From a virus: a DNA stretch of 64,000 bases. A program made the position numbers and the translations under genes. Position 1 is the first letter of the stretch. Every line of letters starts with the position of its first letter. The notes under the pieces are model-generated. The model saw only the letters and a list, made by a program, of their open reading frames with translations. It did not search any database and was not told the DNA's origin. Positions 1-64,000 of the stretch are shown here, in pieces. The DNA is taken from positions 94,518-158,517 of the IMG/VR virus record IMGVR_UViG_3300025154_000049. One strand, 5' to 3'.

Positions 1-468
1 ATTATAGGTAGCATAAATGTTGGGGTCTCCTCCGTCAAATCCCGACTTATTACCATCTTCTGTATTATAATTTCCAAAAATATTAGATATCTGTTTAAAT
101 GTGGCTTCCTCTATCTTGTTACTTTCCCCAGTAGAAGAATCAGCTTCCCAATATCTTTCATGAGTTCTATGTTCGGTAGTGTAATAGGTAGTACAAACTT
201 CGTTCTTACCGCTACCCGAGCAAGATGTATGGGCTTCTTGATATTCTTCTATCCACTCTGGATAATAGGTAGCTCTTATTATATGACCCGACCAAGTTTC
301 TGTATCGGAGGTCATTCCAGCATATAAACATCCGTGAATAATTCCAACTGTTGCGAATCCTATTAAAACACTAAGTAGCCACTCCCACCAAACTATTTCT
401 TTTTGTGTTATCCAAAGATAAAATCCTACTATAAGAGGGATAAAACAAATCAAATATAATGCACCCAT
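1..468 (-). CDS. Small membrane protein, truncated by window edge
   Basis: 156 codons are visible with no stop before the window edge. The ATG follows AAGGAGAC. Two hydrophobic helices (about residues 3-17 and 28-45) are followed by a polar part containing MTSDTETWSG and a Cys-bearing TSCSGSG loop. Short phage membrane proteins with this layout exist, but I can assign no function. It is the last gene before a double terminator. Confidence 0.8.
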   Translation of the reverse strand, partial: MGALYLICFIPLIVGFYLWITQKEIVWWEWLLSVLIGFATVGIIHGCLYAGMTSDTETWSGHIIRATYYPEWIEEYQEAHTSCSGSGKNEVCTTYYTTEHRTHERYWEADSSTGESNKIEEATFKQISNIFGNYNTEDGNKSGFDGGDPNIYATYN

Positions 469-550
469 TATTGTCTCCTTATTATATGCAATAATATCAT
501 ATTAGCACACAATTAATTAAATATCAACTATTTCGTTATAAAAATTTACA

Positions 551-581
551 AATAAAAAGAGTAGTCCAGCTCGACTACTCT
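551..581 (-). terminator. Rho-independent terminator
   Basis: Minus strand AGAGTAGTC-GAGCTG-GACTACTCT followed by TTTTATTT. It is the second of two hairpins ending the orphan RNA. Confidence 0.85.
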
Positions 582-781
582 CTAAATTAAAAGGAATCCC
601 TCAGTCTAAGATTCCTTTGGCTACTAATAGAGTACCCGTAGTCTGCCACACTACACGGAACCAGAGTATTTATAACAGCACGTAATTGACTGATGACGTA
701 CTGTTTTTATTTACCTCCGAAACGCAACTTAGCTTTCGTGGATAGCTACTCCCTACTTGCTGGGAAGAATACGTCTCACAT
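552..781 (-). ncRNA. Orphan structured small RNA
   Basis: A consensus promoter (788-816) and a double terminator bracket about 230 nt with no open frame of useful length. The RNA can form several stems: CGAAA/TTTCG, an 8-bp CAGTACGT/ACGTGCTG stem with one G-U pair, and CCGT-TAGT/ACTACGG. It matches no family I know; 6S-like or regulatory roles are only guesses. Confidence 0.6.
591..617 (-). terminator. Rho-independent terminator
   Basis: Minus strand AAGGAATC-loop-GATTCCTT followed by TTAATTT. It is the first of two tandem terminators. Confidence 0.75.
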
Positions 782-787
782 GATATT

Positions 788-816
788 ATTATACCACAAC
801 CGTATTATTTTGTCAA
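788..816 (-). promoter_or_regulatory. Consensus sigma70-type promoter
   Basis: TTGACA, 17-bp spacer, TATAAT, with an extended -10 (TGG before TATAAT). It drives the orphan RNA, not a protein gene. Confidence 0.85.
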
Positions 817-820
817 GGGG

Positions 821-1633
821 CTAACCCCATTCCCATTCAATTTGTTCTTTAGTATATCCAAGTCTTTTTATGTCTGGGTCATTACAGAAGGATTCTGCTA
901 ATTCGTCGGTATCTTCTTCCTTTAAAAATTCTTCTTCATCCCTATAACCGAAAGAGTTCATATAGATAGAAATAGAATCTGGGAATATTTTACCTTTATA
1001 TTCTCCGTCCATTTTGCTATAGTCGTCAGCTAAAATATCAGCATGTAGTCCTAATCCGTTCCAAACGTATAAAGCATCACCCATAGAAAATCTTAGATAC
1101 CTAAATTCTTTGAGCAACTTAGCAAGTTCTTGTCTTGAAGGATTTTTAAAAACATCTATATTTGTTCCGCCATAATCTTTTCTCCAACCAAGAGGAGGTA
1201 ATACTACACTTTTGTAGTACTCTTCTTTTAAACCGTGTTTTATATATAAGTTAAGTATCATACCACCTTTTTGTATCTTTTTGGGAGTATTACTAAAAGT
1301 CATGTTATCCCAGTCAGCTACATATTTTCCATCTTTTAGTTCTATAACTCCTCCGACAAGATATTTCCAATTTAACTTTTCTCCAGCTTTATTTAATTTA
1401 TCTACAACGGGTTGGTGAAGAGCTGTTACATCCCAAACATAGACATCTTCATTTTCTAAATCTACAACAAATCTCATTCTAAATTTTTTATCAAAATATC
1501 CTCTATTATCTTTTATGTGATTTATATCTGATATAGTAGGATTTTTGAACACATCTGTTTCGTCATGTGTCCAAGGAAATTTATAGGAAGTTACATATTC
1601 TTCTTTTATTAATTTTAATATCTTATTAAACAT
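821..1633 (-). CDS. Putative internal virion protein with two YVWDA-type domains
   Basis: 270 aa. The N-terminus MFNKILKLIKEE fits the capsid-targeting-like peptide, with I-K-E as possible protease site. Two copies of a domain follow: DVFKNP...VYVWDVTALHQ (about residues 26-80) and DVFKNPS...ALYVWNGLGLH (about 158-200). The same domain occurs in the proteins at 13243, 31599 and 32072. Its start overlaps the upstream stop (TAATG). It is last in the operon that begins at 5452. Enzymatic role unknown; virion location is inferred from the N-terminal peptide. Confidence 0.75.
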   Translation of the reverse strand: MFNKILKLIKEEYVTSYKFPWTHDETDVFKNPTISDINHIKDNRGYFDKKFRMRFVVDLENEDVYVWDVTALHQPVVDKLNKAGEKLNWKYLVGGVIELKDGKYVADWDNMTFSNTPKKIQKGGMILNLYIKHGLKEEYYKSVVLPPLGWRKDYGGTNIDVFKNPSRQELAKLLKEFRYLRFSMGDALYVWNGLGLHADILADDYSKMDGEYKGKIFPDSISIYMNSFGYRDEEEFLKEEDTDELAESFCNDPDIKRLGYTKEQIEWEWG

Positions 1634-2091
1634 TATCTTCTATCACTCACATCTACGATTAAAACTTTAGGTTTAACCCCTAGGATAAAAGCAGTATCTA
1701 ATCTAGTATTACCCGACATAATTCTATACCCTCTGCTGAATTTTAGTACTATTGGGACAGGCATAGCTTCGTTGTTTTTAAATCCTTTTACTATCCTATT
1801 GACATCTCTTGGAAATTTATAGTGGCTCACAAGCTCTTTGAGGTCTTCTATAGAACTGGTTTGACTTCTATAATCTATTTTATCATCAAAGCTTTTATCT
1901 ATCTCTACAAGTTTTCCTTCTTTAGCTTTCTTTATAAACTCTTTCTCGTTATCAAAGAGGCTCCAATTTTTAATATTTCTTATTTCATATTCCCAGTGAT
2001 ATTCCTGACTCAATTCTTTATCGTCAGGAAGTCTCCAAGAATTGTAGTCTAAGAAATTTTCTTTTATTATCTTTAGAATCTTCTTAAACAT
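1633..2091 (-). CDS. ParB-like domain protein with capsid-targeting-like N-terminus
   Basis: 152 aa. It begins MFKKILKIIKEN, a targeting-like peptide with I-K-E. The C-terminal half (about 90-150) reads MPVPIVLKFSRGYRIMSGNT then RLDTAFILGV, the pattern of ParB/Srx-type domains (G-x-R-x-xSGNxR). In phages such domains occur as nucleases or nucleotide-binding modules. Catalysis is not shown; delivery with the virion is inferred. Confidence 0.75.
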   Translation of the reverse strand: MFKKILKIIKENFLDYNSWRLPDDKELSQEYHWEYEIRNIKNWSLFDNEKEFIKKAKEGKLVEIDKSFDDKIDYRSQTSSIEDLKELVSHYKFPRDVNRIVKGFKNNEAMPVPIVLKFSRGYRIMSGNTRLDTAFILGVKPKVLIVDVSDRR

Positions 2092-2092
2092 G

Positions 2093-2878
2093 TTATTTTC
2101 CAGTCATTCCTTTAACACGTTCTTCTATTTCATTATTAACCCAGTTAAAGTCTACTGTATTATATTTATCTAGTAATTTTCCGTTATAATGACTTAAATC
2201 CTTCAGTTTATCAAACTTAACTACTAAATCTTTTATGTCGTCAATATCTATTCCTTCTTTTATTTCTTTTATAGCATCTGTAAAAGATTCAGCCATTTCC
2301 ATAAAAGCAGAATCGTTTTGAACTTGTTCTCCTTTTAATTCGTTTAATATATCAAATAAATCGTCATCATCAGCGTTTAAGTATTTTGTAGAGGAAACAC
2401 CCTCTTCGGTATCTTCATAGTTGTCTTCTTCGTATATATAAGGCTCAACTAACTCTCTTAATTTATTTTCGTCGACACTACCAAAGTAGTGTTTTCCGCC
2501 AAGCACGTCTGTTATAGTATCTAGTAGACTAGGAGAGTATTCCTCATCCCTAATAGCTTCCTCTAAGTATTCCCTGAGTGAATCCAATTGATAAAATTCT
2601 GAATACTCTTCCCTAAAATTTTCATAATCTCCTCCAACCGACTCTCCCCTATTTCTGAGACCGTGTTCAAATAACCACTTACTTATTACATCCTCAGATA
2701 TTTGTTCTGTTGCTTCTAGGATATATTCTCTTAGTTGGTTTTCTTTACTATCGTTAAGTTTTCCAGCCTGAGCTAGATATGTTAAAACTCCTATCTCTAC
2801 TAGCATATTATCCAAGTCGAGGTAGTCTTCCAATAAACTTTCTGTAAGTTGTTTTAATTTTTTAAAATAGTTACTCAT
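2093..2878 (-). CDS. Acidic alpha-helical virion-type protein
   Basis: 261 aa, strongly acidic and mostly helical by composition. It begins MSNYFKKLKQLTESLLED, a targeting-like peptide with L-T-E. No recognisable domain. It overlaps the gene upstream by 8 bp, so it is co-transcribed with the other virion-type genes. Confidence 0.7.
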   Translation of the reverse strand: MSNYFKKLKQLTESLLEDYLDLDNMLVEIGVLTYLAQAGKLNDSKENQLREYILEATEQISEDVISKWLFEHGLRNRGESVGGDYENFREEYSEFYQLDSLREYLEEAIRDEEYSPSLLDTITDVLGGKHYFGSVDENKLRELVEPYIYEEDNYEDTEEGVSSTKYLNADDDDLFDILNELKGEQVQNDSAFMEMAESFTDAIKEIKEGIDIDDIKDLVVKFDKLKDLSHYNGKLLDKYNTVDFNWVNNEIEERVKGMTGK

Positions 2879-3137
2879 AAAAATGCTCTATTCCACTATG
2901 CTGAAAATAATAAATCCTGCCATCTTCACTTCTACCATATTGATAATCATTGGGGTATTTTTTCATGTCCAACAATACATTTTTATCTACATTACATTTA
3001 CTAAAGAATTCTTCTTTAGTGATATCTTCCCCATAATAAGTAGCCTCATAATACCTCTTTTGGTCTTTTTTACATATACCAACACAGGTTTGAGTGAAAT
3101 CTAATTTTTCTATTAAACTAATAATTTTTTTAAACAT
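2871..3137 (-). CDS. Small virion-type protein
   Basis: 88 aa from the start chosen here. ATG at 3137 directly follows the upstream stop (TAAcATG) and gives MFKKIISLIEKLDF, a targeting-like peptide with L-I-E; the longer in-frame start would hide it. The rest is polar and aromatic with no known domain. Confidence 0.7.
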   Translation of the reverse strand: MFKKIISLIEKLDFTQTCVGICKKDQKRYYEATYYGEDITKEEFFSKCNVDKNVLLDMKKYPNDYQYGRSEDGRIYYFQHSGIEHFYE

Positions 3138-3138
3138 G

Positions 3139-3420
3139 TTACTTTCTCGAATATAATTCCCTAAGTTTTGATTCACCCCTCTTAGTGAGATAATATTTAC
3201 CTTTCATATCTTTAGTTATGTACTGATTAGCTATAGCAGAATGAAGTTGCATTCTTATATCATTTATAGTTTTAAATCCTTCTTCTGGGCTTCTATGGGA
3301 GGCTATATTATAAAGGAGGGTTGTCATTCCTAAGCCTGTTCTATTTTTTGCAATATCCATAGGAATAACTGCTTCCCCCAAAATGTCTTCTGTTATTTTC
3401 TTTAATCTCTCAAGGGACAT
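3139..3420 (-). CDS. Winged-helix-like protein with capsid-targeting-like N-terminus
   Basis: 93 aa. MSLERLKKITED carries the I-T-E site. The C-terminal half (YITKDMKGKYYLTKRGESKL) looks like the wing and last helix of a winged-helix DNA-binding domain. A delivered DNA-binding protein is plausible but unproven. Confidence 0.65.
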   Translation of the reverse strand: MSLERLKKITEDILGEAVIPMDIAKNRTGLGMTTLLYNIASHRSPEEGFKTINDIRMQLHSAIANQYITKDMKGKYYLTKRGESKLRELYSRK

Positions 3421-3758
3421 TATTCTCCTCCTCCGTCTCCACCATCCCCGTCTCCGTCATTATCATCATCCCCATAATGCCCTAAATAAGGGAATCCAAT
3501 AATCCCCTTACGAGATTTTCTTTTCTTATGTTTTTTCTTTTTTCTCTTCTCGTCTATCTCTTGAGGAACTTCTACAGAATTACATAAAGCAATTATAGTA
3601 TCAAAGGATTCTTTTTTTGAACTATATGCAATACCACTAGCTATCTCCTGAGCATGTTTCATATCCCTAGGAGTAGTATTTCCTATTTTTCCAGTACGTT
3701 CATATTTATCTAAAAGTTCTTTTATTATCACATCTTTAGATTTTCTTTTGTCTATCAT
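3420..3758 (-). CDS. Small basic protein with acidic Gly-rich tail
   Basis: 112 aa. The body has the phrase TPRDMKHAQEIASGIAYS, shared by a recurrent family of small phage proteins of unknown role. A Lys/Arg block (about 73-84) precedes a tail of Asp and Gly. It lacks the targeting-like N-terminus of its neighbours. Start/stop overlap with 3139-3420. Confidence 0.7.
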   Translation of the reverse strand: MIDKRKSKDVIIKELLDKYERTGKIGNTTPRDMKHAQEIASGIAYSSKKESFDTIIALCNSVEVPQEIDEKRKKKKHKKRKSRKGIIGFPYLGHYGDDDNDGDGDGGDGGGE

Positions 3759-3777
3759 TTTTACTTTCCTTACTAAT

Positions 3778-3933
3778 TTAAACTAAAGCTTCTTGAGAGT
3801 AGGGCATTAGATTTTTTCTAGCATTTTTTATGTATAATTTGTCAGAAGAGATAAATGTTTCTAAATTTCCATATTTTTTACTTTTAATGAATATGGTAAT
3901 CTTATCACTATCCATTAAATATTCATTTTTCAT
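3778..3933 (-). CDS. Small hypothetical protein
   Basis: 51 aa from the ATG at 3933, just downstream of the stop of the 3938-5452 gene. The longer in-frame reading would run 100 bp into that gene and is rejected. It contains ITIFIKSKKYGNLETFISSD, a short beta-strand-rich segment. Function unknown. Confidence 0.6.
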   Translation of the reverse strand: MKNEYLMDSDKITIFIKSKKYGNLETFISSDKLYIKNARKNLMPYSQEALV

Positions 3934-3937
3934 AATA

Positions 3938-5452
3938 TTATTCTTCATCCTCTTTGTGTATAAAATTAGTAATAGAATATTTAACAGCAGATAATGTTTC
4001 GTCTGCAAAATATTCTTCATCAAAACCATCAAAACCATAATAAGGTTCACTGATTCTAATCATGTCCCCCTTATTCCTAGATTTAACATAGGAAGTTAGA
4101 AATCCATCATACTCCATGTCTTCATAACTACCAAAGTAATCTATAGTATCTTTTATATCGTCTAGGGTAAAATGGAAAATAAAATTATCGTCTTCACGAA
4201 CTATATCGGGGAAATCATCTTTTATAGCACTCATTATTCCGTTGTAGGCTTCTGATTCAGTACCAGAGGTCTTAGCGTTTCTAGCACTACTGCTTATCTC
4301 GTCTAGCATTTCCTCTATATCATCAAATCCTGATTTCTCTTTAAGCTCTTCGAGGATATCATCGTCTCTTCTTTCATCAAAATAATTAATTATATCTTTC
4401 AGGGATAAATCAATTTTATACAGATACTCGTCTATGTTTGCATATCTTTCACTTTTTAAGTATTTTAGAGCATGTCCAATACTACTATCGTCTATATCTA
4501 TATCGTAAAAAATGTTGGATTCTCCCGTCAATATTTCAGTGGCTGAGTCAGGGCTTACGTAATCTCCTCTTCCGCTTTCTGTAACGGTACTTTCTATGAA
4601 CGAAGGGATATTTTCTTTATATGCTATTTTTTTAGTTTCTGGGTCGTATTGTAAATTACTATCAACACCTTGTACAAATTTATATATCTCTTCATCAGTA
4701 TGTTCTTCTATCAGAAAGAACAATTGAGGAGCATGCTCTAGTATCTCTGGTTTTTCTTTAGTCAGATTAGCATAGAACATTTTAAGTGATGGGTTATAGT
4801 CTAAGAAATCCATAAGTTCTATACTACGGTCATCACTGTCCATAAAAGAACTTGTTTCAAAATGGAACTGATATTTATCTTCTGGGTCTTCTTTATTTAT
4901 CATTATATACAAGGTTCCATTCCTTGTATAGTCGTCGTAGTATCCGCTATGTTTTCCACTAGCGGTACACCAAGCAGTTCCAGCCCCCAACTTACAAGAT
5001 GCTTCATAGGAAGTAGGAGTCCAGACTTGCCACTTTTCATCTTCAAATAAAAGCTTGGCATCTTTCATGCCTTGCTTTTTTAATTCTCTTTGTTGTTGTC
5101 TGGCTGATAGTTCAGTATCTTCTCCAGATATTTGTTGTATAGCATTATACAAATCAGGAAGAGATTTAAATTGGAATATATCTTTGTTAGTAAATTTCTT
5201 TTTATTTTCTTCAAAAGTATTTAAATAATCTGTTACTTTATAGAAATCTTCTTCCTTTAAATTTCCTTTATTGTATATAGAAAGAATCCACCTACCGTAA
5301 TTACCCAAATTCTCATTACCCCTATAGGTAGGGTCTAAGGCTATAAGCTTTCTAATCATATCTTCCTCTATGTTAGGAAAATATTTTTTAATCTCCGCAA
5401 TACCCTCATATATTAATTTATCGACTAACTTTGTAATCTTATTAAAGTTCAT
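3938..5452 (-). CDS. Large virion-type protein with WCTA domain
   Basis: 504 aa. N-terminus MNFNKITKLVDKLIYEG (site I-Y-E). Residues about 20-230 hold LDPTYRG, then a conserved core with EASCKLGAGTAWCTA, GTLYIMIN and YQFHFETSSFMD. The same architecture forms the middle of the 13243-15249 protein. Related sequences are common in phages but I know no assigned activity; the conserved W-C-T, Y and H suggest an enzyme. The C-terminal 270 residues are acidic and helical. First gene of its operon, behind a terminator and late-promoter candidate. Confidence 0.8.
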   Translation of the reverse strand: MNFNKITKLVDKLIYEGIAEIKKYFPNIEEDMIRKLIALDPTYRGNENLGNYGRWILSIYNKGNLKEEDFYKVTDYLNTFEENKKKFTNKDIFQFKSLPDLYNAIQQISGEDTELSARQQQRELKKQGMKDAKLLFEDEKWQVWTPTSYEASCKLGAGTAWCTASGKHSGYYDDYTRNGTLYIMINKEDPEDKYQFHFETSSFMDSDDRSIELMDFLDYNPSLKMFYANLTKEKPEILEHAPQLFFLIEEHTDEEIYKFVQGVDSNLQYDPETKKIAYKENIPSFIESTVTESGRGDYVSPDSATEILTGESNIFYDIDIDDSSIGHALKYLKSERYANIDEYLYKIDLSLKDIINYFDERRDDDILEELKEKSGFDDIEEMLDEISSSARNAKTSGTESEAYNGIMSAIKDDFPDIVREDDNFIFHFTLDDIKDTIDYFGSYEDMEYDGFLTSYVKSRNKGDMIRISEPYYGFDGFDEEYFADETLSAVKYSITNFIHKEDEE

Positions 5453-5474
5453 ATAACATACCCATCAAACATTT

Positions 5475-5494
5475 ATCCTATTTATAATTTAAAA
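5475..5494 (-). promoter_or_regulatory. Candidate phage late promoter
   Basis: Minus strand TTTTAAATTATAAATAGGAT, 23 bp before the 5452 start. It is the most divergent of five related motifs and contains TATAAATA, the T4 late-promoter box. It abuts the terminator hairpin just upstream. Confidence 0.5.
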
Positions 5495-5495
5495 G

Positions 5496-5530
5496 AAATG
5501 TAGTAGAATTGTTCAAAAACTACTACATTT
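5496..5530 (-). terminator. Rho-independent terminator
   Basis: 11-bp stem AAATGTAGTAG/CTACTACATTT followed by CTTTT. It ends the 5552-6548 transcript and its tail runs into the late-promoter motif. Confidence 0.85.
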
Positions 5531-5551
5531 TATTTATTAAGTTTACAGCTA

Positions 5552-5716
5552 CTATTTATGGGTTATTGTAGCTATCCTTAAGCCTCCATCAGTGGTAAGT
5601 CTCACATCATATACTTCAGGGTCTCCACCTTTTTTTAAATAGTCTTCTATGTAACCATTAACTTTCTCTTCTAATACATCTAATTGTAGGCTAGTTTGAA
5701 AAAATTTTACTCTCAC
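5552..5716 (-). CDS. Small hypothetical protein, GTG start
   Basis: 54 aa. GTG at 5716 overlaps the upstream stop (GTGA) and is preceded by AAAGGAGA, which decides the start. Predicted mixed alpha/beta (LQLDVLEEKVNGYIEDYLKK then VRLTTDGGLRIATITHK). Function unknown. Confidence 0.75.
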   Translation of the reverse strand: MRVKFFQTSLQLDVLEEKVNGYIEDYLKKGGDPEVYDVRLTTDGGLRIATITHK

Positions 5717-5907
5717 TTTCTTTCTCCTTTTATAACTTTTGTTAAGTGTTTAATAAAGTCGTAAGTATCTTGTAAGAAATCTAAGGTTACTACTGGGAAT
5801 AGTATTCCTTCATTTCCGTGTGCATCCGTTGTTCTGGCGAATACTTTCATCTCTTTACTTTCATCATCAATCTCGATGATGTAGCAGGAATCTTCGTAAT
5901 ATTTCAT
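5713..5907 (-). CDS. Small hypothetical protein
   Basis: 64 aa, beginning MKYYEDSCYIIEIDDES. It lies between the prepilin-like gene and a GTG-start gene in one short operon. No known domain. Confidence 0.7.
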   Translation of the reverse strand: MKYYEDSCYIIEIDDESKEMKVFARTTDAHGNEGILFPVVTLDFLQDTYDFIKHLTKVIKGERK

Positions 5908-6548
5908 TAAGGTAAGTTACCTCCTGTTATTAATTGTCCCGAACAAGCCCAACCAGTTCCATTCTTCTGACAATCATTAGTGTAACCTTTTAAGTATATA
6001 GGGTAAGCATCGTTAGGAGAATCAACTCTATTAGCAACAATACCCGTAGATGTAATCCAGAAATAGAACACATCTTCTCCTGCAACACTTCTACCTTTAG
6101 CTCCATCTACGTTTACTATGATATCTCCACAAATATTATTCATGTGTTGTTGAGCGTAATCACAATTAGGGAATATCATTCTAGGCATTATGACTATACC
6201 ATTAGCCAGAGCATACTTCTCATTATTAAATGTCTCTGGGAACATACTTCCGTCTTGTAATGATACATTTCTTAATCCAAGACTGTTATCATTACCTGAA
6301 GCTGTTTTAAGGACTATTAAGTATTTTTTTAAGAAATCACTATTTAGATTTTTTAAACTTCCGCCATTTTCGTTGGAAGCCAAACTTCCAGCATTACTTA
6401 ATACACTAGCTATAACTTGAACCTGACTTCTTCTTTTAATGTCTCTTATTTTTGTTATTGTCGTGGGAATTGTTAAAGCACATACAACTCCTATAATAAC
6501 TAGAACCAATAATGTCTCTGCTAAAGTAAATCCGCTTCTTCTTTTCAT
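5907..6548 (-). CDS. Type IV prepilin / type II pseudopilin-like protein
   Basis: 213 aa. It starts with a classic class III signal: MKRRSG, then FTLAE, then a 20-residue hydrophobic helix (TLLVLVIIGVVCALTIPT). Prepilin peptidase would cut after Gly6 and methylate Phe. The globular part has NVDGAKGRSVAGEDVFYFWI and a Cys-bearing end (DCQKNGTGWACSGQLITGG) typical of bacterial pseudopilins. A phage copy could join or block host pili or the secretion pseudopilus. Served by the promoter at 6583. Confidence 0.85.
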   Translation of the reverse strand: MKRRSGFTLAETLLVLVIIGVVCALTIPTTITKIRDIKRRSQVQVIASVLSNAGSLASNENGGSLKNLNSDFLKKYLIVLKTASGNDNSLGLRNVSLQDGSMFPETFNNEKYALANGIVIMPRMIFPNCDYAQQHMNNICGDIIVNVDGAKGRSVAGEDVFYFWITSTGIVANRVDSPNDAYPIYLKGYTNDCQKNGTGWACSGQLITGGNLP

Positions 6549-6582
6549 TTTATAATCTCCTTTTATTTAACCTTACTTAAAT

Positions 6583-6615
6583 AGTATAGCAAAGAAAAAG
6601 GACTTTTTCAAGTCC
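6583..6615 (-). promoter_or_regulatory. Composite terminator-promoter
   Basis: Hairpin GGACTT-GAAA-AAGTCC with a TTTTTCTTT tail ends the 6647-6928 transcript. Its loop contributes TTGAAA as a -35 box, 17 bp from TATACT. A 35-bp stretch is identical to the element at 10502-10534. A TGTAAC half-site lies at 6640-6645. Confidence 0.8.
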
Positions 6616-6646
6616 TGAGTTACATAAGGTTAAGCTATTGTTACAA

Positions 6647-6928
6647 TTAAATTAATTCTACTAACTTACTAAATCTATAGATGAATATTAAATCTTTAGG
6701 ATTCTCTACTCCTTCAAAGTCGGGGAAATCTTTAAATAAATTTTTAATCTCCACTATCTGACTTCTACTAGGTATACCGTGGATAGAAAAACTTATAGTT
6801 ACTTCGTAGTTTTCTTCTTCTGCATTAGTTATCTCTATGCCATGTTCTTTTAGTTTATCCTTGAGTTCGTCTACATATATTTTTAAGTAACCGTCTTCAA
6901 GTATACTTTTTAATTTCTTGTAGGACAT
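6647..6928 (-). CDS. Small protein with capsid-targeting-like N-terminus
   Basis: 93 aa. MSYKKLKSILEDGYLKI matches the targeting-like peptide (site I-L-E). The rest looks like an alpha/beta protein (NYEVTISFSIHGIPSRSQIVE). It is the only such protein outside the clear virion-type operons. Confidence 0.65.
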   Translation of the reverse strand: MSYKKLKSILEDGYLKIYVDELKDKLKEHGIEITNAEEENYEVTISFSIHGIPSRSQIVEIKNLFKDFPDFEGVENPKDLIFIYRFSKLVELI

Positions 6929-6938
6929 CGGTTCTCCC

Positions 6939-7487
6939 CTATTTATTGAATACTTTAACGTCGTCGTCTTTTCCAGTTTTGAATGAATTGTCCGTTCTAG
7001 TTGATGTTACTATAGTTACTTCTATTTCATGTCTTCCTAATAAACTTAAGAATAGTCCGCTTGGAAATTGTCTTAAAAGTTGTTTATGTTGTCTATTCAA
7101 GTCAAGTAATTCCTTTTGTCTCATCGTGAAAGAATCTCTCGAAGAGGTAATAATATTTTGCAAGTTCTGAAAGGTTTTTGTATCTATGGTAGGACAACTC
7201 TCTTGAACCCAGTTCATAATAGCTTGACCAGAATCTTTACCCTTTCTTGCATCGGCATACCCTACGATAATTTCTTTAAGAGCATCTTTTTGACCCTGAG
7301 TTACCTGAGCCACTTGGCTAATCTTTTTCCACATATTATCATACTCACTAGAATTATCTTCTTGTTTAGTTTCAATAGCTGTTCTAAGGGTTACTTCTTG
7401 ATTTGAATAATTTACAAACATGCTTCCGATAAAAAATACAGCCACTATAACTATAGTAATAATACCTAATAAAATTCTAACTAACAT
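6939..7487 (-). CDS. LemA-like membrane-anchored protein
   Basis: 182 aa. One N-terminal transmembrane helix (about 3-25) is followed by a long helical region (NMWKKISQVAQV, then IIVGYADARKGK) as in LemA-family proteins, facing the periplasm. LemA-like proteins recur in phages without known role. Assignment rests on topology and pattern only. Confidence 0.55.
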   Translation of the reverse strand: MLVRILLGIITIVIVAVFFIGSMFVNYSNQEVTLRTAIETKQEDNSSEYDNMWKKISQVAQVTQGQKDALKEIIVGYADARKGKDSGQAIMNWVQESCPTIDTKTFQNLQNIITSSRDSFTMRQKELLDLNRQHKQLLRQFPSGLFLSLLGRHEIEVTIVTSTRTDNSFKTGKDDDVKVFNK

Positions 7488-7515
7488 AATTTCTCCTTCT
7501 TTTAATTCTTTATAT

Positions 7516-7544
7516 ACTATAACATGATTTAATTTATTTTTAAA
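7516..7544 (-). promoter_or_regulatory. Sigma70-type promoter
   Basis: TTTAAA, 17 bp, TATAGT, 28 bp upstream of the 7487 start. Weak -35 match. Confidence 0.5.
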
Positions 7545-7561
7545 GTACTTGTTAAGAAATA

Positions 7562-7717
7562 TTAATCTAGGTAATTCTCATGTCCTTTTTGAATTGCCTT
7601 TCTGGTTGTTTCATTATTTAAATAAACTAATCCACATCCAGAACAAACCATCCAAGGAATACATTTTAATTTTCTAGGCTTATGAGGTTCCCATTTTATC
7701 TTAGGTTGTTCATTCAT
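7562..7717 (-). CDS. Small CxxC protein
   Basis: 51 aa. ATG overlaps the upstream stop (TAATG). Contains MVCSGCGLVYLNNETTRKAI, a zinc-knuckle-like phrase seen in other small phage proteins. Only one CxxC plus one further Cys are visible. Confidence 0.75.
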   Translation of the reverse strand: MNEQPKIKWEPHKPRKLKCIPWMVCSGCGLVYLNNETTRKAIQKGHENYLD

Positions 7718-7959
7718 TAATCTTTACCCGTATAAAAATATAAGGATGTTTCTATGGTAAAGGGTATTTCTAAGTTGAATAAAAACATATCGCAACATTT
7801 ACACCCGTTTACATACCTAAACCAAAAGTCATCTACAGATATTGGTACAAGATATAATTTAAATTGAGCTTCCTTAAAGGGGATACTAATAGAAAACCCA
7901 AATAAACAATACTTAAATAAATATATTCTTAAAAAATCAAATATTTCCAGTTCAAACAT
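7717..7959 (-). CDS. Small hypothetical protein
   Basis: 80 aa, aromatic-rich, with the Cys cluster GCKCCD near residue 55. It lacks the MxEL tag although it directly follows a tagged gene. Confidence 0.65.
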   Translation of the reverse strand: MFELEIFDFLRIYLFKYCLFGFSISIPFKEAQFKLYLVPISVDDFWFRYVNGCKCCDMFLFNLEIPFTIETSLYFYTGKD

Positions 7960-7963
7960 CTTG

Positions 7964-8266
7964 TTACTCCGTTAGTTCTATCAAAGACCTTATTACTTCT
8001 ATAGATATATCTCTATATTCTTCTGTATTTTTAGGGTTAAAACAATCAGCTACCAAATTTAATACTTTATTAAATTTTGAATAGGATTTCTCTCGTGTGT
8101 TGTCTATCATGTCTACAGGAATAAATAGTTTAGCAGAAGATTTAAAAGTAAATTCTATGCCAATCCACTCACTTTCTGAGTTTTCACTAAATTTACTTAT
8201 CTTGATAACATATCCAGCTACTTCTTTAGTATCTATTATTCCGTTCCCTATTATATTTATTATCAC
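7964..8266 (-). CDS. MxEL-tagged small protein
   Basis: 100 aa ending RSLIELTE (Leu replaces the tag Met). Beta-rich N-terminal half, helical C-terminal half. Overlaps the upstream gene by 4 bp. Function unknown. Confidence 0.75.
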   Translation of the reverse strand: MIINIIGNGIIDTKEVAGYVIKISKFSENSESEWIGIEFTFKSSAKLFIPVDMIDNTREKSYSKFNKVLNLVADCFNPKNTEEYRDISIEVIRSLIELTE

Positions 8267-8712
8267 AGCACAAGTTCTCTCATCATAGTGTATGTTGTTT
8301 TGACTCCTTTACATCTTAAGTATATTTCAAACTTATCATTTATATTAGTTGTAGAGTCATACCTATATTTTATAAATCCTACTCCAACACCATAAATAAC
8401 ACTAGAAGTGTGTTGAAGGAATAAAGGTACGTTATTATTTTTCAATACTACTAACACTTTAGAAGCAGGTTTATTAGCTTGTAGTGTCTTCATCAATTCT
8501 CTGGTATCTTTACCATACTCTTTTATCTTTTCTGCATTAGGTTTTTTCCAATCCTCTTTAAATAGAACTACATCAAAAGAATTATAAGCCTCAGAGGATA
8601 TGTCTGAATTTTCCACGTATGGATTTATATAGGTAACTACATTACCTTCCCAGATAGATTCTTCGACTTTTAAAAATTCTATTAAAGAATATAATTCTAA
8701 TTCTATGTTCAT
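8263..8712 (-). CDS. MxEL-tagged protein
   Basis: 149 aa ending TMMRELVL. The N-terminal helix (LELYSLIEFLKVEES) and mixed body match no family I know. Linked by stop/start overlaps on both sides. Confidence 0.75.
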   Translation of the reverse strand: MNIELELYSLIEFLKVEESIWEGNVVTYINPYVENSDISSEAYNSFDVVLFKEDWKKPNAEKIKEYGKDTRELMKTLQANKPASKVLVVLKNNNVPLFLQHTSSVIYGVGVGFIKYRYDSTTNINDKFEIYLRCKGVKTTYTMMRELVL

Positions 8713-8975
8713 CCAATAAGTTCCCTCATAGCTACAAACTTAATCATGAACTCGCCATAACTTTTTATATCTTTGAATATTTTTAATTTACAACCATCTT
8801 TTATATTACTGTTTATAAAGTTTTCTGCATCCCAATTATTCATAGTATTCACTAATTCACAGTTATGGTCATAAGCTACATAACATAATGATGTTACGTT
8901 CTTAATAACGTAATAAGTTTCTTCGTCATATACCAAGTAGTAATAACTAGGGTTTATATCTTTTATTTTACGCAT
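8709..8975 (-). CDS. MxEL-tagged small protein
   Basis: 88 aa from the ATG at 8975, chosen because AGGAG lies 5 nt upstream; the longer frame starts inside a terminator. Tyr-rich N-terminus (INPSYYYLVYDEETYYVI), tail AMRELIG. Confidence 0.75.
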   Translation of the reverse strand: MRKIKDINPSYYYLVYDEETYYVIKNVTSLCYVAYDHNCELVNTMNNWDAENFINSNIKDGCKLKIFKDIKSYGEFMIKFVAMRELIG

Positions 8976-8994
8976 TGATTCTCCTAATAAAAAT

Positions 8995-9012
8995 AGAGTT
9001 GTTGCCAACTCT
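8995..9012 (-). terminator. Rho-independent terminator
   Basis: AGAGTTG-GCAA-CAACTCT followed by ATTTTTATT, between the 9034 and 8975 genes. Confidence 0.7.
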
Positions 9013-9033
9013 GGGGAAAGGGAAAGGGATTTA

Positions 9034-9234
9034 TTATCTTATTAATTCTTTCATCACTCTCTCTCTATTCACACAATCTTGATTATGGTATCTTTTGCTA
9101 CTGTACCACATTCCTGTTTTTTCTTTGATATTAATACAACTGCTTCCTTTATCTATCCATTTTTTGCACCCATCACACACAAATGATTTTCTACTTTTCT
9201 TTACGTAGATTACCTGTCTTCCGTCAGTATCCAT
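9034..9234 (-). CDS. MxEL-tagged zinc-knuckle protein
   Basis: 66 aa from the ATG that overlaps the upstream stop (TAATG). Contains FVCDGCKKWIDKGSSC, a CxxC plus further Cys/His (YHNQDC), a likely zinc site, then the tail RVMKELIR. One of several unrelated folds bearing the tag. Confidence 0.75.
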   Translation of the reverse strand: MDTDGRQVIYVKKSRKSFVCDGCKKWIDKGSSCINIKEKTGMWYSSKRYHNQDCVNRERVMKELIR

Positions 9235-9392
9235 TAAAGTTTCTCTCCACATAATATACAATGATGATTCATTTGACAAGTGTAACAAACATTAGTAAAG
9301 CTAGTTTTAAATTTTTTCTTACATACTTTACATTTTATCTCTATAGCTTTATCTCTTTTTATCTCTTTGTCTTTACACTTAGAACACTTCAT
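9234..9392 (-). CDS. Small multi-CxxC zinc-ribbon protein
   Basis: 52 aa. Four Cys pairs (CSKC, CKVC, CYTC, CILC) in a Lys-rich background suggest two zinc ribbons. First gene after the promoter at 9423-9451; not tagged. Confidence 0.75.
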   Translation of the reverse strand: MKCSKCKDKEIKRDKAIEIKCKVCKKKFKTSFTNVCYTCQMNHHCILCGEKL

Positions 9393-9422
9393 GATGTCTG
9401 CTTTCTTTTTTGTTATGTTATT

Positions 9423-9451
9423 AATATACCACAGCTTATTAATTTTTACAA
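9423..9451 (-). promoter_or_regulatory. Sigma70-type promoter
   Basis: TTGTAA, 17 bp, TATATT with TGG before the -10. The TGTAAC-type site 9458-9475 sits 6 bp from the -35. Confidence 0.65.
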
Positions 9452-9457
9452 GGGGTT

Positions 9458-9475
9458 TGTTAATAAATTGTTACA
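9458..9475 (-). promoter_or_regulatory. Operator-like site
   Basis: TGTAAC-AATTTA-TTAACA on the minus strand, 6 bp upstream of the -35 box, right after the stop at 9476. Confidence 0.45.
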
Positions 9476-9988
9476 TTATTCAACAAGTTCTATCATAGTT
9501 TTCCTAACACGGTTTAATTTTTCCATAGTGCTCTTAGCTCTTCTTTTTACTTTTGCCCTGTCGTACCCAGTAAAAGTTATAAATGTTTTATCTTTAGAAG
9601 CAATACTCTTATGTAATTCTATCTCTTCTATCTTTCTGATGTCTCTGGTTGGTACAAGTTTAGGGAAGTCTTCGTCTTCTTCTAGTTTTATCCCGTCTTT
9701 GTCTTCACTTGCTTTTATAGTACAAGGAACTCCTACAGAATAATCAGAGTATTCATCAGGTATAAAATATTCTACTCTAGCTATAGAAGGAATTTCCTCC
9801 TCTTCAAATTTAGCATTGTATTCATCTCTGAGTCTATTAGCTTCGTAGCCAGAGGTGAATACTCCAACAACCTCTATACTGCTGGCAGAGTAAGAACCGT
9901 AGTTAGATTTATAGCTACCCATAGTAATCCACATGTTACGAACATCTTCATGGATTAGATATAAAGTATAAATAAGATTATCTTTCAT
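9476..9988 (-). CDS. MxEL-tagged protein of the YVVxE/DUF7336-like type
   Basis: 170 aa ending TMIELVE. The N-terminal part (IYTLYLIHEDVRNMWI ... VVGVFTSGYEANRLRDEY) follows a small phage fold in which a signal-like strand precedes a helix that tracks residues A and Y; the 33470 protein has a similar layout. Role unknown. Confidence 0.7.
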   Translation of the reverse strand: MKDNLIYTLYLIHEDVRNMWITMGSYKSNYGSYSASSIEVVGVFTSGYEANRLRDEYNAKFEEEEIPSIARVEYFIPDEYSDYSVGVPCTIKASEDKDGIKLEEDEDFPKLVPTRDIRKIEEIELHKSIASKDKTFITFTGYDRAKVKRRAKSTMEKLNRVRKTMIELVE

Positions 9989-10479
9989 TATTCTACCAGC
10001 TCCTGCATTGTTTCATAGTGTGGAAAAGCATCTAAAAATATTTCAGAATGCCATATAATCATACTTACTAATTGTTCGTATTCTATTTTATTCATGAATT
10101 CTTCTTTAGCTTCTTCTAACATCTCTGCCTTATATAAAGCTCTTGACATCACGGGGGTTAAATTCGCTTCTGTTTCAAAAACCTTATCGGGGAGTAACTT
10201 AAGATTCTTAAAAACATCTTGAGCTATTAAATTAGCCGTAGCTTTAGTAGCCTCTCTACAACTGGCTACTTTCATTTGGGGATACCCTCCAACAAATCTT
10301 GTTCTTACCTTAACTTCCATACCCCATATATTACGCATTGCCATATCAATACCCATAACGTACTCAGAAGATTTTGTAGTTTTTACTATAGGCTTGGGAA
10401 TATTATTTTTACCGTACAAGTTATTATTGTGAACGTGCCCTAATTTATTTAAGTGCATTCCAAAAGGCTTTTTACCCAT
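9988..10479 (-). CDS. MxEL-tagged protein
   Basis: 163 aa ending YETMQELVE. His/Asn-rich N-terminus (GHVHNNNLYGKNN) and a helical C-terminal half. No domain recognised. First gene behind the promoter at 10502. Confidence 0.7.
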   Translation of the reverse strand: MGKKPFGMHLNKLGHVHNNNLYGKNNIPKPIVKTTKSSEYVMGIDMAMRNIWGMEVKVRTRFVGGYPQMKVASCREATKATANLIAQDVFKNLKLLPDKVFETEANLTPVMSRALYKAEMLEEAKEEFMNKIEYEQLVSMIIWHSEIFLDAFPHYETMQELVE

Positions 10480-10501
10480 ATATTATTTCCTTTCTAAAAT
10501 T

Positions 10502-10534
10502 AGTATAGCAAAGAAAAAGGACTTTTTCAAGTCC
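10502..10534 (-). promoter_or_regulatory. Composite terminator-promoter
   Basis: Second copy of the 35-bp element: GGACTT-GAAA-AAGTCC-TTTTTCTTT with TTGAAA in the loop and TATACT 17 bp on. Separates the 10566 operon from the 10479 operon. TGTAAC follows the 10566 gene by a few bp. Confidence 0.8.
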
Positions 10535-10565
10535 TAGGTCATGAGTATTAAATTATTGTTACAAA

Positions 10566-10886
10566 TTATCCTTTAAATCTTTTTTCTTCTTTTAATTCAT
10601 GTATCATATCGTATTTAAGCATTATATCTTTCCATTCTTCATTACCCTCAAACATTTCACATCCTATACCATGTCTTCCAGATAACATAAAACTCTCTGT
10701 TTCGTTATATGTGAAAGAACATACATAACAATAGGGAGTAGAAATGGATTTTCCGTTGTGCCACGGGTGCCCGCACACAAGTCTGTGGTGAGTACATTGA
10801 CAACAACAGCCTATACAAGGTGCCCCTGTTGAAGGCTCGTAAGTATAGTGAGGAAATTTATCTATATTATATTTTTCTACACCCAT
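10566..10886 (-). CDS. Cys/His-rich protein with MxEL-like end
   Basis: 106 aa. Many Cys and His in the middle (CIGCCCQCTHHRLVCGHPW, then CYVC) suggest bound metal. The end YDMIHELKEEKRFKG looks like the tag followed by eight extra residues. Starts 10 bp inside the PTH2-like gene. Confidence 0.75.
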   Translation of the reverse strand: MGVEKYNIDKFPHYTYEPSTGAPCIGCCCQCTHHRLVCGHPWHNGKSISTPYCYVCSFTYNETESFMLSGRHGIGCEMFEGNEEWKDIMLKYDMIHELKEEKRFKG

Positions 10887-11224
10887 AATCGTAATCTCGC
10901 TAAAGATTTTGGTAATAAACTTTCTTCTATAGGATAAATAACTATTCCTGTGAGAGTTCTACCATTAAATTCGGTAAATCCTTCATCAATAATGTCATTA
11001 TATGCGATATTATTGTCTTCTAAAGTTTTTCTAAGATTGTTTAGTTTCTCCAAAGAAGAAACTTTTAATAATATTTTTCTTCTATATGATTCTTGCACCC
11101 ACTTAGCGTGGTTATCCTTTGCACCAGACCAAATAAGGTCAGTTCCATGTCCAACTTGTATTCCCAACTTTGAGATGGACATATTTAAGTCTTCTCTTAA
11201 TAAAAAATATGCTTTAACGACCAT
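10877..11224 (-). CDS. Peptidyl-tRNA hydrolase, PTH2 family
   Basis: 115 aa, the family's usual length. The order of motifs fits PTH2: VVKAYFLLREDLNMSISKLG (catalytic Lys region and helix 1), QVGHG, a Lys-rich strand ILLKVSSLEKLNNL, then IIDEGFTEF and TGIVIYPIEESLL. PTH2 frees tRNA from stalled peptidyl-tRNA. It is the archaeal/eukaryotic-type enzyme, found patchily in bacteria and phages. It fits with the phage tRNAs and tmRNA. AGGAG 6 nt before ATG. Confidence 0.85.
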   Translation of the reverse strand: MVVKAYFLLREDLNMSISKLGIQVGHGTDLIWSGAKDNHAKWVQESYRRKILLKVSSLEKLNNLRKTLEDNNIAYNDIIDEGFTEFNGRTLTGIVIYPIEESLLPKSLARLRLWV

Positions 11225-11256
11225 AAGATACTCCTAAAGACATTCTTTTATAAACA

Positions 11257-12393
11257 TCATATCTTGGTATAATTTTGTAAGTTTTCTTCATATTTTATCC
11301 TATATGGGTTATTTAATCTACCTACGTACTCATGGGAGTAACATAATCTTCTGGTATCTAGTTTCATGTGATGCCATAAATCTTTTTTACTTTGTTTTTG
11401 AGACTTCTCCCTACTTTTTAAATTTGTGGAAGTGGGTCTCCACAAACTACTCGTTTGTCTATACTCCCCCATTCTTATATGAGCTGTTTTAGAAAAATAT
11501 CTATATCCCTTATTTAGAAACATTTCTCCAATGCTATCAGAGAATCGGGTACCTATTCCCATTCCTTGATAATCAGGGAGAACTACCAATCTACTTTCTC
11601 TAAATTTATTCCTATTATCTCCTTCGTATAGAGGAGGAATTCTACTAGGTAAAGATAAATTACCAGAAAACACTATTTCTTGATTTCCCCACAATCCCAC
11701 ATAACACTTCGCTGCTATATTCATATCATTATTTAGATAATGATGTTTTGAGAACAAGTTCCAAGTTTTATAATCTGTCTCATATATGTCGATTTTGATT
11801 TGAGGTCTACATCGAAGTAACCTCCGTTCGGTTAGTTGTCCAGAATCAGTATCAAAAATCCAATCTGGGTCTAACCACTCCACTATATCTCTATGACAAC
11901 TTGATATAGTTATGTTCTTTAAATTATTCTTCCTTATATACTTAGATATCGCAACAGAACAAGCCTTAGCTACATTTCTATCTACTACTGAAGTGAATTC
12001 ATCTATAATAGCATTATCTCTTAAAGACATAGCTAACTCAGCCCTGAATTTTTCTCCATTAGATAAAACATAGTAAGGTTTTGTCCAAGAAGGTATGGTG
12101 TTTAGACCAACTGCTGATAATTTATCTATAGCTTCTTCAGGAGTATCAAAATGACTCGCAATACATCTATCATAATCCCACACACTATGGAGTTCTTTCC
12201 CGAATTCTCTAAGAAGCGTAGTCTTCCCACTACCCGAAGAACCCACTATTAAACCTACATTATAGTTATTATCGCTTAGATTAGGTTTTTCCCAACAATT
12301 AAATATATTAACACCACTAAATTCATAATCAAAACATTTCGATATTTTTTCAGTGTATTCATCAGTTTTAACAGTACATTTAACTTGTCTCAC
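11257..12393 (-). CDS. ABC-type ATPase fused to GNAT acetyltransferase (COG2401-like)
   Basis: 378 aa, GTG start. Residues about 45-200 form an ABC ATPase: Walker A GSSGSGKT, signature LSNGEKFRAELA, Walker B-like NAIIDEFTS, H-loop SSCHRD. Residues about 215-330 form a GNAT domain with LVVLPDYQGMGIGTRFSDSI, the acetyl-CoA loop. This fusion is known as COG2401 and occurs in phages and prokaryotes; its substrate is not established. No membrane segment, so it is not a transporter. Confidence 0.85.
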   Translation of the reverse strand: MRQVKCTVKTDEYTEKISKCFDYEFSGVNIFNCWEKPNLSDNNYNVGLIVGSSGSGKTTLLREFGKELHSVWDYDRCIASHFDTPEEAIDKLSAVGLNTIPSWTKPYYVLSNGEKFRAELAMSLRDNAIIDEFTSVVDRNVAKACSVAISKYIRKNNLKNITISSCHRDIVEWLDPDWIFDTDSGQLTERRLLRCRPQIKIDIYETDYKTWNLFSKHHYLNNDMNIAAKCYVGLWGNQEIVFSGNLSLPSRIPPLYEGDNRNKFRESRLVVLPDYQGMGIGTRFSDSIGEMFLNKGYRYFSKTAHIRMGEYRQTSSLWRPTSTNLKSREKSQKQSKKDLWHHMKLDTRRLCYSHEYVGRLNNPYRIKYEENLQNYTKI

Positions 12394-12396
12394 CGA

Positions 12397-12618
12397 TTAA
12401 CCTCTCTCATCAAACTCTTCAGTCATCTCTTCATAGAACTCACAATCTTCCATGGATTCTAATATCTCTTCACAAAATTGTTTTCTTTTGATACAGAAGA
12501 ACTCTAAATCGAAGGAGTAACCTCCATTATCCGTACTTCCTTCTCCAATTGTTTTTAATTCAGAGTAGCTACAATTAGAACAATATTTTACTTCCAAACA
12601 ATCTCTATCTCCACACAT
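12397..12618 (-). CDS. Cys-rich small protein
   Basis: 73 aa from ATG 12618, chosen because AAGGAG lies 7 nt upstream. Cysteines occur as YCSNC, FCIKRKQFC and EDC, likely a metal-binding site. First gene of the ABC-GNAT/PTH2 operon. Not tagged. Confidence 0.7.
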   Translation of the reverse strand: MCGDRDCLEVKYCSNCSYSELKTIGEGSTDNGGYSFDLEFFCIKRKQFCEEILESMEDCEFYEEMTEEFDERG

Positions 12619-12640
12619 GAATATACTCCTTTTTAAAAAC

Positions 12641-12669
12641 ATTATACCATGAGATATTTAAAATGTCAA
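12641..12669 (-). promoter_or_regulatory. Consensus sigma70-type promoter
   Basis: TTGACA, 17 bp, TATAAT with extended -10 (ATGG). Drives 12618 to 10566. Confidence 0.85.
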
Positions 12670-12680
12670 GCAATAAAAAA

Positions 12681-12721
12681 GTAGTTAAGTTTGTAGGGCA
12701 AACAGCTACATTTTTAACTAC
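12681..12721 (-). terminator. Rho-independent terminator
   Basis: GTAGTTAA...TTAACTAC with an inner GTAG/CTAC pair and a TTTTTT tail. It ends a short transcript from the promoter 12756-12783. Confidence 0.8.
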
Positions 12722-12755
12722 TATAAGAGAAAAGGCAAAAAATGTGTATACTTTT

Positions 12756-12783
12756 ATTATACCACTATTTAGTTATTTGTCAA
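12756..12783 (-). promoter_or_regulatory. Sigma70-type promoter for a very short transcript
   Basis: TTGACA, 16 bp, TATAAT. Only about 70 nt separate it from the terminator at 12681, so it would yield a tiny RNA or an attenuated leader of the next operon. Confidence 0.6.
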
Positions 12784-12792
12784 GTGATAATA

Positions 12793-13110
12793 TTATTCTA
12801 ATTCTATTAAAGTTATATCATAGTCTTTATTAGTCTTTTGAATTCTTATTTCGTAATCTGGCTGAGATTGCTTAATAGTGTCTAGCATATCTTTATTATT
12901 TAATTCCGCTTCAAAGTCAGGTTCATTTCTTTTATAGAGACTTTTGGCTACGTGAAAGGTATCCCCATCTACTCTGGTATAAACAAAATCAGTATCTCCC
13001 TTTGTATTTAAATAAAATACATTCTGCACTTCTGGAAATACATAATCTAGTCCTCGAGGAGGAACATCTGATTTTATATAATCTAATAGTTCTAAAATTC
13101 TTTTTAACAT
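12793..13110 (-). CDS. Small virion-type protein
   Basis: 105 aa. MLKRILELLDYIKSD is a weaker match to the targeting-like peptide (I-L-E present). The body (VFYLNTKGDTDFVYTRVDGD) is beta-rich. Alone behind a late-promoter candidate. Confidence 0.65.
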   Translation of the reverse strand: MLKRILELLDYIKSDVPPRGLDYVFPEVQNVFYLNTKGDTDFVYTRVDGDTFHVAKSLYKRNEPDFEAELNNKDMLDTIKQSQPDYEIRIQKTNKDYDITLIELE

Positions 13111-13153
13111 AGTTTACCCACCACTTCTCCAATACATTCTACCAATGTTTCTT

Positions 13154-13170
13154 CTCATTTAAAATATAAA
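13154..13170 (-). promoter_or_regulatory. Candidate phage late promoter
   Basis: Minus strand TTATATTTTAAATGAG, 44 bp upstream of the 13110 start, directly after the terminator stem 13172-13196 whose U-tract it shares. Confidence 0.55.
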
Positions 13171-13171
13171 A

Positions 13172-13196
13172 GAAACGTCATTTATCATGACGTTTC
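13172..13196 (-). terminator. Rho-independent terminator
   Basis: Perfect 9-bp stem GAAACGTCA/TGACGTTTC followed by TTTTAT, ending the 16144-13243 operon. Confidence 0.85.
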
Positions 13197-13242
13197 GATA
13201 ACCCATTACACCTATAGTGTAAGTACTCATGGCACTTGGGAA

Positions 13243-15249
13243 TTAGTCTTCCATTAGGTCTAATTGTTTGAGAATAGCTTTTATACTTTCATGACCTAAT
13301 TTTAATTTTTGTTGTTTATTTCTCTTGTCTGTTAATATGTCTTTATATTTTTGGAATACTTTCATAACATCATTAAAGAATTCTTCAGACTCCTCGAAAG
13401 GCTTTTTAAAGTCTTCCATTATATCTTCTATCTTCTCTTCTTGGTTTTCGTCTAAATATATCTCATTGTATCTTAGATTCTCTTCCGCCATCCACTGTGC
13501 ATTACTTTTTATACTTTCCCCAATATCTCCAAAGTCAGATTTTAATTCATAGTATTGAAAAGGAACCCATAAGTATTTAAGATAAGAACCATGAAAATCT
13601 TTTTTCTCATATCCTACTATATCTTCTATCTGTTTTATAGTTTCCGAACTTATAACACCATATCTATGTAGTAAATTAACTAAATCTCCGTGCATACTTG
13701 GATACAGAGTTAAGAAAGAATCGAGGGACTGTTCTCTCATATTAACATCAAAGAATTTTTTAACATAACTGGATATTTCTTCATTCTGAGTTAAAGACCT
13801 CCAGATAGATTCTTTAGTTTCGTCTGCATAAACAATATCTATAAAATCTGCTATATCACTATCCATCTCTTTCAAAAATTCTTTGATCTGAACTTCTTGA
13901 TAAACCCAATTATCTTTTACTTTGAAAGCATATCCAGTAAGTTTGTTCATCCCCTCGGATATAGCTTCACTAGAGGGGTTATCTACTAACATAAACAGTT
14001 CAGGGTGCTCTTCCAGATGTGCTTCTGCCACCTCGGAGAAGAAATCTTTAAGACCTTTATGTTCTGATAAAAACTCTAATAGATTTATCTTCCTATCATC
14101 TTTATCCATAAAGGAACCTGTTTCAAACTGAAATTGATATTTTTCAGAAGGGTTTTGATTATTTATTATTACGTATAGAATACCTTGTCCACTATAAGTA
14201 TCATAATAAGACCTATCAGAAGTAGAAGCAGTACACCACCTAGTTCCAGAGCCTAGGTTACAAGATGCTTCATAACTGTTAGGATTCCAAACTTGCCACT
14301 CTTCGTCCTCATAAGCTTTTTCTGCCCTTTGAAAACCTTGTTTTTTAATTTGTCTTTGTCTTTGTTTATTAGATAAAGCTAGTTCTTGGTCTTGAACAGA
14401 ATCCAATCCTACAGCTAAGTCGGGTAATGTCTTGAATTGGAATATATCTTTATTAGGAAATTTCTTTTTATTAGCTTCAAAATCATTTAAGTACTCAGTA
14501 ACTTTATAGAAATCTTCTTCCTTTAAATTATTAGTAGTCCAAAGTTTTAATATCCATCTGGCATAATTTCCAGCGATATCTCCTCCTCTGTAGGTAGGGT
14601 CGAGATTAACAAGTTTCCAAAACAACCCATTATCAATAGCTGAATAGTACTTGTTGTACATATCAGATAAACCTTCATTCATGGATTCGTCTTGGGAATT
14701 ATTCGAGTTAGTTATTTCTACAGTAGTATCGTTTTGAAAGGATACTTCTTTTACTCCTAATTTGAGAGCTATCTCTTTTATAAAATAGGAATCCATCAGT
14801 TGAGAGATAAATTTATTTTTAAATTCTTCTACATCTGAATCTGAATAGTAACCATCAACATCTAAAATTAAATCTTTTTTCCAATAATATAGATGCAATT
14901 GGATTCCTTCTAATCCTAATTGTTCCATTACGTCATGATGTAATGCTTTAGCATTCCACACGTAGTAGTCATTATCCCAGACTAACAGTCTAATAGCTCT
15001 ATTCTTATAAAGCATATTCTTTATTAAATACAAATCTGGATTATGTTCTACTGGATAGAGTTCACCATCTACGTCAGCCTCAACGTAATCAAAGAATTCT
15101 TCAGTTACCTGTTTCAGTTTCTTCTTTTTCTTTTTATGTTTCTTAGGAGATTCTGGATAAATAGCAAGATTAGTAGCAGGAGGATATGATATTTCCACAT
15201 CTCCCTTTAAGATACCCTCAACTATTTTTTTAACTTTATCCAAGCCCAT
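13243..15249 (-). CDS. Large virion-type protein: YVWDA domain plus WCTA domain
   Basis: 668 aa. N-terminus MGLDKVKKIVEGILKG (site I-V-E). A Lys-rich linker (about 35-46), then one YVWDA-type domain (DNDYYVWNAKALHHDV, about 90-110), then LDPTYRG and the core EASCNLGSGTRWCTA, GILYVIINN, YQFQFETGSFMD (about 215-400) shared with 3938-5452. Acidic helical C-terminal part. It joins two virion-associated domains in one chain; activity unknown. Confidence 0.8.
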   Translation of the reverse strand: MGLDKVKKIVEGILKGDVEISYPPATNLAIYPESPKKHKKKKKKLKQVTEEFFDYVEADVDGELYPVEHNPDLYLIKNMLYKNRAIRLLVWDNDYYVWNAKALHHDVMEQLGLEGIQLHLYYWKKDLILDVDGYYSDSDVEEFKNKFISQLMDSYFIKEIALKLGVKEVSFQNDTTVEITNSNNSQDESMNEGLSDMYNKYYSAIDNGLFWKLVNLDPTYRGGDIAGNYARWILKLWTTNNLKEEDFYKVTEYLNDFEANKKKFPNKDIFQFKTLPDLAVGLDSVQDQELALSNKQRQRQIKKQGFQRAEKAYEDEEWQVWNPNSYEASCNLGSGTRWCTASTSDRSYYDTYSGQGILYVIINNQNPSEKYQFQFETGSFMDKDDRKINLLEFLSEHKGLKDFFSEVAEAHLEEHPELFMLVDNPSSEAISEGMNKLTGYAFKVKDNWVYQEVQIKEFLKEMDSDIADFIDIVYADETKESIWRSLTQNEEISSYVKKFFDVNMREQSLDSFLTLYPSMHGDLVNLLHRYGVISSETIKQIEDIVGYEKKDFHGSYLKYLWVPFQYYELKSDFGDIGESIKSNAQWMAEENLRYNEIYLDENQEEKIEDIMEDFKKPFEESEEFFNDVMKVFQKYKDILTDKRNKQQKLKLGHESIKAILKQLDLMED

Positions 15250-15252
15250 TAA

Positions 15253-15459
15253 TTATTCTCTTCCATCAATAAAAGATTTTAACTTGTTAATAAAGGGTTT
15301 TAATATTCTTCTTACTTCCTCGGAGTCAGAATCGGTACTCATAGAATAGTATAGACCGTCTTCTATCTCCTCTAATTCTTTTACTAAGTCAGACAACTCC
15401 GAGCTGTCTTCGTAGTTGTATCCCTCATTTACTATCTTTTGTATTTTTTTAAACGACAT
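15253..15459 (-). CDS. Small acidic virion-type protein
   Basis: 68 aa. MSFKKIQKIVNEGYNYED is a targeting-like peptide (V-N-E instead of I/L-x-E). The rest is acidic and helical. Confidence 0.65.
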   Translation of the reverse strand: MSFKKIQKIVNEGYNYEDSSELSDLVKELEEIEDGLYYSMSTDSDSEEVRRILKPFINKLKSFIDGRE

Positions 15460-15468
15460 TTTAAAACC

Positions 15469-15738
15469 TCAAACTATTCTATTCTTAGTATACTCTTTTT
15501 TAATACGTTCCCTCATTATACCAAATTTGGATTCTCCAAGAGAGGATATCAGGGCATCTTGTATACCCCTTAAATAATATTTATTCTTTTCTGATTTATG
15601 CTCTCGATAATCATAGTATGCTTTTCTATATAAGCTTATTGCGGATTTATCCATAGCATCTCTAGTAGGAGTACCCTTATTTGATATCTCCTCGAACAGC
15701 TTTGTGTTTTCTACATTTTCCAATATCTTCTTGAACAT
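15469..15738 (-). CDS. Small virion-type protein
   Basis: 89 aa. MFKKILENVENTKLFEE carries I-L-E and L-F-E sites. The remaining helical basic region (RMRERIKKEYTKNR-like end) has no known domain. Confidence 0.65.
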   Translation of the reverse strand: MFKKILENVENTKLFEEISNKGTPTRDAMDKSAISLYRKAYYDYREHKSEKNKYYLRGIQDALISSLGESKFGIMRERIKKEYTKNRIV

Positions 15739-15739
15739 T

Positions 15740-16144
15740 TTAATATCTCAGTATCATTACCGCTTGTTTTACTTTAGCATTAAAGTAATTTCTACAATAC
15801 TCTTCTGCCATTTTTTCGTCATAATTTTTACAGGAGTAAATATTTAATGAAACCCTATTAAGATTATCAAAGGTGTGTATAGTTATATTAGATGTTTTTA
15901 AGAATAATACAGTGGAACATCCTTTAAGGTGCTCAAACTCTTCAGGTGTTTTATCAGGGTCTTGTACTGTGTATTCCCAAGTATGTATTTCTACCGAAGT
16001 CATATCTATGAAATCACATAAATCTTGGGTAAACTTCTCTACTCTGTCTTTATTGAAATCTTTTAAATTACAATTGTGTAAATCCAAAATTAATTCTTTT
16101 CCAAGTATCTCCCCCGAATTTATTTTATCTTGTATTTCCGACAT
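15740..16144 (-). CDS. Hypothetical protein heading a virion-type operon
   Basis: 134 aa. It lacks the targeting-like N-terminus. Alpha/beta composition (ELILDLHNCNLKDFNKDRVE; CDFIDMTSVEIHTWEYTVQD) resembles S-adenosylmethionine decarboxylase-like small folds only loosely, so no function is given. Behind a late-promoter candidate. Confidence 0.65.
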   Translation of the reverse strand: MSEIQDKINSGEILGKELILDLHNCNLKDFNKDRVEKFTQDLCDFIDMTSVEIHTWEYTVQDPDKTPEEFEHLKGCSTVLFLKTSNITIHTFDNLNRVSLNIYSCKNYDEKMAEEYCRNYFNAKVKQAVMILRY

Positions 16145-16180
16145 TTTAGTATTCCCTCAACTAATGCTAAAAACAATAAT

Positions 16181-16200
16181 TATCTATTTAAAATATAAAT
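16181..16200 (-). promoter_or_regulatory. Candidate phage late promoter
   Basis: Minus strand ATTTATATTTTAAATAGATA, identical over 18 bp to the motif at 33451-33470, 37 bp before the 16144 start. Confidence 0.6.
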
Positions 16201-16220
16201 TAATCAATTGTTTTTTAACA

Positions 16221-16541
16221 CTAATTTACTAATTCGTGCATGGTGCCAAATATCTCTACATCTTCTTTAGAGTATACATCTACTTCATAGACACTTCCCG
16301 TATTTCTACTAAGCCAAACTTTTATCCTACTTTTCCAACAGGGTCTAACTCTATCGTTTACTAAATTAATAACACTGCGGAAATAGTTGTATATATCATT
16401 TATGTTTTCAAATTCCCATACCCAATAGTTATTATTAGGCATAGTTTTAATAACTAAATAAGAATTCCCCAAAAAATTCCTAGATATTCTTATGTAATAT
16501 TTATTTTCCGTAGCCTCATCTATGGAAGTTATTCTTTTCAT
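16221..16541 (-). CDS. MxEL-tagged small protein
   Basis: 106 aa ending GTMHELVN. Middle reads NNYWVWEFENINDIYNYF. It is the last gene of its block: nothing starts within 70 bp downstream, yet the tag is intact. Confidence 0.75.
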   Translation of the reverse strand: MKRITSIDEATENKYYIRISRNFLGNSYLVIKTMPNNNYWVWEFENINDIYNYFRSVINLVNDRVRPCWKSRIKVWLSRNTGSVYEVDVYSKEDVEIFGTMHELVN

Positions 16542-16879
16542 TTTATTAATTCATCCATCATCTTTATACTGATTATCTCATCTATATTATCCAATTCAAA
16601 TATTTTAATGTCATAGCTTCTTAATCTAAATCCATACTCAAAATATCCTATCTTACCCTTAAATACGTCTATCAGGAGACCTTCTGTTAAAATAGTATTA
16701 TCCTGTCTGGGATTTCCGTAACGATATTCTCTCCATTTACTTTTCTTTCCTCCGCAGGTGTAAAAGAATCTATACTCAGGAAACTTGGAGAGAGAAGAAT
16801 CCCAATGATGCACTCCAGTTTTCTTATAACAGTATACTTTAAGGGGATTTAATTTTTCAGGAGGGTCTATAAGTCTCAT
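16538..16879 (-). CDS. MxEL-tagged small protein
   Basis: 113 aa ending KMMDELIK. Basic and aromatic in the middle (FFYTCGGKKSKWREYRYGNP). 4-bp overlaps on both sides. Confidence 0.75.
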   Translation of the reverse strand: MRLIDPPEKLNPLKVYCYKKTGVHHWDSSLSKFPEYRFFYTCGGKKSKWREYRYGNPRQDNTILTEGLLIDVFKGKIGYFEYGFRLRSYDIKIFELDNIDEIISIKMMDELIK

Positions 16880-17088
16880 TATTGGATTAACTCCTGCATA
16901 TACTTTCTAGCTTCCCTAAATTTATAGGATAATCTAAACCTATGGCACTTCTGGGCATTTCTTTCATATCTGGCATTATGGCAAGGCTCGGATTTACTTT
17001 CATTATGCTCACATATTCTACACGTCCTATAGATACATCTACTTGCATTACACTTAGCTTTTCCTCCGTTACAGTTTACACAACTCAT
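16879..17088 (-). CDS. MxEL-tagged Cys-rich protein
   Basis: 69 aa with ten Cys/His in CVNCNGGKAKCNASRC, CRICEH and CHRF; a zinc-binding fold is likely. It ends KYMQELIQ, so the tag is on a protein unlike the Tyr/Trp-rich family. Confidence 0.75.
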   Translation of the reverse strand: MSCVNCNGGKAKCNASRCIYRTCRICEHNESKSEPCHNARYERNAQKCHRFRLSYKFREARKYMQELIQ

Positions 17089-17348
17089 CCTATAAGTTCC
17101 TTTATCATTAGATGATTTTTATATTCAGTATAGGTCATACATTCGTAAGATATTAATCCCCCATCTTCAGAGTAGACATCAATTACCTCTTGTATACTTG
17201 TGTATCGGGTATCGTGAAACTTACCTTGGTAATTGTACAAAACATACAAATATTTACTCCTACTCTTCTGTTTATAAATAGCAACATCGTCAGCTTCATC
17301 ACTGCTGAACCAAGGAGCACGTACTCTTAATTTGTGATATACCGTCAT
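17085..17348 (-). CDS. MxEL-tagged small protein
   Basis: 87 aa ending HLMIKELIG. Tyr-rich centre (SKYLYVLYNYQGKFHDTRY). Confidence 0.75.
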   Translation of the reverse strand: MTVYHKLRVRAPWFSSDEADDVAIYKQKSRSKYLYVLYNYQGKFHDTRYTSIQEVIDVYSEDGGLISYECMTYTEYKNHLMIKELIG

Positions 17349-17659
17349 GATGTTAATTCTTCCATAGTACCCATCGTCAATACATAGTCGTCCAATTCTT
17401 CTTCACTATCAAATTCAAATAGCTTTACCCTAGAATCGTATACCTGTTCCTCTACGAACCATCTTTCTAATTCAGAAATTCCAGAGAACTCAGTTCTTCT
17501 AAACTTATCTGGTTTCGTTTGTTGTTTATAGAATACTTTACCTTTCTTACTTATCTTATAAGTAGCCCAAGTATTACCGCTAAGTATTCTACTATCGGGG
17601 CAATATATTAAAGTATAGGAATTTAATTTTAGAAATCCTCTTATCTTTATTTCTTTCAT
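17345..17659 (-). CDS. MxEL-tagged small protein, EFDS subtype
   Basis: 104 aa. Before the tail GTMEELTS it has KLFEFDSEEELDDYV, the helix shared by a subgroup (36988, 38818, 48997). Confidence 0.75.
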   Translation of the reverse strand: MKEIKIRGFLKLNSYTLIYCPDSRILSGNTWATYKISKKGKVFYKQQTKPDKFRRTEFSGISELERWFVEEQVYDSRVKLFEFDSEEELDDYVLTMGTMEELTS

Positions 17660-17877
17660 GATATGAGTTCTCTCATAGTTTTATAGTTATCTACCGCTTC
17701 CCAGAATTCCTCTTTGGTTATTTTAGTCCAATTCCTTTTAGCCAACTCACTGGAACCTGTTGTAGTTAGAGTATAATATTTTTTAGTAAATATCTCATTG
17801 ATATGATAGCTATGTGTTAGCCCCCAGTCATTTATTAAATGGACATATCCATAAGGGTCTCTGTAATACTCCGACAT
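17656..17877 (-). CDS. MxEL-tagged small protein
   Basis: 73 aa ending YKTMRELIS, with WTKITKEEFWEAVDN before it. It is the first gene downstream of the palindrome array 17892-17942. Confidence 0.75.
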   Translation of the reverse strand: MSEYYRDPYGYVHLINDWGLTHSYHINEIFTKKYYTLTTTGSSELAKRNWTKITKEEFWEAVDNYKTMRELIS

Positions 17878-17891
17878 TATTTCCTCTTAAT

Positions 17892-17909
17892 TGTAACCTA
17901 TAGGTTACA
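17892..17909. promoter_or_regulatory. Perfect palindromic operator, copy 1
   Basis: TGTAACCTATAGGTTACA, an 18-bp perfect palindrome, part of a 27-bp direct repeat, 15 bp before the 17877 start. Half-sites match those near many promoters in the window. Confidence 0.7.
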
Positions 17910-17924
17910 TTTTACTCTACTGAT

Positions 17925-17942
17925 TGTAACCTATAGGTTACA
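17925..17942. promoter_or_regulatory. Perfect palindromic operator, copy 2
   Basis: Second exact TGTAACCTATAGGTTACA, 33 bp from the first. Degenerate relatives (TCTATAGGTTATA; GATAGGTTATAA) follow up to 18001, making an array in a 127-bp gap between genes. Confidence 0.7.
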
Positions 17943-18004
17943 TTTTACTTTATTATCTATAGGTTATATTTATTATTTAAAAACATAATAGATAGGTTAT
18001 AATT

Positions 18005-18361
18005 TTAAGATACCAACTCCTTCATCATAAAGTAACTATTGTAGTGAGACTCGTTTTCAAACTCTAATAAGTCCATGTGAGGTTTTTCATAATAAACATG
18101 AGCGTACCCAAAATGCTTAGTTAGATAAGAAACCAGATGATTTACTTTTAAGCAATGCCATCTACCCTTATCGTCTTTAAGATAGATACCGCTCTTATCT
18201 CTTTTTATAGCCAATTCTTTAAAGTCGTCATTTTTAAATAATGTGGTAGGGAAAGCTATAGCATAGAATTTACCTTCCTTGAATAGCTCACTAGGAATTT
18301 TATAATTCTTAGTTATGTTAGATAGTTTAATCTTTTTGACTTTATTAGTAATTTTACTCAT
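18005..18361 (-). CDS. MxEL-tagged protein
   Basis: 118 aa from the ATG overlapping the upstream stop (ATGA). Basic N-terminal half (KITNKVKKIKLSNITKNYKI), tail YFMMKELVS. Confidence 0.75.
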   Translation of the reverse strand: MSKITNKVKKIKLSNITKNYKIPSELFKEGKFYAIAFPTTLFKNDDFKELAIKRDKSGIYLKDDKGRWHCLKVNHLVSYLTKHFGYAHVYYEKPHMDLLEFENESHYNSYFMMKELVS

Positions 18362-18594
18362 TCCGTTAGTTCCCGTATATGTTTCCACTTAGCCATACTT
18401 TCGTCATCTATCGTAAGACAATCATAGGGACAATGTTCTACTGCCTTTATTATCTTTAGTTCATTACCTTCTATGTTCTGCTCCTTTATCTCTATCAAGA
18501 AGAAAGAACGAGGGCTATCTATTAGAAAAACTTCAGGACAATAATACTCACAATGCTTACATAGTTGGCATTCATCTCCTATGTATATTATCAT
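18358..18594 (-). CDS. 4Fe-4S ferredoxin with MxEL tag
   Basis: 78 aa. CQLCKHCEYYCP and a later CPYDC give the C-x2-C-x2-4-C-P ... C-P arrangement of a single-cluster ferredoxin, with the conserved AVEHCP helix. The last residues HIRELTE are the tag. An electron carrier with the same terminal peptide as its neighbours is strong evidence that the tag is portable. Confidence 0.8.
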   Translation of the reverse strand: MIIYIGDECQLCKHCEYYCPEVFLIDSPRSFFLIEIKEQNIEGNELKIIKAVEHCPYDCLTIDDESMAKWKHIRELTE

Positions 18595-18941
18595 CTGACA
18601 AGTTCTTCCATAACTTTGATTTTATCTATCTCTTGCTGAATCATAAAATCGGGCATGTCGTGAAGTTTCTGAAAATCTTCTCCGCATAGATTATAAATTC
18701 GTTCTATTATCTTGAATTTTATTGCATCGGAAGTTATCCTAGATACATGAGAGTATAGAAAGGCTGTGCTTATACAATTAAATATCTCTTCCTCGTAGGT
18801 CTTCTGAACTATCAATTTTAATAGTTCAGTTCGTAAAGGGTCTGAAATACAATCATCTGTAAAGAATTCAATATTTATACTACATTGAATTTCACCATGT
18901 ATACTATTAGTTATTTCTATATCTATCCTTGGATTTATCAT
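18591..18941 (-). CDS. MxEL-tagged protein
   Basis: 116 aa ending KVMEELVR. Beta-rich N-terminus (RIDIEITNSIHGEIQCSINI) and helical rest. No known domain. Confidence 0.75.
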   Translation of the reverse strand: MINPRIDIEITNSIHGEIQCSINIEFFTDDCISDPLRTELLKLIVQKTYEEEIFNCISTAFLYSHVSRITSDAIKFKIIERIYNLCGEDFQKLHDMPDFMIQQEIDKIKVMEELVR

Positions 18942-18945
18942 GTTT

Positions 18946-19323
18946 CTATTTCATTCTTAAAACTAGAATTATTCCTGTAACTGTGAATATTGAGAAGAAG
19001 GCATACGAGAATAAAAACAATCCTACGGAGTTTATTAATCCTGAGGATATTCCCCAGAATAGAGACATTATAGGAAAGGCTATAAGAGCAATAATAGTAT
19101 ACACTATTCCAACAATCTTATGGGTTCTTATCTCATTTTTTATTCTTATTATTAGTTGTTCCTTAGAAGACCACCCATTTCCTACAAACCCTTCCACACT
19201 TTTAGCTATGGACAGAATCTTAAAAGCTTTCTCTTCTATTTTCTTTTCGTCTACAATTTTGGATTTCAGAAATTCCATTATTTCTGCTATTTTTTGTACT
19301 ACTATTAAAGATAGTTTAATCAT
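18946..19323 (-). CDS. Membrane protein, two or three helices
   Basis: 125 aa. Helical soluble N-terminus (to about residue 70), then hydrophobic helices near 75-95 and 100-122. Not tagged. First gene behind the promoter 19353. Confidence 0.7.
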   Translation of the reverse strand: MIKLSLIVVQKIAEIMEFLKSKIVDEKKIEEKAFKILSIAKSVEGFVGNGWSSKEQLIIRIKNEIRTHKIVGIVYTIIALIAFPIMSLFWGISSGLINSVGLFLFSYAFFSIFTVTGIILVLRMK

Positions 19324-19352
19324 TTTATTCTCCTTTTTAATTACCTACCTAC

Positions 19353-19381
19353 ATAATATCATAAATGTTATTATTTATCAA
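19353..19381 (-). promoter_or_regulatory. Sigma70-type promoter
   Basis: TTGATA, 17 bp, TATTAT, preceded by CAC as at several other promoters here. Confidence 0.65.
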
Positions 19382-19393
19382 GTGTCTTCGAGA

Positions 19394-19636
19394 TTAATTA
19401 CTTAACTCTAACATGACTAAAATACTTTCTAGTTCATCTAAACTTTCAAATTCTTTTATTATATTACATCTCCAATCCTTTTTAATAGTTGATAACACGT
19501 CTTCTCTACTTTGACCCTCTAATAAAGTATTTGCTTCCTTATTTAAACCAACATCTAATGCTAAATAAACCTTGTTATCTTTAAATTCATAAACAACCAT
19601 AGCATCATTTAACCAACCTGTTAGTAAATAGCTCAT
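19394..19636 (-). CDS. MxEL-tagged small protein
   Basis: 80 aa ending LVMLELSN, preceded by IIKEFESLDELESI. Last gene of its run, followed by a promoter rather than a start codon. Confidence 0.75.
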   Translation of the reverse strand: MSYLLTGWLNDAMVVYEFKDNKVYLALDVGLNKEANTLLEGQSREDVLSTIKKDWRCNIIKEFESLDELESILVMLELSN

Positions 19637-19899
19637 AGTGTCAATTCTTTCATTACATAGTATTTAAATATACATTCTTCAATTTCTTCCTTAGCTAGGA
19701 AAGACCAATCTATTAGTTGTTCCAAGCTTCGTTTACCATTACCACATTCAAGTAATTTATCTAGTCTTTCATCAGAAATACTCCAATTATTTTTACCTAA
19801 ATAACACGACAATATCCCAGACCAAACATTTAATCTATAAAAGGACTTATAATTATAACCATTGTCAAATAAATAATATACGTAGTCTATAGGTTTCAT
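19633..19899 (-). CDS. MxEL-tagged small protein
   Basis: 88 aa ending YYVMKELTL. N-terminus DYVYYLFDNGYNYKSFYRL is Tyr-rich. Confidence 0.75.
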   Translation of the reverse strand: MKPIDYVYYLFDNGYNYKSFYRLNVWSGILSCYLGKNNWSISDERLDKLLECGNGKRSLEQLIDWSFLAKEEIEECIFKYYVMKELTL

Positions 19900-20135
19900 A
19901 AAGTTAGTTCCAACATAGTAAGCATGATATTTACTCTATTCTCATCTTCTATTACTTCTCTTTTAATACCCTTTTTAGCCAGATATAACATATCATCATA
20001 AGATTTTACCCACATTCCATCATCCTGCAATTTTTTATTAGAATAACGCTCAAAGAATACATATTTACCTTTTTCGTAAAAATATGTAGTATGCTTGATT
20101 CCTTCTATTATTTCTATAGTAATAAATCTTCTCAT
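19896..20135 (-). CDS. MxEL-tagged small protein
   Basis: 79 aa ending NIMLTMLELTL. Beta-rich start (FITIEIIEGIKHTTYFYEKG). Confidence 0.75.
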   Translation of the reverse strand: MRRFITIEIIEGIKHTTYFYEKGKYVFFERYSNKKLQDDGMWVKSYDDMLYLAKKGIKREVIEDENRVNIMLTMLELTL

Positions 20136-20365
20136 TTTATCATCTTATTCAAATTATCTAACAAGGATTTTATAACTGGGTCTTCATCTCTTTCGTTATC
20201 ATTTTCTTGAATTAATTCTTTCATCATATCTGTTTTCAGCTTGATATTCTTCTCCCTAATATCGATATAGATATTTATAACGAGGGGTACCCCAACACAA
20301 GCCAATGTCATTATTATATAAACAGCAACTCCTATTCCGAAAGCTTCCATCATCTCCAATACCAC
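20132..20365 (-). CDS. Membrane protein with internal MxEL motif
   Basis: 77 aa. One transmembrane helix (about 9-32), then DMMKELIQENDNERDEDPVI and 13 more residues: the motif is internal, about 30 residues from the end, so it does not serve as the next gene's ribosome site. Confidence 0.75.
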   Translation of the reverse strand: MVLEMMEAFGIGVAVYIIMTLACVGVPLVINIYIDIREKNIKLKTDMMKELIQENDNERDEDPVIKSLLDNLNKMIK

Positions 20366-20631
20366 TCATCCCAGACTTCTGATTCGTCTTGTGTCAATTC
20401 ATTCATCATTCTTCTCTTAAGCATATCATTTTTGTATTTTCTTTCTTGTATCCAAAAATTAAGCATACTTATTCCCACAGTAGTAAAACATACTACCCAA
20501 GCCCCTATATGAGCTTTTTCACTATGCAGAGAATTAAGATATGCTATTATGGTACAACTAATAACACATTGTATTAAATTACCGTATTTCTTTATTTTTT
20601 CAATTTGTTTTTCGTTGAAAGTTCGTAACAT
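20350..20631 (-). CDS. Two-helix membrane protein with internal MxEL motif
   Basis: 93 aa. Hydrophobic helices near 18-34 and 42-60, then RRMMNELTQDESEVWDEWYWR. The motif sits at the membrane-proximal cytoplasmic face as in the 20132 protein, suggesting a pair. Confidence 0.75.
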   Translation of the reverse strand: MLRTFNEKQIEKIKKYGNLIQCVISCTIIAYLNSLHSEKAHIGAWVVCFTTVGISMLNFWIQERKYKNDMLKRRMMNELTQDESEVWDEWYWR

Positions 20632-20891
20632 GTTTTAATTAATTCTAACTCCTTCTGTTTTTTCTCATAAAGGTATTTAATAAATTCCAGAGTATTTTTA
20701 TCACTTGAAACTATGTTGACGTGAATACCAAATCCATCCGAACAAAATGGTTCGTAGTCATAAACCACATAACTATTGTATTTACTTTTCCATTCAACTT
20801 TTTCTATACTTGCATTTTCTTGACCCACTAGATTAATCAAATCATCAAGAACTTTCTTATCGGGCACTTCAATTTCTAAACTATGTGTCAT
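20592..20891 (-). CDS. Hypothetical protein
   Basis: 99 aa. Alpha/beta (SLEIEVPDKKVLDDLINLVG). The end has TCYELSTKNKLKK, at best a decayed tag. First gene after a hairpin leader and promoter. Confidence 0.7.
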   Translation of the reverse strand: MTHSLEIEVPDKKVLDDLINLVGQENASIEKVEWKSKYNSYVVYDYEPFCSDGFGIHVNIVSSDKNTLEFIKYLYEKKQKELELIKTCYELSTKNKLKK

Positions 20892-20935
20892 TTAAATACC
20901 TCTTATCTCATATACCTTTTTGAATATAAGATATA

Positions 20936-20982
20936 GGATACGAAAGAATAGCTCCTACTATATGAGGTATCGTTGCGTATCC
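20936..20982 (-). other. Hairpin in a 5' leader
   Basis: GGATACG...CGTATCC (7 bp) encloses a 33-nt loop region, between the promoter 20997-21025 and the 20891 start. Could be an RNA control element. Confidence 0.45.
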
Positions 20983-20996
20983 CCTACCTATTTATA

Positions 20997-21032
20997 ATAC
21001 TACCATAAAAAGAGAGAGCCGTCAAGACTCTC
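20997..21032 (-). promoter_or_regulatory. Composite terminator-promoter
   Basis: Hairpin GAGAGTC-TTGAC-GGCTCTC with TCTTTTT tail; TTGACG in the loop, 17 bp, TAGTAT. TGTAAC lies next to the 21061 stop. Confidence 0.75.
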
Positions 21033-21060
21033 ACTGTAAATATTAAATTATTGTTACAAT

Positions 21061-21309
21061 TTATTTTAATGTGGCTATTCGGGAACCATCACTGAAACCA
21101 AATTTCTTTTCTTCATTATTCTTAGTTGCTTCTTCGACTTGTCTTTTCTCTGCCTTCTCCGCAAAGAAAATCATTTCGTCTAACAACTGTTCCGCATATC
21201 CTCCCTCTTTAGCCTCTAGTAGCCACTTTGAAATTTTCTTATCATAAGCTTCAATCTCGCTGGAAGCTCTGAATTCTAATATTCCTTTTAGAAAATCCGA
21301 CAATTCCAA
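21061..21309 (-). CDS. Hypothetical helical protein
   Basis: 82 aa, charged and helical (IEAYDKKISKWLLEAKEGGY). Distal gene of the GroES operon. Function unknown. Confidence 0.7.
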   Translation of the reverse strand: MELSDFLKGILEFRASSEIEAYDKKISKWLLEAKEGGYAEQLLDEMIFFAEKAEKRQVEEATKNNEEKKFGFSDGSRIATLK

Positions 21310-21315
21310 TCTCCT

Positions 21316-21582
21316 TTAACTATTAATCTGTTTCAATTCTTTTGGAGGATTTTTAAGAGTCTCCAGTTTTGTACTGTATCTGTTGAAGGGGTGAGAACGA
21401 AACACAGTCTTACCTTCTTTAAGTTCTTCCACATTATCTATCTTAGTGAATCTTGTCCAAGTACCATCACTATTTTCATAGATAACCATGTCGTCGAGAT
21501 TTTCTTCTAATCTTGATTTTTCTTCTCCGAGTTTATCCATCTCATCTTTTATTTGTTTTAATCTTTCAACTTTATCTTTCAT
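21316..21582 (-). CDS. Coiled-coil small protein
   Basis: 88 aa. Residues 1-30 (VERLKQIKDEMDKLGEEKSR) are a coiled coil; the rest is beta-rich. Its start overlaps the upstream stop. Confidence 0.7.
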   Translation of the reverse strand: MKDKVERLKQIKDEMDKLGEEKSRLEENLDDMVIYENSDGTWTRFTKIDNVEELKEGKTVFRSHPFNRYSTKLETLKNPPKELKQINS

Positions 21583-21724
21583 GTTCTTCCTCTACTTTTT
21601 TGTAGGGTTTGCTTCCGAGCATCTTATGAAATAACCAAGGAGCTAGACCCCAAGGTAAACTTATTTTATAAAATTCACAAAAGTCCCAAATATATGACCA
21701 GATATTATTCTTAAAAGTAAACAT
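21572..21724 (-). CDS. Small aromatic protein
   Basis: 50 aa. ATG overlaps the GroES stop (TAATG). Contains WSYIWDFCEFYKISLPWGLA; too short and polar to be sure it is membrane-bound. Confidence 0.65.
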   Translation of the reverse strand: MFTFKNNIWSYIWDFCEFYKISLPWGLAPWLFHKMLGSKPYKKVEEEHER

Positions 21725-22023
21725 TAATCTCTTAATATTCCTATAATATCTCTTTCAGTAATAATCTTATATGGTTTATGGTCTACTTTTATTTCAACAC
21801 CAGCCATTCTATTAAATACAACTGTATCTCCTACCGAGACTTCAGGTTCAATTCTAGCACCATTGCTAAGAACTAGACCAGTTCCTACAGCTATAACTTT
21901 AGCTTTCTGAGTTGTTTCTCTTTTATTTGTAGATTCTGGTAGAACAATTCCACCTTGGGAGACAGCTTCGCCATCAAAAGGTTCAATAATAATTCTATCA
22001 CCTATTGGTTGTAATTCTGACAT
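21724..22023 (-). CDS. groES: GroES-type co-chaperonin
   Basis: 99 aa, the usual length. Contains IGDRIIIEPF, the mobile loop GGIVLPES, AKVIAVGTG, and VGDTVVFNRMAG. It would cap host GroEL and may adapt it to phage proteins, as gp31 does in T4. No groEL is in this window. Confidence 0.95.
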   Translation of the reverse strand: MSELQPIGDRIIIEPFDGEAVSQGGIVLPESTNKRETTQKAKVIAVGTGLVLSNGARIEPEVSVGDTVVFNRMAGVEIKVDHKPYKIITERDIIGILRD

Positions 22024-22055
22024 AGTAATTTCCTTTCATACTAATATACTTCTAC

Positions 22056-22084
22056 ATTATACCATTTTGTGATTCTATTGTCAA
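22056..22084 (-). promoter_or_regulatory. Consensus sigma70-type promoter
   Basis: TTGACA, 17 bp, TATAAT with TGG before the -10, upstream of groES. Confidence 0.85.
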
Positions 22085-22086
22085 TC

Positions 22087-22476
22087 CTATAATTCTTCTA
22101 TCTTTAGTTTAAATTTTTCTTCAAACCAATCAGCAAATATTCTTCTATGACAAAATTTATTCTTACCCTCATAGCAAAGAAAAAGATAAAGAGTTTTCTC
22201 CTTGTGCATTTGTTTTATTATATTTAATACTGCTCTGCCATCAGTAGAAGTTTCAAAATATTTTTCAATTCCTTTTATATACATTTCTTTAAATTTATCT
22301 TTATTTATTGCTTCTGCTTTATGTAGATTAAATAAGGTTTCAGAAGGGTATAAACAGGGAAGTTTCCTAGCTTTATCTGTAATTTCTCCTCTAGGGAAAG
22401 TCCTAGAAATTATAAATAATATTGTTTCTTTTGGAAATTTTCTCCAGTTAGCGTAATAGGATGTACAGATAGTCAT
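22087..22476 (-). CDS. DUF488-family protein
   Basis: 129 aa. The C-terminal LCYEGKNKFCHRRIFADW is the DUF488 signature (CYE...CHR). Family members are small, often stress- or defence-linked, with unclear chemistry. Ends KLKIEEL, not counted as a tag. Confidence 0.75.
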   Translation of the reverse strand: MTICTSYYANWRKFPKETILFIISRTFPRGEITDKARKLPCLYPSETLFNLHKAEAINKDKFKEMYIKGIEKYFETSTDGRAVLNIIKQMHKEKTLYLFLCYEGKNKFCHRRIFADWFEEKFKLKIEEL

Positions 22477-22479
22477 GGA

Positions 22480-22728
22480 TTAGTCCTTATGAAATTTATT
22501 ACAATTACCACAATATTTATGTTGTACGTCCATTGGATGATAAGAAGTTTTATTGCAGATTAGACAAGTTATCCTAGGCATAAATCTTAGGGTAGAACCT
22601 GCCATATCTATGAAATATGTTTTTTTATTTTCCACAGCTCTTCTCCTAGGAATATTATATATCCACGATATTAGATATAAAAATGATATAGAAAATATTA
22701 ATAAGAATAGTATAAAACTAGATATCAT
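22480..22728 (-). CDS. Membrane-anchored zinc-ribbon protein
   Basis: 82 aa. N-terminal transmembrane helix (about 3-24), then a C-terminal ribbon CLICNKT...CGNC. Not tagged. Confidence 0.7.
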   Translation of the reverse strand: MISSFILFLLIFSISFLYLISWIYNIPRRRAVENKKTYFIDMAGSTLRFMPRITCLICNKTSYHPMDVQHKYCGNCNKFHKD

Positions 22729-22928
22729 GATACTAACTCCCTTAATGTCATATAAGATAAGAAATGGTCTTCATCTATTTCCTCTAACGACGTATAGGCT
22801 GATTTCATTGGTATACCAGAATGCTCCCAACTATGTTTAACTTCGTCCCAAAAGTATAGAAATCCAGTTGGAGAAGTCCTATAATAGGAGGAGCCTAAAT
22901 TAGTTGTATATTTAAAATATTTAGCCAC
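22725..22928 (-). CDS. MxEL-tagged small protein
   Basis: 67 aa. Starts AKYFKYTTNLGSSYYR, ends YMTLRELVS: a short typical member of the Tyr-rich family. Confidence 0.75.
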   Translation of the reverse strand: MAKYFKYTTNLGSSYYRTSPTGFLYFWDEVKHSWEHSGIPMKSAYTSLEEIDEDHFLSYMTLRELVS

Positions 22929-23211
22929 TCACAAGTTCTCTCATTATTTTTAATTTTTCTATATCATGAGTATTGTCTATTATTTTATAACCCATGTGAA
23001 CTTCTAAAAAATTTCTTTTACCATAATTTTTAATATCACCGTTATGATTAATTATATACCAACCATTAGATGTATAGTTTCCAGTATAACTACTTACATT
23101 ACATTTAATTAACCTAGCTAAATAATTTCCTTCTATCTTAATTATCATGACTTTACCATCTGGGTCATGAACTAAGTAGAAAGGTTTTCTTCTAAGACTT
23201 TCATCAGGCAT
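22921..23211 (-). CDS. MxEL-tagged small protein
   Basis: 96 aa ending KIMRELVSG. 8-bp overlap with the next gene. Confidence 0.75.
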   Translation of the reverse strand: MPDESLRRKPFYLVHDPDGKVMIIKIEGNYLARLIKCNVSSYTGNYTSNGWYIINHNGDIKNYGKRNFLEVHMGYKIIDNTHDIEKLKIMRELVSG

Positions 23212-23470
23212 TTATATCACCTACTAATTCTTTCATAGCATGATAAGCTCGTATCTCATCTTTACACTGTTCTCTTGTAAGTTCTACAACGTGTCTATCT
23301 CCGAGAGGAGGAACACTATGAAAAGAAGTACACCAGCCGTTTAAATCATAACGATACATCATAGTATCAAATATCTTAGGATACTTTTCTCGGTCGTCTG
23401 GATAAATCATATAATATTCCCAGATACCCCAGATGGTACAATATCTTTTACAGAATCTAACTCTGTCCAT
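23204..23470 (-). CDS. MxEL-tagged small protein
   Basis: 88 aa ending AMKELVGDINA, i.e. the tag plus three residues. Arg/Tyr/Trp-rich N-terminus. Confidence 0.75.
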   Translation of the reverse strand: MDRVRFCKRYCTIWGIWEYYMIYPDDREKYPKIFDTMMYRYDLNGWCTSFHSVPPLGDRHVVELTREQCKDEIRAYHAMKELVGDINA

Positions 23471-23987
23471 CTTTTTTCTTTCTAGTTCTTTTAGGCTTAG
23501 GAGGATTATCTCTTTTCCAAAGATACTCTGACAAAGAATAATAATCTCTACAGTATACTTGGTCTGGGTCTATTTCTTTCTTTTCACAATCTTTTATAAA
23601 TTCTTTAATACAATTTTCATAAAATTGAAATTCTCTGGGATATTTCTCTTGTTTATATCTAAACATTTCTATGTGGGTGGGAATTTTAACATCTATTGGT
23701 TTTGCATCCATTATTATTTCCACTTCGACTATTTCTAGTTCATCTGCTTTGTAATAATGAGTAGGAGTAGCATAGTCAGCATTATACCACTCAGTAGAGT
23801 TATGTCTTACCCATTCTGCATGTTCAGGAGTCATAGACATCCAACAATTTATATTGTCATTATCCACTTCTAGGATATATTGAAATTCTCCACAGAAATC
23901 TCCTCCTTCGTTAGAGGATAATCTTACTTTTAAGAATTCGTTCTTAGCTTTATGTCTTAATCTATATTCTTTCACGGTTCCTGCCAA
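23457..23987 (-). CDS. Hypothetical protein
   Basis: 176 aa, with a basic C-terminus (PPKPKRTRKKKDG). No tag and no recognised domain. Confidence 0.7.
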   Translation of the reverse strand: MAGTVKEYRLRHKAKNEFLKVRLSSNEGGDFCGEFQYILEVDNDNINCWMSMTPEHAEWVRHNSTEWYNADYATPTHYYKADELEIVEVEIIMDAKPIDVKIPTHIEMFRYKQEKYPREFQFYENCIKEFIKDCEKKEIDPDQVYCRDYYSLSEYLWKRDNPPKPKRTRKKKDGQS

Positions 23988-24082
23988 TCTTCACAAAACT
24001 CTTGTTCTGGGTCAGTAACATTGTCGCCCACAGAACAAGTACCATCTAAATAGTATTTACAATTTTTACAACAAAGTTTCAT
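23972..24082 (-). CDS. Small Cys-rich protein
   Basis: 36 aa. CCKNCKYYLDGTC and a later C give a four-Cys metal site typical of tiny phage and clostridial proteins. Overlaps the next start. Confidence 0.75.
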   Translation of the reverse strand: MKLCCKNCKYYLDGTCSVGDNVTDPEQEFCEDWQEP

Positions 24083-24083
24083 A

Positions 24084-24290
24084 CTATTCCTTGTAAGTAA
24101 TAAAGAAAGTTACGATATAGGAGTTAGCTTGATTGTAAGGAGATTTAATTCCTTCTATATTACTTTGTATTCCCAGTATCGATTCCTCTGGGATATTAAA
24201 TCTAGTTAATATTTCGTTCAAAGTCTCCGTAAGATTTTCATTATTAACATGATTCTTTACATTTACCGCTTCTTTTACAACTTTAATCAC
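24084..24290 (-). CDS. Hypothetical protein
   Basis: 68 aa; an ACT-like alpha/beta outline (VNNENLTETLNEILTRFNI then SYIVTFFITYKE). Function unknown. Confidence 0.7.
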   Translation of the reverse strand: MIKVVKEAVNVKNHVNNENLTETLNEILTRFNIPEESILGIQSNIEGIKSPYNQANSYIVTFFITYKE

Positions 24291-24505
24291 AGGGTCTCCT
24301 CTATTAATTCACTCATAACTCTTTGTACATCACGTTTTTCATATTGAGATGCTTTGATATCTACTACCTCATCGAGAATTCCATACATCCACATTTCATT
24401 AAACAAGTCTAATCCATAATAATCGAGCTGGTATCTCATAGCTTCTGCTATGTGTTCTTTTTCTCTTGGAGGAAGAGTTTTATAATCTTCAGAGAAACTA
24501 TTCAT
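24287..24505 (-). CDS. MxEL-tagged helical protein
   Basis: 72 aa from the ATG 2 bp past the upstream stop; the longer frame would overlap a membrane-protein gene. Helical, ending VMSELIEETL. Confidence 0.7.
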   Translation of the reverse strand: MNSFSEDYKTLPPREKEHIAEAMRYQLDYYGLDLFNEMWMYGILDEVVDIKASQYEKRDVQRVMSELIEETL

Positions 24506-24506
24506 A

Positions 24507-24668
24507 TTACTTATTGTGATTAACGGTAACACTATAACTAAACATCTCCGATAGAACAAACATTGCTAAGAAGGGATGTAAGTTAAAATAATGGAATAGT
24601 CCATTTACTGTTAAACCATTAAAACTTAAAGTACTGTCAAATGCTATTATCAACAATAAGATAAACAT
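24507..24668 (-). CDS. Small hydrophobic protein
   Basis: 53 aa with one N-terminal transmembrane segment (FILLLIIAF) and a second hydrophobic stretch (FLAMFVLSEMF). First gene after the promoter 24698. Confidence 0.65.
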   Translation of the reverse strand: MFILLLIIAFDSTLSFNGLTVNGLFHYFNLHPFLAMFVLSEMFSYSVTVNHNK

Positions 24669-24693
24669 TTTTACTCCTTTTAATTAGTACTCT

Positions 24694-25170
24694 CTATAGT
24701 ATAATAGCTACGATACTAAATGTCAATACTAAAACTATAAATATTAAGATAAGTGAAGCTATAATTTTAGCAGGTTTATTTTCTATTCTATAATCTTCCT
24801 CTTCTACCACAATATGTCCTCTGACCTCCTCGGCATGTTTTCTTTTTTGTTCCAATATATCTAAATGTTTTTGTTCTAACTTATAAGTAGTTACAAAATA
24901 TCTAGTATCACCTTTGCCCTTACAGACAATAACAATATCCTTGTTTCTACATTTAACTTTATATATTCTAGTTGTCTTACCAAATCTATTTATTAATTCG
25001 GCATTCCCAGTATCAATCTGGGAGAACATATCATCAATGTCTAATTTAGATAAATTGATTCCGTGTCTTCCTTGAAATCGATTCATAAGGTGAAGAAGTC
25101 GATTTCTTTGGGGGGTCTTATCCTTATTAGCGAATAAGTACTGTGAATTTGTTTTTCTCTTGTTGCTCAT
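24694..25170 (-). CDS. Tail-anchored membrane protein
   Basis: 158 aa. Soluble basic body with RNRLLHLMNRFQGRHGINL and a Lys-rich beta region, then a single C-terminal transmembrane helix (about 135-158). No function recognised. Confidence 0.7.
   Translation of the reverse strand: MSNKRKTNSQYLFANKDKTPQRNRLLHLMNRFQGRHGINLSKLDIDDMFSQIDTGNAELINRFGKTTRIYKVKCRNKDIVIVCKGKGDTRYFVTTYKLEQKHLDILEQKRKHAEEVRGHIVVEEEDYRIENKPAKIIASLILIFIVLVLTFSIVAIIL
24698..24726 (-). promoter_or_regulatory. Sigma70-type promoter
   Basis: TTGACA, 17 bp, TATACT, inside the last codons of the 24694 gene. Confidence 0.7.
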
Positions 25171-25210
25171 GATACCAACTCTTTCATATATAAAAATCTA
25201 CCTATTTCTT

Positions 25211-25447
25211 TCAAGCTGTTAGCTCCCTTATCATTTTTACAGAATCTATAAAGATTAGACATTCTTCTTCTGTTATTTCATTAACATACATATCGGGAAT
25301 ATAATTAGATATAGTCTTTTCAATATTATTTATAAAACACCACTCTTCATATTTAAAGTTGTAAAAATAAAGAAACTTATTATCTCCATATAATTTATAG
25401 AAGACTTCAGGATTCGCTTTACTTTTAAAATATTTTATATGACTCAT
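25211..25447 (-). CDS. MxEL-tagged small protein
   Basis: 78 aa: HIKYFKSKANPEVFYKLYGD start, EITEEECLIFIDSV helix, tail KMIRELTA. A good example of the family's three parts. Confidence 0.8.
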   Translation of the reverse strand: MSHIKYFKSKANPEVFYKLYGDNKFLYFYNFKYEEWCFINNIEKTISNYIPDMYVNEITEEECLIFIDSVKMIRELTA

Positions 25448-25746
25448 CCGATTAGTTCATTCATAGCTAATAAACTGTCTATCTCTTCTTCTGTTATTTC
25501 ATACATATCGTCGTTATCTATTAAACTGTTTATAAAACATTTATACAAGTCTTTACTAACTTCATTGTTGTATATTTCAATACCACATCTTTTACCTTTG
25601 ACATAATATCCAACACCGACCCATTCGTCTGTTTTGGGATTAAAGACTATAGCCACTTTACTATTCGTGGCAGGTTCATAATAGAATTTACTGTTAAACT
25701 CGTCCCTTTTAGGAATATGATTAAGTTTTATCATTATCTTCTCCAA
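25444..25746 (-). CDS. MxEL-tagged small protein
   Basis: 100 aa ending LLAMNELIG, preceded by EITEEEIDS. Confidence 0.75.
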   Translation of the reverse strand: MEKIMIKLNHIPKRDEFNSKFYYEPATNSKVAIVFNPKTDEWVGVGYYVKGKRCGIEIYNNEVSKDLYKCFINSLIDNDDMYEITEEEIDSLLAMNELIG

Positions 25747-26086
25747 ATAAATATCTTATTGGAATTTTAACAGCATCCGCTATACCTTCACGTATTTTAT
25801 TTAATTGACTGAGTTCAAAAAAGTTTTCTTCTTTAGGTTTGGATACTAATTCTACCATTACAAGAACAGCTTCTATTTCCTCTTCGGTTAGTTCAAAAGT
25901 AGTCAATGGATTAGCTTGTAAAAAATTTACAAACTCGTAATCCATATAAGATGACCTACACCATTCACCGTCTTTAAGAATACATATTGTATTAGAAGTA
26001 CGAAAGTTAGCCCCACATCTTCTATAGAAGACGGGACTATCTTCATCATTGTTATATACACTTTTATAATATTTATATTCTTCCAT
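25721..26086 (-). CDS. Tagged-family protein with a C-terminal extension
   Basis: 121 aa. A full family unit (EEYKYYKSVYNNDEDSPVFY ... ELTEEEIEAVLVMVELVS) is followed by 38 more residues ending in FGEDNDKT. The motif is internal, about 110 nt before the stop. Confidence 0.75.
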   Translation of the reverse strand: MEEYKYYKSVYNNDEDSPVFYRRCGANFRTSNTICILKDGEWCRSSYMDYEFVNFLQANPLTTFELTEEEIEAVLVMVELVSKPKEENFFELSQLNKIREGIADAVKIPIRYLFGEDNDKT

Positions 26087-26106
26087 TAAATTTAGTTCTC
26101 ATCTTA

Positions 26107-26241
26107 TTATTCAGAATCCAATTCTTTTCTTACTTTTTCTACCAAGGGTTTAACCAAGTGATACACTCCCATCTTCTTAGCCATTGATTCTAATTCACTT
26201 ACTAAAACTCGGATAACTCTTTCTAACTTTTCTACGTTCAT
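26107..26241 (-). CDS. Small helical protein
   Basis: 44 aa, amphipathic helix throughout (VEKLERVIRVLVSELESMAK). Overlaps the stop of the 26238 gene (ATGA-type). Confidence 0.65.
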   Translation of the reverse strand: MNVEKLERVIRVLVSELESMAKKMGVYHLVKPLVEKVRKELDSE

Positions 26242-26504
26242 CCTATTAACTCCATCATACTTTGTTGTACTATACATTCTTCTTCAGTTATAAGCTCTGA
26301 GGTATAACTAGAATGATAATGTTTATTATATCCAGCCTCTGCTAATAAGTCAAACAAATTATACCACTCAAAACAAATAGCCCATTGTTTACCCGTCCAT
26401 ACACGAAATATACTTTTATGGATAGTTGGGGTATATTGTATTAATTTAATCTTATTTATTTTATAATCTACCATAGTAACTTTAAAATATTTAACCACAG
26501 ACAT
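26238..26504 (-). CDS. MxEL-tagged small protein
   Basis: 88 aa: VVKYFKVTMVDYKINKI start, LITEEECIVQQS, tail MMELIG. Confidence 0.8.
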   Translation of the reverse strand: MSVVKYFKVTMVDYKINKIKLIQYTPTIHKSIFRVWTGKQWAICFEWYNLFDLLAEAGYNKHYHSSYTSELITEEECIVQQSMMELIG

Positions 26505-26599
26505 TAGTTGCTACCTAATAATTTTATTAAAAATAACATTCCTACAATACATGCCATCATACCCAACATCTGTAATGGTACTAAGATTAATGCTTCCAT
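26504..26599 (-). CDS. 31-aa single-helix membrane peptide
   Basis: MEALILVPLQMLGMMACIVG then FLIKLLGSN. Stop overlaps the next start (TAATG). One membrane span. Confidence 0.65.
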   Translation of the reverse strand: MEALILVPLQMLGMMACIVGMLFLIKLLGSN

Positions 26600-26806
26600 T
26601 TATTCTTTCTCCAATTCTTTTGTTATATTTTCTAAGAGTTCTGAGTCCTCTATATTAAACACATTTCTTTTAGGGTCGAGATTAGAAATTATTTGTCCGA
26701 CTCTCAGATAGGGATGCTTGCGTTTGTACTGTCTCAATTTATTGAACAGTTCGTCTATCTTCTCTTCATTGAATCTAAAGTTGTAATCTTCTTCGTGTTT
26801 TTTCAT
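26600..26806 (-). CDS. Small helical protein
   Basis: 68 aa, charged and helical (IDELFNKLRQYKRKHPYLRV). Function unknown. Confidence 0.7.
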   Translation of the reverse strand: MKKHEEDYNFRFNEEKIDELFNKLRQYKRKHPYLRVGQIISNLDPKRNVFNIEDSELLENITKELEKE

Positions 26807-27123
26807 TCTTCACAAGCTCCGTTTTCCCAGTCGGCTATTATTAGTTTACTTCCAACTTTATTTTTGACACAAGTACTTGTATGAGATTCTGTATAGACAT
26901 CTTTATCGGTAGCTATAACACAGTAATCTCCATCTAGGAAAGAACGACCATAGGTTATAGACTTAACAATTTCTGGATAAGTTCTTTCTTTTAATATTAG
27001 ACATTCTTTAGGCACGTGCTCTATCCCGAAATTGTTAAGTCTATAACCTAATAGAAAAAATATTAACCCAAGTATAACACTAGCTCCACTGTCATCATTT
27101 CCGATATTTCTTTTAATTCCCAT
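26803..27123 (-). CDS. Membrane-anchored small protein
   Basis: 106 aa with one membrane segment (ASVILGLIFFLLGYRL, about 14-30) and a polar outer part with two Cys. First gene after promoter 27144. Confidence 0.7.
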   Translation of the reverse strand: MGIKRNIGNDDSGASVILGLIFFLLGYRLNNFGIEHVPKECLILKERTYPEIVKSITYGRSFLDGDYCVIATDKDVYTESHTSTCVKNKVGSKLIIADWENGACEE

Positions 27124-27143
27124 AGTATTTCTCCTTTTATATA

Positions 27144-27172
27144 ATCATAGCATAATTATAACAATAAGTAAA
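27144..27172 (-). promoter_or_regulatory. Sigma70-type promoter
   Basis: TTTACT, 17 bp, TATGAT, between the 27186 stop and the 27123 start. Confidence 0.55.
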
Positions 27173-27185
27173 GTATTTATTAAGA

Positions 27186-27476
27186 TTAATTTACAAGTTC
27201 CTCCATACTACGGACAGCAACCATTTCGTCTTCAGACATTTCAAATACCATGAAATCGTTCCAGAACCAATAGAAATTCCCTAGAGTTTTACTTCTTTCA
27301 AAGTCGTGGGGCTTATCAAAAGTTTCACTAAGGTTTACATAGTGTTTTTGTTCTTTTCCAGTTATAAAAATATTTTTATAAAAGCCATGTTTATGTTGGA
27401 CGTAATAGTATTTATCGTCCCGCATGTCATACTTATAACCTTTTTCTTTACTGTCGTCAGAATATATTCTTATCAT
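27186..27476 (-). CDS. MxEL-tagged small protein
   Basis: 96 aa ending RSMEELVN after EMSEDEMVAV. A promoter, not a start codon, follows, yet the tag is intact. Confidence 0.75.
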   Translation of the reverse strand: MIRIYSDDSKEKGYKYDMRDDKYYYVQHKHGFYKNIFITGKEQKHYVNLSETFDKPHDFERSKTLGNFYWFWNDFMVFEMSEDEMVAVRSMEELVN

Positions 27477-27703
27477 GAAGTTAGCTCCTGCATAGCTAAA
27501 TAAGCAAAGTATTCTTCTTCTGTAGCTTCCCTGTATTGACCATAATAGTGTTTTAATAATTCTTCTAGGGTATAGCTGTTACTTTTATGTAAGTAACCTA
27601 TTTCATTTGCATAGTAGAGTCTGCCATCCTTTTCAACATAAAATTCAAAATATCTGGCACCTTCATCAATAGGGAAGTCTTCTCTTATCCTAGCATATCT
27701 CAT
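27473..27703 (-). CDS. MxEL-tagged small protein
   Basis: 76 aa ending LAMQELTS after EATEEEYFAY. Confidence 0.75.
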   Translation of the reverse strand: MRYARIREDFPIDEGARYFEFYVEKDGRLYYANEIGYLHKSNSYTLEELLKHYYGQYREATEEEYFAYLAMQELTS

Positions 27704-28032
27704 GATATTAATTCTCTCATCATTAATAAAGAACGTAACTCTTCTTCTGGATTATCCGTTTCTGGTTCGTAAAGAACTCCCTCATATTTTTGACATTCGT
27801 GTGGATGATTACTGTCATGAAGATAGCATTCCCAATTGTCTTCATTTATAAATTTGAAAGTTCCTGTCTGATGCCAAATACCATTATAGTCTCTCTTAGA
27901 CTCTATTTGATAAGAAACTAATTTGAGTCTTTTTATTAAGATGGCTTTTTCAAACTCTTCATACAAAAGATAATATGTTTTATTATAATCAAAGCTCCAA
28001 GCCTTTCTTAATAAGTCATCTATCTTTTTCAT
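27700..28032 (-). CDS. MxEL-tagged small protein
   Basis: 110 aa ending LLMMRELIS. N-terminus has the YNKTYYLLYEEFEKAILIKR phrase. Confidence 0.75.
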   Translation of the reverse strand: MKKIDDLLRKAWSFDYNKTYYLLYEEFEKAILIKRLKLVSYQIESKRDYNGIWHQTGTFKFINEDNWECYLHDSNHPHECQKYEGVLYEPETDNPEEELRSLLMMRELIS

Positions 28033-28262
28033 TTTGTAAGTTCTTTCATATATCTTCCTAAGTCTACTTTAGCATTTATCTCTTCAGAAGTCAATCCCCT
28101 ATCAATAAGTTCTTTTTCTATAATCTCATAGTAACATTCTAAATCATAGTACTCTCTATTCATATAAGAACTCATACCAGATAACTCATTATCTATCCAA
28201 ACTAAATCAGATAATAAACTATCACTTGTCTGTTCTTCTATGTCTTGTAACATATTAGGCAC
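28029..28262 (-). CDS. MxEL-tagged helical protein
   Basis: 77 aa, acidic and helical (SDSLLSDLVWIDNELSG), ending GRYMKELTK. Not obviously of the Tyr/Trp fold. Confidence 0.75.
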   Translation of the reverse strand: MPNMLQDIEEQTSDSLLSDLVWIDNELSGMSSYMNREYYDLECYYEIIEKELIDRGLTSEEINAKVDLGRYMKELTK

Positions 28263-28800
28263 CTATAAGTTCTTCCATAGCATGAAGACTTCTTAGAGCA
28301 TCCTCGAATTTACAATATATTCTAGGAAGAGTCTTTATAAAATTAAAAACCTCAGACCCAGCTAAACTTGGATGACTAAAAGCATAATCCCAACTATTCA
28401 TATACCTGTCATTATTTCTACCAGTATAATATTCTATATTTTTACCATAAGAATCAAACCTAACTAGGTAATTTTTATCTTTAATGTTAGCTAGAATATA
28501 CTCTTCTCCAAGACCTAATTTTCTAGCAATATCATGTTCACATTCTACCCTATAGTATATATTCCAAATGTTATTAATGCCAGATAACCATTCATCTAAT
28601 TCTTTAGAAGTCTTGTTAGGTTTATAAATATTATCCATAGTACTGTCCCTATCGATAGAAGTATCAGAGACATTACCCTCTTTATCATATAAATAATGAG
28701 ATGCAATAGCAGAGAACTCAAGACCTTTTTCATTCTTAATTAATTCGTAGTATTCTTGGTCTACTGTGTATATGTTATGTACTACACGAGAACTTTTCAT
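28255..28800 (-). CDS. MxEL-tagged protein
   Basis: 181 aa ending LHAMEELIGA, twice the usual family length. Tyr-rich. Start overlaps the stop of a 21-codon frame carrying a tag (28800-28865). Confidence 0.75.
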   Translation of the reverse strand: MKSSRVVHNIYTVDQEYYELIKNEKGLEFSAIASHYLYDKEGNVSDTSIDRDSTMDNIYKPNKTSKELDEWLSGINNIWNIYYRVECEHDIARKLGLGEEYILANIKDKNYLVRFDSYGKNIEYYTGRNNDRYMNSWDYAFSHPSLAGSEVFNFIKTLPRIYCKFEDALRSLHAMEELIGA

Positions 28801-28803
28801 TAG

Positions 28804-28887
28804 TTAGTAAGCTCCAACATCATGTATGTCCGACCAATGTATAGTAGCTTCGATGGGTTCCTCATATTCTTCTTCGTTATTAATCAT
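28804..28887 (-). CDS. 27-aa peptide or frameshifted tagged-gene remnant
   Basis: ATG at 28887 with AAGGAGA 6 nt upstream reads 27 codons (INNEEEYEEPIEATIHW...). In another frame the same DNA encodes ATG (28865) to a complete tag MMLELTN whose TAA overlaps the next start. This looks like a tagged gene shrunk and shifted. Confidence 0.5.
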   Translation of the reverse strand: MINNEEEYEEPIEATIHWSDIHDVGAY

Positions 28888-28898
28888 AGCTTATCTCC

Positions 28899-29147
28899 TT
28901 AGCGTATTAACTCTGTCATGGTTATTATTTTAGTACAGTCTTCTTCTGTTATTTCTTGTACCTGATTTACTTTTACCAATCTTTTTATTTTATCTGATAT
29001 CCTATCATAAGGAACCGACTCTGCAAGAACTGTCCAATTATTTCTTTTATAATCATACATATAGGTATAGTCATCTTCATCTACTTTATATAAGTAGTAT
29101 CCAAATTCTAAATGGAAACTATTTCTTGGTTCTTTATAATATCTCAT
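28899..29147 (-). CDS. MxEL-tagged small protein
   Basis: 82 aa ending IITMTELIR after EITEEDCT. First gene of the block, behind promoter 29154. Confidence 0.75.
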   Translation of the reverse strand: MRYYKEPRNSFHLEFGYYLYKVDEDDYTYMYDYKRNNWTVLAESVPYDRISDKIKRLVKVNQVQEITEEDCTKIITMTELIR

Positions 29148-29153
29148 AATTTT

Positions 29154-29192
29154 AGTATAACAAAAATAGAGAAGGCAGTCAATACCTTCTCT
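29154..29192 (-). promoter_or_regulatory. Composite terminator-promoter
   Basis: Hairpin AGAGAAGG...CCTTCTCT with ATTTTTG tail; TTGACT in the loop, 17 bp, TATACT. It ends transcription from the tRNA region and starts the 29147 block. Confidence 0.8.
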
Positions 29193-29229
29193 TTAATAAT
29201 TAATATAATGTTACAAACTTTGGAGGAAG

Positions 29230-29267
29230 CACAATAAGCTAATTTTAGTAAAACACAATAAGCTAAT
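29230..29267. repeat. Short direct repeat
   Basis: CACAATAAGCTAAT occurs at 29230-29243 and 29254-29267, just past the tRNA cluster. Confidence 0.6.
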
Positions 29268-29273
29268 AAAAAA

Positions 29274-29347
29274 TGGAGCGGGTAGGGAGAATCGAACTCC
29301 CTTCATCAGCTTGGAAGGCTGAGGCACAACCTATATACCATACCCGC
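29274..29347 (-). tRNA. tRNA-Gly(TCC)
   Basis: Acceptor GCGGGTA/TACCCGC, discriminator T and encoded CCA; anticodon loop CTTCCAA. Confidence 0.9.
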
Positions 29348-29354
29348 TTAATAA

Positions 29355-29437
29355 TACAGGTGAGAGGATTTGAACCTCCACGCTTTTTAAGGCACGAGTG
29401 TCTAAAACTCGCATGTCTACCATTCCAACACACCTGC
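29355..29437 (-). tRNA. tRNA-Leu(TAG)
   Basis: Acceptor GCAGGTG/CACCTGT, loop TTTAGAC, long variable arm. CCA is not encoded. Confidence 0.9.
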
Positions 29438-29449
29438 ATAATATATAAA

Positions 29450-29523
29450 TGGCTGAGGAGATAGGAATCGAACCCATATTCACTGAGTCAAAGTCAGGTG
29501 TCCTGCCGTTAGACGACTCCTCA
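29450..29523 (-). tRNA. tRNA-Gln(TTG)
   Basis: Begins TGAGGAG as Gln tRNAs do, loop CTTTGAC, encoded CCA. Confidence 0.9.
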
Positions 29524-29534
29524 ATAATTAAAAA

Positions 29535-29609
29535 TGGCTCCCTCGGCAGGACTCGAACCTACAGCCATTCGATTAACAGTCGAACGCTCTACCATTGAGC
29601 TACGAGGGA
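29535..29609 (-). tRNA. tRNA-Asn(GTT)
   Basis: Acceptor TCCCTCG/CGAGGGA, loop CTGTTAA, encoded CCA. Confidence 0.9.
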
Positions 29610-29615
29610 ATAAAA

Positions 29616-29687
29616 AGCCCTTTGTCAGATTTGAACTGACAACCTTCATCTTACAAGGATGTTGCTCTACCATTGAGCTAAAAGGGC
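29616..29687 (-). tRNA. tRNA-Thr(TGT)
   Basis: Acceptor GCCCTTT/AAAGGGC, loop CTTGTAA. CCA is not encoded. Confidence 0.9.
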
Positions 29688-29690
29688 AAG

Positions 29691-29765
29691 TGGGTGGAAG
29701 GACGGGACTCGAACCCGCTTTGCTTCGTTCACAGCGAAGGATATTACCCATATATGACCGACCAC
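29691..29765 (-). tRNA. tRNA-His(GTG), irregular acceptor stem
   Basis: Loop CTGTGAA in a perfect CTTCG/CGAAG stem; extra 5' G pairs with discriminator C as in His tRNAs; CCA encoded. Acceptor positions 4 and 5 are mismatched (T-T, C-T) and the D arm is weak, so function is uncertain. Confidence 0.75.
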
Positions 29766-29766
29766 A

Positions 29767-29840
29767 TGGCGGAACTATGGGGATTTGAACCCCAGACTTC
29801 TCGCAGACAACGAGTAGTTTTACCCCTAAACTATAGTTCC
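29767..29840 (-). tRNA. tRNA-Asp(GTC)
   Basis: Acceptor GGAACTA/TAGTTCC, discriminator G, loop TTGTCTG, encoded CCA. Confidence 0.9.
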
Positions 29841-29847
29841 AAATATA

Positions 29848-29920
29848 TAGATACTGAGAGACTCGAACTCCCGACTTCCTCCGTGTAAGAGAGGCACTCT
29901 ACCGACTGAGTTAAGTATCC
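29848..29920 (-). tRNA. tRNA-Val(TAC)
   Basis: Acceptor GGATACT/AGTATCT, loop CTTACAC in CCTCT/GGAGG. CCA is not encoded. Confidence 0.9.
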
Positions 29921-29921
29921 A

Positions 29922-29997
29922 TGGTCTAGGTGGAGGGACTTGAACCCCCGACTCCCTACGTCCAAGGTAGGATTTCTACCAACTGAATTACACCTAG
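29922..29997 (-). tRNA. tRNA-Pro(TGG)
   Basis: Acceptor CTAGGTG/CACCTAG, loop CTTGGAC, encoded CCA. Confidence 0.9.
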
Positions 29998-30008
29998 ATT
30001 ATAATTAA

Positions 30009-30082
30009 TGGTGTTTCCTAGAAGAGTCGAACTTCTGTCTAACGCTTATGAGGCGACCGCTCTGCCGTTGAGCTAAGGAAAC
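30009..30082 (-). tRNA. tRNA-Met(CAT), elongator-type or Ile2
   Basis: Acceptor GTTTCCT/AGGAAAC fully paired, loop CTCATAA, CCA encoded. Paired position 1-72 rules out an initiator; a lysidine-modified Ile tRNA cannot be excluded. Confidence 0.85.
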
Positions 30083-30083
30083 A

Positions 30084-30161
30084 TGGTAGCAGGAGTTGGA
30101 TTTGAACCAACGACCCCCAGCTTATGAGACTGGTGAGCTAACCAGACTGCTCTATCCTGCG
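30084..30161 (-). tRNA. Initiator-like tRNA-fMet(CAT)
   Basis: 5' C1 is unpaired with T72 and the D arm reads GAGCAGTCTGG, both initiator hallmarks; loop CTCATAA, CCA encoded. The anticodon stem lacks the usual three G-C pairs (CCAGT/GCTGG). Confidence 0.85.
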
Positions 30162-30167
30162 ATAATA

Positions 30168-30241
30168 AGTACCTGATTGGATTTGAACCAACGACTACAG
30201 AGGTTGCAACTCTGCCCCTTAGACCACTTGGGTACAGGTAC
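30168..30241 (-). tRNA. tRNA-Cys(GCA)
   Basis: Acceptor GTACCTG/CAGGTAC, discriminator T, loop TTGCAAC in CAGAG/CTCTG. Confidence 0.9.
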
Positions 30242-30242
30242 A

Positions 30243-30317
30243 TGGTGGGAGTAGTAGGTACCGAGCCTACCTCTGGTGCTTTTCAGGCACCCGCTAATCC
30301 ATCTCAGCTATTCTCCC
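30243..30317 (-). tRNA. tRNA-Phe(GAA) with unusual T-loop
   Basis: Loop CTGAAAA in GGTGC/GCACC, CCA encoded. The T-loop is CTCGGTA instead of TTCxAxx, and one acceptor pair is mismatched. Confidence 0.8.
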
Positions 30318-30321
30318 ATAA

Positions 30322-30395
30322 TGGTGGAGCTTGGGAGAGTCGAACTCCCGACAAATGGTTGCAAACCAATCGTTTTACCACTAAACTAAAGCCCC
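30322..30395 (-). tRNA. tRNA-Ala(TGC)
   Basis: Acceptor GGGGCTT/AAGCTCC has the G3-U70 pair required by alanyl-tRNA synthetase; loop TTTGCAA, CCA encoded. It lies next to the tmRNA, which carries the same identity pair. Confidence 0.9.
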
Positions 30396-30396
30396 A

Positions 30397-30668
30397 TAAT
30401 GGGAGGAGTTACCCTCCCCGACTTCTAGGCTACGAGAGCCATTTTACGTCCGAAGTCTAAAGACACTGTGTTGTTTCCGTTTGTTGTTTTTTGCTATTTT
30501 TAAAGAGAATGCCCTCTTACTTGCGAGTTTATCCCTACCTACCACGTCTAAACCTGGCGACCCCATGGTGGAATCGGTGGGAATCGAACCCACGTCCGCA
30601 ACAGACATCAATAAACCTTCTACAAGTTTAGTCCTATTTGTAAGAGTTAGACTTCTCATTTAAGTTTT
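30397..30668 (-). ncRNA. ssrA: tmRNA, circularly permuted two-piece form
   Basis: The 3' half comes first: GGACGTGGG-TTCGATT-CCCAC then CGATTCC-ACCA ending at 30566. One base later (30564) the 5' half begins GGGGTCGCCAGGTTTAGAC. The two form a 7-bp acceptor GGGGTCG/CGATTCC with G-U pairs, including G3-U70 for alanine. The halves also match as P2 (ATAAAC/GTTTAT) and as a 9-bp TTAGACTTC/GAAGTCTAA helix. A tag frame follows GCA at about 30495. A terminator lies directly upstream, which rules out an ordinary one-piece gene. The outer limits are approximate. Confidence 0.85.
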
Positions 30669-30682
30669 CAAGGTGCAATAAA

Positions 30683-30709
30683 AAGAGGTTCTTTTTGTGA
30701 GAACCTCTT
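30683..30709 (-). terminator. Rho-independent terminator
   Basis: AAGAGGTTC-TCACAAAAA-GAACCTCTT followed by TTTATT, between the structured RNA and the tmRNA. Confidence 0.85.
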
Positions 30710-31048
30710 GAAGAATTTTTTCTTTTATCGTTGGAGCCTATTAAACTCCTCCGTCAGAGGTTCTTGTTCTCATGCCTGTGCAATCCACGCTATGTCCTTC
30801 AAAATTAATTGACGGATTCGCTATGGTATAGTTTTGTTGTAGCATGAGTTCCATTTTATTTTCTTTCTGACCCGTTAAGGATATCATCTTTTCTAATTTG
30901 AGTCCTAAGTATTTGTTACTCGGTATGAACTTAGGGATAACCGAAGATAGTTTTTAGTTGCATAGCTATCATAACAACAAATATTTGATTTTCTAATTAT
31001 AATATAAAGTAGTGTAGAAAAAACTATTATATTTTTTCTTTACCCTAT
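30710..31048 (-). ncRNA. Structured RNA or leader of unknown class
   Basis: About 340 nt lie between a perfect promoter (31055-31083) and a strong terminator. Possible stems: GATAG/CTATC, CCTAAGT/ACTTAGG, GACTC/GGGTC and CCTC-TGACG-GAGG. A 37-codon frame lies inside. I recognise no RNA family. Confidence 0.55.
30741..30854 (-). CDS. Possible 37-aa peptide inside structured RNA
   Basis: ATG at 30854 opens 37 codons (MELMLQQNYTIANPSI ... GMRTRTSDGGV). The upstream AGAAAGAAAA is a poor ribosome site, and hairpins overlap the frame, so it may be chance. Confidence 0.3.
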   Translation of the reverse strand: MELMLQQNYTIANPSINFEGHSVDCTGMRTRTSDGGV

Positions 31049-31054
31049 GTAAAC

Positions 31055-31083
31055 ATTATACCATGAGATGAATTCTTTGTCAA
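31055..31083 (-). promoter_or_regulatory. Consensus sigma70-type promoter
   Basis: TTGACA, 17 bp, TATAAT with ATGG before the -10; preceded by AACAC. Confidence 0.85.
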
Positions 31084-31092
31084 GTGTTTAAA

Positions 31093-31602
31093 TTAAATTT
31101 CTTTTATGGTAACTCCGAAAGATTTTAATTCTTCTATTAATTCCTTATAAGACCATTTGTATTTTTTATACAATGCTGATTTTTTATATTCTTTAGGATA
31201 TAAAATTATTTCTTTTATATAATCTTTAAAGTTTTCTATTCCTCCCTCATCATCTTTGAAGCTTATTCTTTCTTCAGACTCTTTAGCTTCTGGGTTGGGA
31301 GATATTCCTCTCTGGGTATAATAATATTCTATCGGATATATCTTATATTTTTCCGATAACTTATCTCCATCCACTACTATTGTACATTCTAGGGGAATAT
31401 TGTACACATAACCTTTTTTAAAATTTTTATTTCTCGTAAAAGAAATAGAGTAATTATGAGTGTCCATAGACCATTGAGATTTTAATTTATTATCTCTGAG
31501 AATTAAAATAAGATTATTTAACCAAGTGTAGTGATATAAAGTTCCTACCTGTTTGGCTTCGTCTAATTCTTCTGTTATCTTTTTAATTTTCTTTAAACTC
31601 AT
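31093..31602 (-). CDS. ADP-ribosyltransferase-like virion protein
   Basis: 169 aa. MSLKKIKKITEELDE is the targeting-like peptide (I-T-E). Residues about 22-60 read TLYHYTWLNNLILILRDNKL and, after a gap, ISFTRN, the H-Y-T ... S-F-T-R outline of DarT/ART-like folds in phages. In T4, ADP-ribosyltransferases such as Alt are packaged in the head and injected; the same is inferred here. The final catalytic residue was not identified with certainty. Confidence 0.65.
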   Translation of the reverse strand: MSLKKIKKITEELDEAKQVGTLYHYTWLNNLILILRDNKLKSQWSMDTHNYSISFTRNKNFKKGYVYNIPLECTIVVDGDKLSEKYKIYPIEYYYTQRGISPNPEAKESEERISFKDDEGGIENFKDYIKEIILYPKEYKKSALYKKYKWSYKELIEELKSFGVTIKEI

Positions 31603-31603
31603 A
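31565..31603 (-). repeat. 39-bp exact repeat encoding the targeting-like peptide, copy 1
   Basis: Identical to 32035-32073, covering the start and first 12 codons of the 31602 gene. Confidence 0.85.
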
Positions 31604-32072
31604 GGACTTCCTCGGCTTGAACAGTTGCTTCTCTTCCTAAGTTATCTGTTAATTTTCTTATATTACTATTTTTCTTAAACTGTTTAGTAAATTTATTAAT
31701 TTCTTTCCAATCCGATTCTCTGTCATTATCCAGATTTTCTCTTCCGATATCGAGTCTTATATTTATACCACCGTAAGGATTAACTCTCAAAATACCGTAG
31801 TAGCCTCCTCCATATAATTCTGGTAATTCATTTTCTACTTCGTGGTGAAGGATATTAGAATCCCATACGAATAACCCAGAGTTGTTTAGTATAAATCTAA
31901 AACTGTCATACTTTCCACCCCTACCCTCTTTCCACAATTTTTGAAGCTCTGAGTAGGAAGGATTTTTAAATATCTCAACATAAGCATCTTCGTCGGTTAC
32001 TAAACGCTCTGCACTAATAGTTATACCTTTATAAAATTCTTCTGTTATCTTTTTAATTTTCTTTAAACTCAT
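31599..32072 (-). CDS. Virion-type protein with one YVWDA-type domain
   Basis: 157 aa from the ATG overlapping the upstream stop (ATGA); this gives MSLKKIKKITEEFYKG. Then VEIFKNPSYSELQKLWKEG ... GLFVWDSNILHHEV (about 32-75), the same domain as in 821-1633. C-terminal half basic and helical. Confidence 0.7.
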   Translation of the reverse strand: MSLKKIKKITEEFYKGITISAERLVTDEDAYVEIFKNPSYSELQKLWKEGRGGKYDSFRFILNNSGLFVWDSNILHHEVENELPELYGGGYYGILRVNPYGGINIRLDIGRENLDNDRESDWKEINKFTKQFKKNSNIRKLTDNLGREATVQAEEVL

Positions 32073-32073
32073 A
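32035..32073 (-). repeat. 39-bp exact repeat encoding the targeting-like peptide, copy 2
   Basis: Identical to 31565-31603. A 27-bp version is at 33404-33430. Confidence 0.85.
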
Positions 32074-33430
32074 ACCAAGACCCTACCACTACTTCATTTA
32101 TCCCCGCTCTTTTTAAACTCTGATACATGTGGGTTTTTAAAAATTGTTCTTTAACATACTTGGTATTTTCTTCAGTACCACTACCCCAAGGAGTCAGCAT
32201 GGGAGCATTTATGTTGTAGAATTCATTAGCAGACCCGTAATAAATATAAACACAAGGTTCTTTAACTTCCTTATAACCTGTATTAGAAGTTGAGAAAACT
32301 ATCCCAAGTAAATCTAATTTGATATCAAATTCATTTCCTAACTTAGCATGTTTAATAGCACTACTATGAATCATTTTATCCGCATCCCATAAGATATAAT
32401 CCTCGGAAGAATTCATAGAAAATCTAAGATTACCTCTTTTAGATTCTTTAATAAGCCTTGCTATTTCTGGATAAGAACTATTTTTATACACATCTACTTC
32501 TAGTTTTCTATTAACCAGACTCTGTGGATTATACCAAGTTGCAGTAGCTACGTAGTCTTCATCTACTACTTCTTCTTCCCAATCCTCATCTCCATATTCC
32601 ATATTTTTTATTTTAGTGTTATGTATAAAGAAGGATTCTCTAAATTCGTCTTCGTTAGAATCATCCTCTTCGTCTAAGAAGATAGCAGATAGATTATCCT
32701 CTTCCTTGTATATTATAATTCTAGTATAATCTCTTAACTTTAATATTTTTTCAATAAAAGGATGAACGGCTTTTGTAGCTAACCAAACATAATAATCATC
32801 CGTACTTTCTGGAGATGCTGGAATTAGTGCTCTAAGCTCTCTTCTTCCTTCAGAATCAGGTTCTGCCATCTTAAGCAATTTCATTATTTCAAAATAATTT
32901 GAATTCTTATAGACATCCATGGGAGGATGTTCTATTGAAGTAAAATAATCTTCGTTTTCTATTCTTGCTACATTTTCTTTAACATTAAATATAATATAAT
33001 TAACTATACCATCTTCCAATATTTTAGCTGAATCAAACCCCTCTATGCCTAAATTTGGAATAGTGTCTAAAAATTGTTCCGTAATTTCCCAAGAGTTTCC
33101 AGAATTTGCAATTATGGAAGGGTCTTGTATATCTATAAATTGAGATAAATATTCGTCGTCCTCTTCTCCGTATGCGTAAGGGTCTGTTATCTCTCCAACA
33201 GTATCCTTTAACATCCTAAAATGTTCAGGATTAGTTATGTCAAAAGTTCTTCCTAAGTCAACTTTGTATTTTTTAACATTTCCTTTTTTACTATATAACT
33301 TCGCAAAATCATAATTAGTGGAGAAATAATTTCCCACTCCAAACTCGTCGTCAAAATCAGAACCTCTAAATAAAAGAACAGGATTGTTCTCCATCTTTTC
33401 CACTATCTTTTTAATTTTCTTTAAACTCAT
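32069..33430 (-). CDS. ART-like protein with two YVWDA-type domains
   Basis: 453 aa. MSLKKIKKIVEKMENN (site I-V-E), then LLFRGSDFDDEFGVGNYFST and DFAKLYSKK (about 19-50), the R ... G-x-Y-F-S-T ... Y outline of R-S-E-type ADP-ribosyltransferase folds. Two YVWDA-type domains follow (MDVYKNSNYFE...DYYVWLATKAVH; VDVYKNSSYPE...YILWDADKMIH). First gene of the operon behind a late-promoter candidate. A delivered, host-modifying enzyme is inferred. Confidence 0.7.
   Translation of the reverse strand: MSLKKIKKIVEKMENNPVLLFRGSDFDDEFGVGNYFSTNYDFAKLYSKKGNVKKYKVDLGRTFDITNPEHFRMLKDTVGEITDPYAYGEEDDEYLSQFIDIQDPSIIANSGNSWEITEQFLDTIPNLGIEGFDSAKILEDGIVNYIIFNVKENVARIENEDYFTSIEHPPMDVYKNSNYFEIMKLLKMAEPDSEGRRELRALIPASPESTDDYYVWLATKAVHPFIEKILKLRDYTRIIIYKEEDNLSAIFLDEEDDSNEDEFRESFFIHNTKIKNMEYGDEDWEEEVVDEDYVATATWYNPQSLVNRKLEVDVYKNSSYPEIARLIKESKRGNLRFSMNSSEDYILWDADKMIHSSAIKHAKLGNEFDIKLDLLGIVFSTSNTGYKEVKEPCVYIYYGSANEFYNINAPMLTPWGSGTEENTKYVKEQFLKTHMYQSLKRAGINEVVVGSWL
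33404..33430 (-). repeat. 27-bp partial copy of the targeting-peptide repeat
   Basis: Identical to the core of 31565-31603 and 32035-32073, again at a gene start. Confidence 0.8.
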
Positions 33431-33450
33431 TAAATATATTTTCCAATAGT

Positions 33451-33470
33451 AATCTATTTAAAATATAAAT
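33451..33470 (-). promoter_or_regulatory. Candidate phage late promoter
   Basis: Minus strand ATTTATATTTTAAATAGATT, 21 bp before the 33430 start; it touches the stop of the 33470 gene. Confidence 0.6.
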
Positions 33471-33904
33471 TAATCATGTTTATATTTCTCATTTAAGTCT
33501 TTGAATAATTCTTCTCCATCTAACACAGCTTTGCCCTGAGTGAGTTCGTCCTCGGCTTCATTAAGCTTGTTAAATAAATCTTCTATACTTTCACATCTCG
33601 TGAGGTTGATTCCGTTCTCCACTTCAAACATGGCTTCCAATGTTTCAGCATTAGGTTCATGAGAACTATACTCTAAAGAGGCACTTGGATATTCTTCATC
33701 GTCATCTGTTTTAATATAATAGTTATCTATGTCTTTAGCATCTACTTCTATCTCGGAAACATAGTAGAAATCATAATCTCCATAATCATCCGTCTGAGAA
33801 TACATCTCACATAACCTATCGGCATGTTCTTTATTACTAAATGCTTCTACAGTATAATCCCCGTCCATACCCAGATTGTGCATTACAACATAAACTTTAC
33901 TCAT
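33470..33904 (-). CDS. DUF7336-like small phage protein
   Basis: 144 aa. SKVYVVMHNLGMDGDYTVEA, FSNKEHADRLCEMY and a later Asp-rich YYVSEIEVDAKDID give the strand-helix-strand outline of a small phage family. Acidic C-terminal helix. Function unknown. Confidence 0.65.
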   Translation of the reverse strand: MSKVYVVMHNLGMDGDYTVEAFSNKEHADRLCEMYSQTDDYGDYDFYYVSEIEVDAKDIDNYYIKTDDDEEYPSASLEYSSHEPNAETLEAMFEVENGINLTRCESIEDLFNKLNEAEDELTQGKAVLDGEELFKDLNEKYKHD

Positions 33905-33926
33905 TGTTCCTCCTAATTATAAAAAT

Positions 33927-34085
33927 AAGAGCTATCTTCCTCTTTCGTTATCTAGCACTTAATAAGTATATACTACCGTCGTAGCTTTCCTTACTGAGCT
34001 TGCGTAATCACTTTGGACTACGGAATCATAAACCGATTCTACGATACCCAAAGAAATAGCGGGTTTATCACTACTTGTCGCTCTT
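33927..34085 (-). ncRNA. Structured intergenic RNA element
   Basis: Closed by AAGAGC/GCTCTT and ending in ATTTTTAT. Inner stems include GAATC-GGTTTAT-GATTC and AGTATATACT. It lies between a 34-aa gene and the 33904 start: terminator, leader or independent RNA. Confidence 0.45.
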
Positions 34086-34175
34086 ATGTGTTATCTGTAT
34101 TAAAGGAGTTCCTGTCAGGACACCTAAGCCCATAAACAGTATTCCTAACCCTGCAAAGAAACCAAACAGTTCCAT
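34071..34175 (-). CDS. 34-aa membrane peptide A
   Basis: MELFGFFAGLGILFMGLGVL then TGTPLIQITHKSDK. One membrane helix. AAGGAG 5 nt upstream. Paralogous to the next gene. Confidence 0.7.
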   Translation of the reverse strand: MELFGFFAGLGILFMGLGVLTGTPLIQITHKSDK

Positions 34176-34279
34176 TATTTCTCCTTGTGATTTATTGTTA
34201 TAGTTATTCCACCATGGATGCAAAGACCAAAAGCTAAAACTATTAAAGCTAGTCCCGCAAAGGCTCCGAATAAATCCAT
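34175..34279 (-). CDS. 34-aa membrane peptide B
   Basis: MDLFGAFAGLALIVLAFGLC then a polar end. Same length and pattern as peptide A (M-x-LFG-x-FAGL), with stop/start overlap, so a tandem duplication. Confidence 0.7.
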   Translation of the reverse strand: MDLFGAFAGLALIVLAFGLCIHGGITITINHKEK

Positions 34280-34294
34280 ATTGTTTCTCCTTAT

Positions 34295-34624
34295 TTAAAG
34301 AATACTTCTGTATTCTACGGGTATTCCTTGTTTCATTGCTAAGTCTATTCCGTAATTCATACCCTTAGATATACCTCTATCCGTATATACTACAGATTTA
34401 TTTGCTACTACTCTCCAAGCCAAACCCGCATCAATACCCATTTGTCTTTCTTCTGGGATATTGTCATCTAGGATGCTATCTTGAGTATATAACAAATGAC
34501 TCGCTATAGGAGATTCGCCTCTAAGTAGAGAGTCTCTAACAGCTAGTCTTGCATACTTTATATTTTCTTGTAACTCTTCTTCGGTCTTACCAGCGAAGGG
34601 GGATTCAACTATTACTAAATCCAC
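34295..34624 (-). CDS. DUF7768 / deoxyribosyltransferase-like protein
   Basis: 109 aa. VIVESPFAGKTEEELQENIK, GESPIASHLLYTQ, GIDAGLAWR and DRGISKGMNYGI match a family of short phage proteins with a nucleoside 2-deoxyribosyltransferase-like fold. Role in nucleotide metabolism is inferred. Confidence 0.75.
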   Translation of the reverse strand: MDLVIVESPFAGKTEEELQENIKYARLAVRDSLLRGESPIASHLLYTQDSILDDNIPEERQMGIDAGLAWRVVANKSVVYTDRGISKGMNYGIDLAMKQGIPVEYRSIL

Positions 34625-34649
34625 TTAGTTTCTCCTTTATAAAAATAAA

Positions 34650-34775
34650 CTTGTCTGAGATACTGTAGGGAATTCCACCCTAATGTCCGCTACTTAAACA
34701 TCTTCTAAAAGAGACGACCAACTTGTATGGCATACTAACTACTCTTAGAATCAAACGCATGATTTCCCAGACAAG
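34650..34775 (-). ncRNA. Structured RNA with three-way-junction outline
   Basis: Closing stem CTTGTCTG/CAGACAAG (8 bp) encloses TTCTAAGAG/CTCTTTTAGAA, GTATG-C-CATAC and TAGGG-TGGAAT-TCCCTA. It fills the gap between two genes, so it may be a leader of the 34624 gene. Confidence 0.55.
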
Positions 34776-35099
34776 CTAAACTTCTACCTCCTGTATATAG
34801 AATGCTAAAGTTCTGTCAGGGTGTTTCTGTTCAGAGTACTTCTGCATGTAACTAGAACATTCTATGGCTTTCTCTTTGGTATTGAATTCATCTAACTGAA
34901 TATCTTCTCCGTCTTCTCGTATCAATCTGACACGATATCTCTTATTAGATGGTTCGATTCCTGCTAACTCAGGAAGATTCTCTGCTATCATTCTCTCGGC
35001 ATCTGCCCTTAATTCTGGAGGCAGATACTCCTTAAGTTCGTTTAATTTAGTGAATAGATGTATTCTATAAGCATCACTATCTTGAGGTTCCATTGTCAT
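34776..35099 (-). CDS. Hypothetical protein
   Basis: 107 aa. Helical N-terminal half (LNELKEYLPPELRADAERMI) and a strand-helix-strand C-terminal half (YRVRLIREDGEDIQL...). Function unknown. Confidence 0.7.
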   Translation of the reverse strand: MTMEPQDSDAYRIHLFTKLNELKEYLPPELRADAERMIAENLPELAGIEPSNKRYRVRLIREDGEDIQLDEFNTKEKAIECSSYMQKYSEQKHPDRTLAFYIQEVEV

Positions 35100-35102
35100 T
35101 TA

Positions 35103-35621
35103 TTATCCCTTTACTAATTTAGTGATTCCTTTTTTATCATTTTCTTTGTTGTACCTGATTAAATCATGTACGCTTATTAAAGTAACTACGTCTTGTCTTC
35201 CACGTCTATTGTATAGTTTATACAAAGCTTGTTCAGGATAATCTACGTAAACATCGTAGTTGCATTTAGTTTCTATATACTCTCTTAAGAGTTCAGTTTT
35301 AACAAGCATGAAACCTTCTCCAGTTTCAAAAGCTATGTATTCTGATTTACCATAGACCCAACCAAAGTCTCCATTGACATTGGTTAATTCTATCCAGAGG
35401 AAATTACTTTGTACATCATAATCTTTTCTACTTATTTTCTTTTCGGCTTTAACATCGAGTGAGGTGTAGAAGGAACCTTTCTTTACATAGAAATCTATGT
35501 GGTCAAACATGTTCTCTTCTCTAGTTGCATTGGTAACTGTAAACCCTAGGTTTACAGCTAATTCCTTAAACTTAGTTTCGGCAGTTACACCAGAGACTCT
35601 TGATTGGTCTTGAACTCTCAT
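35103..35621 (-). CDS. PD-(D/E)XK nuclease-like protein
   Basis: 172 aa. A helix with ETKFKELAVNLGF, then FDHIDFYV and SLDVKAEKK give the D ... D-x-K core of the restriction-endonuclease fold. Related phage proteins occur; specificity is unknown. Confidence 0.7.
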   Translation of the reverse strand: MRVQDQSRVSGVTAETKFKELAVNLGFTVTNATREENMFDHIDFYVKKGSFYTSLDVKAEKKISRKDYDVQSNFLWIELTNVNGDFGWVYGKSEYIAFETGEGFMLVKTELLREYIETKCNYDVYVDYPEQALYKLYNRRGRQDVVTLISVHDLIRYNKENDKKGITKLVKG

Positions 35622-35653
35622 GTCTATCTCCTACTTTACTTATACATATAATT

Positions 35654-35682
35654 ATAATAGCATAAGACAGAAAAGAATTCAA
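35654..35682 (-). promoter_or_regulatory. Sigma70-type promoter
   Basis: TTGAAT, 17 bp, TATTAT, preceded by TTAACATACAC. Confidence 0.65.
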
Positions 35683-35694
35683 GTGTATGTTAAG

Positions 35695-36438
35695 TTATAT
35701 TAAACTAAGTCCATAATTAATCATAGATAACTTAGCGTTAGCATAAGCTGTAGAGTATTGTTGATTAGCTAACGGATAACCTCCGTTAGTTTGTATAGAG
35801 TTAGAATAAGCTTGCCACGCTTGAGAAGTAGCACAAGCATTATAAGCTTCTACTGCATAATCAAATCCATTGTTGTCTGTAGCATACCCGTGAGTTATTA
35901 CAGGATAAGCATTACTATAACAAATATTAGAAGCATTCTCAGCACAGTACGCAGAGTTAATGGAAGTATTAGAGTTAGCCTCAGCTAAAATAGTATTATA
36001 TATTTTAACTTGGTCGTCTGCGAAATTTAATACTGAGTGTGGATTTATATCTTCATTAATAACTGCCTTAGCTACATCCGCTGCCATGTTAGAACCTGTT
36101 GACTTAGTAGCACAAATAGAAGCGTTCTCTGGAGTTGGGTTATTCAGATAAGCTATAGCAGAAGCTAGAGCTTCAGAAGGTCTCCCGTCATTAGGATAAG
36201 CACTGGTGAAATTATTTATACACTGTTGAGATGCAAAGATTCCATATTGTATCTTCTGACTATGAGTAAGTTGTCTTAATACTAAAAAGTTAGCCCAATC
36301 GTATTGATGTTCGGATAATAGTTCAGTTATAAGTGTTGAAGAATCTATCTGGGTTTGTACTCCAAAATAAGTTACAGCCCATGTATAAAATTCTTTGGAA
36401 GCCTCATTATCTTTAAGCCATTGTAATGTTATTTGCAT
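35695..36438 (-). CDS. Imm5-like repeat protein
   Basis: 247 aa. QYDWANFLVLRQLTHSQKIQ, YGIFASQQCINNF and AYPNDGRPSEAL match a domain annotated as putative immunity protein (Imm5-like) in bacteria and phages, here followed by an Ala/Asn/Tyr-rich region. It may neutralise a toxin or be a structural protein; neither is shown. Confidence 0.65.
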   Translation of the reverse strand: MQITLQWLKDNEASKEFYTWAVTYFGVQTQIDSSTLITELLSEHQYDWANFLVLRQLTHSQKIQYGIFASQQCINNFTSAYPNDGRPSEALASAIAYLNNPTPENASICATKSTGSNMAADVAKAVINEDINPHSVLNFADDQVKIYNTILAEANSNTSINSAYCAENASNICYSNAYPVITHGYATDNNGFDYAVEAYNACATSQAWQAYSNSIQTNGGYPLANQQYSTAYANAKLSMINYGLSLI

Positions 36439-36689
36439 TTACTCTCCTTTGGTTCGTTATCAGTTATCTCGGTGAGTTCTCTCATCATAAGAGCTTTAGT
36501 CTCCCATTCTCTGAATTGCTCTTCGGTCATTATCTGATAGTCTTGGTGTTCTATATAAAATTCTAAGAAGTAAGATTCTGGATTACAACCCGCTAAATCA
36601 CTTCCAACATAAGTTTGTATTACATCCCCGTCTTCGTATCTTAATAGATAATGTCCACTATCAGGACTTGTTAAATATACTTTATTCAT
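36429..36689 (-). CDS. MxEL-tagged protein with tail extension
   Basis: 86 aa. ALMMRELTEITDNEPKESKC: 13 residues follow the tag, so the tag is about 45 nt from the gene end. Last tagged gene before the Imm5-like gene. Confidence 0.75.
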   Translation of the reverse strand: MNKVYLTSPDSGHYLLRYEDGDVIQTYVGSDLAGCNPESYFLEFYIEHQDYQIMTEEQFREWETKALMMRELTEITDNEPKESKCK

Positions 36690-36991
36690 GTAGTTAATTC
36701 CCTCATCATGTTTAAGGTAATAAGTTCTTTGTAATCATCTATCTGATATATTCTCTCTTTACAGGGAGCAATTAGTTTACTTATATATTCTAATTTAGTT
36801 TCATAAGTATTAGCGTATACAGGAAGAATTTTATGTTTATCATCAGATAAGTCTATTAGTATTATATCAACTTTATAACCTTTTTGCAAGTCGTCAGTTA
36901 CCAAGCATATTCCATTACCTTCCCTGAAGTAAGCATACTCTTTAGAAGGGTCATAGTTCTGTAAGAACTGTTCAAAGGTATATTCTATCAT
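36686..36991 (-). CDS. MxEL-tagged small protein
   Basis: 101 aa ending NMMRELTT. Starts EYTFEQFLQNYDPSKEYAYF. Confidence 0.75.
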   Translation of the reverse strand: MIEYTFEQFLQNYDPSKEYAYFREGNGICLVTDDLQKGYKVDIILIDLSDDKHKILPVYANTYETKLEYISKLIAPCKERIYQIDDYKELITLNMMRELTT

Positions 36992-37332
36992 TCCGTCAAC
37001 TCCCTCAACGTCTTTTTAATTTCCAGAAATTCCGTAGCTTTTTTCTGGGAATCAAATTCATATATCTCCCAGATATTCCTTAAGTCCCTATACTGCATTA
37101 AGGAACCTTCCATGTCATGTAGGGAGGAATGTGTTTCATATTGATTTTCTTTATCCAACCAGTAGGTAGAAGATATTTCATATTCTATCCAAGGATAATC
37201 TTCTTTATTCCATTTACTTCTATTGGGACAGTGCATATAGCCACAAATAAATTTTCCATCCTTCTCGTCGTATTCAAGAACGATATATACTTTCTTAGGA
37301 TTTATATTTGTTTTAATCTCAAACCTAGTCAA
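36988..37332 (-). CDS. MxEL-tagged small protein, EFDS subtype
   Basis: 114 aa. IYEFDSQKKATEFLEIKKTL then RELTE. Starts with a KVYIVLEY strand. Confidence 0.75.
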   Translation of the reverse strand: MTRFEIKTNINPKKVYIVLEYDEKDGKFICGYMHCPNRSKWNKEDYPWIEYEISSTYWLDKENQYETHSSLHDMEGSLMQYRDLRNIWEIYEFDSQKKATEFLEIKKTLRELTE

Positions 37333-37556
37333 CTTACCAGCTCTCTTAGGTATCTTATTCTTTCTACTTCTTCTTTATTCTCTAACAGGGTTACACTATT
37401 TATATTAAAGAACTCATTACGATAATCAGAGTCGTAAAACTTATGAACTATTTTATAACCGCTTCTTATAAACTCTTGTCCTCTTCTGTTAGTATATAAG
37501 TATTTTGAATGACGACTCCTTTTCATAATCTGGTCGATACTTGTAATCTTAATCAT
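37329..37556 (-). CDS. MxEL-tagged small protein
   Basis: 75 aa, basic N-terminus (MKRSRHSKYLYTNRRGQE), ends RYLRELVS. Confidence 0.75.
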   Translation of the reverse strand: MIKITSIDQIMKRSRHSKYLYTNRRGQEFIRSGYKIVHKFYDSDYRNEFFNINSVTLLENKEEVERIRYLRELVS

Positions 37557-37853
37557 CTAATCCACCAGTTCCATCATCATTAGCACTCTGGTCATTTCTT
37601 CTTTTTCTTCGGGAGAACATTCCCACACATTAGTTATGTATCTATTATTTATGTGCATCTTTAGATTTGCTTCATCCCTTCCTCCTCGACAAGAATGCTT
37701 AGAGGGATTCTTAGATACGTAAGTAAATCTCCAAATATCAAACATGGCTTTCTCGGCTCTTTCAAATGTATAATAGCCGATAATCCCATCATCTTCTTTA
37801 GAGAAATATAATTTATTATAATCAAATTTATTTATATAATCTATCTTTCTCAC
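37557..37853 (-). CDS. MxEL-tagged small protein
   Basis: 98 aa ending LMMMELVD after ECSPEEKEEM. No overlap with the upstream stop, only abutting. Confidence 0.75.
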   Translation of the reverse strand: MRKIDYINKFDYNKLYFSKEDDGIIGYYTFERAEKAMFDIWRFTYVSKNPSKHSCRGGRDEANLKMHINNRYITNVWECSPEEKEEMTRVLMMMELVD

Positions 37854-38114
37854 TTAGCTTGCTAACTCCAGCATCATTAATCTTTTATTTATCTCATCTT
37901 GATTTATAGAATAGCTTATAGTATATAAGGAGGGTTTACATAACTGTTCATATACATCTCTTATACTATAAAAGAGGATAGCTATCTCAAGGAGTCCAGT
38001 GTTAGTAATGACATAATGCTTTACTCCACTACCTTCTTTGATATAGACATGTTCGCCACTACAGCTTCGGATATATATTTTAGTTATGTCATTCCAATTA
38101 TATAACTTAGCCAC
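37854..38114 (-). CDS. MxEL-tagged small protein
   Basis: 86 aa ending RLMMLELAS. Starts AKLYNWNDITKIYIRSCSGE. Confidence 0.75.
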   Translation of the reverse strand: MAKLYNWNDITKIYIRSCSGEHVYIKEGSGVKHYVITNTGLLEIAILFYSIRDVYEQLCKPSLYTISYSINQDEINKRLMMLELAS

Positions 38115-38410
38115 TACTCTTCTATCCCTTGAAATAAATCCATTATTGATATCTTATACTCTCCCATAGCTTCTATGAGTTTTGGGTCTAAAGTATCAGG
38201 AGTGTTCTCATCTATAATAGCGTAAAGTTTTACCCAATCTACTTTAAGATTGGTCGAGATAGCAGTTTGTAAAAACACTATAGTAGCTTGAGAAGCTGCT
38301 CTGAGATAGTTGAATTCGGTTCCGTTTTCACACCCCATCATCATATCATAAGACAGAGCTTTGATTAAATCAATAACCCCTTCATATACTTCTCGTTTAT
38401 TTTGTTCCAT
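38114..38410 (-). CDS. Helical untagged protein
   Basis: 98 aa from ATG 38410 (GGAG 6 nt upstream). Helical, ending SIMDLFQGIEE; not a tag. Lies inside a tagged block. Function unknown. Confidence 0.65.
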   Translation of the reverse strand: MEQNKREVYEGVIDLIKALSYDMMMGCENGTEFNYLRAASQATIVFLQTAISTNLKVDWVKLYAIIDENTPDTLDPKLIEAMGEYKISIMDLFQGIEE

Positions 38411-38543
38411 GATTATCTCCATTCATTATCATATTTAAAAAATCATAAGGCTTATATAACTTCATTATATCAAATGTTCTATCTTTGTCAAGCCCTGTAT
38501 ATTTCTTTTCTTGTATTGGTCTGGGTGCTATTAATATTTTCAT
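38397..38543 (-). CDS. 48-aa hypothetical protein
   Basis: ATG overlaps the upstream stop (ATGA). KILIAPRPIQEKKYTGLDKD then a Tyr/Phe/Asn-rich end. The stop lies 13 bp inside the next gene. Confidence 0.6.
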   Translation of the reverse strand: MKILIAPRPIQEKKYTGLDKDRTFDIMKLYKPYDFLNMIMNGDNHGTK

Positions 38544-38821
38544 TCTACTAATTCCTCCATTAGCCACTGAGAGAGCATTCTCTCATCAGTTACTATTTCT
38601 AATTCATCACGAGAGTTCTCTGCTTTTTTAATTAGTCCTGCTTCGTCAGATACGAAAAAAGAACGTAACCAGTTACCGTCATGTTCACAATCTGGCTCTC
38701 TATAGAATTCTACGCAGTCATCATCTGTTATTCTGTAATAAAGAAAACTTCCATAGACTAAACTATTATACAAATCCTCATTACGGTTTATATTATGAAA
38801 AATGTATTTATAGTATTTCAT
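38540..38821 (-). CDS. MxEL-tagged small protein
   Basis: 93 aa: KYYKYIFHNINRNEDLY start, tail WLMEELVE. Confidence 0.8.
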   Translation of the reverse strand: MKYYKYIFHNINRNEDLYNSLVYGSFLYYRITDDDCVEFYREPDCEHDGNWLRSFFVSDEAGLIKKAENSRDELEIVTDERMLSQWLMEELVE

Positions 38822-39159
38822 CCTACTAACTCCGTGAGTACCATGTGTTTAACTAAGTGTTCTTTCAATTCTGACAGAGAATCAAATTCTATTATACCTG
38901 TTGCTTTCTCTACGTCTTCACTTGTCGGTTTACTATTTACCATATAACTTTCTATGTCGTAACACCAATCGGCTACATTACTTTTGAAGTTCTTTCTTTG
39001 TTTAATTCTAACACTCCCATCAGAAAAGTCAAGCTCGTAAAGTTTAAAATCATCTTTTCTTTTCATATATAATTTGAAATCGGGAAGCAATAGATAAACT
39101 TTAGATGGATTAGCATCCCAGATATTTTCTCCGTCTACATATCTGTAAGTCTTAATCAT
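38818..39159 (-). CDS. MxEL-tagged small protein, EFDS subtype
   Basis: 113 aa. KVYLLLPDFKLYMKRKDDFK, then IIEFDSLSELKEHL and VLTELVG. Confidence 0.75.
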   Translation of the reverse strand: MIKTYRYVDGENIWDANPSKVYLLLPDFKLYMKRKDDFKLYELDFSDGSVRIKQRKNFKSNVADWCYDIESYMVNSKPTSEDVEKATGIIEFDSLSELKEHLVKHMVLTELVG

Positions 39160-39434
39160 GACGAAAGTTCCTCTATCATAAGATGCTTATTAATCTCGTC
39201 CATCATCTCTTCGTAAGAATTAAACTGCTTTAGTATTTTATATTTATATAGATTTTCTGAAATAAGATAACCGTCTCTTATTCTTTCCTCGCTGTAGGTT
39301 CTTTCTAACTCATTAGACTTCCCAAATCTAAAGGCATAAGATTTATATGTTTCTTTACAAGCAAAAGACCCTCCCAATGAAGATACAAAATCATCATTTA
39401 AATAAGGTTCTACTTGTACATAATATTTAGTCAT
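39156..39434 (-). CDS. MxEL-tagged small protein
   Basis: 92 aa ending LMIEELSS. Starts TKYYVQVEPYLNDDFVSSL. Confidence 0.75.
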   Translation of the reverse strand: MTKYYVQVEPYLNDDFVSSLGGSFACKETYKSYAFRFGKSNELERTYSEERIRDGYLISENLYKYKILKQFNSYEEMMDEINKHLMIEELSS

Positions 39435-39864
39435 TGATTAACTCTTCCATAACATACTTGGATAGAAATATATTTTCTCCTTTATCTAACATGGGTTTAA
39501 AACGCTCTTTGCAATCTTCAAAAGAATCAAATAATAATTTTATAACAGGTTTTGAATTTGTGTAAAGTCTTATTAAATCATAGAATAAATCTGACCTATT
39601 AGTATTTATACGCTCCCATCTTTGAGATTTCAAAGTATGAATGTATCTGGGATAAACTCCTATCATGCTAAAATCTTCTCTACAAGAATATCTTATAGGC
39701 ATTAATCCAGTAAACTTCTTATTAAACACTTCTACAAAATAACTCATGCTAGAATAAAAGATACTGTTATCCAAGCGTTCCTTTTCTATCATAGGTTTTA
39801 TAGTAAGTTCGTACCAAACATCTTGGAACTTTAACTTCTGTACAAGTAGCTCATGTCTATTCAT
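39427..39864 (-). CDS. MxEL-tagged protein
   Basis: 145 aa ending YVMEELIND. Longer, basic; the N-terminal helix (RHELLVQKLKFQDVWYEL) differs from the Tyr-rich start. Confidence 0.75.
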   Translation of the reverse strand: MNRHELLVQKLKFQDVWYELTIKPMIEKERLDNSIFYSSMSYFVEVFNKKFTGLMPIRYSCREDFSMIGVYPRYIHTLKSQRWERINTNRSDLFYDLIRLYTNSKPVIKLLFDSFEDCKERFKPMLDKGENIFLSKYVMEELIND

Positions 39865-40058
39865 GATACAAGCTCCCTCATATATAGAAAGGATTCCACC
39901 TGTTCTTTACTATATTCTTTCATCTTATCTAACAGAACATTTTCGTTTTCCGTGAACCATTTCTTCTGATGAAAGGAATACCAAAGTACTCTATTATTAG
40001 AATTTATTTTATATATTAAAGGTTTATCTACATCTAGTCTTGTAGCAAAATATCTCAT
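39861..40058 (-). CDS. MxEL-tagged small protein
   Basis: 65 aa, near the shortest member: RYFATRLDVDKPLIYKINSN ... LYMRELVS. Confidence 0.75.
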   Translation of the reverse strand: MRYFATRLDVDKPLIYKINSNNRVLWYSFHQKKWFTENENVLLDKMKEYSKEQVESFLYMRELVS

Positions 40059-40288
40059 CTTACCAACTCCTTAAGCATAAAAGGAGCCAAAGCTTTTCCT
40101 TCGGATATTTCTTTAACGATGTAATCCTGCTCTTCCCAATGTAACAAAACCTCTTCAGCAGGATACCAAGATTTCATCCATAAAGGATTATAGCAATTGT
40201 CATAAAAATGAATAGAGTTCTCTTCCGAGATACTGTAAACTTTTAAAAGCTCATTACCACTCTTACTAATTACTTCGTAATACTTCAT
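40055..40288 (-). CDS. MxEL-tagged small protein
   Basis: 77 aa: KYYEVISKSGNELLKVYSI ... FMLKELVR. Confidence 0.8.
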   Translation of the reverse strand: MKYYEVISKSGNELLKVYSISEENSIHFYDNCYNPLWMKSWYPAEEVLLHWEEQDYIVKEISEGKALAPFMLKELVR

Positions 40289-40539
40289 GATACTAACTCC
40301 AGCATAGATAACTCAGCTTCTATTTCTGACTCGTGTAGTATCTTTATTTCGTAATCAGTACTTGCTTCAACTAACAAAGCTTTCTCTGTCGGTATAATAG
40401 ATTCAGTCCATTTACCTTCTCTGAAAGAATAGTAAGATACTCTGGTACCTCTGCCTCTTATCCTATAAACAGAACAAAGACTTGGTTGCCTTTCATTTCC
40501 AGTATATGTAAATTTATAATACTTATACTTACTAGCCAT
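40285..40539 (-). CDS. MxEL-tagged small protein
   Basis: 84 aa: YKYYKFTYTGNERQPSLCSV ... LSMLELVS. Confidence 0.8.
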   Translation of the reverse strand: MASKYKYYKFTYTGNERQPSLCSVYRIRGRGTRVSYYSFREGKWTESIIPTEKALLVEASTDYEIKILHESEIEAELSMLELVS

Positions 40540-40738
40540 TGATAACCTCGTAGTTTCTTATTGATTGCATGTCCCTAGCTCTGAATAAAGCTTTATGTCC
40601 GTTCTTATACTCAATCAATTTGTATAACCCGCCTCTAGTACCTTCACAGTAGTAATAGAATTTAGATTCTCCTTGTTTGAAAACATTAGGATATTCTTGT
40701 TGAACATCTACTACATGTGTTACTTTTACTTTAAGCAT
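40532..40738 (-). CDS. Untagged relative of the tagged family
   Basis: 68 aa with the Tyr-rich body (ESKFYYYCEGTRGGLYKLI) but an end MQSIRNYEVING without the tag. First gene of the block. Confidence 0.7.
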   Translation of the reverse strand: MLKVKVTHVVDVQQEYPNVFKQGESKFYYYCEGTRGGLYKLIEYKNGHKALFRARDMQSIRNYEVING

Positions 40739-40766
40739 TAATATCTCCTTGATTAACTATATAGTT

Positions 40767-40795
40767 AGATTACCATAGCTAAGACAAGAAGTCAA
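40767..40795 (-). promoter_or_regulatory. Sigma70-type promoter
   Basis: TTGACT, 17 bp, TAATCT, with a TGTAAC-type site 5 bp upstream. Confidence 0.65.
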
Positions 40796-40800
40796 TGGTA

Positions 40801-40818
40801 TGTAAATATATTGTTACA
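40801..40818 (-). promoter_or_regulatory. Operator-like site
   Basis: TGTAAC-AATATA-TTTACA on the minus strand, 5 bp from the -35 box. Confidence 0.5.
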
Positions 40819-40966
40819 CTTTCTTAACTATTACCTGTAAGTTATCCCAAGCATCTCCCAGACTATGCACTCTATACATATCCTGACTATTTCCTATCAA
40901 AAATATTTGAACATCTCCATCATCATGAAGGTCTTTTAAATAATCTTTAAGTTCATAAACTTTCAT
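40814..40966 (-). CDS. 50-aa hypothetical protein
   Basis: KVYELKDYLKDLHDDGDVQI then FLIGNSQDMYRVHSLGDAWD, a small alpha/beta protein. AGGAG 7 nt upstream. Confidence 0.65.
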   Translation of the reverse strand: MKVYELKDYLKDLHDDGDVQIFLIGNSQDMYRVHSLGDAWDNLQVIVKKV

Positions 40967-40987
40967 TTAGGATACTCCTTTATATTG

Positions 40988-41146
40988 TTACACTTTATGT
41001 ACTTCTATTATAGTAGAGAATACTCCGTCATCTACAGAAACATTATCCCTAGAGGCTAATTCTTTTATAAGTGCTTCTTTAGAAAATAGTTTAAGTATTT
41101 CTATCTTATCTTCTTTAATCATTTCTTCCTTAATATTTTTTGACAT
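40988..41146 (-). CDS. 52-aa helical protein
   Basis: Helical, with LFSKEALIKELASRDNVSVD. TGTAAC follows its Val-stop. Function unknown. Confidence 0.65.
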   Translation of the reverse strand: MSKNIKEEMIKEDKIEILKLFSKEALIKELASRDNVSVDDGVFSTIIEVHKV

Positions 41147-41199
41147 AAGTTATGATTTATTAATAGTTTTCGACTTGGCTTAATCTTTTTCGACTTTAT

Positions 41200-41430
41200 C
41201 TATCTTATCAAGTAGCTATGTTTAAGAAGTCTTTTTAATTCCAAACAATGATACTTAAGATAATTAAGTTCCGATTCCCTATCAATATCTTTATAGGTTT
41301 TAATAAAGTAGCTTCTCATCTTTATAAATCCTAGTAGGTGTCCGACTTCTCCACAATGATTTTGTTTATTCTTACTTATCTCTCTGAGTTCTACACTGCT
41401 CCCAGACTTAGTTCCATTCTGAGTACTCAT
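41200..41430 (-). CDS. Hypothetical protein
   Basis: 76 aa, basic, with a helical end (LNYLKYHCLELKRLLKHSYL). Short overlap with the upstream gene. Confidence 0.6.
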   Translation of the reverse strand: MSTQNGTKSGSSVELREISKNKQNHCGEVGHLLGFIKMRSYFIKTYKDIDRESELNYLKYHCLELKRLLKHSYLIR

Positions 41431-41627
41431 CGTTTCTTCCCTTGTACTAAATTAAAACAATAGTCCAATATTCTTTCATTAGTGTCATTGACTCTATATC
41501 CCATCACAACACCGCTATCCCCTATAAAGAAATCAGTAGGATATTTTATCTCTTCATTTAAGAATATCTTTACTTCTTTTTTAACAACTATATTTCCGTG
41601 TCTAGGTTTAGCAACGTACTCAAACAT
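41427..41627 (-). CDS. Hypothetical protein
   Basis: 66 aa, beta-rich (YPTDFFIGDSGVVMGYRVND). Function unknown. Confidence 0.65.
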   Translation of the reverse strand: MFEYVAKPRHGNIVVKKEVKIFLNEEIKYPTDFFIGDSGVVMGYRVNDTNERILDYCFNLVQGKKR

Positions 41628-41814
41628 TTTTAGTTTCTTCCTTTTCTTTATTCTCGTGATGTTCTACGTAGAATCTATAAAACTCCTTTAAAAAATAGAA
41701 TCCACACATAAGACAAAGGATGCCCCAGAAATATTCACCTGATTTTAAATCGTTGAATCCAATATATAAATCCATGAAAGATAAAAATAAAAGAAAAACT
41801 TGTACTCCAGTCAT
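41620..41814 (-). CDS. Two-helix membrane protein
   Basis: 64 aa with hydrophobic stretches near 3-20 and 29-45 and a charged tail (EHHENKEKEE). Confidence 0.7.
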   Translation of the reverse strand: MTGVQVFLLFLSFMDLYIGFNDLKSGEYFWGILCLMCGFYFLKEFYRFYVEHHENKEKEETKNV

Positions 41815-42042
41815 TTAATTATTCACATACCTTTCCCTATCAGATTGTATTTGTCTTCTTACAATCTTAAGGTCTTCTTCATCACCTGTTATTCTAATAC
41901 GATAATCTTCAAAGAATAAACCAGAGTCTTTCTCATATTCTACCCTTACATTATCATATTTAAAATCTAAAGCTCTTAAGTAACTTCCAAAGTTAGCAAG
42001 CTTAGTACATTCAACAGTAAATTTTAATACAGCCTCTGCCAT
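41815..42042 (-). CDS. Hypothetical alpha/beta protein
   Basis: 75 aa with strands flanking a helix (LKFTVECTKLANFGSYLRAL; YRIRITGDEEDLKIVRRQI), ferredoxin-like by outline. Function unknown. Confidence 0.65.
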   Translation of the reverse strand: MAEAVLKFTVECTKLANFGSYLRALDFKYDNVRVEYEKDSGLFFEDYRIRITGDEEDLKIVRRQIQSDRERYVNN

Positions 42043-42062
42043 TAATTTCTCCTTGTATATTC

Positions 42063-42091
42063 ATCATATACTATATTGAATTATACTACAA
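42063..42091 (-). promoter_or_regulatory. Sigma70-type promoter
   Basis: TTGTAG, 17 bp, TATGAT, 5 bp from an operator-like palindrome. Confidence 0.6.
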
Positions 42092-42096
42092 GTGTT

Positions 42097-42114
42097 TGTA
42101 ACTAAACTGTTACT
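42097..42114 (-). promoter_or_regulatory. Operator-like palindrome
   Basis: GTAAC-AGTTTA-GTTAC perfect inverted repeat on the minus strand; it also covers the last codons of the HNH gene. Confidence 0.55.
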
Positions 42115-42431
42115 AATTCTTTTCTTCTGAGTCGAGAAACAATTCCTAAAAGTCCTTGATGTAGTAAAACATGTTCGTCATGAGACATTATTTGTAAGTT
42201 AGAAATATGATTATTAGACTTATTTAAATCTCTATGATGTACCTCATATCCATCGGGAATTTCAATATCCATTGCTAAGAAGAGTAATCTGTGTTCTAGG
42301 ATTAAGAAACTTCCTTCGTCTCCTTTGTACCTAACTAACACATACCCGTTATGAGTAATTTTTCTTTCTCCTTCTCTAAATACTTTCTTAACTAGCTCTT
42401 TGTCTCTAGTAAGTCTTTTAATACTTGCCAT
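42102..42431 (-). CDS. HNH endonuclease
   Basis: 109 aa. YEVHHRDLNKSNNHISNLQI, then MSHDEHVLLHQ, gives the HNH motif (H-H ... N ... N-L ... H-x-x-H). The N-terminal part (YVLVRYKGDE, HRLLFLAM) is typical of phage HNH proteins. May be a homing or nicking enzyme; no intron is visible. Confidence 0.85.
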   Translation of the reverse strand: MASIKRLTRDKELVKKVFREGERKITHNGYVLVRYKGDEGSFLILEHRLLFLAMDIEIPDGYEVHHRDLNKSNNHISNLQIMSHDEHVLLHQGLLGIVSRLRRKELVTV

Positions 42432-42462
42432 TAAAATCTCCTTGTCTTAATCTTATATATTT

Positions 42463-42498
42463 AGCATAACAAAAAGAAGACTATATTTCAAGTCTTCT
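42463..42498 (-). promoter_or_regulatory. Composite terminator-promoter
   Basis: Hairpin AGAAGACT-TGAAATAT-AGTCTTCT with TTTTTG tail; TTGAAA, 17 bp, TATGCT. The stem includes the stop of the 42481 gene. Near-identical to 42679-42714. Confidence 0.8.
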
Positions 42499-42654
42499 GG
42501 AATGATATCTTTTCATTTCTTGAAGATACACATAGGCTAACTCTTCAGTAGGAACAGTATAATCTATTTGTTCTTCGGTTGCTTCTCCAGTACAACAGAT
42601 ATACCAATGATTAGGATTTCTGTCTCGTTGTCCTTGAAATGCTACGCAATACAT
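42481..42654 (-). CDS. 57-aa hypothetical protein
   Basis: YCVAFQGQRDRNPNHWYICC then TEEQIDYTVPTEELAYVYL. Flanked by two copies of the terminator-promoter, so it is a single-gene transcript cassette. Confidence 0.7.
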   Translation of the reverse strand: MYCVAFQGQRDRNPNHWYICCTGEATEEQIDYTVPTEELAYVYLQEMKRYHSRRLEI

Positions 42655-42678
42655 TTTCTTCTCCTTATGTATATACTT

Positions 42679-42714
42679 AGCATAACAAAAAGAAGACTAT
42701 ATTTCAAGTCTTCT
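42679..42714 (-). promoter_or_regulatory. Composite terminator-promoter
   Basis: Second copy: same hairpin, TTGAAA, 17 bp, TATGCT. It ends the beta-helix transcript and starts the 42654 gene. Confidence 0.8.
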
Positions 42715-42743
42715 TCTATTACTTTGTTACAATTATTTACAGA

Positions 42744-44060
42744 CTATACTATGCTTGTAATTTGTCCGTCTACTACTGTTATTGTTTTGCCATCTACCGT
42801 TGTAAAGCTACCATTAATAGCATTCTTAGTTACGCAATTGTTAAGAGCATCTTTAACTGAAGTTCCAGAAACTGAAGAATCGTTTGCTAATGCTGAAGCA
42901 TGACTCATCAAGTCTACGTTACCAGAGTTAAGAACTATCACGTTAGCTGGATTTTCTGGGGCAGATACTACATCATAGTTAAGATAAGCTGTAGCTCCAT
43001 CAGAAGTTAAGCTTCCCCAAGTATGACAAGTATGTATTTCTAACCAACAATTATTTATAACTGAGACATTGTTTAAACCAGAGTTAGCAATGTTTCTTGT
43101 ACCAGAATCTCCATAAACTGGGTCAGGAACTTCTAAACCTACATCATCTATTACAACATTTCCGTATACCATAGAGTCTCTTACTATCATGTGGGAAGAA
43201 TGTTGTGTAAGATTTCCACTAATTAAACAATCATTGGTAATTTGAAGGTAGTCAACTGTTCCTCTAAAATTAGATACTATACTATCAGCCCACATATCTG
43301 CTAACCAAACTGAAACTCCATTTACTACTCCCGCAGGTTTATCAAAAGTAATTGTTCCTTTGATAGTGATATCCCTTATCTCTAATCTACCACCAGTACT
43401 GAATGTACAAAGATGAGTTCCTGTTACTTTAGTAGTTTCTTTTGATTCACCTTTTAAACATACATAAGGTTTGAATGCTAAGTTTTCTGTGTAAGCTCCT
43501 GCTTTTATTTCTAACATATATTTCTTGGAGTTGCTTGCATCAGAGATAGAATCAATAGCAGATTGAATTGTCTTAAATGGTTTCATTTGAGAACCATCTT
43601 CTGTGTAAGAATCGGTTCTTGTGTTGTCTACGAATTTAACTTCTGTAACGGGGATTACTATTAAAGCATCTAGTACAGCACGGTTAGTATGAGCTATAGC
43701 TGTATGGTCATACGTTGTTTCGTGTGTAGTCATGACCCCATTAACAAAAGTAGCATCTACGGAAGAACCTTGTAGACTTACTACTTCAGTTTGAATAGTT
43801 TGAACTGCTTCATTCATTTCTGATATAGTATCTTTAAAGGCTTGTGGAGTTAATTGTTCTGCATCACGAGGAACAGGTATAGATAAATCTACTGTAGCTC
43901 CTAATAATACCAAGGTATCAAAGGGGGCTATTGCTGATATTATCTGTACTTCTGTATAACCTATTGGAGCATTTACAGTAGTTAAAGGTGCTACTGTAAA
44001 GTTAGCAAGCTCGGATATAATAACTTGGGAGCTTCCCGTATTTTGAATTTGAAGTGCCAT
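42744..44060 (-). CDS. Beta-helix tail or adhesin-type protein
   Basis: 438 aa. N-terminal region of strands (LQIQNTGSSQVIISELANFT), a short coiled coil (about 90-110), then from about 140 a right-handed beta-helix: KPFKTIQSAIDSI, LEIKAGAYTENL, VCLKGESKETTKVTG and repeated short strands. This is the layout of tail-spike or fibre proteins; receptor binding is inferred. Behind a late-promoter candidate and alone, away from other tail genes. Confidence 0.75.
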   Translation of the reverse strand: MALQIQNTGSSQVIISELANFTVAPLTTVNAPIGYTEVQIISAIAPFDTLVLLGATVDLSIPVPRDAEQLTPQAFKDTISEMNEAVQTIQTEVVSLQGSSVDATFVNGVMTTHETTYDHTAIAHTNRAVLDALIVIPVTEVKFVDNTRTDSYTEDGSQMKPFKTIQSAIDSISDASNSKKYMLEIKAGAYTENLAFKPYVCLKGESKETTKVTGTHLCTFSTGGRLEIRDITIKGTITFDKPAGVVNGVSVWLADMWADSIVSNFRGTVDYLQITNDCLISGNLTQHSSHMIVRDSMVYGNVVIDDVGLEVPDPVYGDSGTRNIANSGLNNVSVINNCWLEIHTCHTWGSLTSDGATAYLNYDVVSAPENPANVIVLNSGNVDLMSHASALANDSSVSGTSVKDALNNCVTKNAINGSFTTVDGKTITVVDGQITSIV

Positions 44061-44083
44061 TTTTTAATTCCTTATATTTTATT

Positions 44084-44100
44084 ACTCACTTAAAATATAA
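44084..44100 (-). promoter_or_regulatory. Candidate phage late promoter
   Basis: Minus strand TTATATTTTAAGTGAGT, 24 bp before the 44060 start. Confidence 0.55.
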
Positions 44101-44150
44101 AATAATTGTATAGTAGACAATTTAATCCATTAATTCCTTCATAATTTATT

Positions 44151-44447
44151 TCATTTTGTCAACTCATCTATAAATTTATCTACCACATCTCTTTTTCTTT
44201 GTTTCCATACGGCTATCATATATCTATACATAAACCAAGGAAATATTACAAATACTATTAAAAGAATGTATCTTTCATTCTCATAAATATCAAAGACATC
44301 TCTAAATACTAGATAGTCCCAAAGCTCATTACAAAAAGAAGGAGGAGAGTATATTCTTATAAAAATTAAAAATGCTATGAAATTAAAAGTACAGTATAAT
44401 ACAAAGACAAGTAGCATTATAAGTAGTATAGCAAATACTTCTTTCAT
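44151..44447 (-). CDS. Membrane protein with MxEL-like end
   Basis: 98 aa. Hydrophobic helices near 3-30 and 60-80; ends DKFIDELTK (Ile for Met). Last gene of the block with no start nearby downstream. Confidence 0.7.
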   Translation of the reverse strand: MKEVFAILLIMLLVFVLYCTFNFIAFLIFIRIYSPPSFCNELWDYLVFRDVFDIYENERYILLIVFVIFPWFMYRYMIAVWKQRKRDVVDKFIDELTK

Positions 44448-44707
44448 TAGTCAGTAAGCTCTTTCATTAAATCAGCAGTTATAAACTTAATATTAAATTG
44501 TTCTAAATCTTTAGAACAAGTCATCTTCCCATCTATAATTGCTTTCTGTATCTTACGTGTATATATTTCAAGATGCACTGGACATAAATCTATGTGTTCC
44601 CAATCGGAAGTATATCTATCATAGTCCAAAGATTCTCCATGATAAAGTTGTATCTTTCTAACATATTCTATTTCATTACATTTATCACATCGTCTTATAC
44701 TAACCAT
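44447..44707 (-). CDS. MxEL-tagged zinc-type protein
   Basis: 86 aa. RRCDKCNEI and a later LCPVH form a possible C-x2-C ... C-x2-H site; ends DLMKELTD. Confidence 0.75.
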   Translation of the reverse strand: MVSIRRCDKCNEIEYVRKIQLYHGESLDYDRYTSDWEHIDLCPVHLEIYTRKIQKAIIDGKMTCSKDLEQFNIKFITADLMKELTD

Positions 44708-44708
44708 A

Positions 44709-44972
44709 TCAATCTCCTGTTAATTCTTTAAACACATCTAATTCTTGTTTCTTAATACAATAATCTATCAGAACCATATAGTCGTCTATCTCTTCAATAA
44801 ACTTATAAGTAAAGACTATTAAACTTCCACAGTCGGAACAAGTATGAGTAGTACTTAATTTATCTAGGGTTCCTTTAACATAATAGGGTTGTCTACAAAT
44901 AGGACAGGTACTAATAAATCCATAAGACCTCATACTCAAAAAGAACTTTGTAATGATACCGATTATGTTCAT
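44709..44972 (-). CDS. Zinc-ribbon protein with MxEL-like end
   Basis: 87 aa from the ATG overlapping the upstream stop. CPICRQPYY ... CSDCG is a rubredoxin-like zinc ribbon. Ends DVFKELTGD, a variant tag. Confidence 0.75.
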   Translation of the reverse strand: MNIIGIITKFFLSMRSYGFISTCPICRQPYYVKGTLDKLSTTHTCSDCGSLIVFTYKFIEEIDDYMVLIDYCIKKQELDVFKELTGD

Positions 44973-45301
44973 GCTACTAATTCCCACATTGTTCTTACAG
45001 TATCTATATCTTCTGTTATCCTAGTTACTATAAGATGAGGATAAACTTTATTATCAAATATTGTAGGCTTATCTAATTCAAAATCATGAGAGACTCTTCC
45101 ATCTATCCACAATCCTTTTTCCATATCCCTAACTAAGACTTCGAGCACGTTAGGAACTCCTCTGCCTAGCATACCCTTTGTTTGTAGGTATCCAGAAGAA
45201 GTTTTAATTATGAAAAAGTAAACAGGGTCAGTCTCCGTGTAACTATCAAAAGCACAAGGGTTCTTCACCATCCATACATCTTCTATTTTAATTACTGTCA
45301 T
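44969..45301 (-). CDS. MxEL-tagged protein
   Basis: 110 aa ending RTMWELVA. YFFIIKTSSGYLQTKGMLG in the middle. Confidence 0.75.
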   Translation of the reverse strand: MTVIKIEDVWMVKNPCAFDSYTETDPVYFFIIKTSSGYLQTKGMLGRGVPNVLEVLVRDMEKGLWIDGRVSHDFELDKPTIFDNKVYPHLIVTRITEDIDTVRTMWELVA

Positions 45302-45558
45302 ACTACAAGTTCTCTCATTACTCTGTACGCTTCTATTTTCTCTATGTATTCTTGTACCTTGTCTTTATCTATTTCAAAGATACCTTGAGATATCATATAG
45401 TGAGTTTGAGCTTTGATACCTTCCATACTCATAGGTTGGAAACAATCCCATTTACCATGATAGTTTAGTTCATAGGTCTTATCATTATAAGACTTAAACA
45501 CTCTAACTTTTATTATAGAATCGGGGAAGCATAATTCATAGTATCTAATCTTTGTCAA
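45298..45558 (-). CDS. MxEL-tagged small protein
   Basis: 86 aa: IRYYELCFPDSIIKVRVFKS ... RVMRELVV. Confidence 0.8.
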   Translation of the reverse strand: MTKIRYYELCFPDSIIKVRVFKSYNDKTYELNYHGKWDCFQPMSMEGIKAQTHYMISQGIFEIDKDKVQEYIEKIEAYRVMRELVV

Positions 45559-45965
45559 GTTACAAGCTCCCTCATATATTTAAAAGTCTTGAAGTCTTCT
45601 TGGTTTAAATCAGTAAAGGCATAAGTAACAGAACCACCGTTGTAATAATCTATACCGAATACATGTTTCACTGGTAAATCATCATCGTAGTATACAGTCT
45701 GCCAAATCTGGTCTCTATTATTTGTCTGACCATAGTTTAATCTTATAGCTTCTAAGTTTGGCTTGGGGTTAGTTATATGCACTATAACATCCCCTTGTAT
45801 ATAATTTACCATTCCGTATCCTAAAGCACCATTGACAGGAACCAACTGATTGAATCCGTCATCCATAAGATAATTTTTAGTCAGTACTCCTTCATGGCTG
45901 AAAATTACACTCAGGGTATTTTCTCTTATGTTTCCTAGGGTCTCTATGCAGAAATCACTTATCAT
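45555..45965 (-). CDS. MxEL-tagged protein
   Basis: 136 aa ending KYMRELVT. Beta-rich, unlike the Tyr-rich start type. Confidence 0.75.
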   Translation of the reverse strand: MISDFCIETLGNIRENTLSVIFSHEGVLTKNYLMDDGFNQLVPVNGALGYGMVNYIQGDVIVHITNPKPNLEAIRLNYGQTNNRDQIWQTVYYDDDLPVKHVFGIDYYNGGSVTYAFTDLNQEDFKTFKYMRELVT

Positions 45966-46483
45966 GCTACTAACTCCTGCATCATTAGAAACTTATCAAC
46001 ATTGTCTACTATCTCAATTACTTTAAGTAAGTCTCTGGCTTTTATACAGGATTCGTCCCCTTCTACAGATAGTATCATCCTACCATTTTTCATAACCTTC
46101 TTAACTTCTAGTTCAGTTTTGTTATCGAAGTTACCGTCAGTGTATATACGCAAGGACACTATAAAGATATCTCCGTTCCAGATATTATCACACATCCAGA
46201 TACTGGGACGAAAGCTAGTGTTAGCCTCAATAAGATTCTCTATCTCGTGAATATGTTTATATCTCTTATTAGTATTTGCTTTCCCAAAATCTTTATAGGT
46301 ATCTAAAAGCTTACTGTGTAGTTGTCTTAACTTCTTGTCATACCAAGGATGTAAGTTTCCTTTCCTATCTGTTACGTAGGTAGGTAACTCTTCTTCTTTC
46401 TCTTCAGTTACACTTTCTCCTATAAATAGATTCTTAATATATTCTATTAAAGAAAAGTGTTCATTACAACAAGGACATTTCAA
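45962..46483 (-). CDS. MxEL-tagged protein with N-terminal CxxC
   Basis: 173 aa, TTG start inside the upstream stop (TTGA). KCPCCNEHFSLIEYI at the N-terminus may bind metal; acidic linker; ends LMMQELVA. Confidence 0.75.
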   Translation of the reverse strand: MKCPCCNEHFSLIEYIKNLFIGESVTEEKEEELPTYVTDRKGNLHPWYDKKLRQLHSKLLDTYKDFGKANTNKRYKHIHEIENLIEANTSFRPSIWMCDNIWNGDIFIVSLRIYTDGNFDNKTELEVKKVMKNGRMILSVEGDESCIKARDLLKVIEIVDNVDKFLMMQELVA

Positions 46484-46785
46484 CTTACAAGTTCCCTCAT
46501 CATTACATATTTATCTATCTCTGCTAAGTATTGTTCTTTAGTTCTGTACTCTTTTATTATATCGTTATAGAATTTCTCATGATTAGTTGTATAAGAAGTT
46601 TGTAACCTATTACCAACTACAGTAAGAATCTTTCCTCTCTGTAAGTCATGAGAGTTACATACGAAAGAATAAGCGAAGGCTCCTTGGATAAATCCTTCAG
46701 TTTCCCAATACATAAAGGAACACTCGGGGGAATTATAATCAGTGTTAAGACACTTTGATATTTTAAAGTACCTTGACTTATTCAT
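46480..46785 (-). CDS. MxEL-tagged small protein
   Basis: 101 aa: SRYFKISKCLNTDYN ... YRTKEQYLAEIDKYVMMREL. The Arg-Glu codons (AGGGAA) form the next gene's ribosome site. Confidence 0.8.
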   Translation of the reverse strand: MNKSRYFKISKCLNTDYNSPECSFMYWETEGFIQGAFAYSFVCNSHDLQRGKILTVVGNRLQTSYTTNHEKFYNDIIKEYRTKEQYLAEIDKYVMMRELVS

Positions 46786-47042
46786 AGCGTTAATTCTTTC
46801 ATAGTTAATATTTTATCTATTTCTTCTGGGTCAAATATTATAGAGAGTACTTGGAAACCTCCATCATTTTTATCTCCAGAACATAGAACTCTTTTTAAAG
46901 CTTCTGTTAAATCCTCTTCATAACATTCATAGTCAAATCCATCATTCAGATAAGTACATCTTAATTGATTACCTTTCTGATAGTAGTAGTGTTCATTAAT
47001 CTTTCCACTCCTTCTTGTCTTTACTATGATTCTTTCTATCAT
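46782..47042 (-). CDS. MxEL-tagged small protein
   Basis: 86 aa ending LTMKELTL after FDPEEIDKI. Confidence 0.75.
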   Translation of the reverse strand: MIERIIVKTRRSGKINEHYYYQKGNQLRCTYLNDGFDYECYEEDLTEALKRVLCSGDKNDGGFQVLSIIFDPEEIDKILTMKELTL

Positions 47043-47341
47043 GATACTAGCTCTTTCATCATAACATACTTTTCTATTTCTTGCAAGTACTCTTCTTCAG
47101 AATTATATTCTTCTAAGTAACTATGAACTGTAGTAGTTGTTCCGTAGGCTCCTCGTTCCACTAACTGTACTGCATCTATTGTTTCACATCTTTTAGCTAC
47201 TGTATGTGTACATTTACAATGAACTTGTCTTTCAAAATCATATACATAAAGTATATCCCCTATTATATAAATCATAGATATACCACCAGAACAATGCTTA
47301 TCTCTCCAAGACATTAGAGGTAACTTGTAATACTGAATCAT
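47039..47341 (-). CDS. MxEL-tagged small protein
   Basis: 100 aa: IQYYKLPLMSWRDKHCSGG ... SEEEYLQEIEKYVMMKELVS. C-terminal half closely related to 46480-46785. Confidence 0.8.
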   Translation of the reverse strand: MIQYYKLPLMSWRDKHCSGGISMIYIIGDILYVYDFERQVHCKCTHTVAKRCETIDAVQLVERGAYGTTTTVHSYLEEYNSEEEYLQEIEKYVMMKELVS

Positions 47342-47682
47342 TCTACAAGCTCCTTTAGCGTTCTATACTTAGTAAGACATCTCTGTAATCCTTTCTTGGT
47401 TCTGAATTCATATATGTTCCACTGTCGTACTCCTTCACTATAGGATAGACTGTCGGCTATGTCATCTACCCAATCCCACAACCAATCATGGCTTGTGTAA
47501 TCACATCCTTCTAGTATTAAGTCTTCCCCCAGATTATACCTTATATAATCTCCATATCCATCCTCATCTCGTTCTTGTACTTCGTAAGCAAAGAACCTAT
47601 CATCCACTTCTGGTATTAAGGGAACAGCAAGATAGAATCTATCGGGTCTTATGTTACATACAAGTTTCTCTATCTGTTTCAT
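47338..47682 (-). CDS. MxEL-tagged protein, EF subtype
   Basis: 114 aa. IYEFRTKKGLQRCLTKYRTL then KELVE. The last codons read AAAGGAG, a perfect ribosome site 8 nt before the next ATG. Confidence 0.8.
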   Translation of the reverse strand: MKQIEKLVCNIRPDRFYLAVPLIPEVDDRFFAYEVQERDEDGYGDYIRYNLGEDLILEGCDYTSHDWLWDWVDDIADSLSYSEGVRQWNIYEFRTKKGLQRCLTKYRTLKELVE

Positions 47683-47945
47683 GATACGAGTTCCTGCATC
47701 ATTAAGTAATTATCAACCTCACAGTTTTCTATCTCGTAGAAAATATCTGGAAACAACATAACATCTTTATCTATAACAAGGTCATGGAATATTAACAGGT
47801 TCTTGTGTACCTCTGCTGTAGAAGATACTCCCCATCTTATAAACTTTAATACTGTATATTTAGGGTTACTGAGGCTAGTACCTAAAGGATAATATAGATA
47901 GTGCTTCCCTGTTATACACTTATAGGTTCTCTTTAGTTGATTCAT
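47679..47945 (-). CDS. MxEL-tagged small protein
   Basis: 88 aa ending LMMQELVS after EIENCEVDNY. Confidence 0.75.
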   Translation of the reverse strand: MNQLKRTYKCITGKHYLYYPLGTSLSNPKYTVLKFIRWGVSSTAEVHKNLLIFHDLVIDKDVMLFPDIFYEIENCEVDNYLMMQELVS

Positions 47946-48238
47946 TCTACTAATTCCTCTATCATTAGTTCATTTTGAAACCGACCCCAAGTTATTTCTT
48001 CTATAGGATTACCCTTGCTTTTAATCCAGTTGAAGAATTCTAACTGAGTATTGTGTCTTGTTGTATACCATGATTTACTAACCTTGTCCCAAACTTCTAG
48101 TATGTACTTGTCTGGTTCTTTATAAGTAAGAATGTTATGTTTTCTATAATAAACATAAACAGTCTTATCTTCTGATTTTATAGACGGGTCGGTATAATTC
48201 CAGTTACGGAATTCTACTTTGAAATAAATATCTTTCAT
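47942..48238 (-). CDS. MxEL-tagged small protein
   Basis: 98 aa ending ELMIEELVE. KVEFRNWNYTDPSIKSED near the start. Confidence 0.75.
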   Translation of the reverse strand: MKDIYFKVEFRNWNYTDPSIKSEDKTVYVYYRKHNILTYKEPDKYILEVWDKVSKSWYTTRHNTQLEFFNWIKSKGNPIEEITWGRFQNELMIEELVE

Positions 48239-48531
48239 TCAATAAGCTCCACCAAGGATGCTCTAAGACTTTCCAAATCAGATAGGCTATTGGACTCTGC
48301 TATTATAGTATGACCTCTGCTTTTTATGAACTCTGGAAAGAGTAAAATATAGTTCTTCTGTGCTATAGTCCAGTTGGCTATATCGTTATATCTGAAGTAG
48401 AAGTAAACGTCGTCATTAAATTCATTATTAACATCAGGAACTACTTTGTAGATAAAGTACAAAGGCTTAGTAGAGTGAAGTACACTCTTAACTAAACAAT
48501 AGAAAGATGGTCTTAAAGGTTTTGCTCTCAT
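48235..48531 (-). CDS. MxEL-tagged small protein
   Basis: 98 aa ending RASLVELIE (Leu for Met). Tyr/Phe-rich middle. Confidence 0.75.
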   Translation of the reverse strand: MRAKPLRPSFYCLVKSVLHSTKPLYFIYKVVPDVNNEFNDDVYFYFRYNDIANWTIAQKNYILLFPEFIKSRGHTIIAESNSLSDLESLRASLVELIE

Positions 48532-48764
48532 GATATTAATTCCTTCATTGCAAGGGAAGCTTCAAATTCTTCTGTAGGAATTTGTTCTATCTTATATTGG
48601 AAAGCCTCAGCTACTCTTATCATTTCAGCCTCATCTATGAAAGAAACAGTAGACCAACAATCTTTATAGTTACCATCATAATAGCTAATAAGATTATTGT
48701 CTCTTACTCTATAGATGTCATCCGTATTGTTATCTGTATTTGTAACTCTAAAATATTTAGTCAT
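48528..48764 (-). CDS. MxEL-tagged small protein
   Basis: 78 aa: TKYFRVTNTDNNTDDIYRVR ... IPTEEFEASLAMKELIS. Clear paralogue of the next gene. Confidence 0.8.
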   Translation of the reverse strand: MTKYFRVTNTDNNTDDIYRVRDNNLISYYDGNYKDCWSTVSFIDEAEMIRVAEAFQYKIEQIPTEEFEASLAMKELIS

Positions 48765-49000
48765 AAAATAAGTTCTTCCATTATTAAGGTTGCTTCAAAT
48801 TCATCTGAGGTAAGTTCGGTTAAGATATAACTTTCTGGATATCTACTAGCACAGTCTATACAAGAGTCTGCGTTAAGTATGGAGGTTCTATCCCACCAGC
48901 CTCTTTTCTTATTATATATCTGTGCTTTATCATTGTCAACACATTTATAATAATCTGTTACATTTGTATACTTCTTATAAACTTTAAAGTATCTTATCAC
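48761..49000 (-). CDS. MxEL-tagged small protein
   Basis: 79 aa: IRYFKVYKKYTNVTDYYKCV ... LTSDEFEATLIMEELIL. Tandem paralogue of 48528-48764. Confidence 0.8.
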   Translation of the reverse strand: MIRYFKVYKKYTNVTDYYKCVDNDKAQIYNKKRGWWDRTSILNADSCIDCASRYPESYILTELTSDEFEATLIMEELIL

Positions 49001-49314
49001 TTAGTTAATTCCTCCATGAATAAGAACTTATCTAATTCCTCTTCGGAGTCTAATTCCCAGAGAGACATATCGTGAGACAGATAATTCCATGTAACAAACC
49101 ACTTATGTAAATCCATCCGAAGAGTAGAATCTGTAGCTTCAGAAGTATGCCATATCTTTCTATTCCTAGTACTGGTAAGCTTCTTATAATTGAAGTTACC
49201 TATAGGAATAAACACATGTAAGTTCTCAGTAATAAAAGTTTCTCCAAGATGTACTACGTATATCTTATCATGTTCTATTTTAAAAGTATGGTGTATGTTG
49301 CCTAAGTTTCTCAT
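48997..49314 (-). CDS. MxEL-tagged protein, LDSEEEL subtype
   Basis: 105 aa. WELDSEEELDKFLFMEELTK closes the protein; starts with KIYVVHLGETF. Confidence 0.75.
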   Translation of the reverse strand: MRNLGNIHHTFKIEHDKIYVVHLGETFITENLHVFIPIGNFNYKKLTSTRNRKIWHTSEATDSTLRMDLHKWFVTWNYLSHDMSLWELDSEEELDKFLFMEELTK

Positions 49315-49565
49315 GCCACTAACTCACTCATCATTCTTACAGACCTTCTGTAGTCGTTGACAGTTTCAAAGTCTACTTCTTTATAGGAATCTCCTATAAA
49401 TTGAATAAGAGATTCTTCACTCTTGAAATGTAAATCATTAACTGCATTGTTTGTTTTCCACATGTGGTTTTCAAAATAGTTATATTCAGCAAACCACGTA
49501 TTAATTTGTTTGTAGCAGTAAGTAGTTATGTAAGATTTATTATCTGGATTAATATAATATCTCAA
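49311..49565 (-). CDS. MxEL-tagged small protein
   Basis: 84 aa: RYYINPDNKSYITTYCYK ... RMMSELVA. Confidence 0.8.
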   Translation of the reverse strand: MRYYINPDNKSYITTYCYKQINTWFAEYNYFENHMWKTNNAVNDLHFKSEESLIQFIGDSYKEVDFETVNDYRRSVRMMSELVA

Positions 49566-49918
49566 GACACTAACTCCTCTATCATTCTCTCAGAGAGATA
49601 TTCTTTTTCGTCTAAGAGATATATTTTTCTGAACATATATTCATAATAAGACCTGTTAGATGTTCTTAGGTCAGCATTTATTAGATTACATATATCAGCA
49701 TGGAAGTTGATATTGTATAGTAGTTCTAGGAACTGGTCTATCTCTTTCGCACTAGAAGTTCTAAAGTCTATGTATACTTTCTTCTGTCTGTTGAAAGTAC
49801 TTGTTATGACCCAGTATCTTTTTATACTCCAAAAGAACCATCTTATTATAAAATGATTATGCTTTTTAAATACTGAAAAGATATTAAAGATACTTGACCT
49901 GTTACCTACTTCTATCAT
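49562..49918 (-). CDS. MxEL-tagged protein
   Basis: 118 aa, basic (IRWFFWSIKRYWVITSTFNR), ending RMIEELVS. Confidence 0.75.
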   Translation of the reverse strand: MIEVGNRSSIFNIFSVFKKHNHFIIRWFFWSIKRYWVITSTFNRQKKVYIDFRTSSAKEIDQFLELLYNINFHADICNLINADLRTSNRSYYEYMFRKIYLLDEKEYLSERMIEELVS

Positions 49919-50208
49919 GACACTAATTCTTTCATTACTGAGTATTTACTTATTTCTTTTAGATACTCTTCCTCTGTTTCATATATTTCCAGTATTGGGA
50001 AATTAAAGGTTCTATTAGTTCTCGACAACCAAACATGTAGACAGTCTCCTTTTATGTAGGAACAAGTCTGTCTTATCTTAGAACATCTATGCTCTCCTTT
50101 TACAAAGTTATAACCACGGTCTTGGTCTCCGTCCAGAGTTATAAAAGAAACTCCCGCAGAAGTAAAATGTTTATTAGGGAGTCCTTGCATTTTTAAATAC
50201 ATCTTCAT
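49915..50208 (-). CDS. MxEL-tagged small protein
   Basis: 97 aa. YETEEEYLKEISKYSVMKEL then VS. Confidence 0.75.
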   Translation of the reverse strand: MKMYLKMQGLPNKHFTSAGVSFITLDGDQDRGYNFVKGEHRCSKIRQTCSYIKGDCLHVWLSRTNRTFNFPILEIYETEEEYLKEISKYSVMKELVS

Positions 50209-50450
50209 CCGACAAGTTCCTGCATAAATAAAAAGTTATCAAGTTCTTCTTTAGTTACTTCTTTTATACCTAAGAATCTTTTATCATGTTGAGCACCTCC
50301 CAGATACCAATCCGTCGTTACCCATTCTTTGGATTTAACCATGAGTTCTTTCCATCTCCAGTATCTCTTATGAACTCCTATTTTAAAGTATCTATATCTA
50401 GGGGTACTTCTATACCCATCAAACAATGTTAGATAATAACGGTACTTCAT
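50205..50450 (-). CDS. MxEL-tagged small protein
   Basis: 81 aa from the ATG inside the upstream stop (ATGA); the longer frame is a shadow. KYRYYLTLFDGYRSTPRYRY ... FMQELVG, basic and Tyr-rich. Confidence 0.75.
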   Translation of the reverse strand: MKYRYYLTLFDGYRSTPRYRYFKIGVHKRYWRWKELMVKSKEWVTTDWYLGGAQHDKRFLGIKEVTKEELDNFLFMQELVG

Positions 50451-50638
50451 TCGACAAGTTCCTGCATAGTTATATATCTTAAGGCTTTCTCTCCTGAAAT
50501 TATATGACCAGCCACTCCGCCTACGGACAAGTTCCACTCTCCATTATACCAGTACTCTAATCTTTTTTCAATATAATCGTACCGATATATTAAGGGATTG
50601 TAAAATTCTTCTGTAGATATATGATACTGATATCTCAT
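50447..50638 (-). CDS. MxEL-tagged small protein
   Basis: 63 aa from the overlapping ATGA start: RYQYHISTEEFYNPLIYRYD ... ITMQELVE. Shortest full member. Confidence 0.75.
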   Translation of the reverse strand: MRYQYHISTEEFYNPLIYRYDYIEKRLEYWYNGEWNLSVGGVAGHIISGEKALRYITMQELVE

Positions 50639-50880
50639 GCTATTAATTCCTTCATACAAAGATAAGCATCTATTTCTTCTGGGTCAGTAATTAAAGTACA
50701 ACTTCTACCATAATCTTTAAAATAAGATAGGTCTTCCAATTTAGCACTAGGATTATAGTAGGAGAAGATAAGCTTCTTACCTCCTATATAATAGTATTCT
50801 ATCTTATTATCCCAACCATAAAAGAATAAAGTAGATTTGGTATCTGTTGAATTAATAACTAAAAGTCTACTTAGAGTCAT
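50635..50880 (-). CDS. MxEL-tagged small protein
   Basis: 81 aa ending LCMKELIA after ITDPEEIDAY. Confidence 0.75.
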   Translation of the reverse strand: MTLSRLLVINSTDTKSTLFFYGWDNKIEYYYIGGKKLIFSYYNPSAKLEDLSYFKDYGRSCTLITDPEEIDAYLCMKELIA

Positions 50881-51203
50881 ACTGTTAGTTCCTTCATGAA
50901 TTCTAAGGTGCCATAGTCTTCTGCTTCTGCCAGTACTTCGTAACCGTACTCAAGAAAATATTGTTCTGGTTTAAGTCCTAACCTTCTAGGTAACGTAAGC
51001 CAACCATAATCTTTCCTATGAATGTCATAGTAATAATTATAAGTGCCGTCTCCGTTTAGTCCAAGAGTTAATCTACATATAGATATATCTAAGTTATTTT
51101 TAATATACTTATAACTGTCCTTGACAAGATAGAATCTCTTACCAGATTCTTCATAAGCTTTTAGCTTTCCTTGTTCATCTTCTGCTATAAAAACTTTCTT
51201 CAT
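50877..51203 (-). CDS. MxEL-tagged protein
   Basis: 108 aa ending LEFMKELTV. Lys-rich start KKVFIAEDEQGKLKAYEESG. Confidence 0.75.
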   Translation of the reverse strand: MKKVFIAEDEQGKLKAYEESGKRFYLVKDSYKYIKNNLDISICRLTLGLNGDGTYNYYYDIHRKDYGWLTLPRRLGLKPEQYFLEYGYEVLAEAEDYGTLEFMKELTV

Positions 51204-51213
51204 ATCAACCTTC

Positions 51214-51462
51214 TTAAGATATTAATTCATTTAAGTATACTAACTTCTGATATTCTTCCATAGACTCTAGCTTATAAATATCATACGTGTCAAACAGAAC
51301 GCTTACTTTTTCTGGAGTGTCGGATAAGTGTGCAAATTGCCAAACAGTGTACTTATCTAAAAACCTATGCTGTTCTTTCCTTTTATGAAACACGTAGAAG
51401 ATAGGACTGTCCGTACAAGTTACAGCTTCAGATAATGATTCCATGTTATCTAATTGTATCAT
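51214..51462 (-). CDS. MxEL-tagged small protein
   Basis: 82 aa from the overlapping start (MIQLDNMESLSEA). IYKLESMEEYQKLVYL then NELIS. Confidence 0.75.
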   Translation of the reverse strand: MIQLDNMESLSEAVTCTDSPIFYVFHKRKEQHRFLDKYTVWQFAHLSDTPEKVSVLFDTYDIYKLESMEEYQKLVYLNELIS

Positions 51463-51707
51463 CCGATGAGTTCCTTCATACACTTAAGCTTTGTCTTCTC
51501 TTCCTCAGACTCTATCTCGTAGATATCATATATGTCAAAGAATCCAGAGTAGCCTTGAAGGAATGTACCCATGCCATCTGTCAGTCTGTAAGAAGTCCAT
51601 TTCATTATTCTCTTCTTATTAGTTATGCTTATCCAATTGTCTTTCTTCCTGACAGTGTAGTAGTGTTTCTTATATTTGATATCAGCCTTATTAAATATTT
51701 GTATCAT
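51459..51707 (-). CDS. MxEL-tagged small protein
   Basis: 82 aa. IYEIESEEEKTKLKCMKELI end; basic middle. Confidence 0.75.
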   Translation of the reverse strand: MIQIFNKADIKYKKHYYTVRKKDNWISITNKKRIMKWTSYRLTDGMGTFLQGYSGFFDIYDIYEIESEEEKTKLKCMKELIG

Positions 51708-52033
51708 GTTGTAAGTTCCTTTACATACTTGAGAGTATTAAGAAATCTTTTAACTGCTCTAAGGGATTTAAACTCGTAGATAGAATTCCAATTCTCTATC
51801 GTAAGATGATATCTGTCGTAAATCTGACCAGACCAGTTCCTGAAAGTATCGAAGCTTTCCTTACAATAGTATGTATAGATGTTTAAATCTAAAGTAATTT
51901 CATTACAAATAAAAGTACGTTCTCCAACCTTATGATACAACTCTCCAGCAGAAGAATATCCCTCTGGGTTATTTCTTAGTACCAGATATAACCTGTCCTC
52001 TTTAATATTAATCTTAGGAATAAACTCTTTCAC
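51704..52033 (-). CDS. MxEL-tagged protein, EFKS subtype
   Basis: 109 aa. IYEFKSLRAVKRFLNTLKYV then KELTT (Val for Met). Confidence 0.75.
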   Translation of the reverse strand: MKEFIPKINIKEDRLYLVLRNNPEGYSSAGELYHKVGERTFICNEITLDLNIYTYYCKESFDTFRNWSGQIYDRYHLTIENWNSIYEFKSLRAVKRFLNTLKYVKELTT

Positions 52034-52338
52034 GATATTAACTCCAGCATACTGTCTAATGAATCTCTCACTTCATCAACTTCTTTCGTACTATCTATTT
52101 CGTATATAGAATAGTCTCCATGTCCATAGTTCTTTCCATGATTGAATAAATGTAACAGTTGACTATCGTTGAACTTATGACGATTGTTATTCACTGGTGT
52201 GTTAGCATGCCATACGAGATAATGTAAGAATGTTCTTATTACATTAGTAGGCTTATATCCTTTATAAGAACGATAAGTATACACATATACTTTATCTCTG
52301 TTCAGTTCTTTTATAGGTAATTCTAATAATCTTATCAT
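52030..52338 (-). CDS. MxEL-tagged protein
   Basis: 102 aa from the overlapping ATG (MIRLLELPIKELNRD). IYEIDSTKEVDEVRDSLDSM then LELIS. Confidence 0.75.
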   Translation of the reverse strand: MIRLLELPIKELNRDKVYVYTYRSYKGYKPTNVIRTFLHYLVWHANTPVNNNRHKFNDSQLLHLFNHGKNYGHGDYSIYEIDSTKEVDEVRDSLDSMLELIS

Positions 52339-52571
52339 GATACTAATTCTTTCATCATTATAATAGTATTTGCTTCCTCCTCTGTTATCTCTACCATAGT
52401 ATCCCTCCATATATTAATGCTACTAAGGCTCTCCACATTAGGGAAATGGGTTTCTCTCCACCTTACCTCCCCCTCTATTTTCTCACAAACTTCTACATTT
52501 CTGATTCCTCCCGAGTTCCATCTAAAGAATCCAAAAGGGAAAGTTATATTTGATTTAAAATATCTTACCAT
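52335..52571 (-). CDS. MxEL-tagged small protein
   Basis: 78 aa: VRYFKSNITFPFGFFRW ... EITEEEANTIIMMKELVS. Confidence 0.8.
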   Translation of the reverse strand: MVRYFKSNITFPFGFFRWNSGGIRNVEVCEKIEGEVRWRETHFPNVESLSSINIWRDTMVEITEEEANTIIMMKELVS

Positions 52572-52861
52572 GATACTAATTCTACCATAAACTCTTTTGT
52601 TTGTCTAGCCACAGTTTCTTTTTCTATTACATCAGCTATAGCACTCGTGATAGCTTTAGGAAGACTATCTCTATGACTCTGTTCCATTCTGGGACTGTAG
52701 TATAATCTATCCCAACTACGTACTTCATTGAACAAGTACTCCATAGTGTAAGTACCTTTTCTTCTATCGACAAGTCTTAAGTTGTGTACTCTCAGTTCGT
52801 TACCTTTATTAAATAGATAATACCTACTCGTCTCGGCTATAAGATTGTATTCGTTTGACAT
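52565..52861 (-). CDS. MxEL-tagged small protein
   Basis: 98 aa ending EFMVELVSW. Charged, helical C-terminal half. First tagged gene after 52871-53506. Confidence 0.75.
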   Translation of the reverse strand: MSNEYNLIAETSRYYLFNKGNELRVHNLRLVDRRKGTYTMEYLFNEVRSWDRLYYSPRMEQSHRDSLPKAITSAIADVIEKETVARQTKEFMVELVSW

Positions 52862-52870
52862 AGTAATCTC

Positions 52871-53506
52871 CTAGCTAACTTTAGATAAGTATCTTATATG
52901 GAACTTCTGGATGTTATATCCTCCAGCATAGATAGCTTGAGTTACCAGAGTTCTTTCTAATCCAAAGGGTTTCTTAATCTTAAATGTTCCTACCAAGTTT
53001 CCTTTACTTAATGCTATGTCGACAGTTTGTACTTCATTTATTTCTACACCGTCGAAATGTTTAAGAGCGGACTGAAGTAACTTGTATCTTGAATTAAGTA
53101 TTGATTCGGTAACAGTCATGTCAATAAATCTATCAAGTTGTTTTCTGTTATGTGCTTCTATTAATTCTTTGTTAGGCTCCCCATAGCAACCATGAGTTCT
53201 TCTTCCGTCATGCTTCTTTATACCTAGTTGTTGTAAAGTATACCAACATGATTTATAGAACTCTTTATTGAAATGACTTATCTTTAATTGTAGCAATTGA
53301 AAATCATGCGGGGAATAATACTCAGAAGTATTTAAGAACTCTCTGTACTTTAATTCCCAGTAAGCTTTTATGTCTTGAGCCATCTCATCTTCTTTAACTT
53401 TAAAAGAAGAAGTCATCTTCTCGATAAGCTCTTCGTTCAATTGTTTCTTAGTCTTATCTATTTTATTAGAAAGCTTTTCATTGTTTCTTCTTATATCGTC
53501 TAACAT
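52871..53506 (-). CDS. Coiled-coil protein, first gene of the long tagged block
   Basis: 211 aa. Residues 1-60 form a charged coiled coil (NNEKLSNKIDKTKKQLNEEL). A His/Gly segment (KKHDGRRTHGCYGEP) and a basic C-terminus (GYNIQKFHIRYLSK) follow. Not tagged. Function unknown. Confidence 0.7.
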   Translation of the reverse strand: MLDDIRRNNEKLSNKIDKTKKQLNEELIEKMTSSFKVKEDEMAQDIKAYWELKYREFLNTSEYYSPHDFQLLQLKISHFNKEFYKSCWYTLQQLGIKKHDGRRTHGCYGEPNKELIEAHNRKQLDRFIDMTVTESILNSRYKLLQSALKHFDGVEINEVQTVDIALSKGNLVGTFKIKKPFGLERTLVTQAIYAGGYNIQKFHIRYLSKVS

Positions 53507-53538
53507 AATAAACTCCTATCGCTTAACCTCATAATATA

Positions 53539-53567
53539 AATATATCATGAATGCAGTAGGAGTTCAA
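53539..53567 (-). promoter_or_regulatory. Sigma70-type promoter
   Basis: TTGAAC, 17 bp, TATATT. It would serve 53506 and the 30-gene tagged block after it. TGTAAC lies 12 bp upstream of CAC-TTGAAC. Confidence 0.65.
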
Positions 53568-53591
53568 GTGCATAGATTAATCTTTGTTACA

Positions 53592-53831
53592 TTAGTTTAC
53601 AAGTTCTTGTATAGTAAGTATTCTAGTTATCTCATCTTCATCTGTTATTATTTTGAGACCCACAGGAAATTCATCTATTATATCTTCTAGGCTTAAACCC
53701 ATAGTATGTATAGGACATAAGTATTCTTTCTTGTCATTTAAATATCTATAATGAATATTACTCTCACCATAAAAGTATAAACGAGAAAGAGCAGGGTTAT
53801 AAGGAATATCTACTATAAGTCTTTCAAGCAT
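53592..53831 (-). CDS. MxEL-tagged small protein
   Basis: 79 aa ending LTIQELVN (Ile for Met). Last tagged gene before the promoter 53539. Confidence 0.75.
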   Translation of the reverse strand: MLERLIVDIPYNPALSRLYFYGESNIHYRYLNDKKEYLCPIHTMGLSLEDIIDEFPVGLKIITDEDEITRILTIQELVN

Positions 53832-54091
53832 TAGTTTACTAACTCCTTCAAGACAAGAGCACCGTTGAATTCGTCCTCAGTTAGTTCTTCTACTATGTTT
53901 AATTTATCATATAAGTCCTGTATGTAATCACAGTAGGCTCCAGTATACTTATCGTAATGTTGAAATAAAACATATCCTTTGGGAACAGCTAACTGATGAG
54001 GACAGAATTTAACATACTCGAAAAGATTAGACGGGGTTATAAACTTAAAGTATCTGGGTTTAGTATATTCAAGATACCAATCTAAACTCAT
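53831..54091 (-). CDS. MxEL-tagged small protein
   Basis: 86 aa ending LVLKELVN after ELTEDEFNGA. KPRYFKFITPSNLFEYV near the start. Confidence 0.75.
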   Translation of the reverse strand: MSLDWYLEYTKPRYFKFITPSNLFEYVKFCPHQLAVPKGYVLFQHYDKYTGAYCDYIQDLYDKLNIVEELTEDEFNGALVLKELVN

Positions 54092-54318
54092 CCTTTTATT
54101 CTTTCCGCCAGTTCTATTATCTCTTTATTAAATTCGTTCTTACATTCTCCAGAACAGATATGGAGTTTGGCTCTGCTTATATGGAAAGTTATCCAGTCGT
54201 TATCTTTAATAGTATCTATTATATCTTGAGGGCATGGCTCGTGAGGAGTCTCTATGTGTTTACCACACTGGTCGCAATAGATTCTATACAGATATTCGTC
54301 ATCGTCAAAAACTATCAT
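54088..54318 (-). CDS. Small zinc-type protein, untagged
   Basis: 76 aa. YCDQCGKHIETPHEPC and HICSGECKNEF give four Cys in two pairs, a zinc-binding outline. Ends IIELAERIKG, not a tag. Confidence 0.7.
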   Translation of the reverse strand: MIVFDDDEYLYRIYCDQCGKHIETPHEPCPQDIIDTIKDNDWITFHISRAKLHICSGECKNEFNKEIIELAERIKG

Positions 54319-54320
54319 AG

Positions 54321-54464
54321 TTATATTTGTCCCATCTTCTTCAGGTTCTCGTCAGACTGTCTCTTGTCTTTAAGTCCCGTTCCTATAAACACTTGTGCTC
54401 CATAGGTTTCATCGTAGCCTATGAATAGCAATTCTCTTTTCTTTAAGTCTTCTTGTTTTGACAT
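54321..54464 (-). CDS. 47-aa hypothetical protein
   Basis: ATG overlaps the upstream stop (TAATG). SKQEDLKKRELLFIGYDETY then GTGLKDKRQSDENL. Function unknown. Confidence 0.7.
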   Translation of the reverse strand: MSKQEDLKKRELLFIGYDETYGAQVFIGTGLKDKRQSDENLKKMGQI

Positions 54465-54733
54465 TAGTTTATTAACTCCTTCATGCACTTGTATATCTCT
54501 GCTTCTTCTTCAGTAACCTTCTGGAATTCCTTTGGATTATTTGTACAACCGTGGTCTAACAGTTCTCTTAATTCCACTTCTGACACATCACTCCACATAG
54601 TAACAGAGAATCCGTTGAAGTAGAATTGTTTCTTGGTAGCTACATCTCTTATCGCCCATGCTCCTCTACGACAATCGTGGAACAACTCGTCATAATAAAC
54701 TTCTACTATACTATCGTTAATCTTATAGTACAT
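54464..54733 (-). CDS. MxEL-tagged small protein
   Basis: 89 aa. KVTEEEAEIYKCMKELIN end. Confidence 0.75.
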   Translation of the reverse strand: MYYKINDSIVEVYYDELFHDCRRGAWAIRDVATKKQFYFNGFSVTMWSDVSEVELRELLDHGCTNNPKEFQKVTEEEAEIYKCMKELIN

Positions 54734-55260
54734 TAGTTTACCAACTCCTGTAGCATTATGATTGAATCTATCTTGTCTTCTGAGTTCAACATCTCTTTTA
54801 CTTCCTCAGTTATATCTTCATCGTTAAGGAACTTCTCCAATGAATTATAGTAATAGAATCTTAAGTTGTCGTATAGATTACTACGTATCCTAGAAATTAT
54901 AAAAGCATCATTAGAGTTGGGGTAACTATAGTAATCAGAATCATCACCAGATACAATATTAAATCCTCCTGATTTAGAAAAGGTTATCTTCCACACTTTA
55001 CCTCCTTTCCAATAAGAACCTTCTTTGTGTATTACAGAAAAAGTTTCATTTGTATTATAAAGTTCTTTAATCTTATTATAGCATATTATTACTAAAGCAT
55101 CAAGTAGTTTGTAACTAAATCTTATCTTATTAGCTTCTTCTTTTATTAACTCAGGATTATCAATCGCATCTTTAAGCATACCTCGTAGAGAACTATGGCT
55201 TCTACAGTTCTCTTCTATTAAAAGTATATCTGCTATTACTTCTGAGTTAGTGTAATTCAT
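54733..55260 (-). CDS. MxEL-tagged protein
   Basis: 175 aa ending IIMLQELVN. Helical first half, then GKVWKITFSKSGGFNIVSGD. About twice family length. Confidence 0.75.
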   Translation of the reverse strand: MNYTNSEVIADILLIEENCRSHSSLRGMLKDAIDNPELIKEEANKIRFSYKLLDALVIICYNKIKELYNTNETFSVIHKEGSYWKGGKVWKITFSKSGGFNIVSGDDSDYYSYPNSNDAFIISRIRSNLYDNLRFYYYNSLEKFLNDEDITEEVKEMLNSEDKIDSIIMLQELVN

Positions 55261-55726
55261 TAACAGTTCCTAGTTTCCATATTAAATATTTTCTATATTG
55301 ATTTATAGTTTCTTGTAGAGGTAAGACCGTATTAGTTTCAACAGTACATTTATATTCTTTACTGTATCTGAAAGGAGCTTTGTCTGGAACTTTTAAAGTA
55401 GAGTCTCCCAGCTTACTTAGTTCTCCTAAGATATACTGGTACTTTAATTTAGTAGGGTCTTTTAGTTTAACAGTATCTTTGCAGTGGGATAGTAATCTTA
55501 GTCCGTACTTATTAATCCACTGTGGATTTTCTTTTATGAACTTTTGAAACTCCTTACCTTGAGGAATCTTTTTGTCCAGTAAACTATCTAATTCTTTACC
55601 ACCTAAGACTGAACTTATCATCTGACAGAGTTCTTTTAACATGGTATGACAATAAGCAGGTTTCATATTATTTATAAGTATCTCCGCAGATTCTACGGGG
55701 AACTCAGATAAAATATATAATTGCAT
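55247..55726 (-). CDS. Helical protein, possibly pyrimidine-dimer-glycosylase-like
   Basis: 159 aa. The start QLYILSEFPVESAEILINNM and CHTMLKELCQMISSVL recall phage proteins of the Pyr_excise type, but no catalytic residues could be confirmed. Untagged. Confidence 0.6.
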   Translation of the reverse strand: MQLYILSEFPVESAEILINNMKPAYCHTMLKELCQMISSVLGGKELDSLLDKKIPQGKEFQKFIKENPQWINKYGLRLLSHCKDTVKLKDPTKLKYQYILGELSKLGDSTLKVPDKAPFRYSKEYKCTVETNTVLPLQETINQYRKYLIWKLGTVNELH

Positions 55727-55737
55727 ATTTACTTTCC

Positions 55738-55893
55738 TTAACGATACGTTCTTATAGACTTTGGTACAGATAATTTATCCCTTAATGATTCAATAACTAA
55801 AAATTCTTGTTTAGTGTACTCTCTTCGAGATACCGTTCTATTTAAAAGAATTTCAATAAATAGTTTTTCTTCTGGATTTAAAACCATATTCAT
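55738..55893 (-). CDS. 51-aa hypothetical protein
   Basis: Starts at the second of two ATGs (AAGGAG 5 nt upstream). Basic and helical (FIEILLNRTVSRREYTKQEF). Function unknown. Confidence 0.65.
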   Translation of the reverse strand: MNMVLNPEEKLFIEILLNRTVSRREYTKQEFLVIESLRDKLSVPKSIRTYR

Positions 55894-55902
55894 CATCTCT
55901 CC

Positions 55903-56307
55903 TTAGTTTACAAGTTCTTCCATAACTTTAGATGCGTTCATTATACTATCGACTTCTGCTCTTCTACGAGAACAATCAAAACATCCTACGTAAGTTATTC
56001 TACAGTAGACTTTAACTATAGCTGTAACAACTCCGTCTATGTTTTCGTATGTTAGTATATTGCTTGTACTGGCTTGGTCGTATTCTATATTAACACAAGC
56101 ATAACCAGCACTGAAATCTTTAACGTGGTTTCTTAACTCTTCATTATATAAACTGGAATGATAGTAAACATTGGGTACTACTAAATCTCTGAAGGTAATT
56201 TCATTATCTGTCTTAGCAATACATTGTACTGAAGTTCCTCTTGATGGAATGCGTTCTCTCTTTTTTCTTGGGGTCATACTTTTACCAGAACATTTAAAAC
56301 CTATCAT
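55903..56307 (-). CDS. MxEL-tagged protein
   Basis: 134 aa. Basic N-terminus, beta-rich body with FDCSRRRAEVDSIM before KVMEELVN. Farthest upstream tagged gene in the window. Confidence 0.75.
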   Translation of the reverse strand: MIGFKCSGKSMTPRKKRERIPSRGTSVQCIAKTDNEITFRDLVVPNVYYHSSLYNEELRNHVKDFSAGYACVNIEYDQASTSNILTYENIDGVVTAIVKVYCRITYVGCFDCSRRRAEVDSIMNASKVMEELVN

Positions 56308-56321
56308 AGTGTTCTCCTTAC

Positions 56322-56570
56322 TTAATACAACTGAGGGATTATTGGTTCTTTAACCACTTCAACTTCGGTAGCTTTATAATCGAAGTTACAGAGCATGCCT
56401 GTGAAATGAGATTCTACATTCTGTGCATACTTAATCTGACCATAAGCAACTGAGTTCTTGTTCTCTAAATAATCTGGGTTAGCTTTCTTGTGGTCTTCTA
56501 TGTATTTTCTAAGTCTTTTAATTTCTTCAGAGATGCTTTCTTTTGTAAAGATGATTGCTTTTACTGTCAT
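56322..56570 (-). CDS. Small helical protein
   Basis: 82 aa (ISEEIKRLRKYIEDHKKANP). First gene after the promoter 56602. Function unknown. Confidence 0.7.
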   Translation of the reverse strand: MTVKAIIFTKESISEEIKRLRKYIEDHKKANPDYLENKNSVAYGQIKYAQNVESHFTGMLCNFDYKATEVEVVKEPIIPQLY

Positions 56571-56601
56571 AGTGTTCTCCTTGTCTTAACCTTATATATT
56601 T

Positions 56602-56640
56602 AGTATAACAAAAGAGGCACCATAAGTCTAGTGTCTCTTT
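56602..56640 (-). promoter_or_regulatory. Composite terminator-promoter
   Basis: Hairpin AAAGAGACAC...GTGCCTCTTT with TTGTTATAC tail; TAGACT, 17 bp, TATACT. TGTAAC at about 56655. Confidence 0.75.
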
Positions 56641-56670
56641 TATATTTATTAAGTTATTGTTACAATAAAT

Positions 56671-56756
56671 GCGTAGAGGGAACAGGGGATACGCATCCGT
56701 GCACTGCCTACGTATCTCGTCGGATATTAATTAATACCCTTCAAGTTCCCAAACGC
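56671..56756 (-). ncRNA. Three-way-junction RNA element
   Basis: GCGTTTGGGAAC/GTTCCCTCTACGC closes two inner hairpins, GGGTATTAATTAATATCC and GATACG...CGTATC. It directly follows the stop of the secreted-protein gene. Could protect the 3' end or act as a separate RNA. Confidence 0.55.
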
Positions 56757-56757
56757 T

Positions 56758-57045
56758 TTATCTACAAGTATATCCTATAACTCTTCCGAGCTGGTCAGTG
56801 ATTGGAACATAGCCTCCTTGTTCTAAGATGTATGTTGTTCCATAAAGATGAGGTACTACACATCCCGTCGGTTGGTATACTTGAACTGGGACAGGATAAT
56901 AGTTGGTCTGGGGATAATAAGCTTGAGGTTGTTGTGCTCCTATGATTGTAGTAGGTGCATAGTTAAGGGATAGGGAATTCCCCCTAGCATAAGAAGCCTG
57001 AGTAAATCCTAACACTATAAGTAAACTAAGTATTATTCTTTTCAT
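56758..57045 (-). CDS. Secreted small protein with signal peptide
   Basis: 95 aa. MKRIILSLLIVLGFTQASYA is a Sec signal peptide cut after A-S-Y-A. The mature part is rich in Tyr, Pro and Gln (QPQAYYPQTNYYPVPVQVY) with two Cys. Likely exported to the host envelope. Function unknown. Confidence 0.75.
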   Translation of the reverse strand: MKRIILSLLIVLGFTQASYARGNSLSLNYAPTTIIGAQQPQAYYPQTNYYPVPVQVYQPTGCVVPHLYGTTYILEQGGYVPITDQLGRVIGYTCR

Positions 57046-57519
57046 CTATATCTCCTTATATAATTCTTTGAAGTTACTTGTATAATTCTTTTGTTTACTA
57101 TCCTCTTCATCTAATTTTATTTTATGTTCCTCGTAGATAGGGGATAAAGTATCCTGTATAGTTTTCAGAAGAGTATACAGTTCGGGGGCACCTAGTTTAG
57201 TATCTTTAATAGATATATAATTTTTATTAGCATAGATGTTGAATATCTTTTTATTGCCTTTATAAACTGTTAGCTCCTCGTACATGTCTTCCCTACTAAA
57301 AGGATTCCCTCTTTTAGCATGTACCCTGATTTTATTATAGCCTTCTATATTTAAATCTACATAATAGTTATTCTCACCATCCCAATAGCCATTTACATTT
57401 ATATACTTATTAGCACATAAGCAATATACCGTGTAGTTGATATCGTTTAGCTGTTCATATACTTTCTCTTCAATAGTAACTTCAGGTTGAGTTTCTTTTT
57501 TCTTAAATATATTAAACAT
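57046..57519 (-). CDS. Hypothetical protein
   Basis: 157 aa. MFNIFKKKETQPE start, then beta-rich (YYVDLNIEGYNKIRVHAKRG) and a helical end. Function unknown. Confidence 0.7.
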   Translation of the reverse strand: MFNIFKKKETQPEVTIEEKVYEQLNDINYTVYCLCANKYINVNGYWDGENNYYVDLNIEGYNKIRVHAKRGNPFSREDMYEELTVYKGNKKIFNIYANKNYISIKDTKLGAPELYTLLKTIQDTLSPIYEEHKIKLDEEDSKQKNYTSNFKELYKEI

Positions 57520-57843
57520 TTAATGACTCCTCTCTATATCTTCGGTAACTCTGTTGGTTACAGTTTTATATCCAGTAACTATTCCTAAGAATGTAAGAGG
57601 CATCCTAGTTTCTTCTAGTTGTAAGAATCCTTTGCAATCATTCTTTTTATTTATATGTATGCAAGTTGTATCCCTTTCAATATCTCTTACAGGTCTTTCT
57701 AACGGGCTACCCTTTCTATTACACTCTTCTTTTATTATAACATCAGAGTTGATACAATGATAATCATCGTCGTGTATATGAACATAGTTATCATGTATCC
57801 TATAACAGTATGCACATTCTTTACAATAAACTTTATCTGCCAT
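57520..57843 (-). CDS. Cys/His-rich protein
   Basis: 107 aa. CKECAYCYRIHDNYVHIHDD, then further Cys (DYHCIN, DTTCIH, NDCKGF) suggest metal binding, as in phage zinc proteins. Function unknown. Confidence 0.7.
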   Translation of the reverse strand: MADKVYCKECAYCYRIHDNYVHIHDDDYHCINSDVIIKEECNRKGSPLERPVRDIERDTTCIHINKKNDCKGFLQLEETRMPLTFLGIVTGYKTVTNRVTEDIERSH

Positions 57844-57848
57844 GTTAC

Positions 57849-58058
57849 TTATCCAATCATACTTAATTGTAAAACTGATAATACTCTTTTGTTATTTAAA
57901 GTATACAGATGATAATCGTTAGTATATTTAGAGTGAAGTAAGTAGAATCTTTCTCCCTTACTATTCTCGATTATCTTTTTGAAGATGACAAACTCATGGT
58001 CGACAACTTCACATTCTTCTATGAATTTATATATCTTTCCTTTTATCTTGTACTTCAT
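57849..58058 (-). CDS. Small beta-rich protein
   Basis: 69 aa (KYKIKGKIYKFIEECEVVDH). Function unknown. Confidence 0.7.
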   Translation of the reverse strand: MKYKIKGKIYKFIEECEVVDHEFVIFKKIIENSKGERFYLLHSKYTNDYHLYTLNNKRVLSVLQLSMIG

Positions 58059-58366
58059 TTACTAACCGCCAATACGAAACAACCGCAGGAGTTATAAACT
58101 TCTATACCTTTGAAGCTTTCGTTTTCGTATTCAGAGAAGTAATCTCTGCTACTTCCTACGAACCAAGCTCCTACTATTCCTAAAGTATTTTTAGAATAAC
58201 CGCTTCCTTTTATTTCAACTCTTTTGAAAGAAGAGTCAGCACACGATACTACACAATCTTGCATACCATCGAAGTCGGAATCGTTTCTTATATAAAGATT
58301 ATCCAAGTTCTTTTTGACAAATGATTTAACTGTAGCTAATGTTATTTTCTTAGTTGTCATATTCAT
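58055..58366 (-). CDS. Hypothetical protein
   Basis: 103 aa. Thr/Lys-rich start; NSCGCFVLAVSK end. A phage-type small beta protein (DSSFKRVEIKGSGYSKNTL). Function unknown. Confidence 0.7.
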   Translation of the reverse strand: MNMTTKKITLATVKSFVKKNLDNLYIRNDSDFDGMQDCVVSCADSSFKRVEIKGSGYSKNTLGIVGAWFVGSSRDYFSEYENESFKGIEVYNSCGCFVLAVSK

Positions 58367-58391
58367 CTCCTTGTCTTAACCTTATATAATT

Positions 58392-58420
58392 ATATTACCA
58401 TACATGGTTAGACAATACAA
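58392..58420 (-). promoter_or_regulatory. Sigma70-type promoter
   Basis: TTGTAT, 17 bp, TAATAT with TGG before the -10; weak hexamers beside a strong operator-like palindrome. Confidence 0.6.
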
Positions 58421-58426
58421 GTGTTA

Positions 58427-58444
58427 TGTAACTAAACTGTTACA
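58427..58444 (-). promoter_or_regulatory. Operator-like palindrome
   Basis: TGTAAC-AGTTTA-GTTACA, 6 bp upstream of the -35 box. It has the half-sites of the 17892 palindrome. Confidence 0.6.
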
Positions 58445-58823
58445 AACTTATTCTATACTTACTGGTTCCAAATGCCGTAATAGTATAACCAAGAAGTTTC
58501 AAACACTTAAAGGTTTCACTTGCTAAAGGATTCTCTAACTGTACCTCAATAGTATCCTTACCAGAATTAATAGTCTTCTCTAATTCCCATAACAAATATC
58601 TGAGTTCGTTCCGATGTAGGTTTGCTCTTACTATATTAGTGATAGCTTCTTGTCTGAAGAGTACGGGAGGTTCCTTTGCATAGCTACTCTCGTAGAATTC
58701 TTTTCCGTATACTTTATCTAACTCCTGAGTACACTCATAGTCTTTGTATATAGTATTCCAACTATATAACTCAGGATGTTTATTCATATAGAAATATGCA
58801 CCGTGTTTATATAACTTAGCCAT
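58440..58823 (-). CDS. Hypothetical protein
   Basis: 127 aa. Helical middle (NIVRANLHRNELRYLLWELE) and an alpha/beta end (FKCLKLLGYTITAFGTSKYR). Function unknown. Confidence 0.7.
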   Translation of the reverse strand: MAKLYKHGAYFYMNKHPELYSWNTIYKDYECTQELDKVYGKEFYESSYAKEPPVLFRQEAITNIVRANLHRNELRYLLWELEKTINSGKDTIEVQLENPLASETFKCLKLLGYTITAFGTSKYRISL

Positions 58824-58932
58824 TATGTTTTCCTTTCGGTTTCTTTAATTCAATTACTTTTCCACATGCTTCACAGTAGAAACAATCTTTTATTATAGTT
58901 GTCCTAGCAACATTACCACACTTACAATTCAT
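58816..58932 (-). CDS. 38-aa zinc-ribbon protein
   Basis: CKCGN ... CFYCEACGK, two Cys pairs, then a Lys-rich end. Ends inside the next start. Confidence 0.75.
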   Translation of the reverse strand: MNCKCGNVARTTIIKDCFYCEACGKVIELKKPKGKHNG

Positions 58933-59098
58933 CAGTGCATTCTCCTGAATCTATTAAGTCGGTAGCTACTCTTCCGTAATGTCCTTGCAACTGCCATACT
59001 AATTTACTATCTATTAAATCTTGGAACAGTTCTACTATCTCTTCGTTATCAAGTTCGCCTTGTTCATAAGCAATGATTCTATCTACATAATCTGCCAT
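58922..59098 (-). CDS. Conserved small phage protein
   Basis: 58 aa. ADYVDRIIAYEQGELDNEEI, FQDLIDSKLVWQLQGHYGR is a phrase shared by many phages and some bacteria, always as a 55-65 aa protein of unknown function. Confidence 0.85.
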   Translation of the reverse strand: MADYVDRIIAYEQGELDNEEIVELFQDLIDSKLVWQLQGHYGRVATDLIDSGECTDEL

Positions 59099-59412
59099 TA
59101 GTTACTAAGCTCCTCTAACTTCTTATTAATCTTTTCTTGTACTCTTTCTTTACTATCATTGGAATTATTAATCTGAATTACTTTAAATCCTTTATTGCAA
59201 AGTTCTTTATTAATCTTAGATAGGTACTCAGATGTATATTCAAAATTCCTAGCTTCTTTCTTTCCGTACTTCTCTATGAACTCAACACCGTTGATTACAG
59301 AAACATAACCAGATAAATCTTTAATACCGAAATTAATTAGTAGCATCCATCTGTCTCTAAGGGAGATTGTTATTCCAGCTTTTCTTAAGTCTTCTAATGT
59401 TTTTAAACTCAT
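59098..59412 (-). CDS. Hypothetical protein
   Basis: 104 aa. MSLKTLEDLRKAG resembles only the first residues of the targeting-like peptide; the end KLEELSN resembles the MxEL tag. Both are weak and may be chance. NFEYTSEYLSKINKELCNKG in the middle. Confidence 0.65.
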   Translation of the reverse strand: MSLKTLEDLRKAGITISLRDRWMLLINFGIKDLSGYVSVINGVEFIEKYGKKEARNFEYTSEYLSKINKELCNKGFKVIQINNSNDSKERVQEKINKKLEELSN

Positions 59413-59445
59413 AAAGTATCTCCTACTGCTTAACCTTATATAATA

Positions 59446-59474
59446 AGGTTATCATATCTCATATATGAATACAA
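59446..59474 (-). promoter_or_regulatory. Sigma70-type promoter
   Basis: TTGTAT, 17 bp, TAACCT, weak, with an operator-like site 5 bp upstream. Confidence 0.55.
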
Positions 59475-59479
59475 GTGTT

Positions 59480-59497
59480 TGTAAAGTTATTGTTACA
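59480..59497 (-). promoter_or_regulatory. Operator-like site
   Basis: TGTAAC-AATAAC-TTTACA beside the promoter 59446. Confidence 0.5.
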
Positions 59498-59654
59498 ACT
59501 TATTGATTTGTTCTTTTAGTTTCTGGAAACAGGATTTACATAAGTCGAAAGTATATTCACCAGTAGGATTAATACTTATAGAATAAGATATAGTGTTCTC
59601 ACATTCATAAACATTACAGATACATCTAGGATAATCGTTACGAGTTACTTTCAT
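59493..59654 (-). CDS. 53-aa Cys-rich protein
   Basis: CICNVYEC ... CKSCFQKLKEQ gives four Cys and a zinc outline. ATG 59654. Function unknown. Confidence 0.7.
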   Translation of the reverse strand: MKVTRNDYPRCICNVYECENTISYSISINPTGEYTFDLCKSCFQKLKEQINKL

Positions 59655-59658
59655 AATA

Positions 59659-59802
59659 CTACCCTTCGGTGTCTATGTAGAATGCTAATCTGTCTATTAC
59701 TTTCTTGATTGCTCTTCTCATATCATCTTCTTGTCTATGTCCATACTCATTACTGAACTGGGTCAGGTCTTTCTTTAAAGCAACTAAATCTTTTTCTAAC
59801 AT
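59659..59802 (-). CDS. 47-aa helical protein
   Basis: LEKDLVALKKDLTQFSNEYG then RRAIKKVIDRLAFYIDTEG. Function unknown. Confidence 0.7.
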   Translation of the reverse strand: MLEKDLVALKKDLTQFSNEYGHRQEDDMRRAIKKVIDRLAFYIDTEG

Positions 59803-59858
59803 GATTTTATGTCCTTATCTATATAATAACTTATATAATTATATTATCATATAACGTA

Positions 59859-60383
59859 TTAAAATATAATGGGTCTATCTATATTTGTTAAGTTATTGTT
59901 ACAAGATACTTTTTCTTTCTTATACGTTCCTCTTTTCTTTCCAGTGCCTTTATTCTTTTTACTATCTCCCGCAGGAACAGAAAAGATATCTCGGATATTA
60001 GCTATAATCTCTCTAGCTATCACTTCATCTACTTTAACATCTACTTCCACAGCATCCAAGAACTCAGTAACCATTTGAACTTTAGTCTTGTAACTTCTAC
60101 CAAACATCTTTTCTTTATTCTCTTGATAATGTTTTTTACTATAAGCCTTAGAATATTCTTTATATTTCTCAGAAGTTCTTTGATACTCAAGACACCTAGC
60201 CTGAGCCTTCTTTCTTTTGTCTTCCATAGTATCTACTTGTTCTTTAAGAGTTTTAATCTGTTCTTTCATGATATTTACTGTAGCTTTATCTTTGCCTATA
60301 TTATCTAAAACATCAACTTTCTCTTGTAGTATTTCAATAAGTCCTAATAAGTTCCTAGATGTAACCGTTCTTTTGTCAGCCAT
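59859..60383 (-). CDS. Coiled-coil protein with basic tail
   Basis: 174 aa. Residues about 10-95 are coiled coil (IMKEQIKTLKEQVDTMEDKR), followed by a helical segment and a Lys-rich tail (GDSKKNKGTGKKRGTYKKEK). Possible nucleic-acid binding; no family assigned. Confidence 0.7.
   Translation of the reverse strand: MADKRTVTSRNLLGLIEILQEKVDVLDNIGKDKATVNIMKEQIKTLKEQVDTMEDKRKKAQARCLEYQRTSEKYKEYSKAYSKKHYQENKEKMFGRSYKTKVQMVTEFLDAVEVDVKVDEVIAREIIANIRDIFSVPAGDSKKNKGTGKKRGTYKKEKVSCNNNLTNIDRPIIF
59886..59903 (-). promoter_or_regulatory. Operator-like site
   Basis: TGTAAC-AATAAC-TTAACA at the end of the 59859 gene; no good promoter follows at the usual spacing. Confidence 0.4.
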
Positions 60384-60405
60384 AACTATCTCCTTTTAAA
60401 ATTAT

Positions 60406-60933
60406 CTATACACAGTTACTTCCCATTAAGGGAGAATACCTACGCTCCCAGTAACTCTCCATCCTTCTTATGAATCTTGTATCCCTTCGGATGGTTCTAC
60501 TTAATTTGTGCATAACCCTATTTTCTATCTGTCTTATTCTTTCCCTACCTACCCCAAGAAGTTTACCTGTTCCTTCTAAAGTTTCTTCCGAATAGTAACG
60601 AAATTCTATAACCTTTTTTTCTTTAGAAGATAGTTCATTAAATAACTTATTAATATAAATTATTGCTTCTTTCTTTTCTATCTCATAATCTAAATCAATT
60701 ACTGAAGTATCGTATCTAATGTTATTCAATATTATTCTATCTATCTCGAATAGTATATCTTCGTGAGTGTAAATTTTATAGTGGTACACCTGTCTTCTTA
60801 AGTATCTAAGAGTTTCGTACTCTTTTTGGTTACTAGTGTGGCAGGGAATCTTATTATAAATTCTTACAAACTTAAGTAAGTCATCAATACTATCTGCGAG
60901 TTTACCATTCTTATTTATACAATATTTTTTCAT
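60406..60933 (-). CDS. Sigma-70-family factor (region 4)
   Basis: 175 aa. The C-terminal part (about 100-150) is a clear region 4: LSSKEKKVIEFRYYSEETLE, then LLGVGRERIRQIENRVMHKL, with the R-x-R-I-R-Q-I-E helix that contacts -35 DNA. Regions 1-3 are not evident and the length is about half that of RpoD. It may direct host polymerase to phage late promoters, as gp55 does in T4; this is inference. Confidence 0.85.
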   Translation of the reverse strand: MKKYCINKNGKLADSIDDLLKFVRIYNKIPCHTSNQKEYETLRYLRRQVYHYKIYTHEDILFEIDRIILNNIRYDTSVIDLDYEIEKKEAIIYINKLFNELSSKEKKVIEFRYYSEETLEGTGKLLGVGRERIRQIENRVMHKLSRTIRRDTRFIRRMESYWERRYSPLMGSNCV

Positions 60934-60937
60934 AATC

Positions 60938-61102
60938 TTATATCAATCCCTGTATCTTTAAAATTAACGGAACCAAACTTGTTATGTCTAATAGAATCAT
61001 TCCAAGTAATACATATAATAAAGATAGGTCGGATAAATTCTTGGAAGCAGGAATAATTATAAATAGATTTGCTAATATCAATAATACTATTGCAAAATAC
61101 AT
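60938..61102 (-). CDS. 54-aa membrane protein
   Basis: Two hydrophobic helices (YFAIVLLILANLFIIIP; LLYVLLGMILLDITSLVPL). AAAGGAGA upstream of ATG. The 60930-61148 frame is a shadow. Confidence 0.7.
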   Translation of the reverse strand: MYFAIVLLILANLFIIIPASKNLSDLSLLYVLLGMILLDITSLVPLILKIQGLI

Positions 61103-61153
61103 GTATATATCTCCTTTTAAAGTTCGTCATTTTTCTTAAGAGCCGCAAGGTTC

Positions 61154-61399
61154 TTAACCAAATATTCTTAAAGTCCTATAATCATTATAATGGTATTTAA
61201 TATCTTGGTATATCTTATCTCCTTCAGAAGTTTTTGATTTATGGGTAATAGTTTTAATAGTATCTTCTTTAATATACATAGCTTCTACTGAAGGACTGAC
61301 AATTATATTAACTTCTTTATTCTTAAGTTTAGGAACTATGCCTTCTTGTTTTTCTATTTCATTTACTACTTGTTTTAATTCTGTCAAACTTAAATACAT
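61154..61399 (-). CDS. Hypothetical protein
   Basis: 81 aa from ATG 61399 (AAGGAG 6 nt upstream; the longer frame runs into the promoter). LSLTELKQVVNEIEKQEGIV helix, then beta-rich. Function unknown. Confidence 0.7.
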   Translation of the reverse strand: MYLSLTELKQVVNEIEKQEGIVPKLKNKEVNIIVSPSVEAMYIKEDTIKTITHKSKTSEGDKIYQDIKYHYNDYRTLRIFG

Positions 61400-61433
61400 A
61401 TATGTCTCCTTATCTATTTCGGTACTAATAATT

Positions 61434-61462
61434 AATATAGCATGTATGAAATAAGAAGTCAA
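61434..61462 (-). promoter_or_regulatory. Sigma70-type promoter
   Basis: TTGACT, 17 bp, TATATT, 35 bp before the 61399 start. Confidence 0.65.
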
Positions 61463-61514
61463 CATATTGTTAAAATTTATTAAGCTAAAGGTTTACTAGC
61501 GAATTAAACATATT

Positions 61515-61793
61515 GAATATAAAGAAAAAGCTTGATACCTTGACTATTGGTCAGCGGGTGGCAAGCTTACAGGAAATAGATTATGGAGATAATTCAAAAG
61601 AAAATATGGGGTTTTATATCAACACGTCCCTGAAACCCCACGAAAATCGAGCCGTGGAATAGAAAGCTACAATCTACCACGCACCGTTTCAATCCTTGAA
61701 CCAGTGGCTAACCTGTTGGTAGTACTCTAAAGTTTTAAGTACCCGCTACCTCGGAGCACTGTACACATATAATAGTCAAGCTTTCTTATATTC
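61515..61793. ncRNA. Large structured RNA region
   Basis: No gene in about 430 bp. The outer ends pair (GAATATAA...GCTTGA with TCAAGC...TTATATTC), and inside lie AAGCTTG/CAAGCTT, TGAC-TATT-GGTCA, GGGGTTT/AAACCCC, CGTGG/CCACG and GGTAG/CTACC. I recognise no RNase P, intron or tRNA signature. The strand is unsure; the T-rich terminator at 61841 favours plus. Confidence 0.55.
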
Positions 61794-61840
61794 TATTACA
61801 TGCCGTTATACTATTACTATTGTTTTAAAGAAACTAATAG

Positions 61841-61893
61841 AACCGATAAACTATTAGAATGAGTGTATAGCAATATAGAAGTTGTTATCGGTT
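61841..61893 (+). terminator. Terminator, probably bidirectional
   Basis: AACCGATAA...TTATCGGTT followed on plus by TTTATTC. It is the only feature here that reads better on plus. It also faces the end of the 61895 gene. Confidence 0.6.
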
Positions 61894-61894
61894 T

Positions 61895-62164
61895 TTATTC
61901 TTGAGTTATTACTATCTCTTTAGTTATGATACCATCGTTTGACATTACCAGAATAGAATCAATGTCATCTATTAGTTTATCATTACTTATAGGTATTGCT
62001 ATCAGTTGTGGCATAGGAGGAATCTGTCTCAACATAGTATGTGTTTTAATTCCTCTAGGTATGAGTTCTTTTATCTCCCCTGCTTTTACTAATGTGTTTG
62101 CAAGTTTTATTAACTTCATTACTTCTGGTTCATTGTTATTTAAAGTGAGTACTATTCTTTCCAT
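61895..62164 (-). CDS. Hypothetical protein
   Basis: 89 aa with two strand-helix units (VMKLIKLANTLVKAGEIKEL; DDIDSILVMSNDGIITKEIV). Function unknown. Confidence 0.7.
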   Translation of the reverse strand: MERIVLTLNNNEPEVMKLIKLANTLVKAGEIKELIPRGIKTHTMLRQIPPMPQLIAIPISNDKLIDDIDSILVMSNDGIITKEIVITQE

Positions 62165-62181
62165 CTATTTCTCCTTATGAT

Positions 62182-62496
62182 TTAATAGGGTTGTCCGTCT
62201 GATATATTATCAAACTCTCCGTTGATATCGTATCTTCTTTTCTGATAGTTATCTGAGAGCATCATAGCAAAGTTAGCTATGTCGGCACACTTCTCTGATA
62301 GTTCATCTACTGAGGTATCCCCCATCGGATATATTTGTTTTAATGATACGAGTCTTTTATCTAACTCATCCAGTAGGAACTTACGATTGCAAGGTTCCTC
62401 TGACCAATGGGTTTTATGTACGTTATCCATTAGTCTTTTAAACATTATGTTAGAGAAGTTATGTATTGATTTAATTAAGTTGAGTGGTGTGTTCAT
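62182..62496 (-). CDS. MazG/dATP-pyrophosphohydrolase-like protein (tentative)
   Basis: 104 aa. HKTHWSEEPCNRKFLLDELD and EKCADIANFAMML follow the E ... D-x-A-N-F-A-M-M pattern of small phage all-alpha nucleotide pyrophosphohydrolases. The metal-binding residues are only partly visible. Confidence 0.55.
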   Translation of the reverse strand: MNTPLNLIKSIHNFSNIMFKRLMDNVHKTHWSEEPCNRKFLLDELDKRLVSLKQIYPMGDTSVDELSEKCADIANFAMMLSDNYQKRRYDINGEFDNISDGQPY

Positions 62497-62509
62497 CGTT
62501 TATCTCTCC

Positions 62510-62677
62510 TTATATTTCTTGACATCTATTACTATAACATTCTTCACATAGAGTTACTTCTATTTGTTCATCGTTTATCTCTTTGGCATAAGGGCAGTGA
62601 GTCTCTATCACAGTCTTGTCTTGGGTACCACAGTCTTGGCATGTTAAATATTCTTCTGGGATATTAATCTCTACCAT
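62510..62677 (-). CDS. 55-aa zinc-ribbon protein
   Basis: CQDCGTQDKT ... CEECYSNRC has paired Cys, likely one zinc. Function unknown. Confidence 0.75.
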   Translation of the reverse strand: MVEINIPEEYLTCQDCGTQDKTVIETHCPYAKEINDEQIEVTLCEECYSNRCQEI

Positions 62678-62983
62678 TTATTCTTCCTCTAGTCTTATTG
62701 ATATGTTACAGATGTCAGGTTCCCAATCTACTGAATGTAATTCACATCCATCATCCCATAGGTCTCCTACATGTTGTTTACATACGTGAGAGTATCTATC
62801 ATAGATAGCTTTCACTCCGTCGGGAGGATAGACTATAGTATAGTCAGCATCTTTCTTACAGGGAATAAAGCAACAATATTTAGTACCAGAAGGATTGTAG
62901 CAGATAGACCTATTTCCTGTTAGCCTATCTACCAGTCCACTCCAATAGAAACTTATGTAGGCAAATATATTATTTATTTTCAT
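62678..62983 (-). CDS. Cys/His-containing protein
   Basis: 101 aa. CCFIPCKKDADY and HVCKQHVGD suggest metal binding; Trp-rich flanks (FYWSGLVDRLTGN). Function unknown. Confidence 0.7.
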   Translation of the reverse strand: MKINNIFAYISFYWSGLVDRLTGNRSICYNPSGTKYCCFIPCKKDADYTIVYPPDGVKAIYDRYSHVCKQHVGDLWDDGCELHSVDWEPDICNISIRLEEE

Positions 62984-63493
62984 TTAGATTATATTAAATT
63001 TCTTAAGTATGTTATATAAATTATGAGGATTTACTACACTTGAGTTAGTATCAAATAATACTTTACAATGGAATAAAGCATCTGTTACTAACTCAGAACA
63101 GAAGAACTTCTTCTCCGATTCTTTTGTTTTAATCTTTGAATTAATTCCATGAAGTCCAGACATCAAAGCTTGGTAGAAATCGTAAGGTCTACCATTCACA
63201 TCATTGACAAAAGTTCTCAGGGCATTAGCATCAAACCTTTCTCTAGCACTTAGAGTTAGAGGGAAACATTCTTTACCTTGAGTTCTGTTTAATGCTTCGG
63301 ATAGAGGAACTATCCTCACTCCCGCAGTTTGAGCTTCCAACATATTTTCAGAGTCAACTGCTATTCCCGCATGGGAATACTTAGACCAAGTAAATATACG
63401 AATAACTTGTCCCATTAAGTCAGCAGGTTCAAAGAAGATTACATCTCCCGCTTGTAATTTTGGATATTGTTTTTGTTTCTTACTGAATAACAT
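62984..63493 (-). CDS. NlpC/P60-superfamily hydrolase (YiiX/DUF830-like)
   Basis: 169 aa. AGDVIFFEPADLMGQVIRIF, SKYSHAGIAV (catalytic His), LEAQTAGVRIVPLSEAL, then KKFFCSELVTDALF (catalytic Cys) is the permuted papain-like order of YiiX-type enzymes. These cut peptide or ester bonds, in phages perhaps in cell-wall or virion-linked steps. Confidence 0.85.
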   Translation of the reverse strand: MLFSKKQKQYPKLQAGDVIFFEPADLMGQVIRIFTWSKYSHAGIAVDSENMLEAQTAGVRIVPLSEALNRTQGKECFPLTLSARERFDANALRTFVNDVNGRPYDFYQALMSGLHGINSKIKTKESEKKFFCSELVTDALFHCKVLFDTNSSVVNPHNLYNILKKFNII

Positions 63494-63522
63494 TTCTATT
63501 CTCCTATTGTTTATATGATTTA

Positions 63523-63744
63523 TTATGTAGCATTGACAATAGTTTCATAAGACAACTGAACTTTAGTTGGGTCTAATGCTTGATAGTTTCCTTTGTCCTC
63601 GAAAGCAAATTCAACATTGTTTACTGTATATGTATTCTTTACTCCATGTATATCTGTTATAGATATTAAATCTCCCGCTCTTGGTAATAGTACTATGGTT
63701 AGATTATCAGCTACTACAGTTCCACCTACCACTAATTTCATCAT
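63523..63744 (-). CDS. Small beta-rich phage protein
   Basis: 73 aa (KLVVGGTVVADNLTIVLLPR ... ITDIHGVKNTYTVNNVEF). Seen as a conserved small phage protein type; function unknown. Confidence 0.7.
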   Translation of the reverse strand: MMKLVVGGTVVADNLTIVLLPRAGDLISITDIHGVKNTYTVNNVEFAFEDKGNYQALDPTKVQLSYETIVNAT

Positions 63745-63768
63745 ATATCTTTCTCCTTTATTATTGTA

Positions 63769-64000
63769 TTATATATCCCAGCTCACTTCTAATACTCTAT
63801 CCGTCTCTGTTGTTTTTTGTATGGTTACTTTGTATCCTTGCTCTTGATAATGGGATACTATTTCATCAGATAATGAAATAGGAATCTCATCTACTTTGAT
63901 ACTAAGTTTACCATAATGTACTCTACCTTCTATCTTATTATCAATGATAGCTATATTAGATTCTAATGTTTCTTTACGAACTCCTTCAGCAGATTTTGTC
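63769..64000 (-). CDS. Hypothetical protein, N-terminus outside window
   Basis: The last 76 codons: KSAEGVRKETLESNIAIIDN, then SHYQEQGYKVTIQKTTETD and a final VSWDI. Resembles short phage proteins whose end reads Y-x-V-x-W. Function unknown. Confidence 0.6.
   Translation of the reverse strand, partial: TKSAEGVRKETLESNIAIIDNKIEGRVHYGKLSIKVDEIPISLSDEIVSHYQEQGYKVTIQKTTETDRVLEVSWDI

Follow-up and report, generated by a model that had tools for sequence, protein, structure and literature searches.

A conserved C-terminal tag on about 100 phage proteins, with ribosome-site spelling fitted into its codons

The window analysed here (a stretch of 64,000 nucleotides, positions 94,518-158,517 of the virus record IMGVR_UViG_3300025154_000049, which has 158,517 bases in total) contains a block of consecutive genes whose products end in the same short peptide. 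This tag is selected at the protein level, independently of gene overlap; the ribosome site of the following gene is fitted into the tag, and the tag is not its by-product. Probably the same codons hold two layers of information, a protein-level C-terminal helix and the next gene's ribosome site, the second accommodated to the first by codon choice.

All 30 genes of the block carry a terminal hydrophobic-x-E-L-[V/I/T]-x peptide. The block and several of its tags and junctions are listed below (positions are those of the window).

44151..52861, minus strand: 30 consecutive tagged genes, mostly joined by 4-nt overlaps (from the ORF list and the tag table)
52565..52861, minus strand: gene with the tag one codon short of the C-terminus (MVELVSW, then stop); its TGG corresponds to a TGA stop in the sister phage
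51214..51258, minus strand: VYLNELIS, then stop; the next start is 10 nt off and has its own GAAGG-type site; x-E codons AAT GAA
47691..47696, minus strand: CAGGAA, the Q-E codons of the gene 47679-47945 tag; the ATG at 47682 follows 8 nt later (from the sequence)
47350..47356, minus strand: AAAGGAG, the L-K-E codons of the gene 47338-47682 tag; the ATG at 47341 follows 8 nt later (from the sequence)
46480..46524, minus strand: full tag and stop, ending in EIDKYVMMRELVS; 4-nt overlap with a TTG start, AGGGAA core
45555..45599, minus strand: tag ending in FKTFKYMRELVT, then stop; 4-nt overlap with a TTG start, AGGGAG core
44151..44195, minus strand: FIDELTK, then stop, in the last gene of the block; no downstream start; x-E codons GAT GAG, no ribosome site

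According to the initial annotation, each stop in the block overlaps the next start by a few base pairs and the x-E codons of the tag provide the upstream ribosome site. With gene starts assigned mechanically, the first statement holds at 25 of the 29 junctions, where the overlap is 4 nt (ATGA, GTGA or TTGA), and at the overlaps of 7 nt (52565) and 1 nt (44447), but fails at two gaps of 1 nt (44709) and 10 nt (51214). The second is true of 18 of the 25 four-nt overlaps, which have GGAA or GGAG 8 nt before the start; the other 7 have AAA, AGA, GAA or AGT before GAR. The perfect AAAGGAG site that had been assigned to position 47682 was placed one gene off: the motif is found at 47350-47356, in front of the start at 47341, and the start at 47682 is preceded by CAGGAA.

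The tag extends far beyond the block, to 99 genes between record positions 64,937 and 153,615. The structural genes (record positions 1-60,000) are nearly free of it, and matches on the opposite strand are at chance level. Counted from the C-terminus, Met at position -6 is combined with Glu at -4 in 64 cases, where 0.33 would be expected. Among the tagged genes, 56 are in the -4 overlap class and 10 in the -1 class, and 21 of the 99 are without a close downstream start. The following tagged genes include four that are uncoupled or have a separate ribosome site, and one with a recognizable domain.

53592..53636, minus strand: ILTIQELVN, then stop; no start within 80 nt; x-E codons CAA GAA
28899..28943, minus strand: IITMTELIR, then stop; separate GGAG past the stop; x-E codons ACA GAG
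55903..55947, minus strand: SKVMEELVN, then stop; separate GGAGAG past the stop; x-E codons GAA GAA
9034..9288, minus strand: Cys-rich, probably zinc-binding tagged protein, uncoupled (AAA GAA), no Pfam match
18358..18594, minus strand: 4Fe-4S ferredoxin-like protein with the tag (SMAKWKHIRELTE) after the end of the domain (Pfam Fer4_13, E = 1.3e-6, residues 7-61 of 78)

Comparison with a sister phage (IMGVR_UViG_3300025030_000003, 190 kb) separates selection on the peptide from selection on the DNA, although the two phages are closely related (tagged orthologues have a mean identity of 82%) and the orthologue pairs are thus shallow evidence. When homologues were sought with the last 16 residues removed, the tag was present in 80 of 80 in each direction; in one direction an 81st homologue appeared to be without it, an artefact of an ORF cut by the locus edge. 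Glu and Leu are identical in 82 of 82 orthologue pairs, compared with 88% for each in the protein bodies (P = 8e-5), a count favoured by the selection of these pairs as tagged in both phages, so that the truncated-query search is the unbiased test. The codon of the tag Leu is unchanged in 62% of pairs, which is not different from the 69% for Leu in the bodies. Glu and Leu are thus fixed while the Leu codon turns over, indicating a constraint on the amino acid rather than on the DNA. The initial annotation had conceded that a ribosome site would not explain the conserved Met, Leu and Val, and these positions are indeed conserved as amino acids (Met, Leu and Val/Ile/Thr): the sixth-to-last position is occupied by a hydrophobic residue (Met in 73, Leu in 15 and Ile in 8 of 99), and Leu is followed by Val, Ile or Thr in 93 of the 99 tags. 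A repeat or recombination seam acting at the DNA level was considered and rejected, because Leu is written in six codons and Glu in two, with ordinary synonymous turnover.

The tag also persists when the coupling of its gene changes. About 10 orthologues have gained or lost an overlap between the two phages, and the tag is kept in all of them. Gene 44151, the uncoupled end of the block, is overlapped in the sister phage, though the tag there (AAT GAG) is without GGAR. The converse arrangement is found at one gene inside the block.

47338..47682, minus strand: tagged gene whose best sister-phage match is a block end without a downstream gene; the tag is kept in different codons (LKELVE here, LRELTD there)

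Enrichment aligned on the Glu extends about 12 residues back, with an N-cap-like S/T/D/N at -12, acidic residues at -11 to -9, M at -2, and hydrophobic positions at -8, -5, -2 and +1. From this pattern and from a structural model, the tag is predicted to be a C-terminal amphipathic helix of 13-15 residues. The model is a confident one, and its terminal helix spans exactly the tag residues.

48528..48764, minus strand: tagged protein modelled with AlphaFold2 as a beta sheet plus helices, the tag forming the C-terminal helix at residues 64-77 (mean pLDDT 85.6, pTM 0.72)

The model of the ferredoxin-like protein (18358-18594) was too poor to use (pLDDT 39.8). A fold search with the 48528-48764 model gave no PDB match at E <= 0.001, and its weak BFVD matches were to uncharacterised phage proteins.

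It is possible, if rather unlikely, that all tagged proteins have diverged from one small beta-rich fold, whose last and best-conserved core helix would be the tag. Several full-length paralogue groups do exist among the tagged bodies, an aromatic-residue pattern is common to one group, and in the modelled protein the tag is an integral part of the structure, as its C-terminal helix; further bodies may share a fold beyond the reach of sequence comparison. Once the tag is removed, however, phmmer sorts the 99 proteins into about 90 groups, and iterating profiles from three seed families brings in only 21 of them. The carriers include the ferredoxin, Cys-rich proteins, the product of 44151 with its hydrophobic, probable membrane segment, and proteins of 170-255 residues; searches of all 99 against Pfam, PHROGs, NCBIfam and PADLOC returned scattered single matches and no common family. 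Core packing alone, moreover, would not select an invariant polar Glu. The picture of one short terminal helix, itself predicted, on non-homologous proteins is that of a docking peptide.

A second alternative, which we consider improbable, is that the tag is a built-in C-terminal degron, similar to ssrA, by which an AAA+ protease would limit early proteins in time. The degradation tags added by the ssrA (tmRNA) system are C-terminal and end in small non-polar residues. The phage tag is likewise strictly C-terminal, some copies end in LVA, and the phage has a permuted tmRNA whose predicted tag ends in M-A-L-V-A, which may be compared with the MMQELVA of a tagged protein. Yet a single terminal Ala is found in only 5 of the 99 tags. 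The final position is free to vary (S, N, E, G, K and D, the first four being dominant), whereas an ssrA-type end would be small and non-polar. The phage tag is also encoded in each gene, and its helical, acidic part is foreign to ssrA.

The spelling of the tag codons carries a second signature. The initial annotation had proposed comparing codon choice at the tag with that at other K/R-E pairs, and the expected bias is present and strong: codons ending in G precede Glu in 66% of overlapping tags against 15% in gene bodies (33 of 50 compared with 66 of 449 pairs for K, R, E and Q codons, P = 3.5e-14, with the gene-body background taken from the window and, as for all P-values here, genes assumed independent). 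For all in-gene codons before Glu the figure is 12%. The x codon ends in G in 40 of 62 overlapping tags and in 5 of 21 uncoupled ones (P = 0.002); restricted to K, R, E and Q, the difference (33 of 50 against 5 of 12) is not significant, the uncoupled sample being small. A Shine-Dalgarno 4-mer core is present in 35 of the 56 tagged -4 pairs compared with 14% of random windows. Between the two phages, the x codon is unchanged in 52 of 56 cases in which the residue is kept, against 83% for K, R, E and Q in the bodies (P = 0.046), so synonymous conservation of x is marginally above background; where the x residue of an overlapping gene has changed, the final G is kept in both phages in 7 of 14 pairs.

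In 4-nt overlaps 9 nt separate the GGA from the start, and in 1-nt overlaps 12 nt, a difference that follows from the fixed position of the tag relative to the stop; the free ribosome sites of the phage have a distance peak at 6-8 nt. Untagged 4-nt overlaps obtain equal predicted pairing from quite different codons (-5.65 kcal/mol, compared with -5.6 for tagged ones). Codon bias and conservation of the x codon together indicate that the tag codons double as a ribosome site in about two thirds of overlapping genes, and we infer that these sites act in translation. To that extent the proposal of the initial annotation stands, but the site is not the cause of the tag, because 21 tags are uncoupled, the tag has survived gain and loss of overlap, and its residues are conserved as amino acids. 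The spelling bias is real but secondary to the tag.

Two further explanations start from the junctions themselves. The terminal peptide might act in the nascent chain, slowing termination and promoting reinitiation at the overlapping start; in most genes the tag does sit exactly at the stop, and overlapping genes are the majority, but it is kept on genes that end in TAA and have no neighbour, and the same phage has 16 untagged 4-nt overlaps, which makes this very unlikely. That the tag is a mere by-product of Shine-Dalgarno selection at overlapping genes is the least credible reading and is refuted by the uncoupled tagged genes and by the orthologues with changed coupling state: GGAR in most overlapping tags, the strong codon bias at x and the dominance of 4-nt overlaps would agree with it, but the tag persists in 21 uncoupled genes, a forced x-E yields the hydrophobic, Leu and V/I/T flanks by chance in 0.5% of cases, the Leu residue stays invariant although six different codons spell it, and untagged overlaps manage without the tag.

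In the two-layer arrangement that we favour, the first layer is a predicted helix of the approximate form [S/T/D/N]-E-E-[E/D]-hydrophobic-x-x-[Y/L]-x-x-M-[K/R/E/Q]-E-L-[V/I/T]-x-stop. Some 100 small proteins with mostly unrelated bodies carry it, and the comparison shows that selection acts on its amino acids. It would most likely serve as a docking or address helix through which one common partner binds these proteins. In the second layer, where the next start lies inside or at the stop, the x codon is biased towards a final G, turning x-E into GGAA or GGAG, which could pair with 16S rRNA 8 nt before the next start and would aid termination-reinitiation along the block. We regard as evenly poised the more specific proposal that a single C-terminal address helix on about 100 unrelated small proteins is read by a single receptor (a compartment, a hub or an unfoldase), with the translation signals fitted in by codon choice. 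Such an address would point to a partner dealing with a large fraction of the accessory proteins together, and would offer a one-step handle on otherwise featureless genes.

Each layer has counterparts in known systems. In phage T4, gp43, gp55 and gp33 carry C-terminal acidic and hydrophobic motifs that bind the sliding clamp, docking on one hub; the tag is likewise an acidic/hydrophobic C-terminal motif on unrelated phage proteins, but has far more carriers. A search for DNA polymerase B gave no match in either phage record, and a search for the sliding-clamp family matched nowhere, controls included. The encapsulation peptide of bacterial microcompartments is an amphipathic helix. Microcompartment encapsulation peptides (PMC11157265, PMC7221423) and encapsulin cargo-loading peptides (PMC8346489) are short terminal peptides on unrelated proteins. 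The phage tag resembles these peptides in being short, terminal and borne by otherwise unrelated proteins, and differs in having about 100 carriers in one phage, an extreme C-terminal position and an invariant E-L.

Shine-Dalgarno sequences inside the upstream gene are known where genes overlap or lie close together (Palleja et al. 2009, PMC2784483, which cites Eyre-Walker 1996), as are termination-reinitiation and coupling at 4-nt ATGA overlaps (PMC6728339). The phage genes share with these embedded sites the 4-nt overlaps, a core placed in the final codons of the preceding gene and a biased synonymous choice, and the ribosome-site overlay alone is known biology. Unlike in those systems, dozens of the phage genes have the site at identical codons of one recurring peptide, since the protein-level tag fixes that peptide and sets the distance to the start. 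The unusual part is the protein-level C-terminal tag on about 100 largely unrelated phage proteins. The block also offers a clean natural example of two codes sharing their codons, since a single genome allows tags that have a neighbour to be set against tags that lack one.

Within the searches run, the tag was seen only in these two closely related phages. Nothing relevant came out of literature searches on C-terminal motifs shared among phage proteins. Scanning IMG/VR for the exact pattern returned 66 stretches, with several tagged genes in the sister phage only; searches with two further tagged proteins likewise found the sister phage only, and a search of bacterial and archaeal genomes with one tagged protein gave no match. 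The tag was not found in 40 kb read from a distant relative, whose tail sheath protein is 47% identical. Megablast with 24 kb gave no match among annotated phages. The tail sheath protein, encoded elsewhere in the record, is similar to those of T4-like myoviruses and to Rhizobium and Vibrio phage sheaths.

Within the C-terminal protein tag, codons following the Leu (Val, Thr and Ile) end preferentially in A rather than T; GTT, for example, accounts for only 2 of 43 tag Val codons, compared with 36% in gene bodies. This preference perhaps keeps the spacer before the next start A-rich. Within the minus-strand gene bodies of the window, G-ending codons are avoided before Glu: CAG-GAR spells 3 of 42 Gln-Glu pairs, although CAG makes up 28% overall. 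Such a bias would be expected if Shine-Dalgarno-like sequences are kept out of gene interiors.

Two genes carry tag-like stretches:

25721-26086, minus strand, gene with an internal tag-like stretch (EEIEAVLVMVELVS) about 40 residues before the C-terminus

42102-42431, minus strand, HNH-endonuclease-like gene (assigned by eye)

In the first, the stretch looks like a formerly C-terminal tag whose stop codon disappeared, lengthening the reading frame. The second is 100% identical to its sister-phage counterpart over the compared stretch, whereas tagged neighbours average 82%; its product ends in RRKELVTV, a likeness to the tag that probably arose by chance.

Three further features were identified:

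30425-30627, minus strand, permuted tmRNA (RF04321, 93.8 bits)

18358-18594, minus strand, small ferredoxin-like protein (Fer4_13, E = 1.3e-6)

12154-12480 of sequence locus L006, tagged protein with N-terminus NNPYGFTAGQV...

The tmRNA is adjoined by 14 tRNA genes, and its predicted tag peptide, GNNTVSLDFGRKMALVA, is the same in the sister phage, with no difference; the peptide's end, M-A-L-V-A, bears a faint likeness to the M-x-E-L-V-x protein tag. The phage-encoded ferredoxin-like protein comprises the Fer4_13 domain followed by the C-terminal tag. The N-terminus of the L006 product looks like the beginning of the phage's tail-fibre-like proteins.
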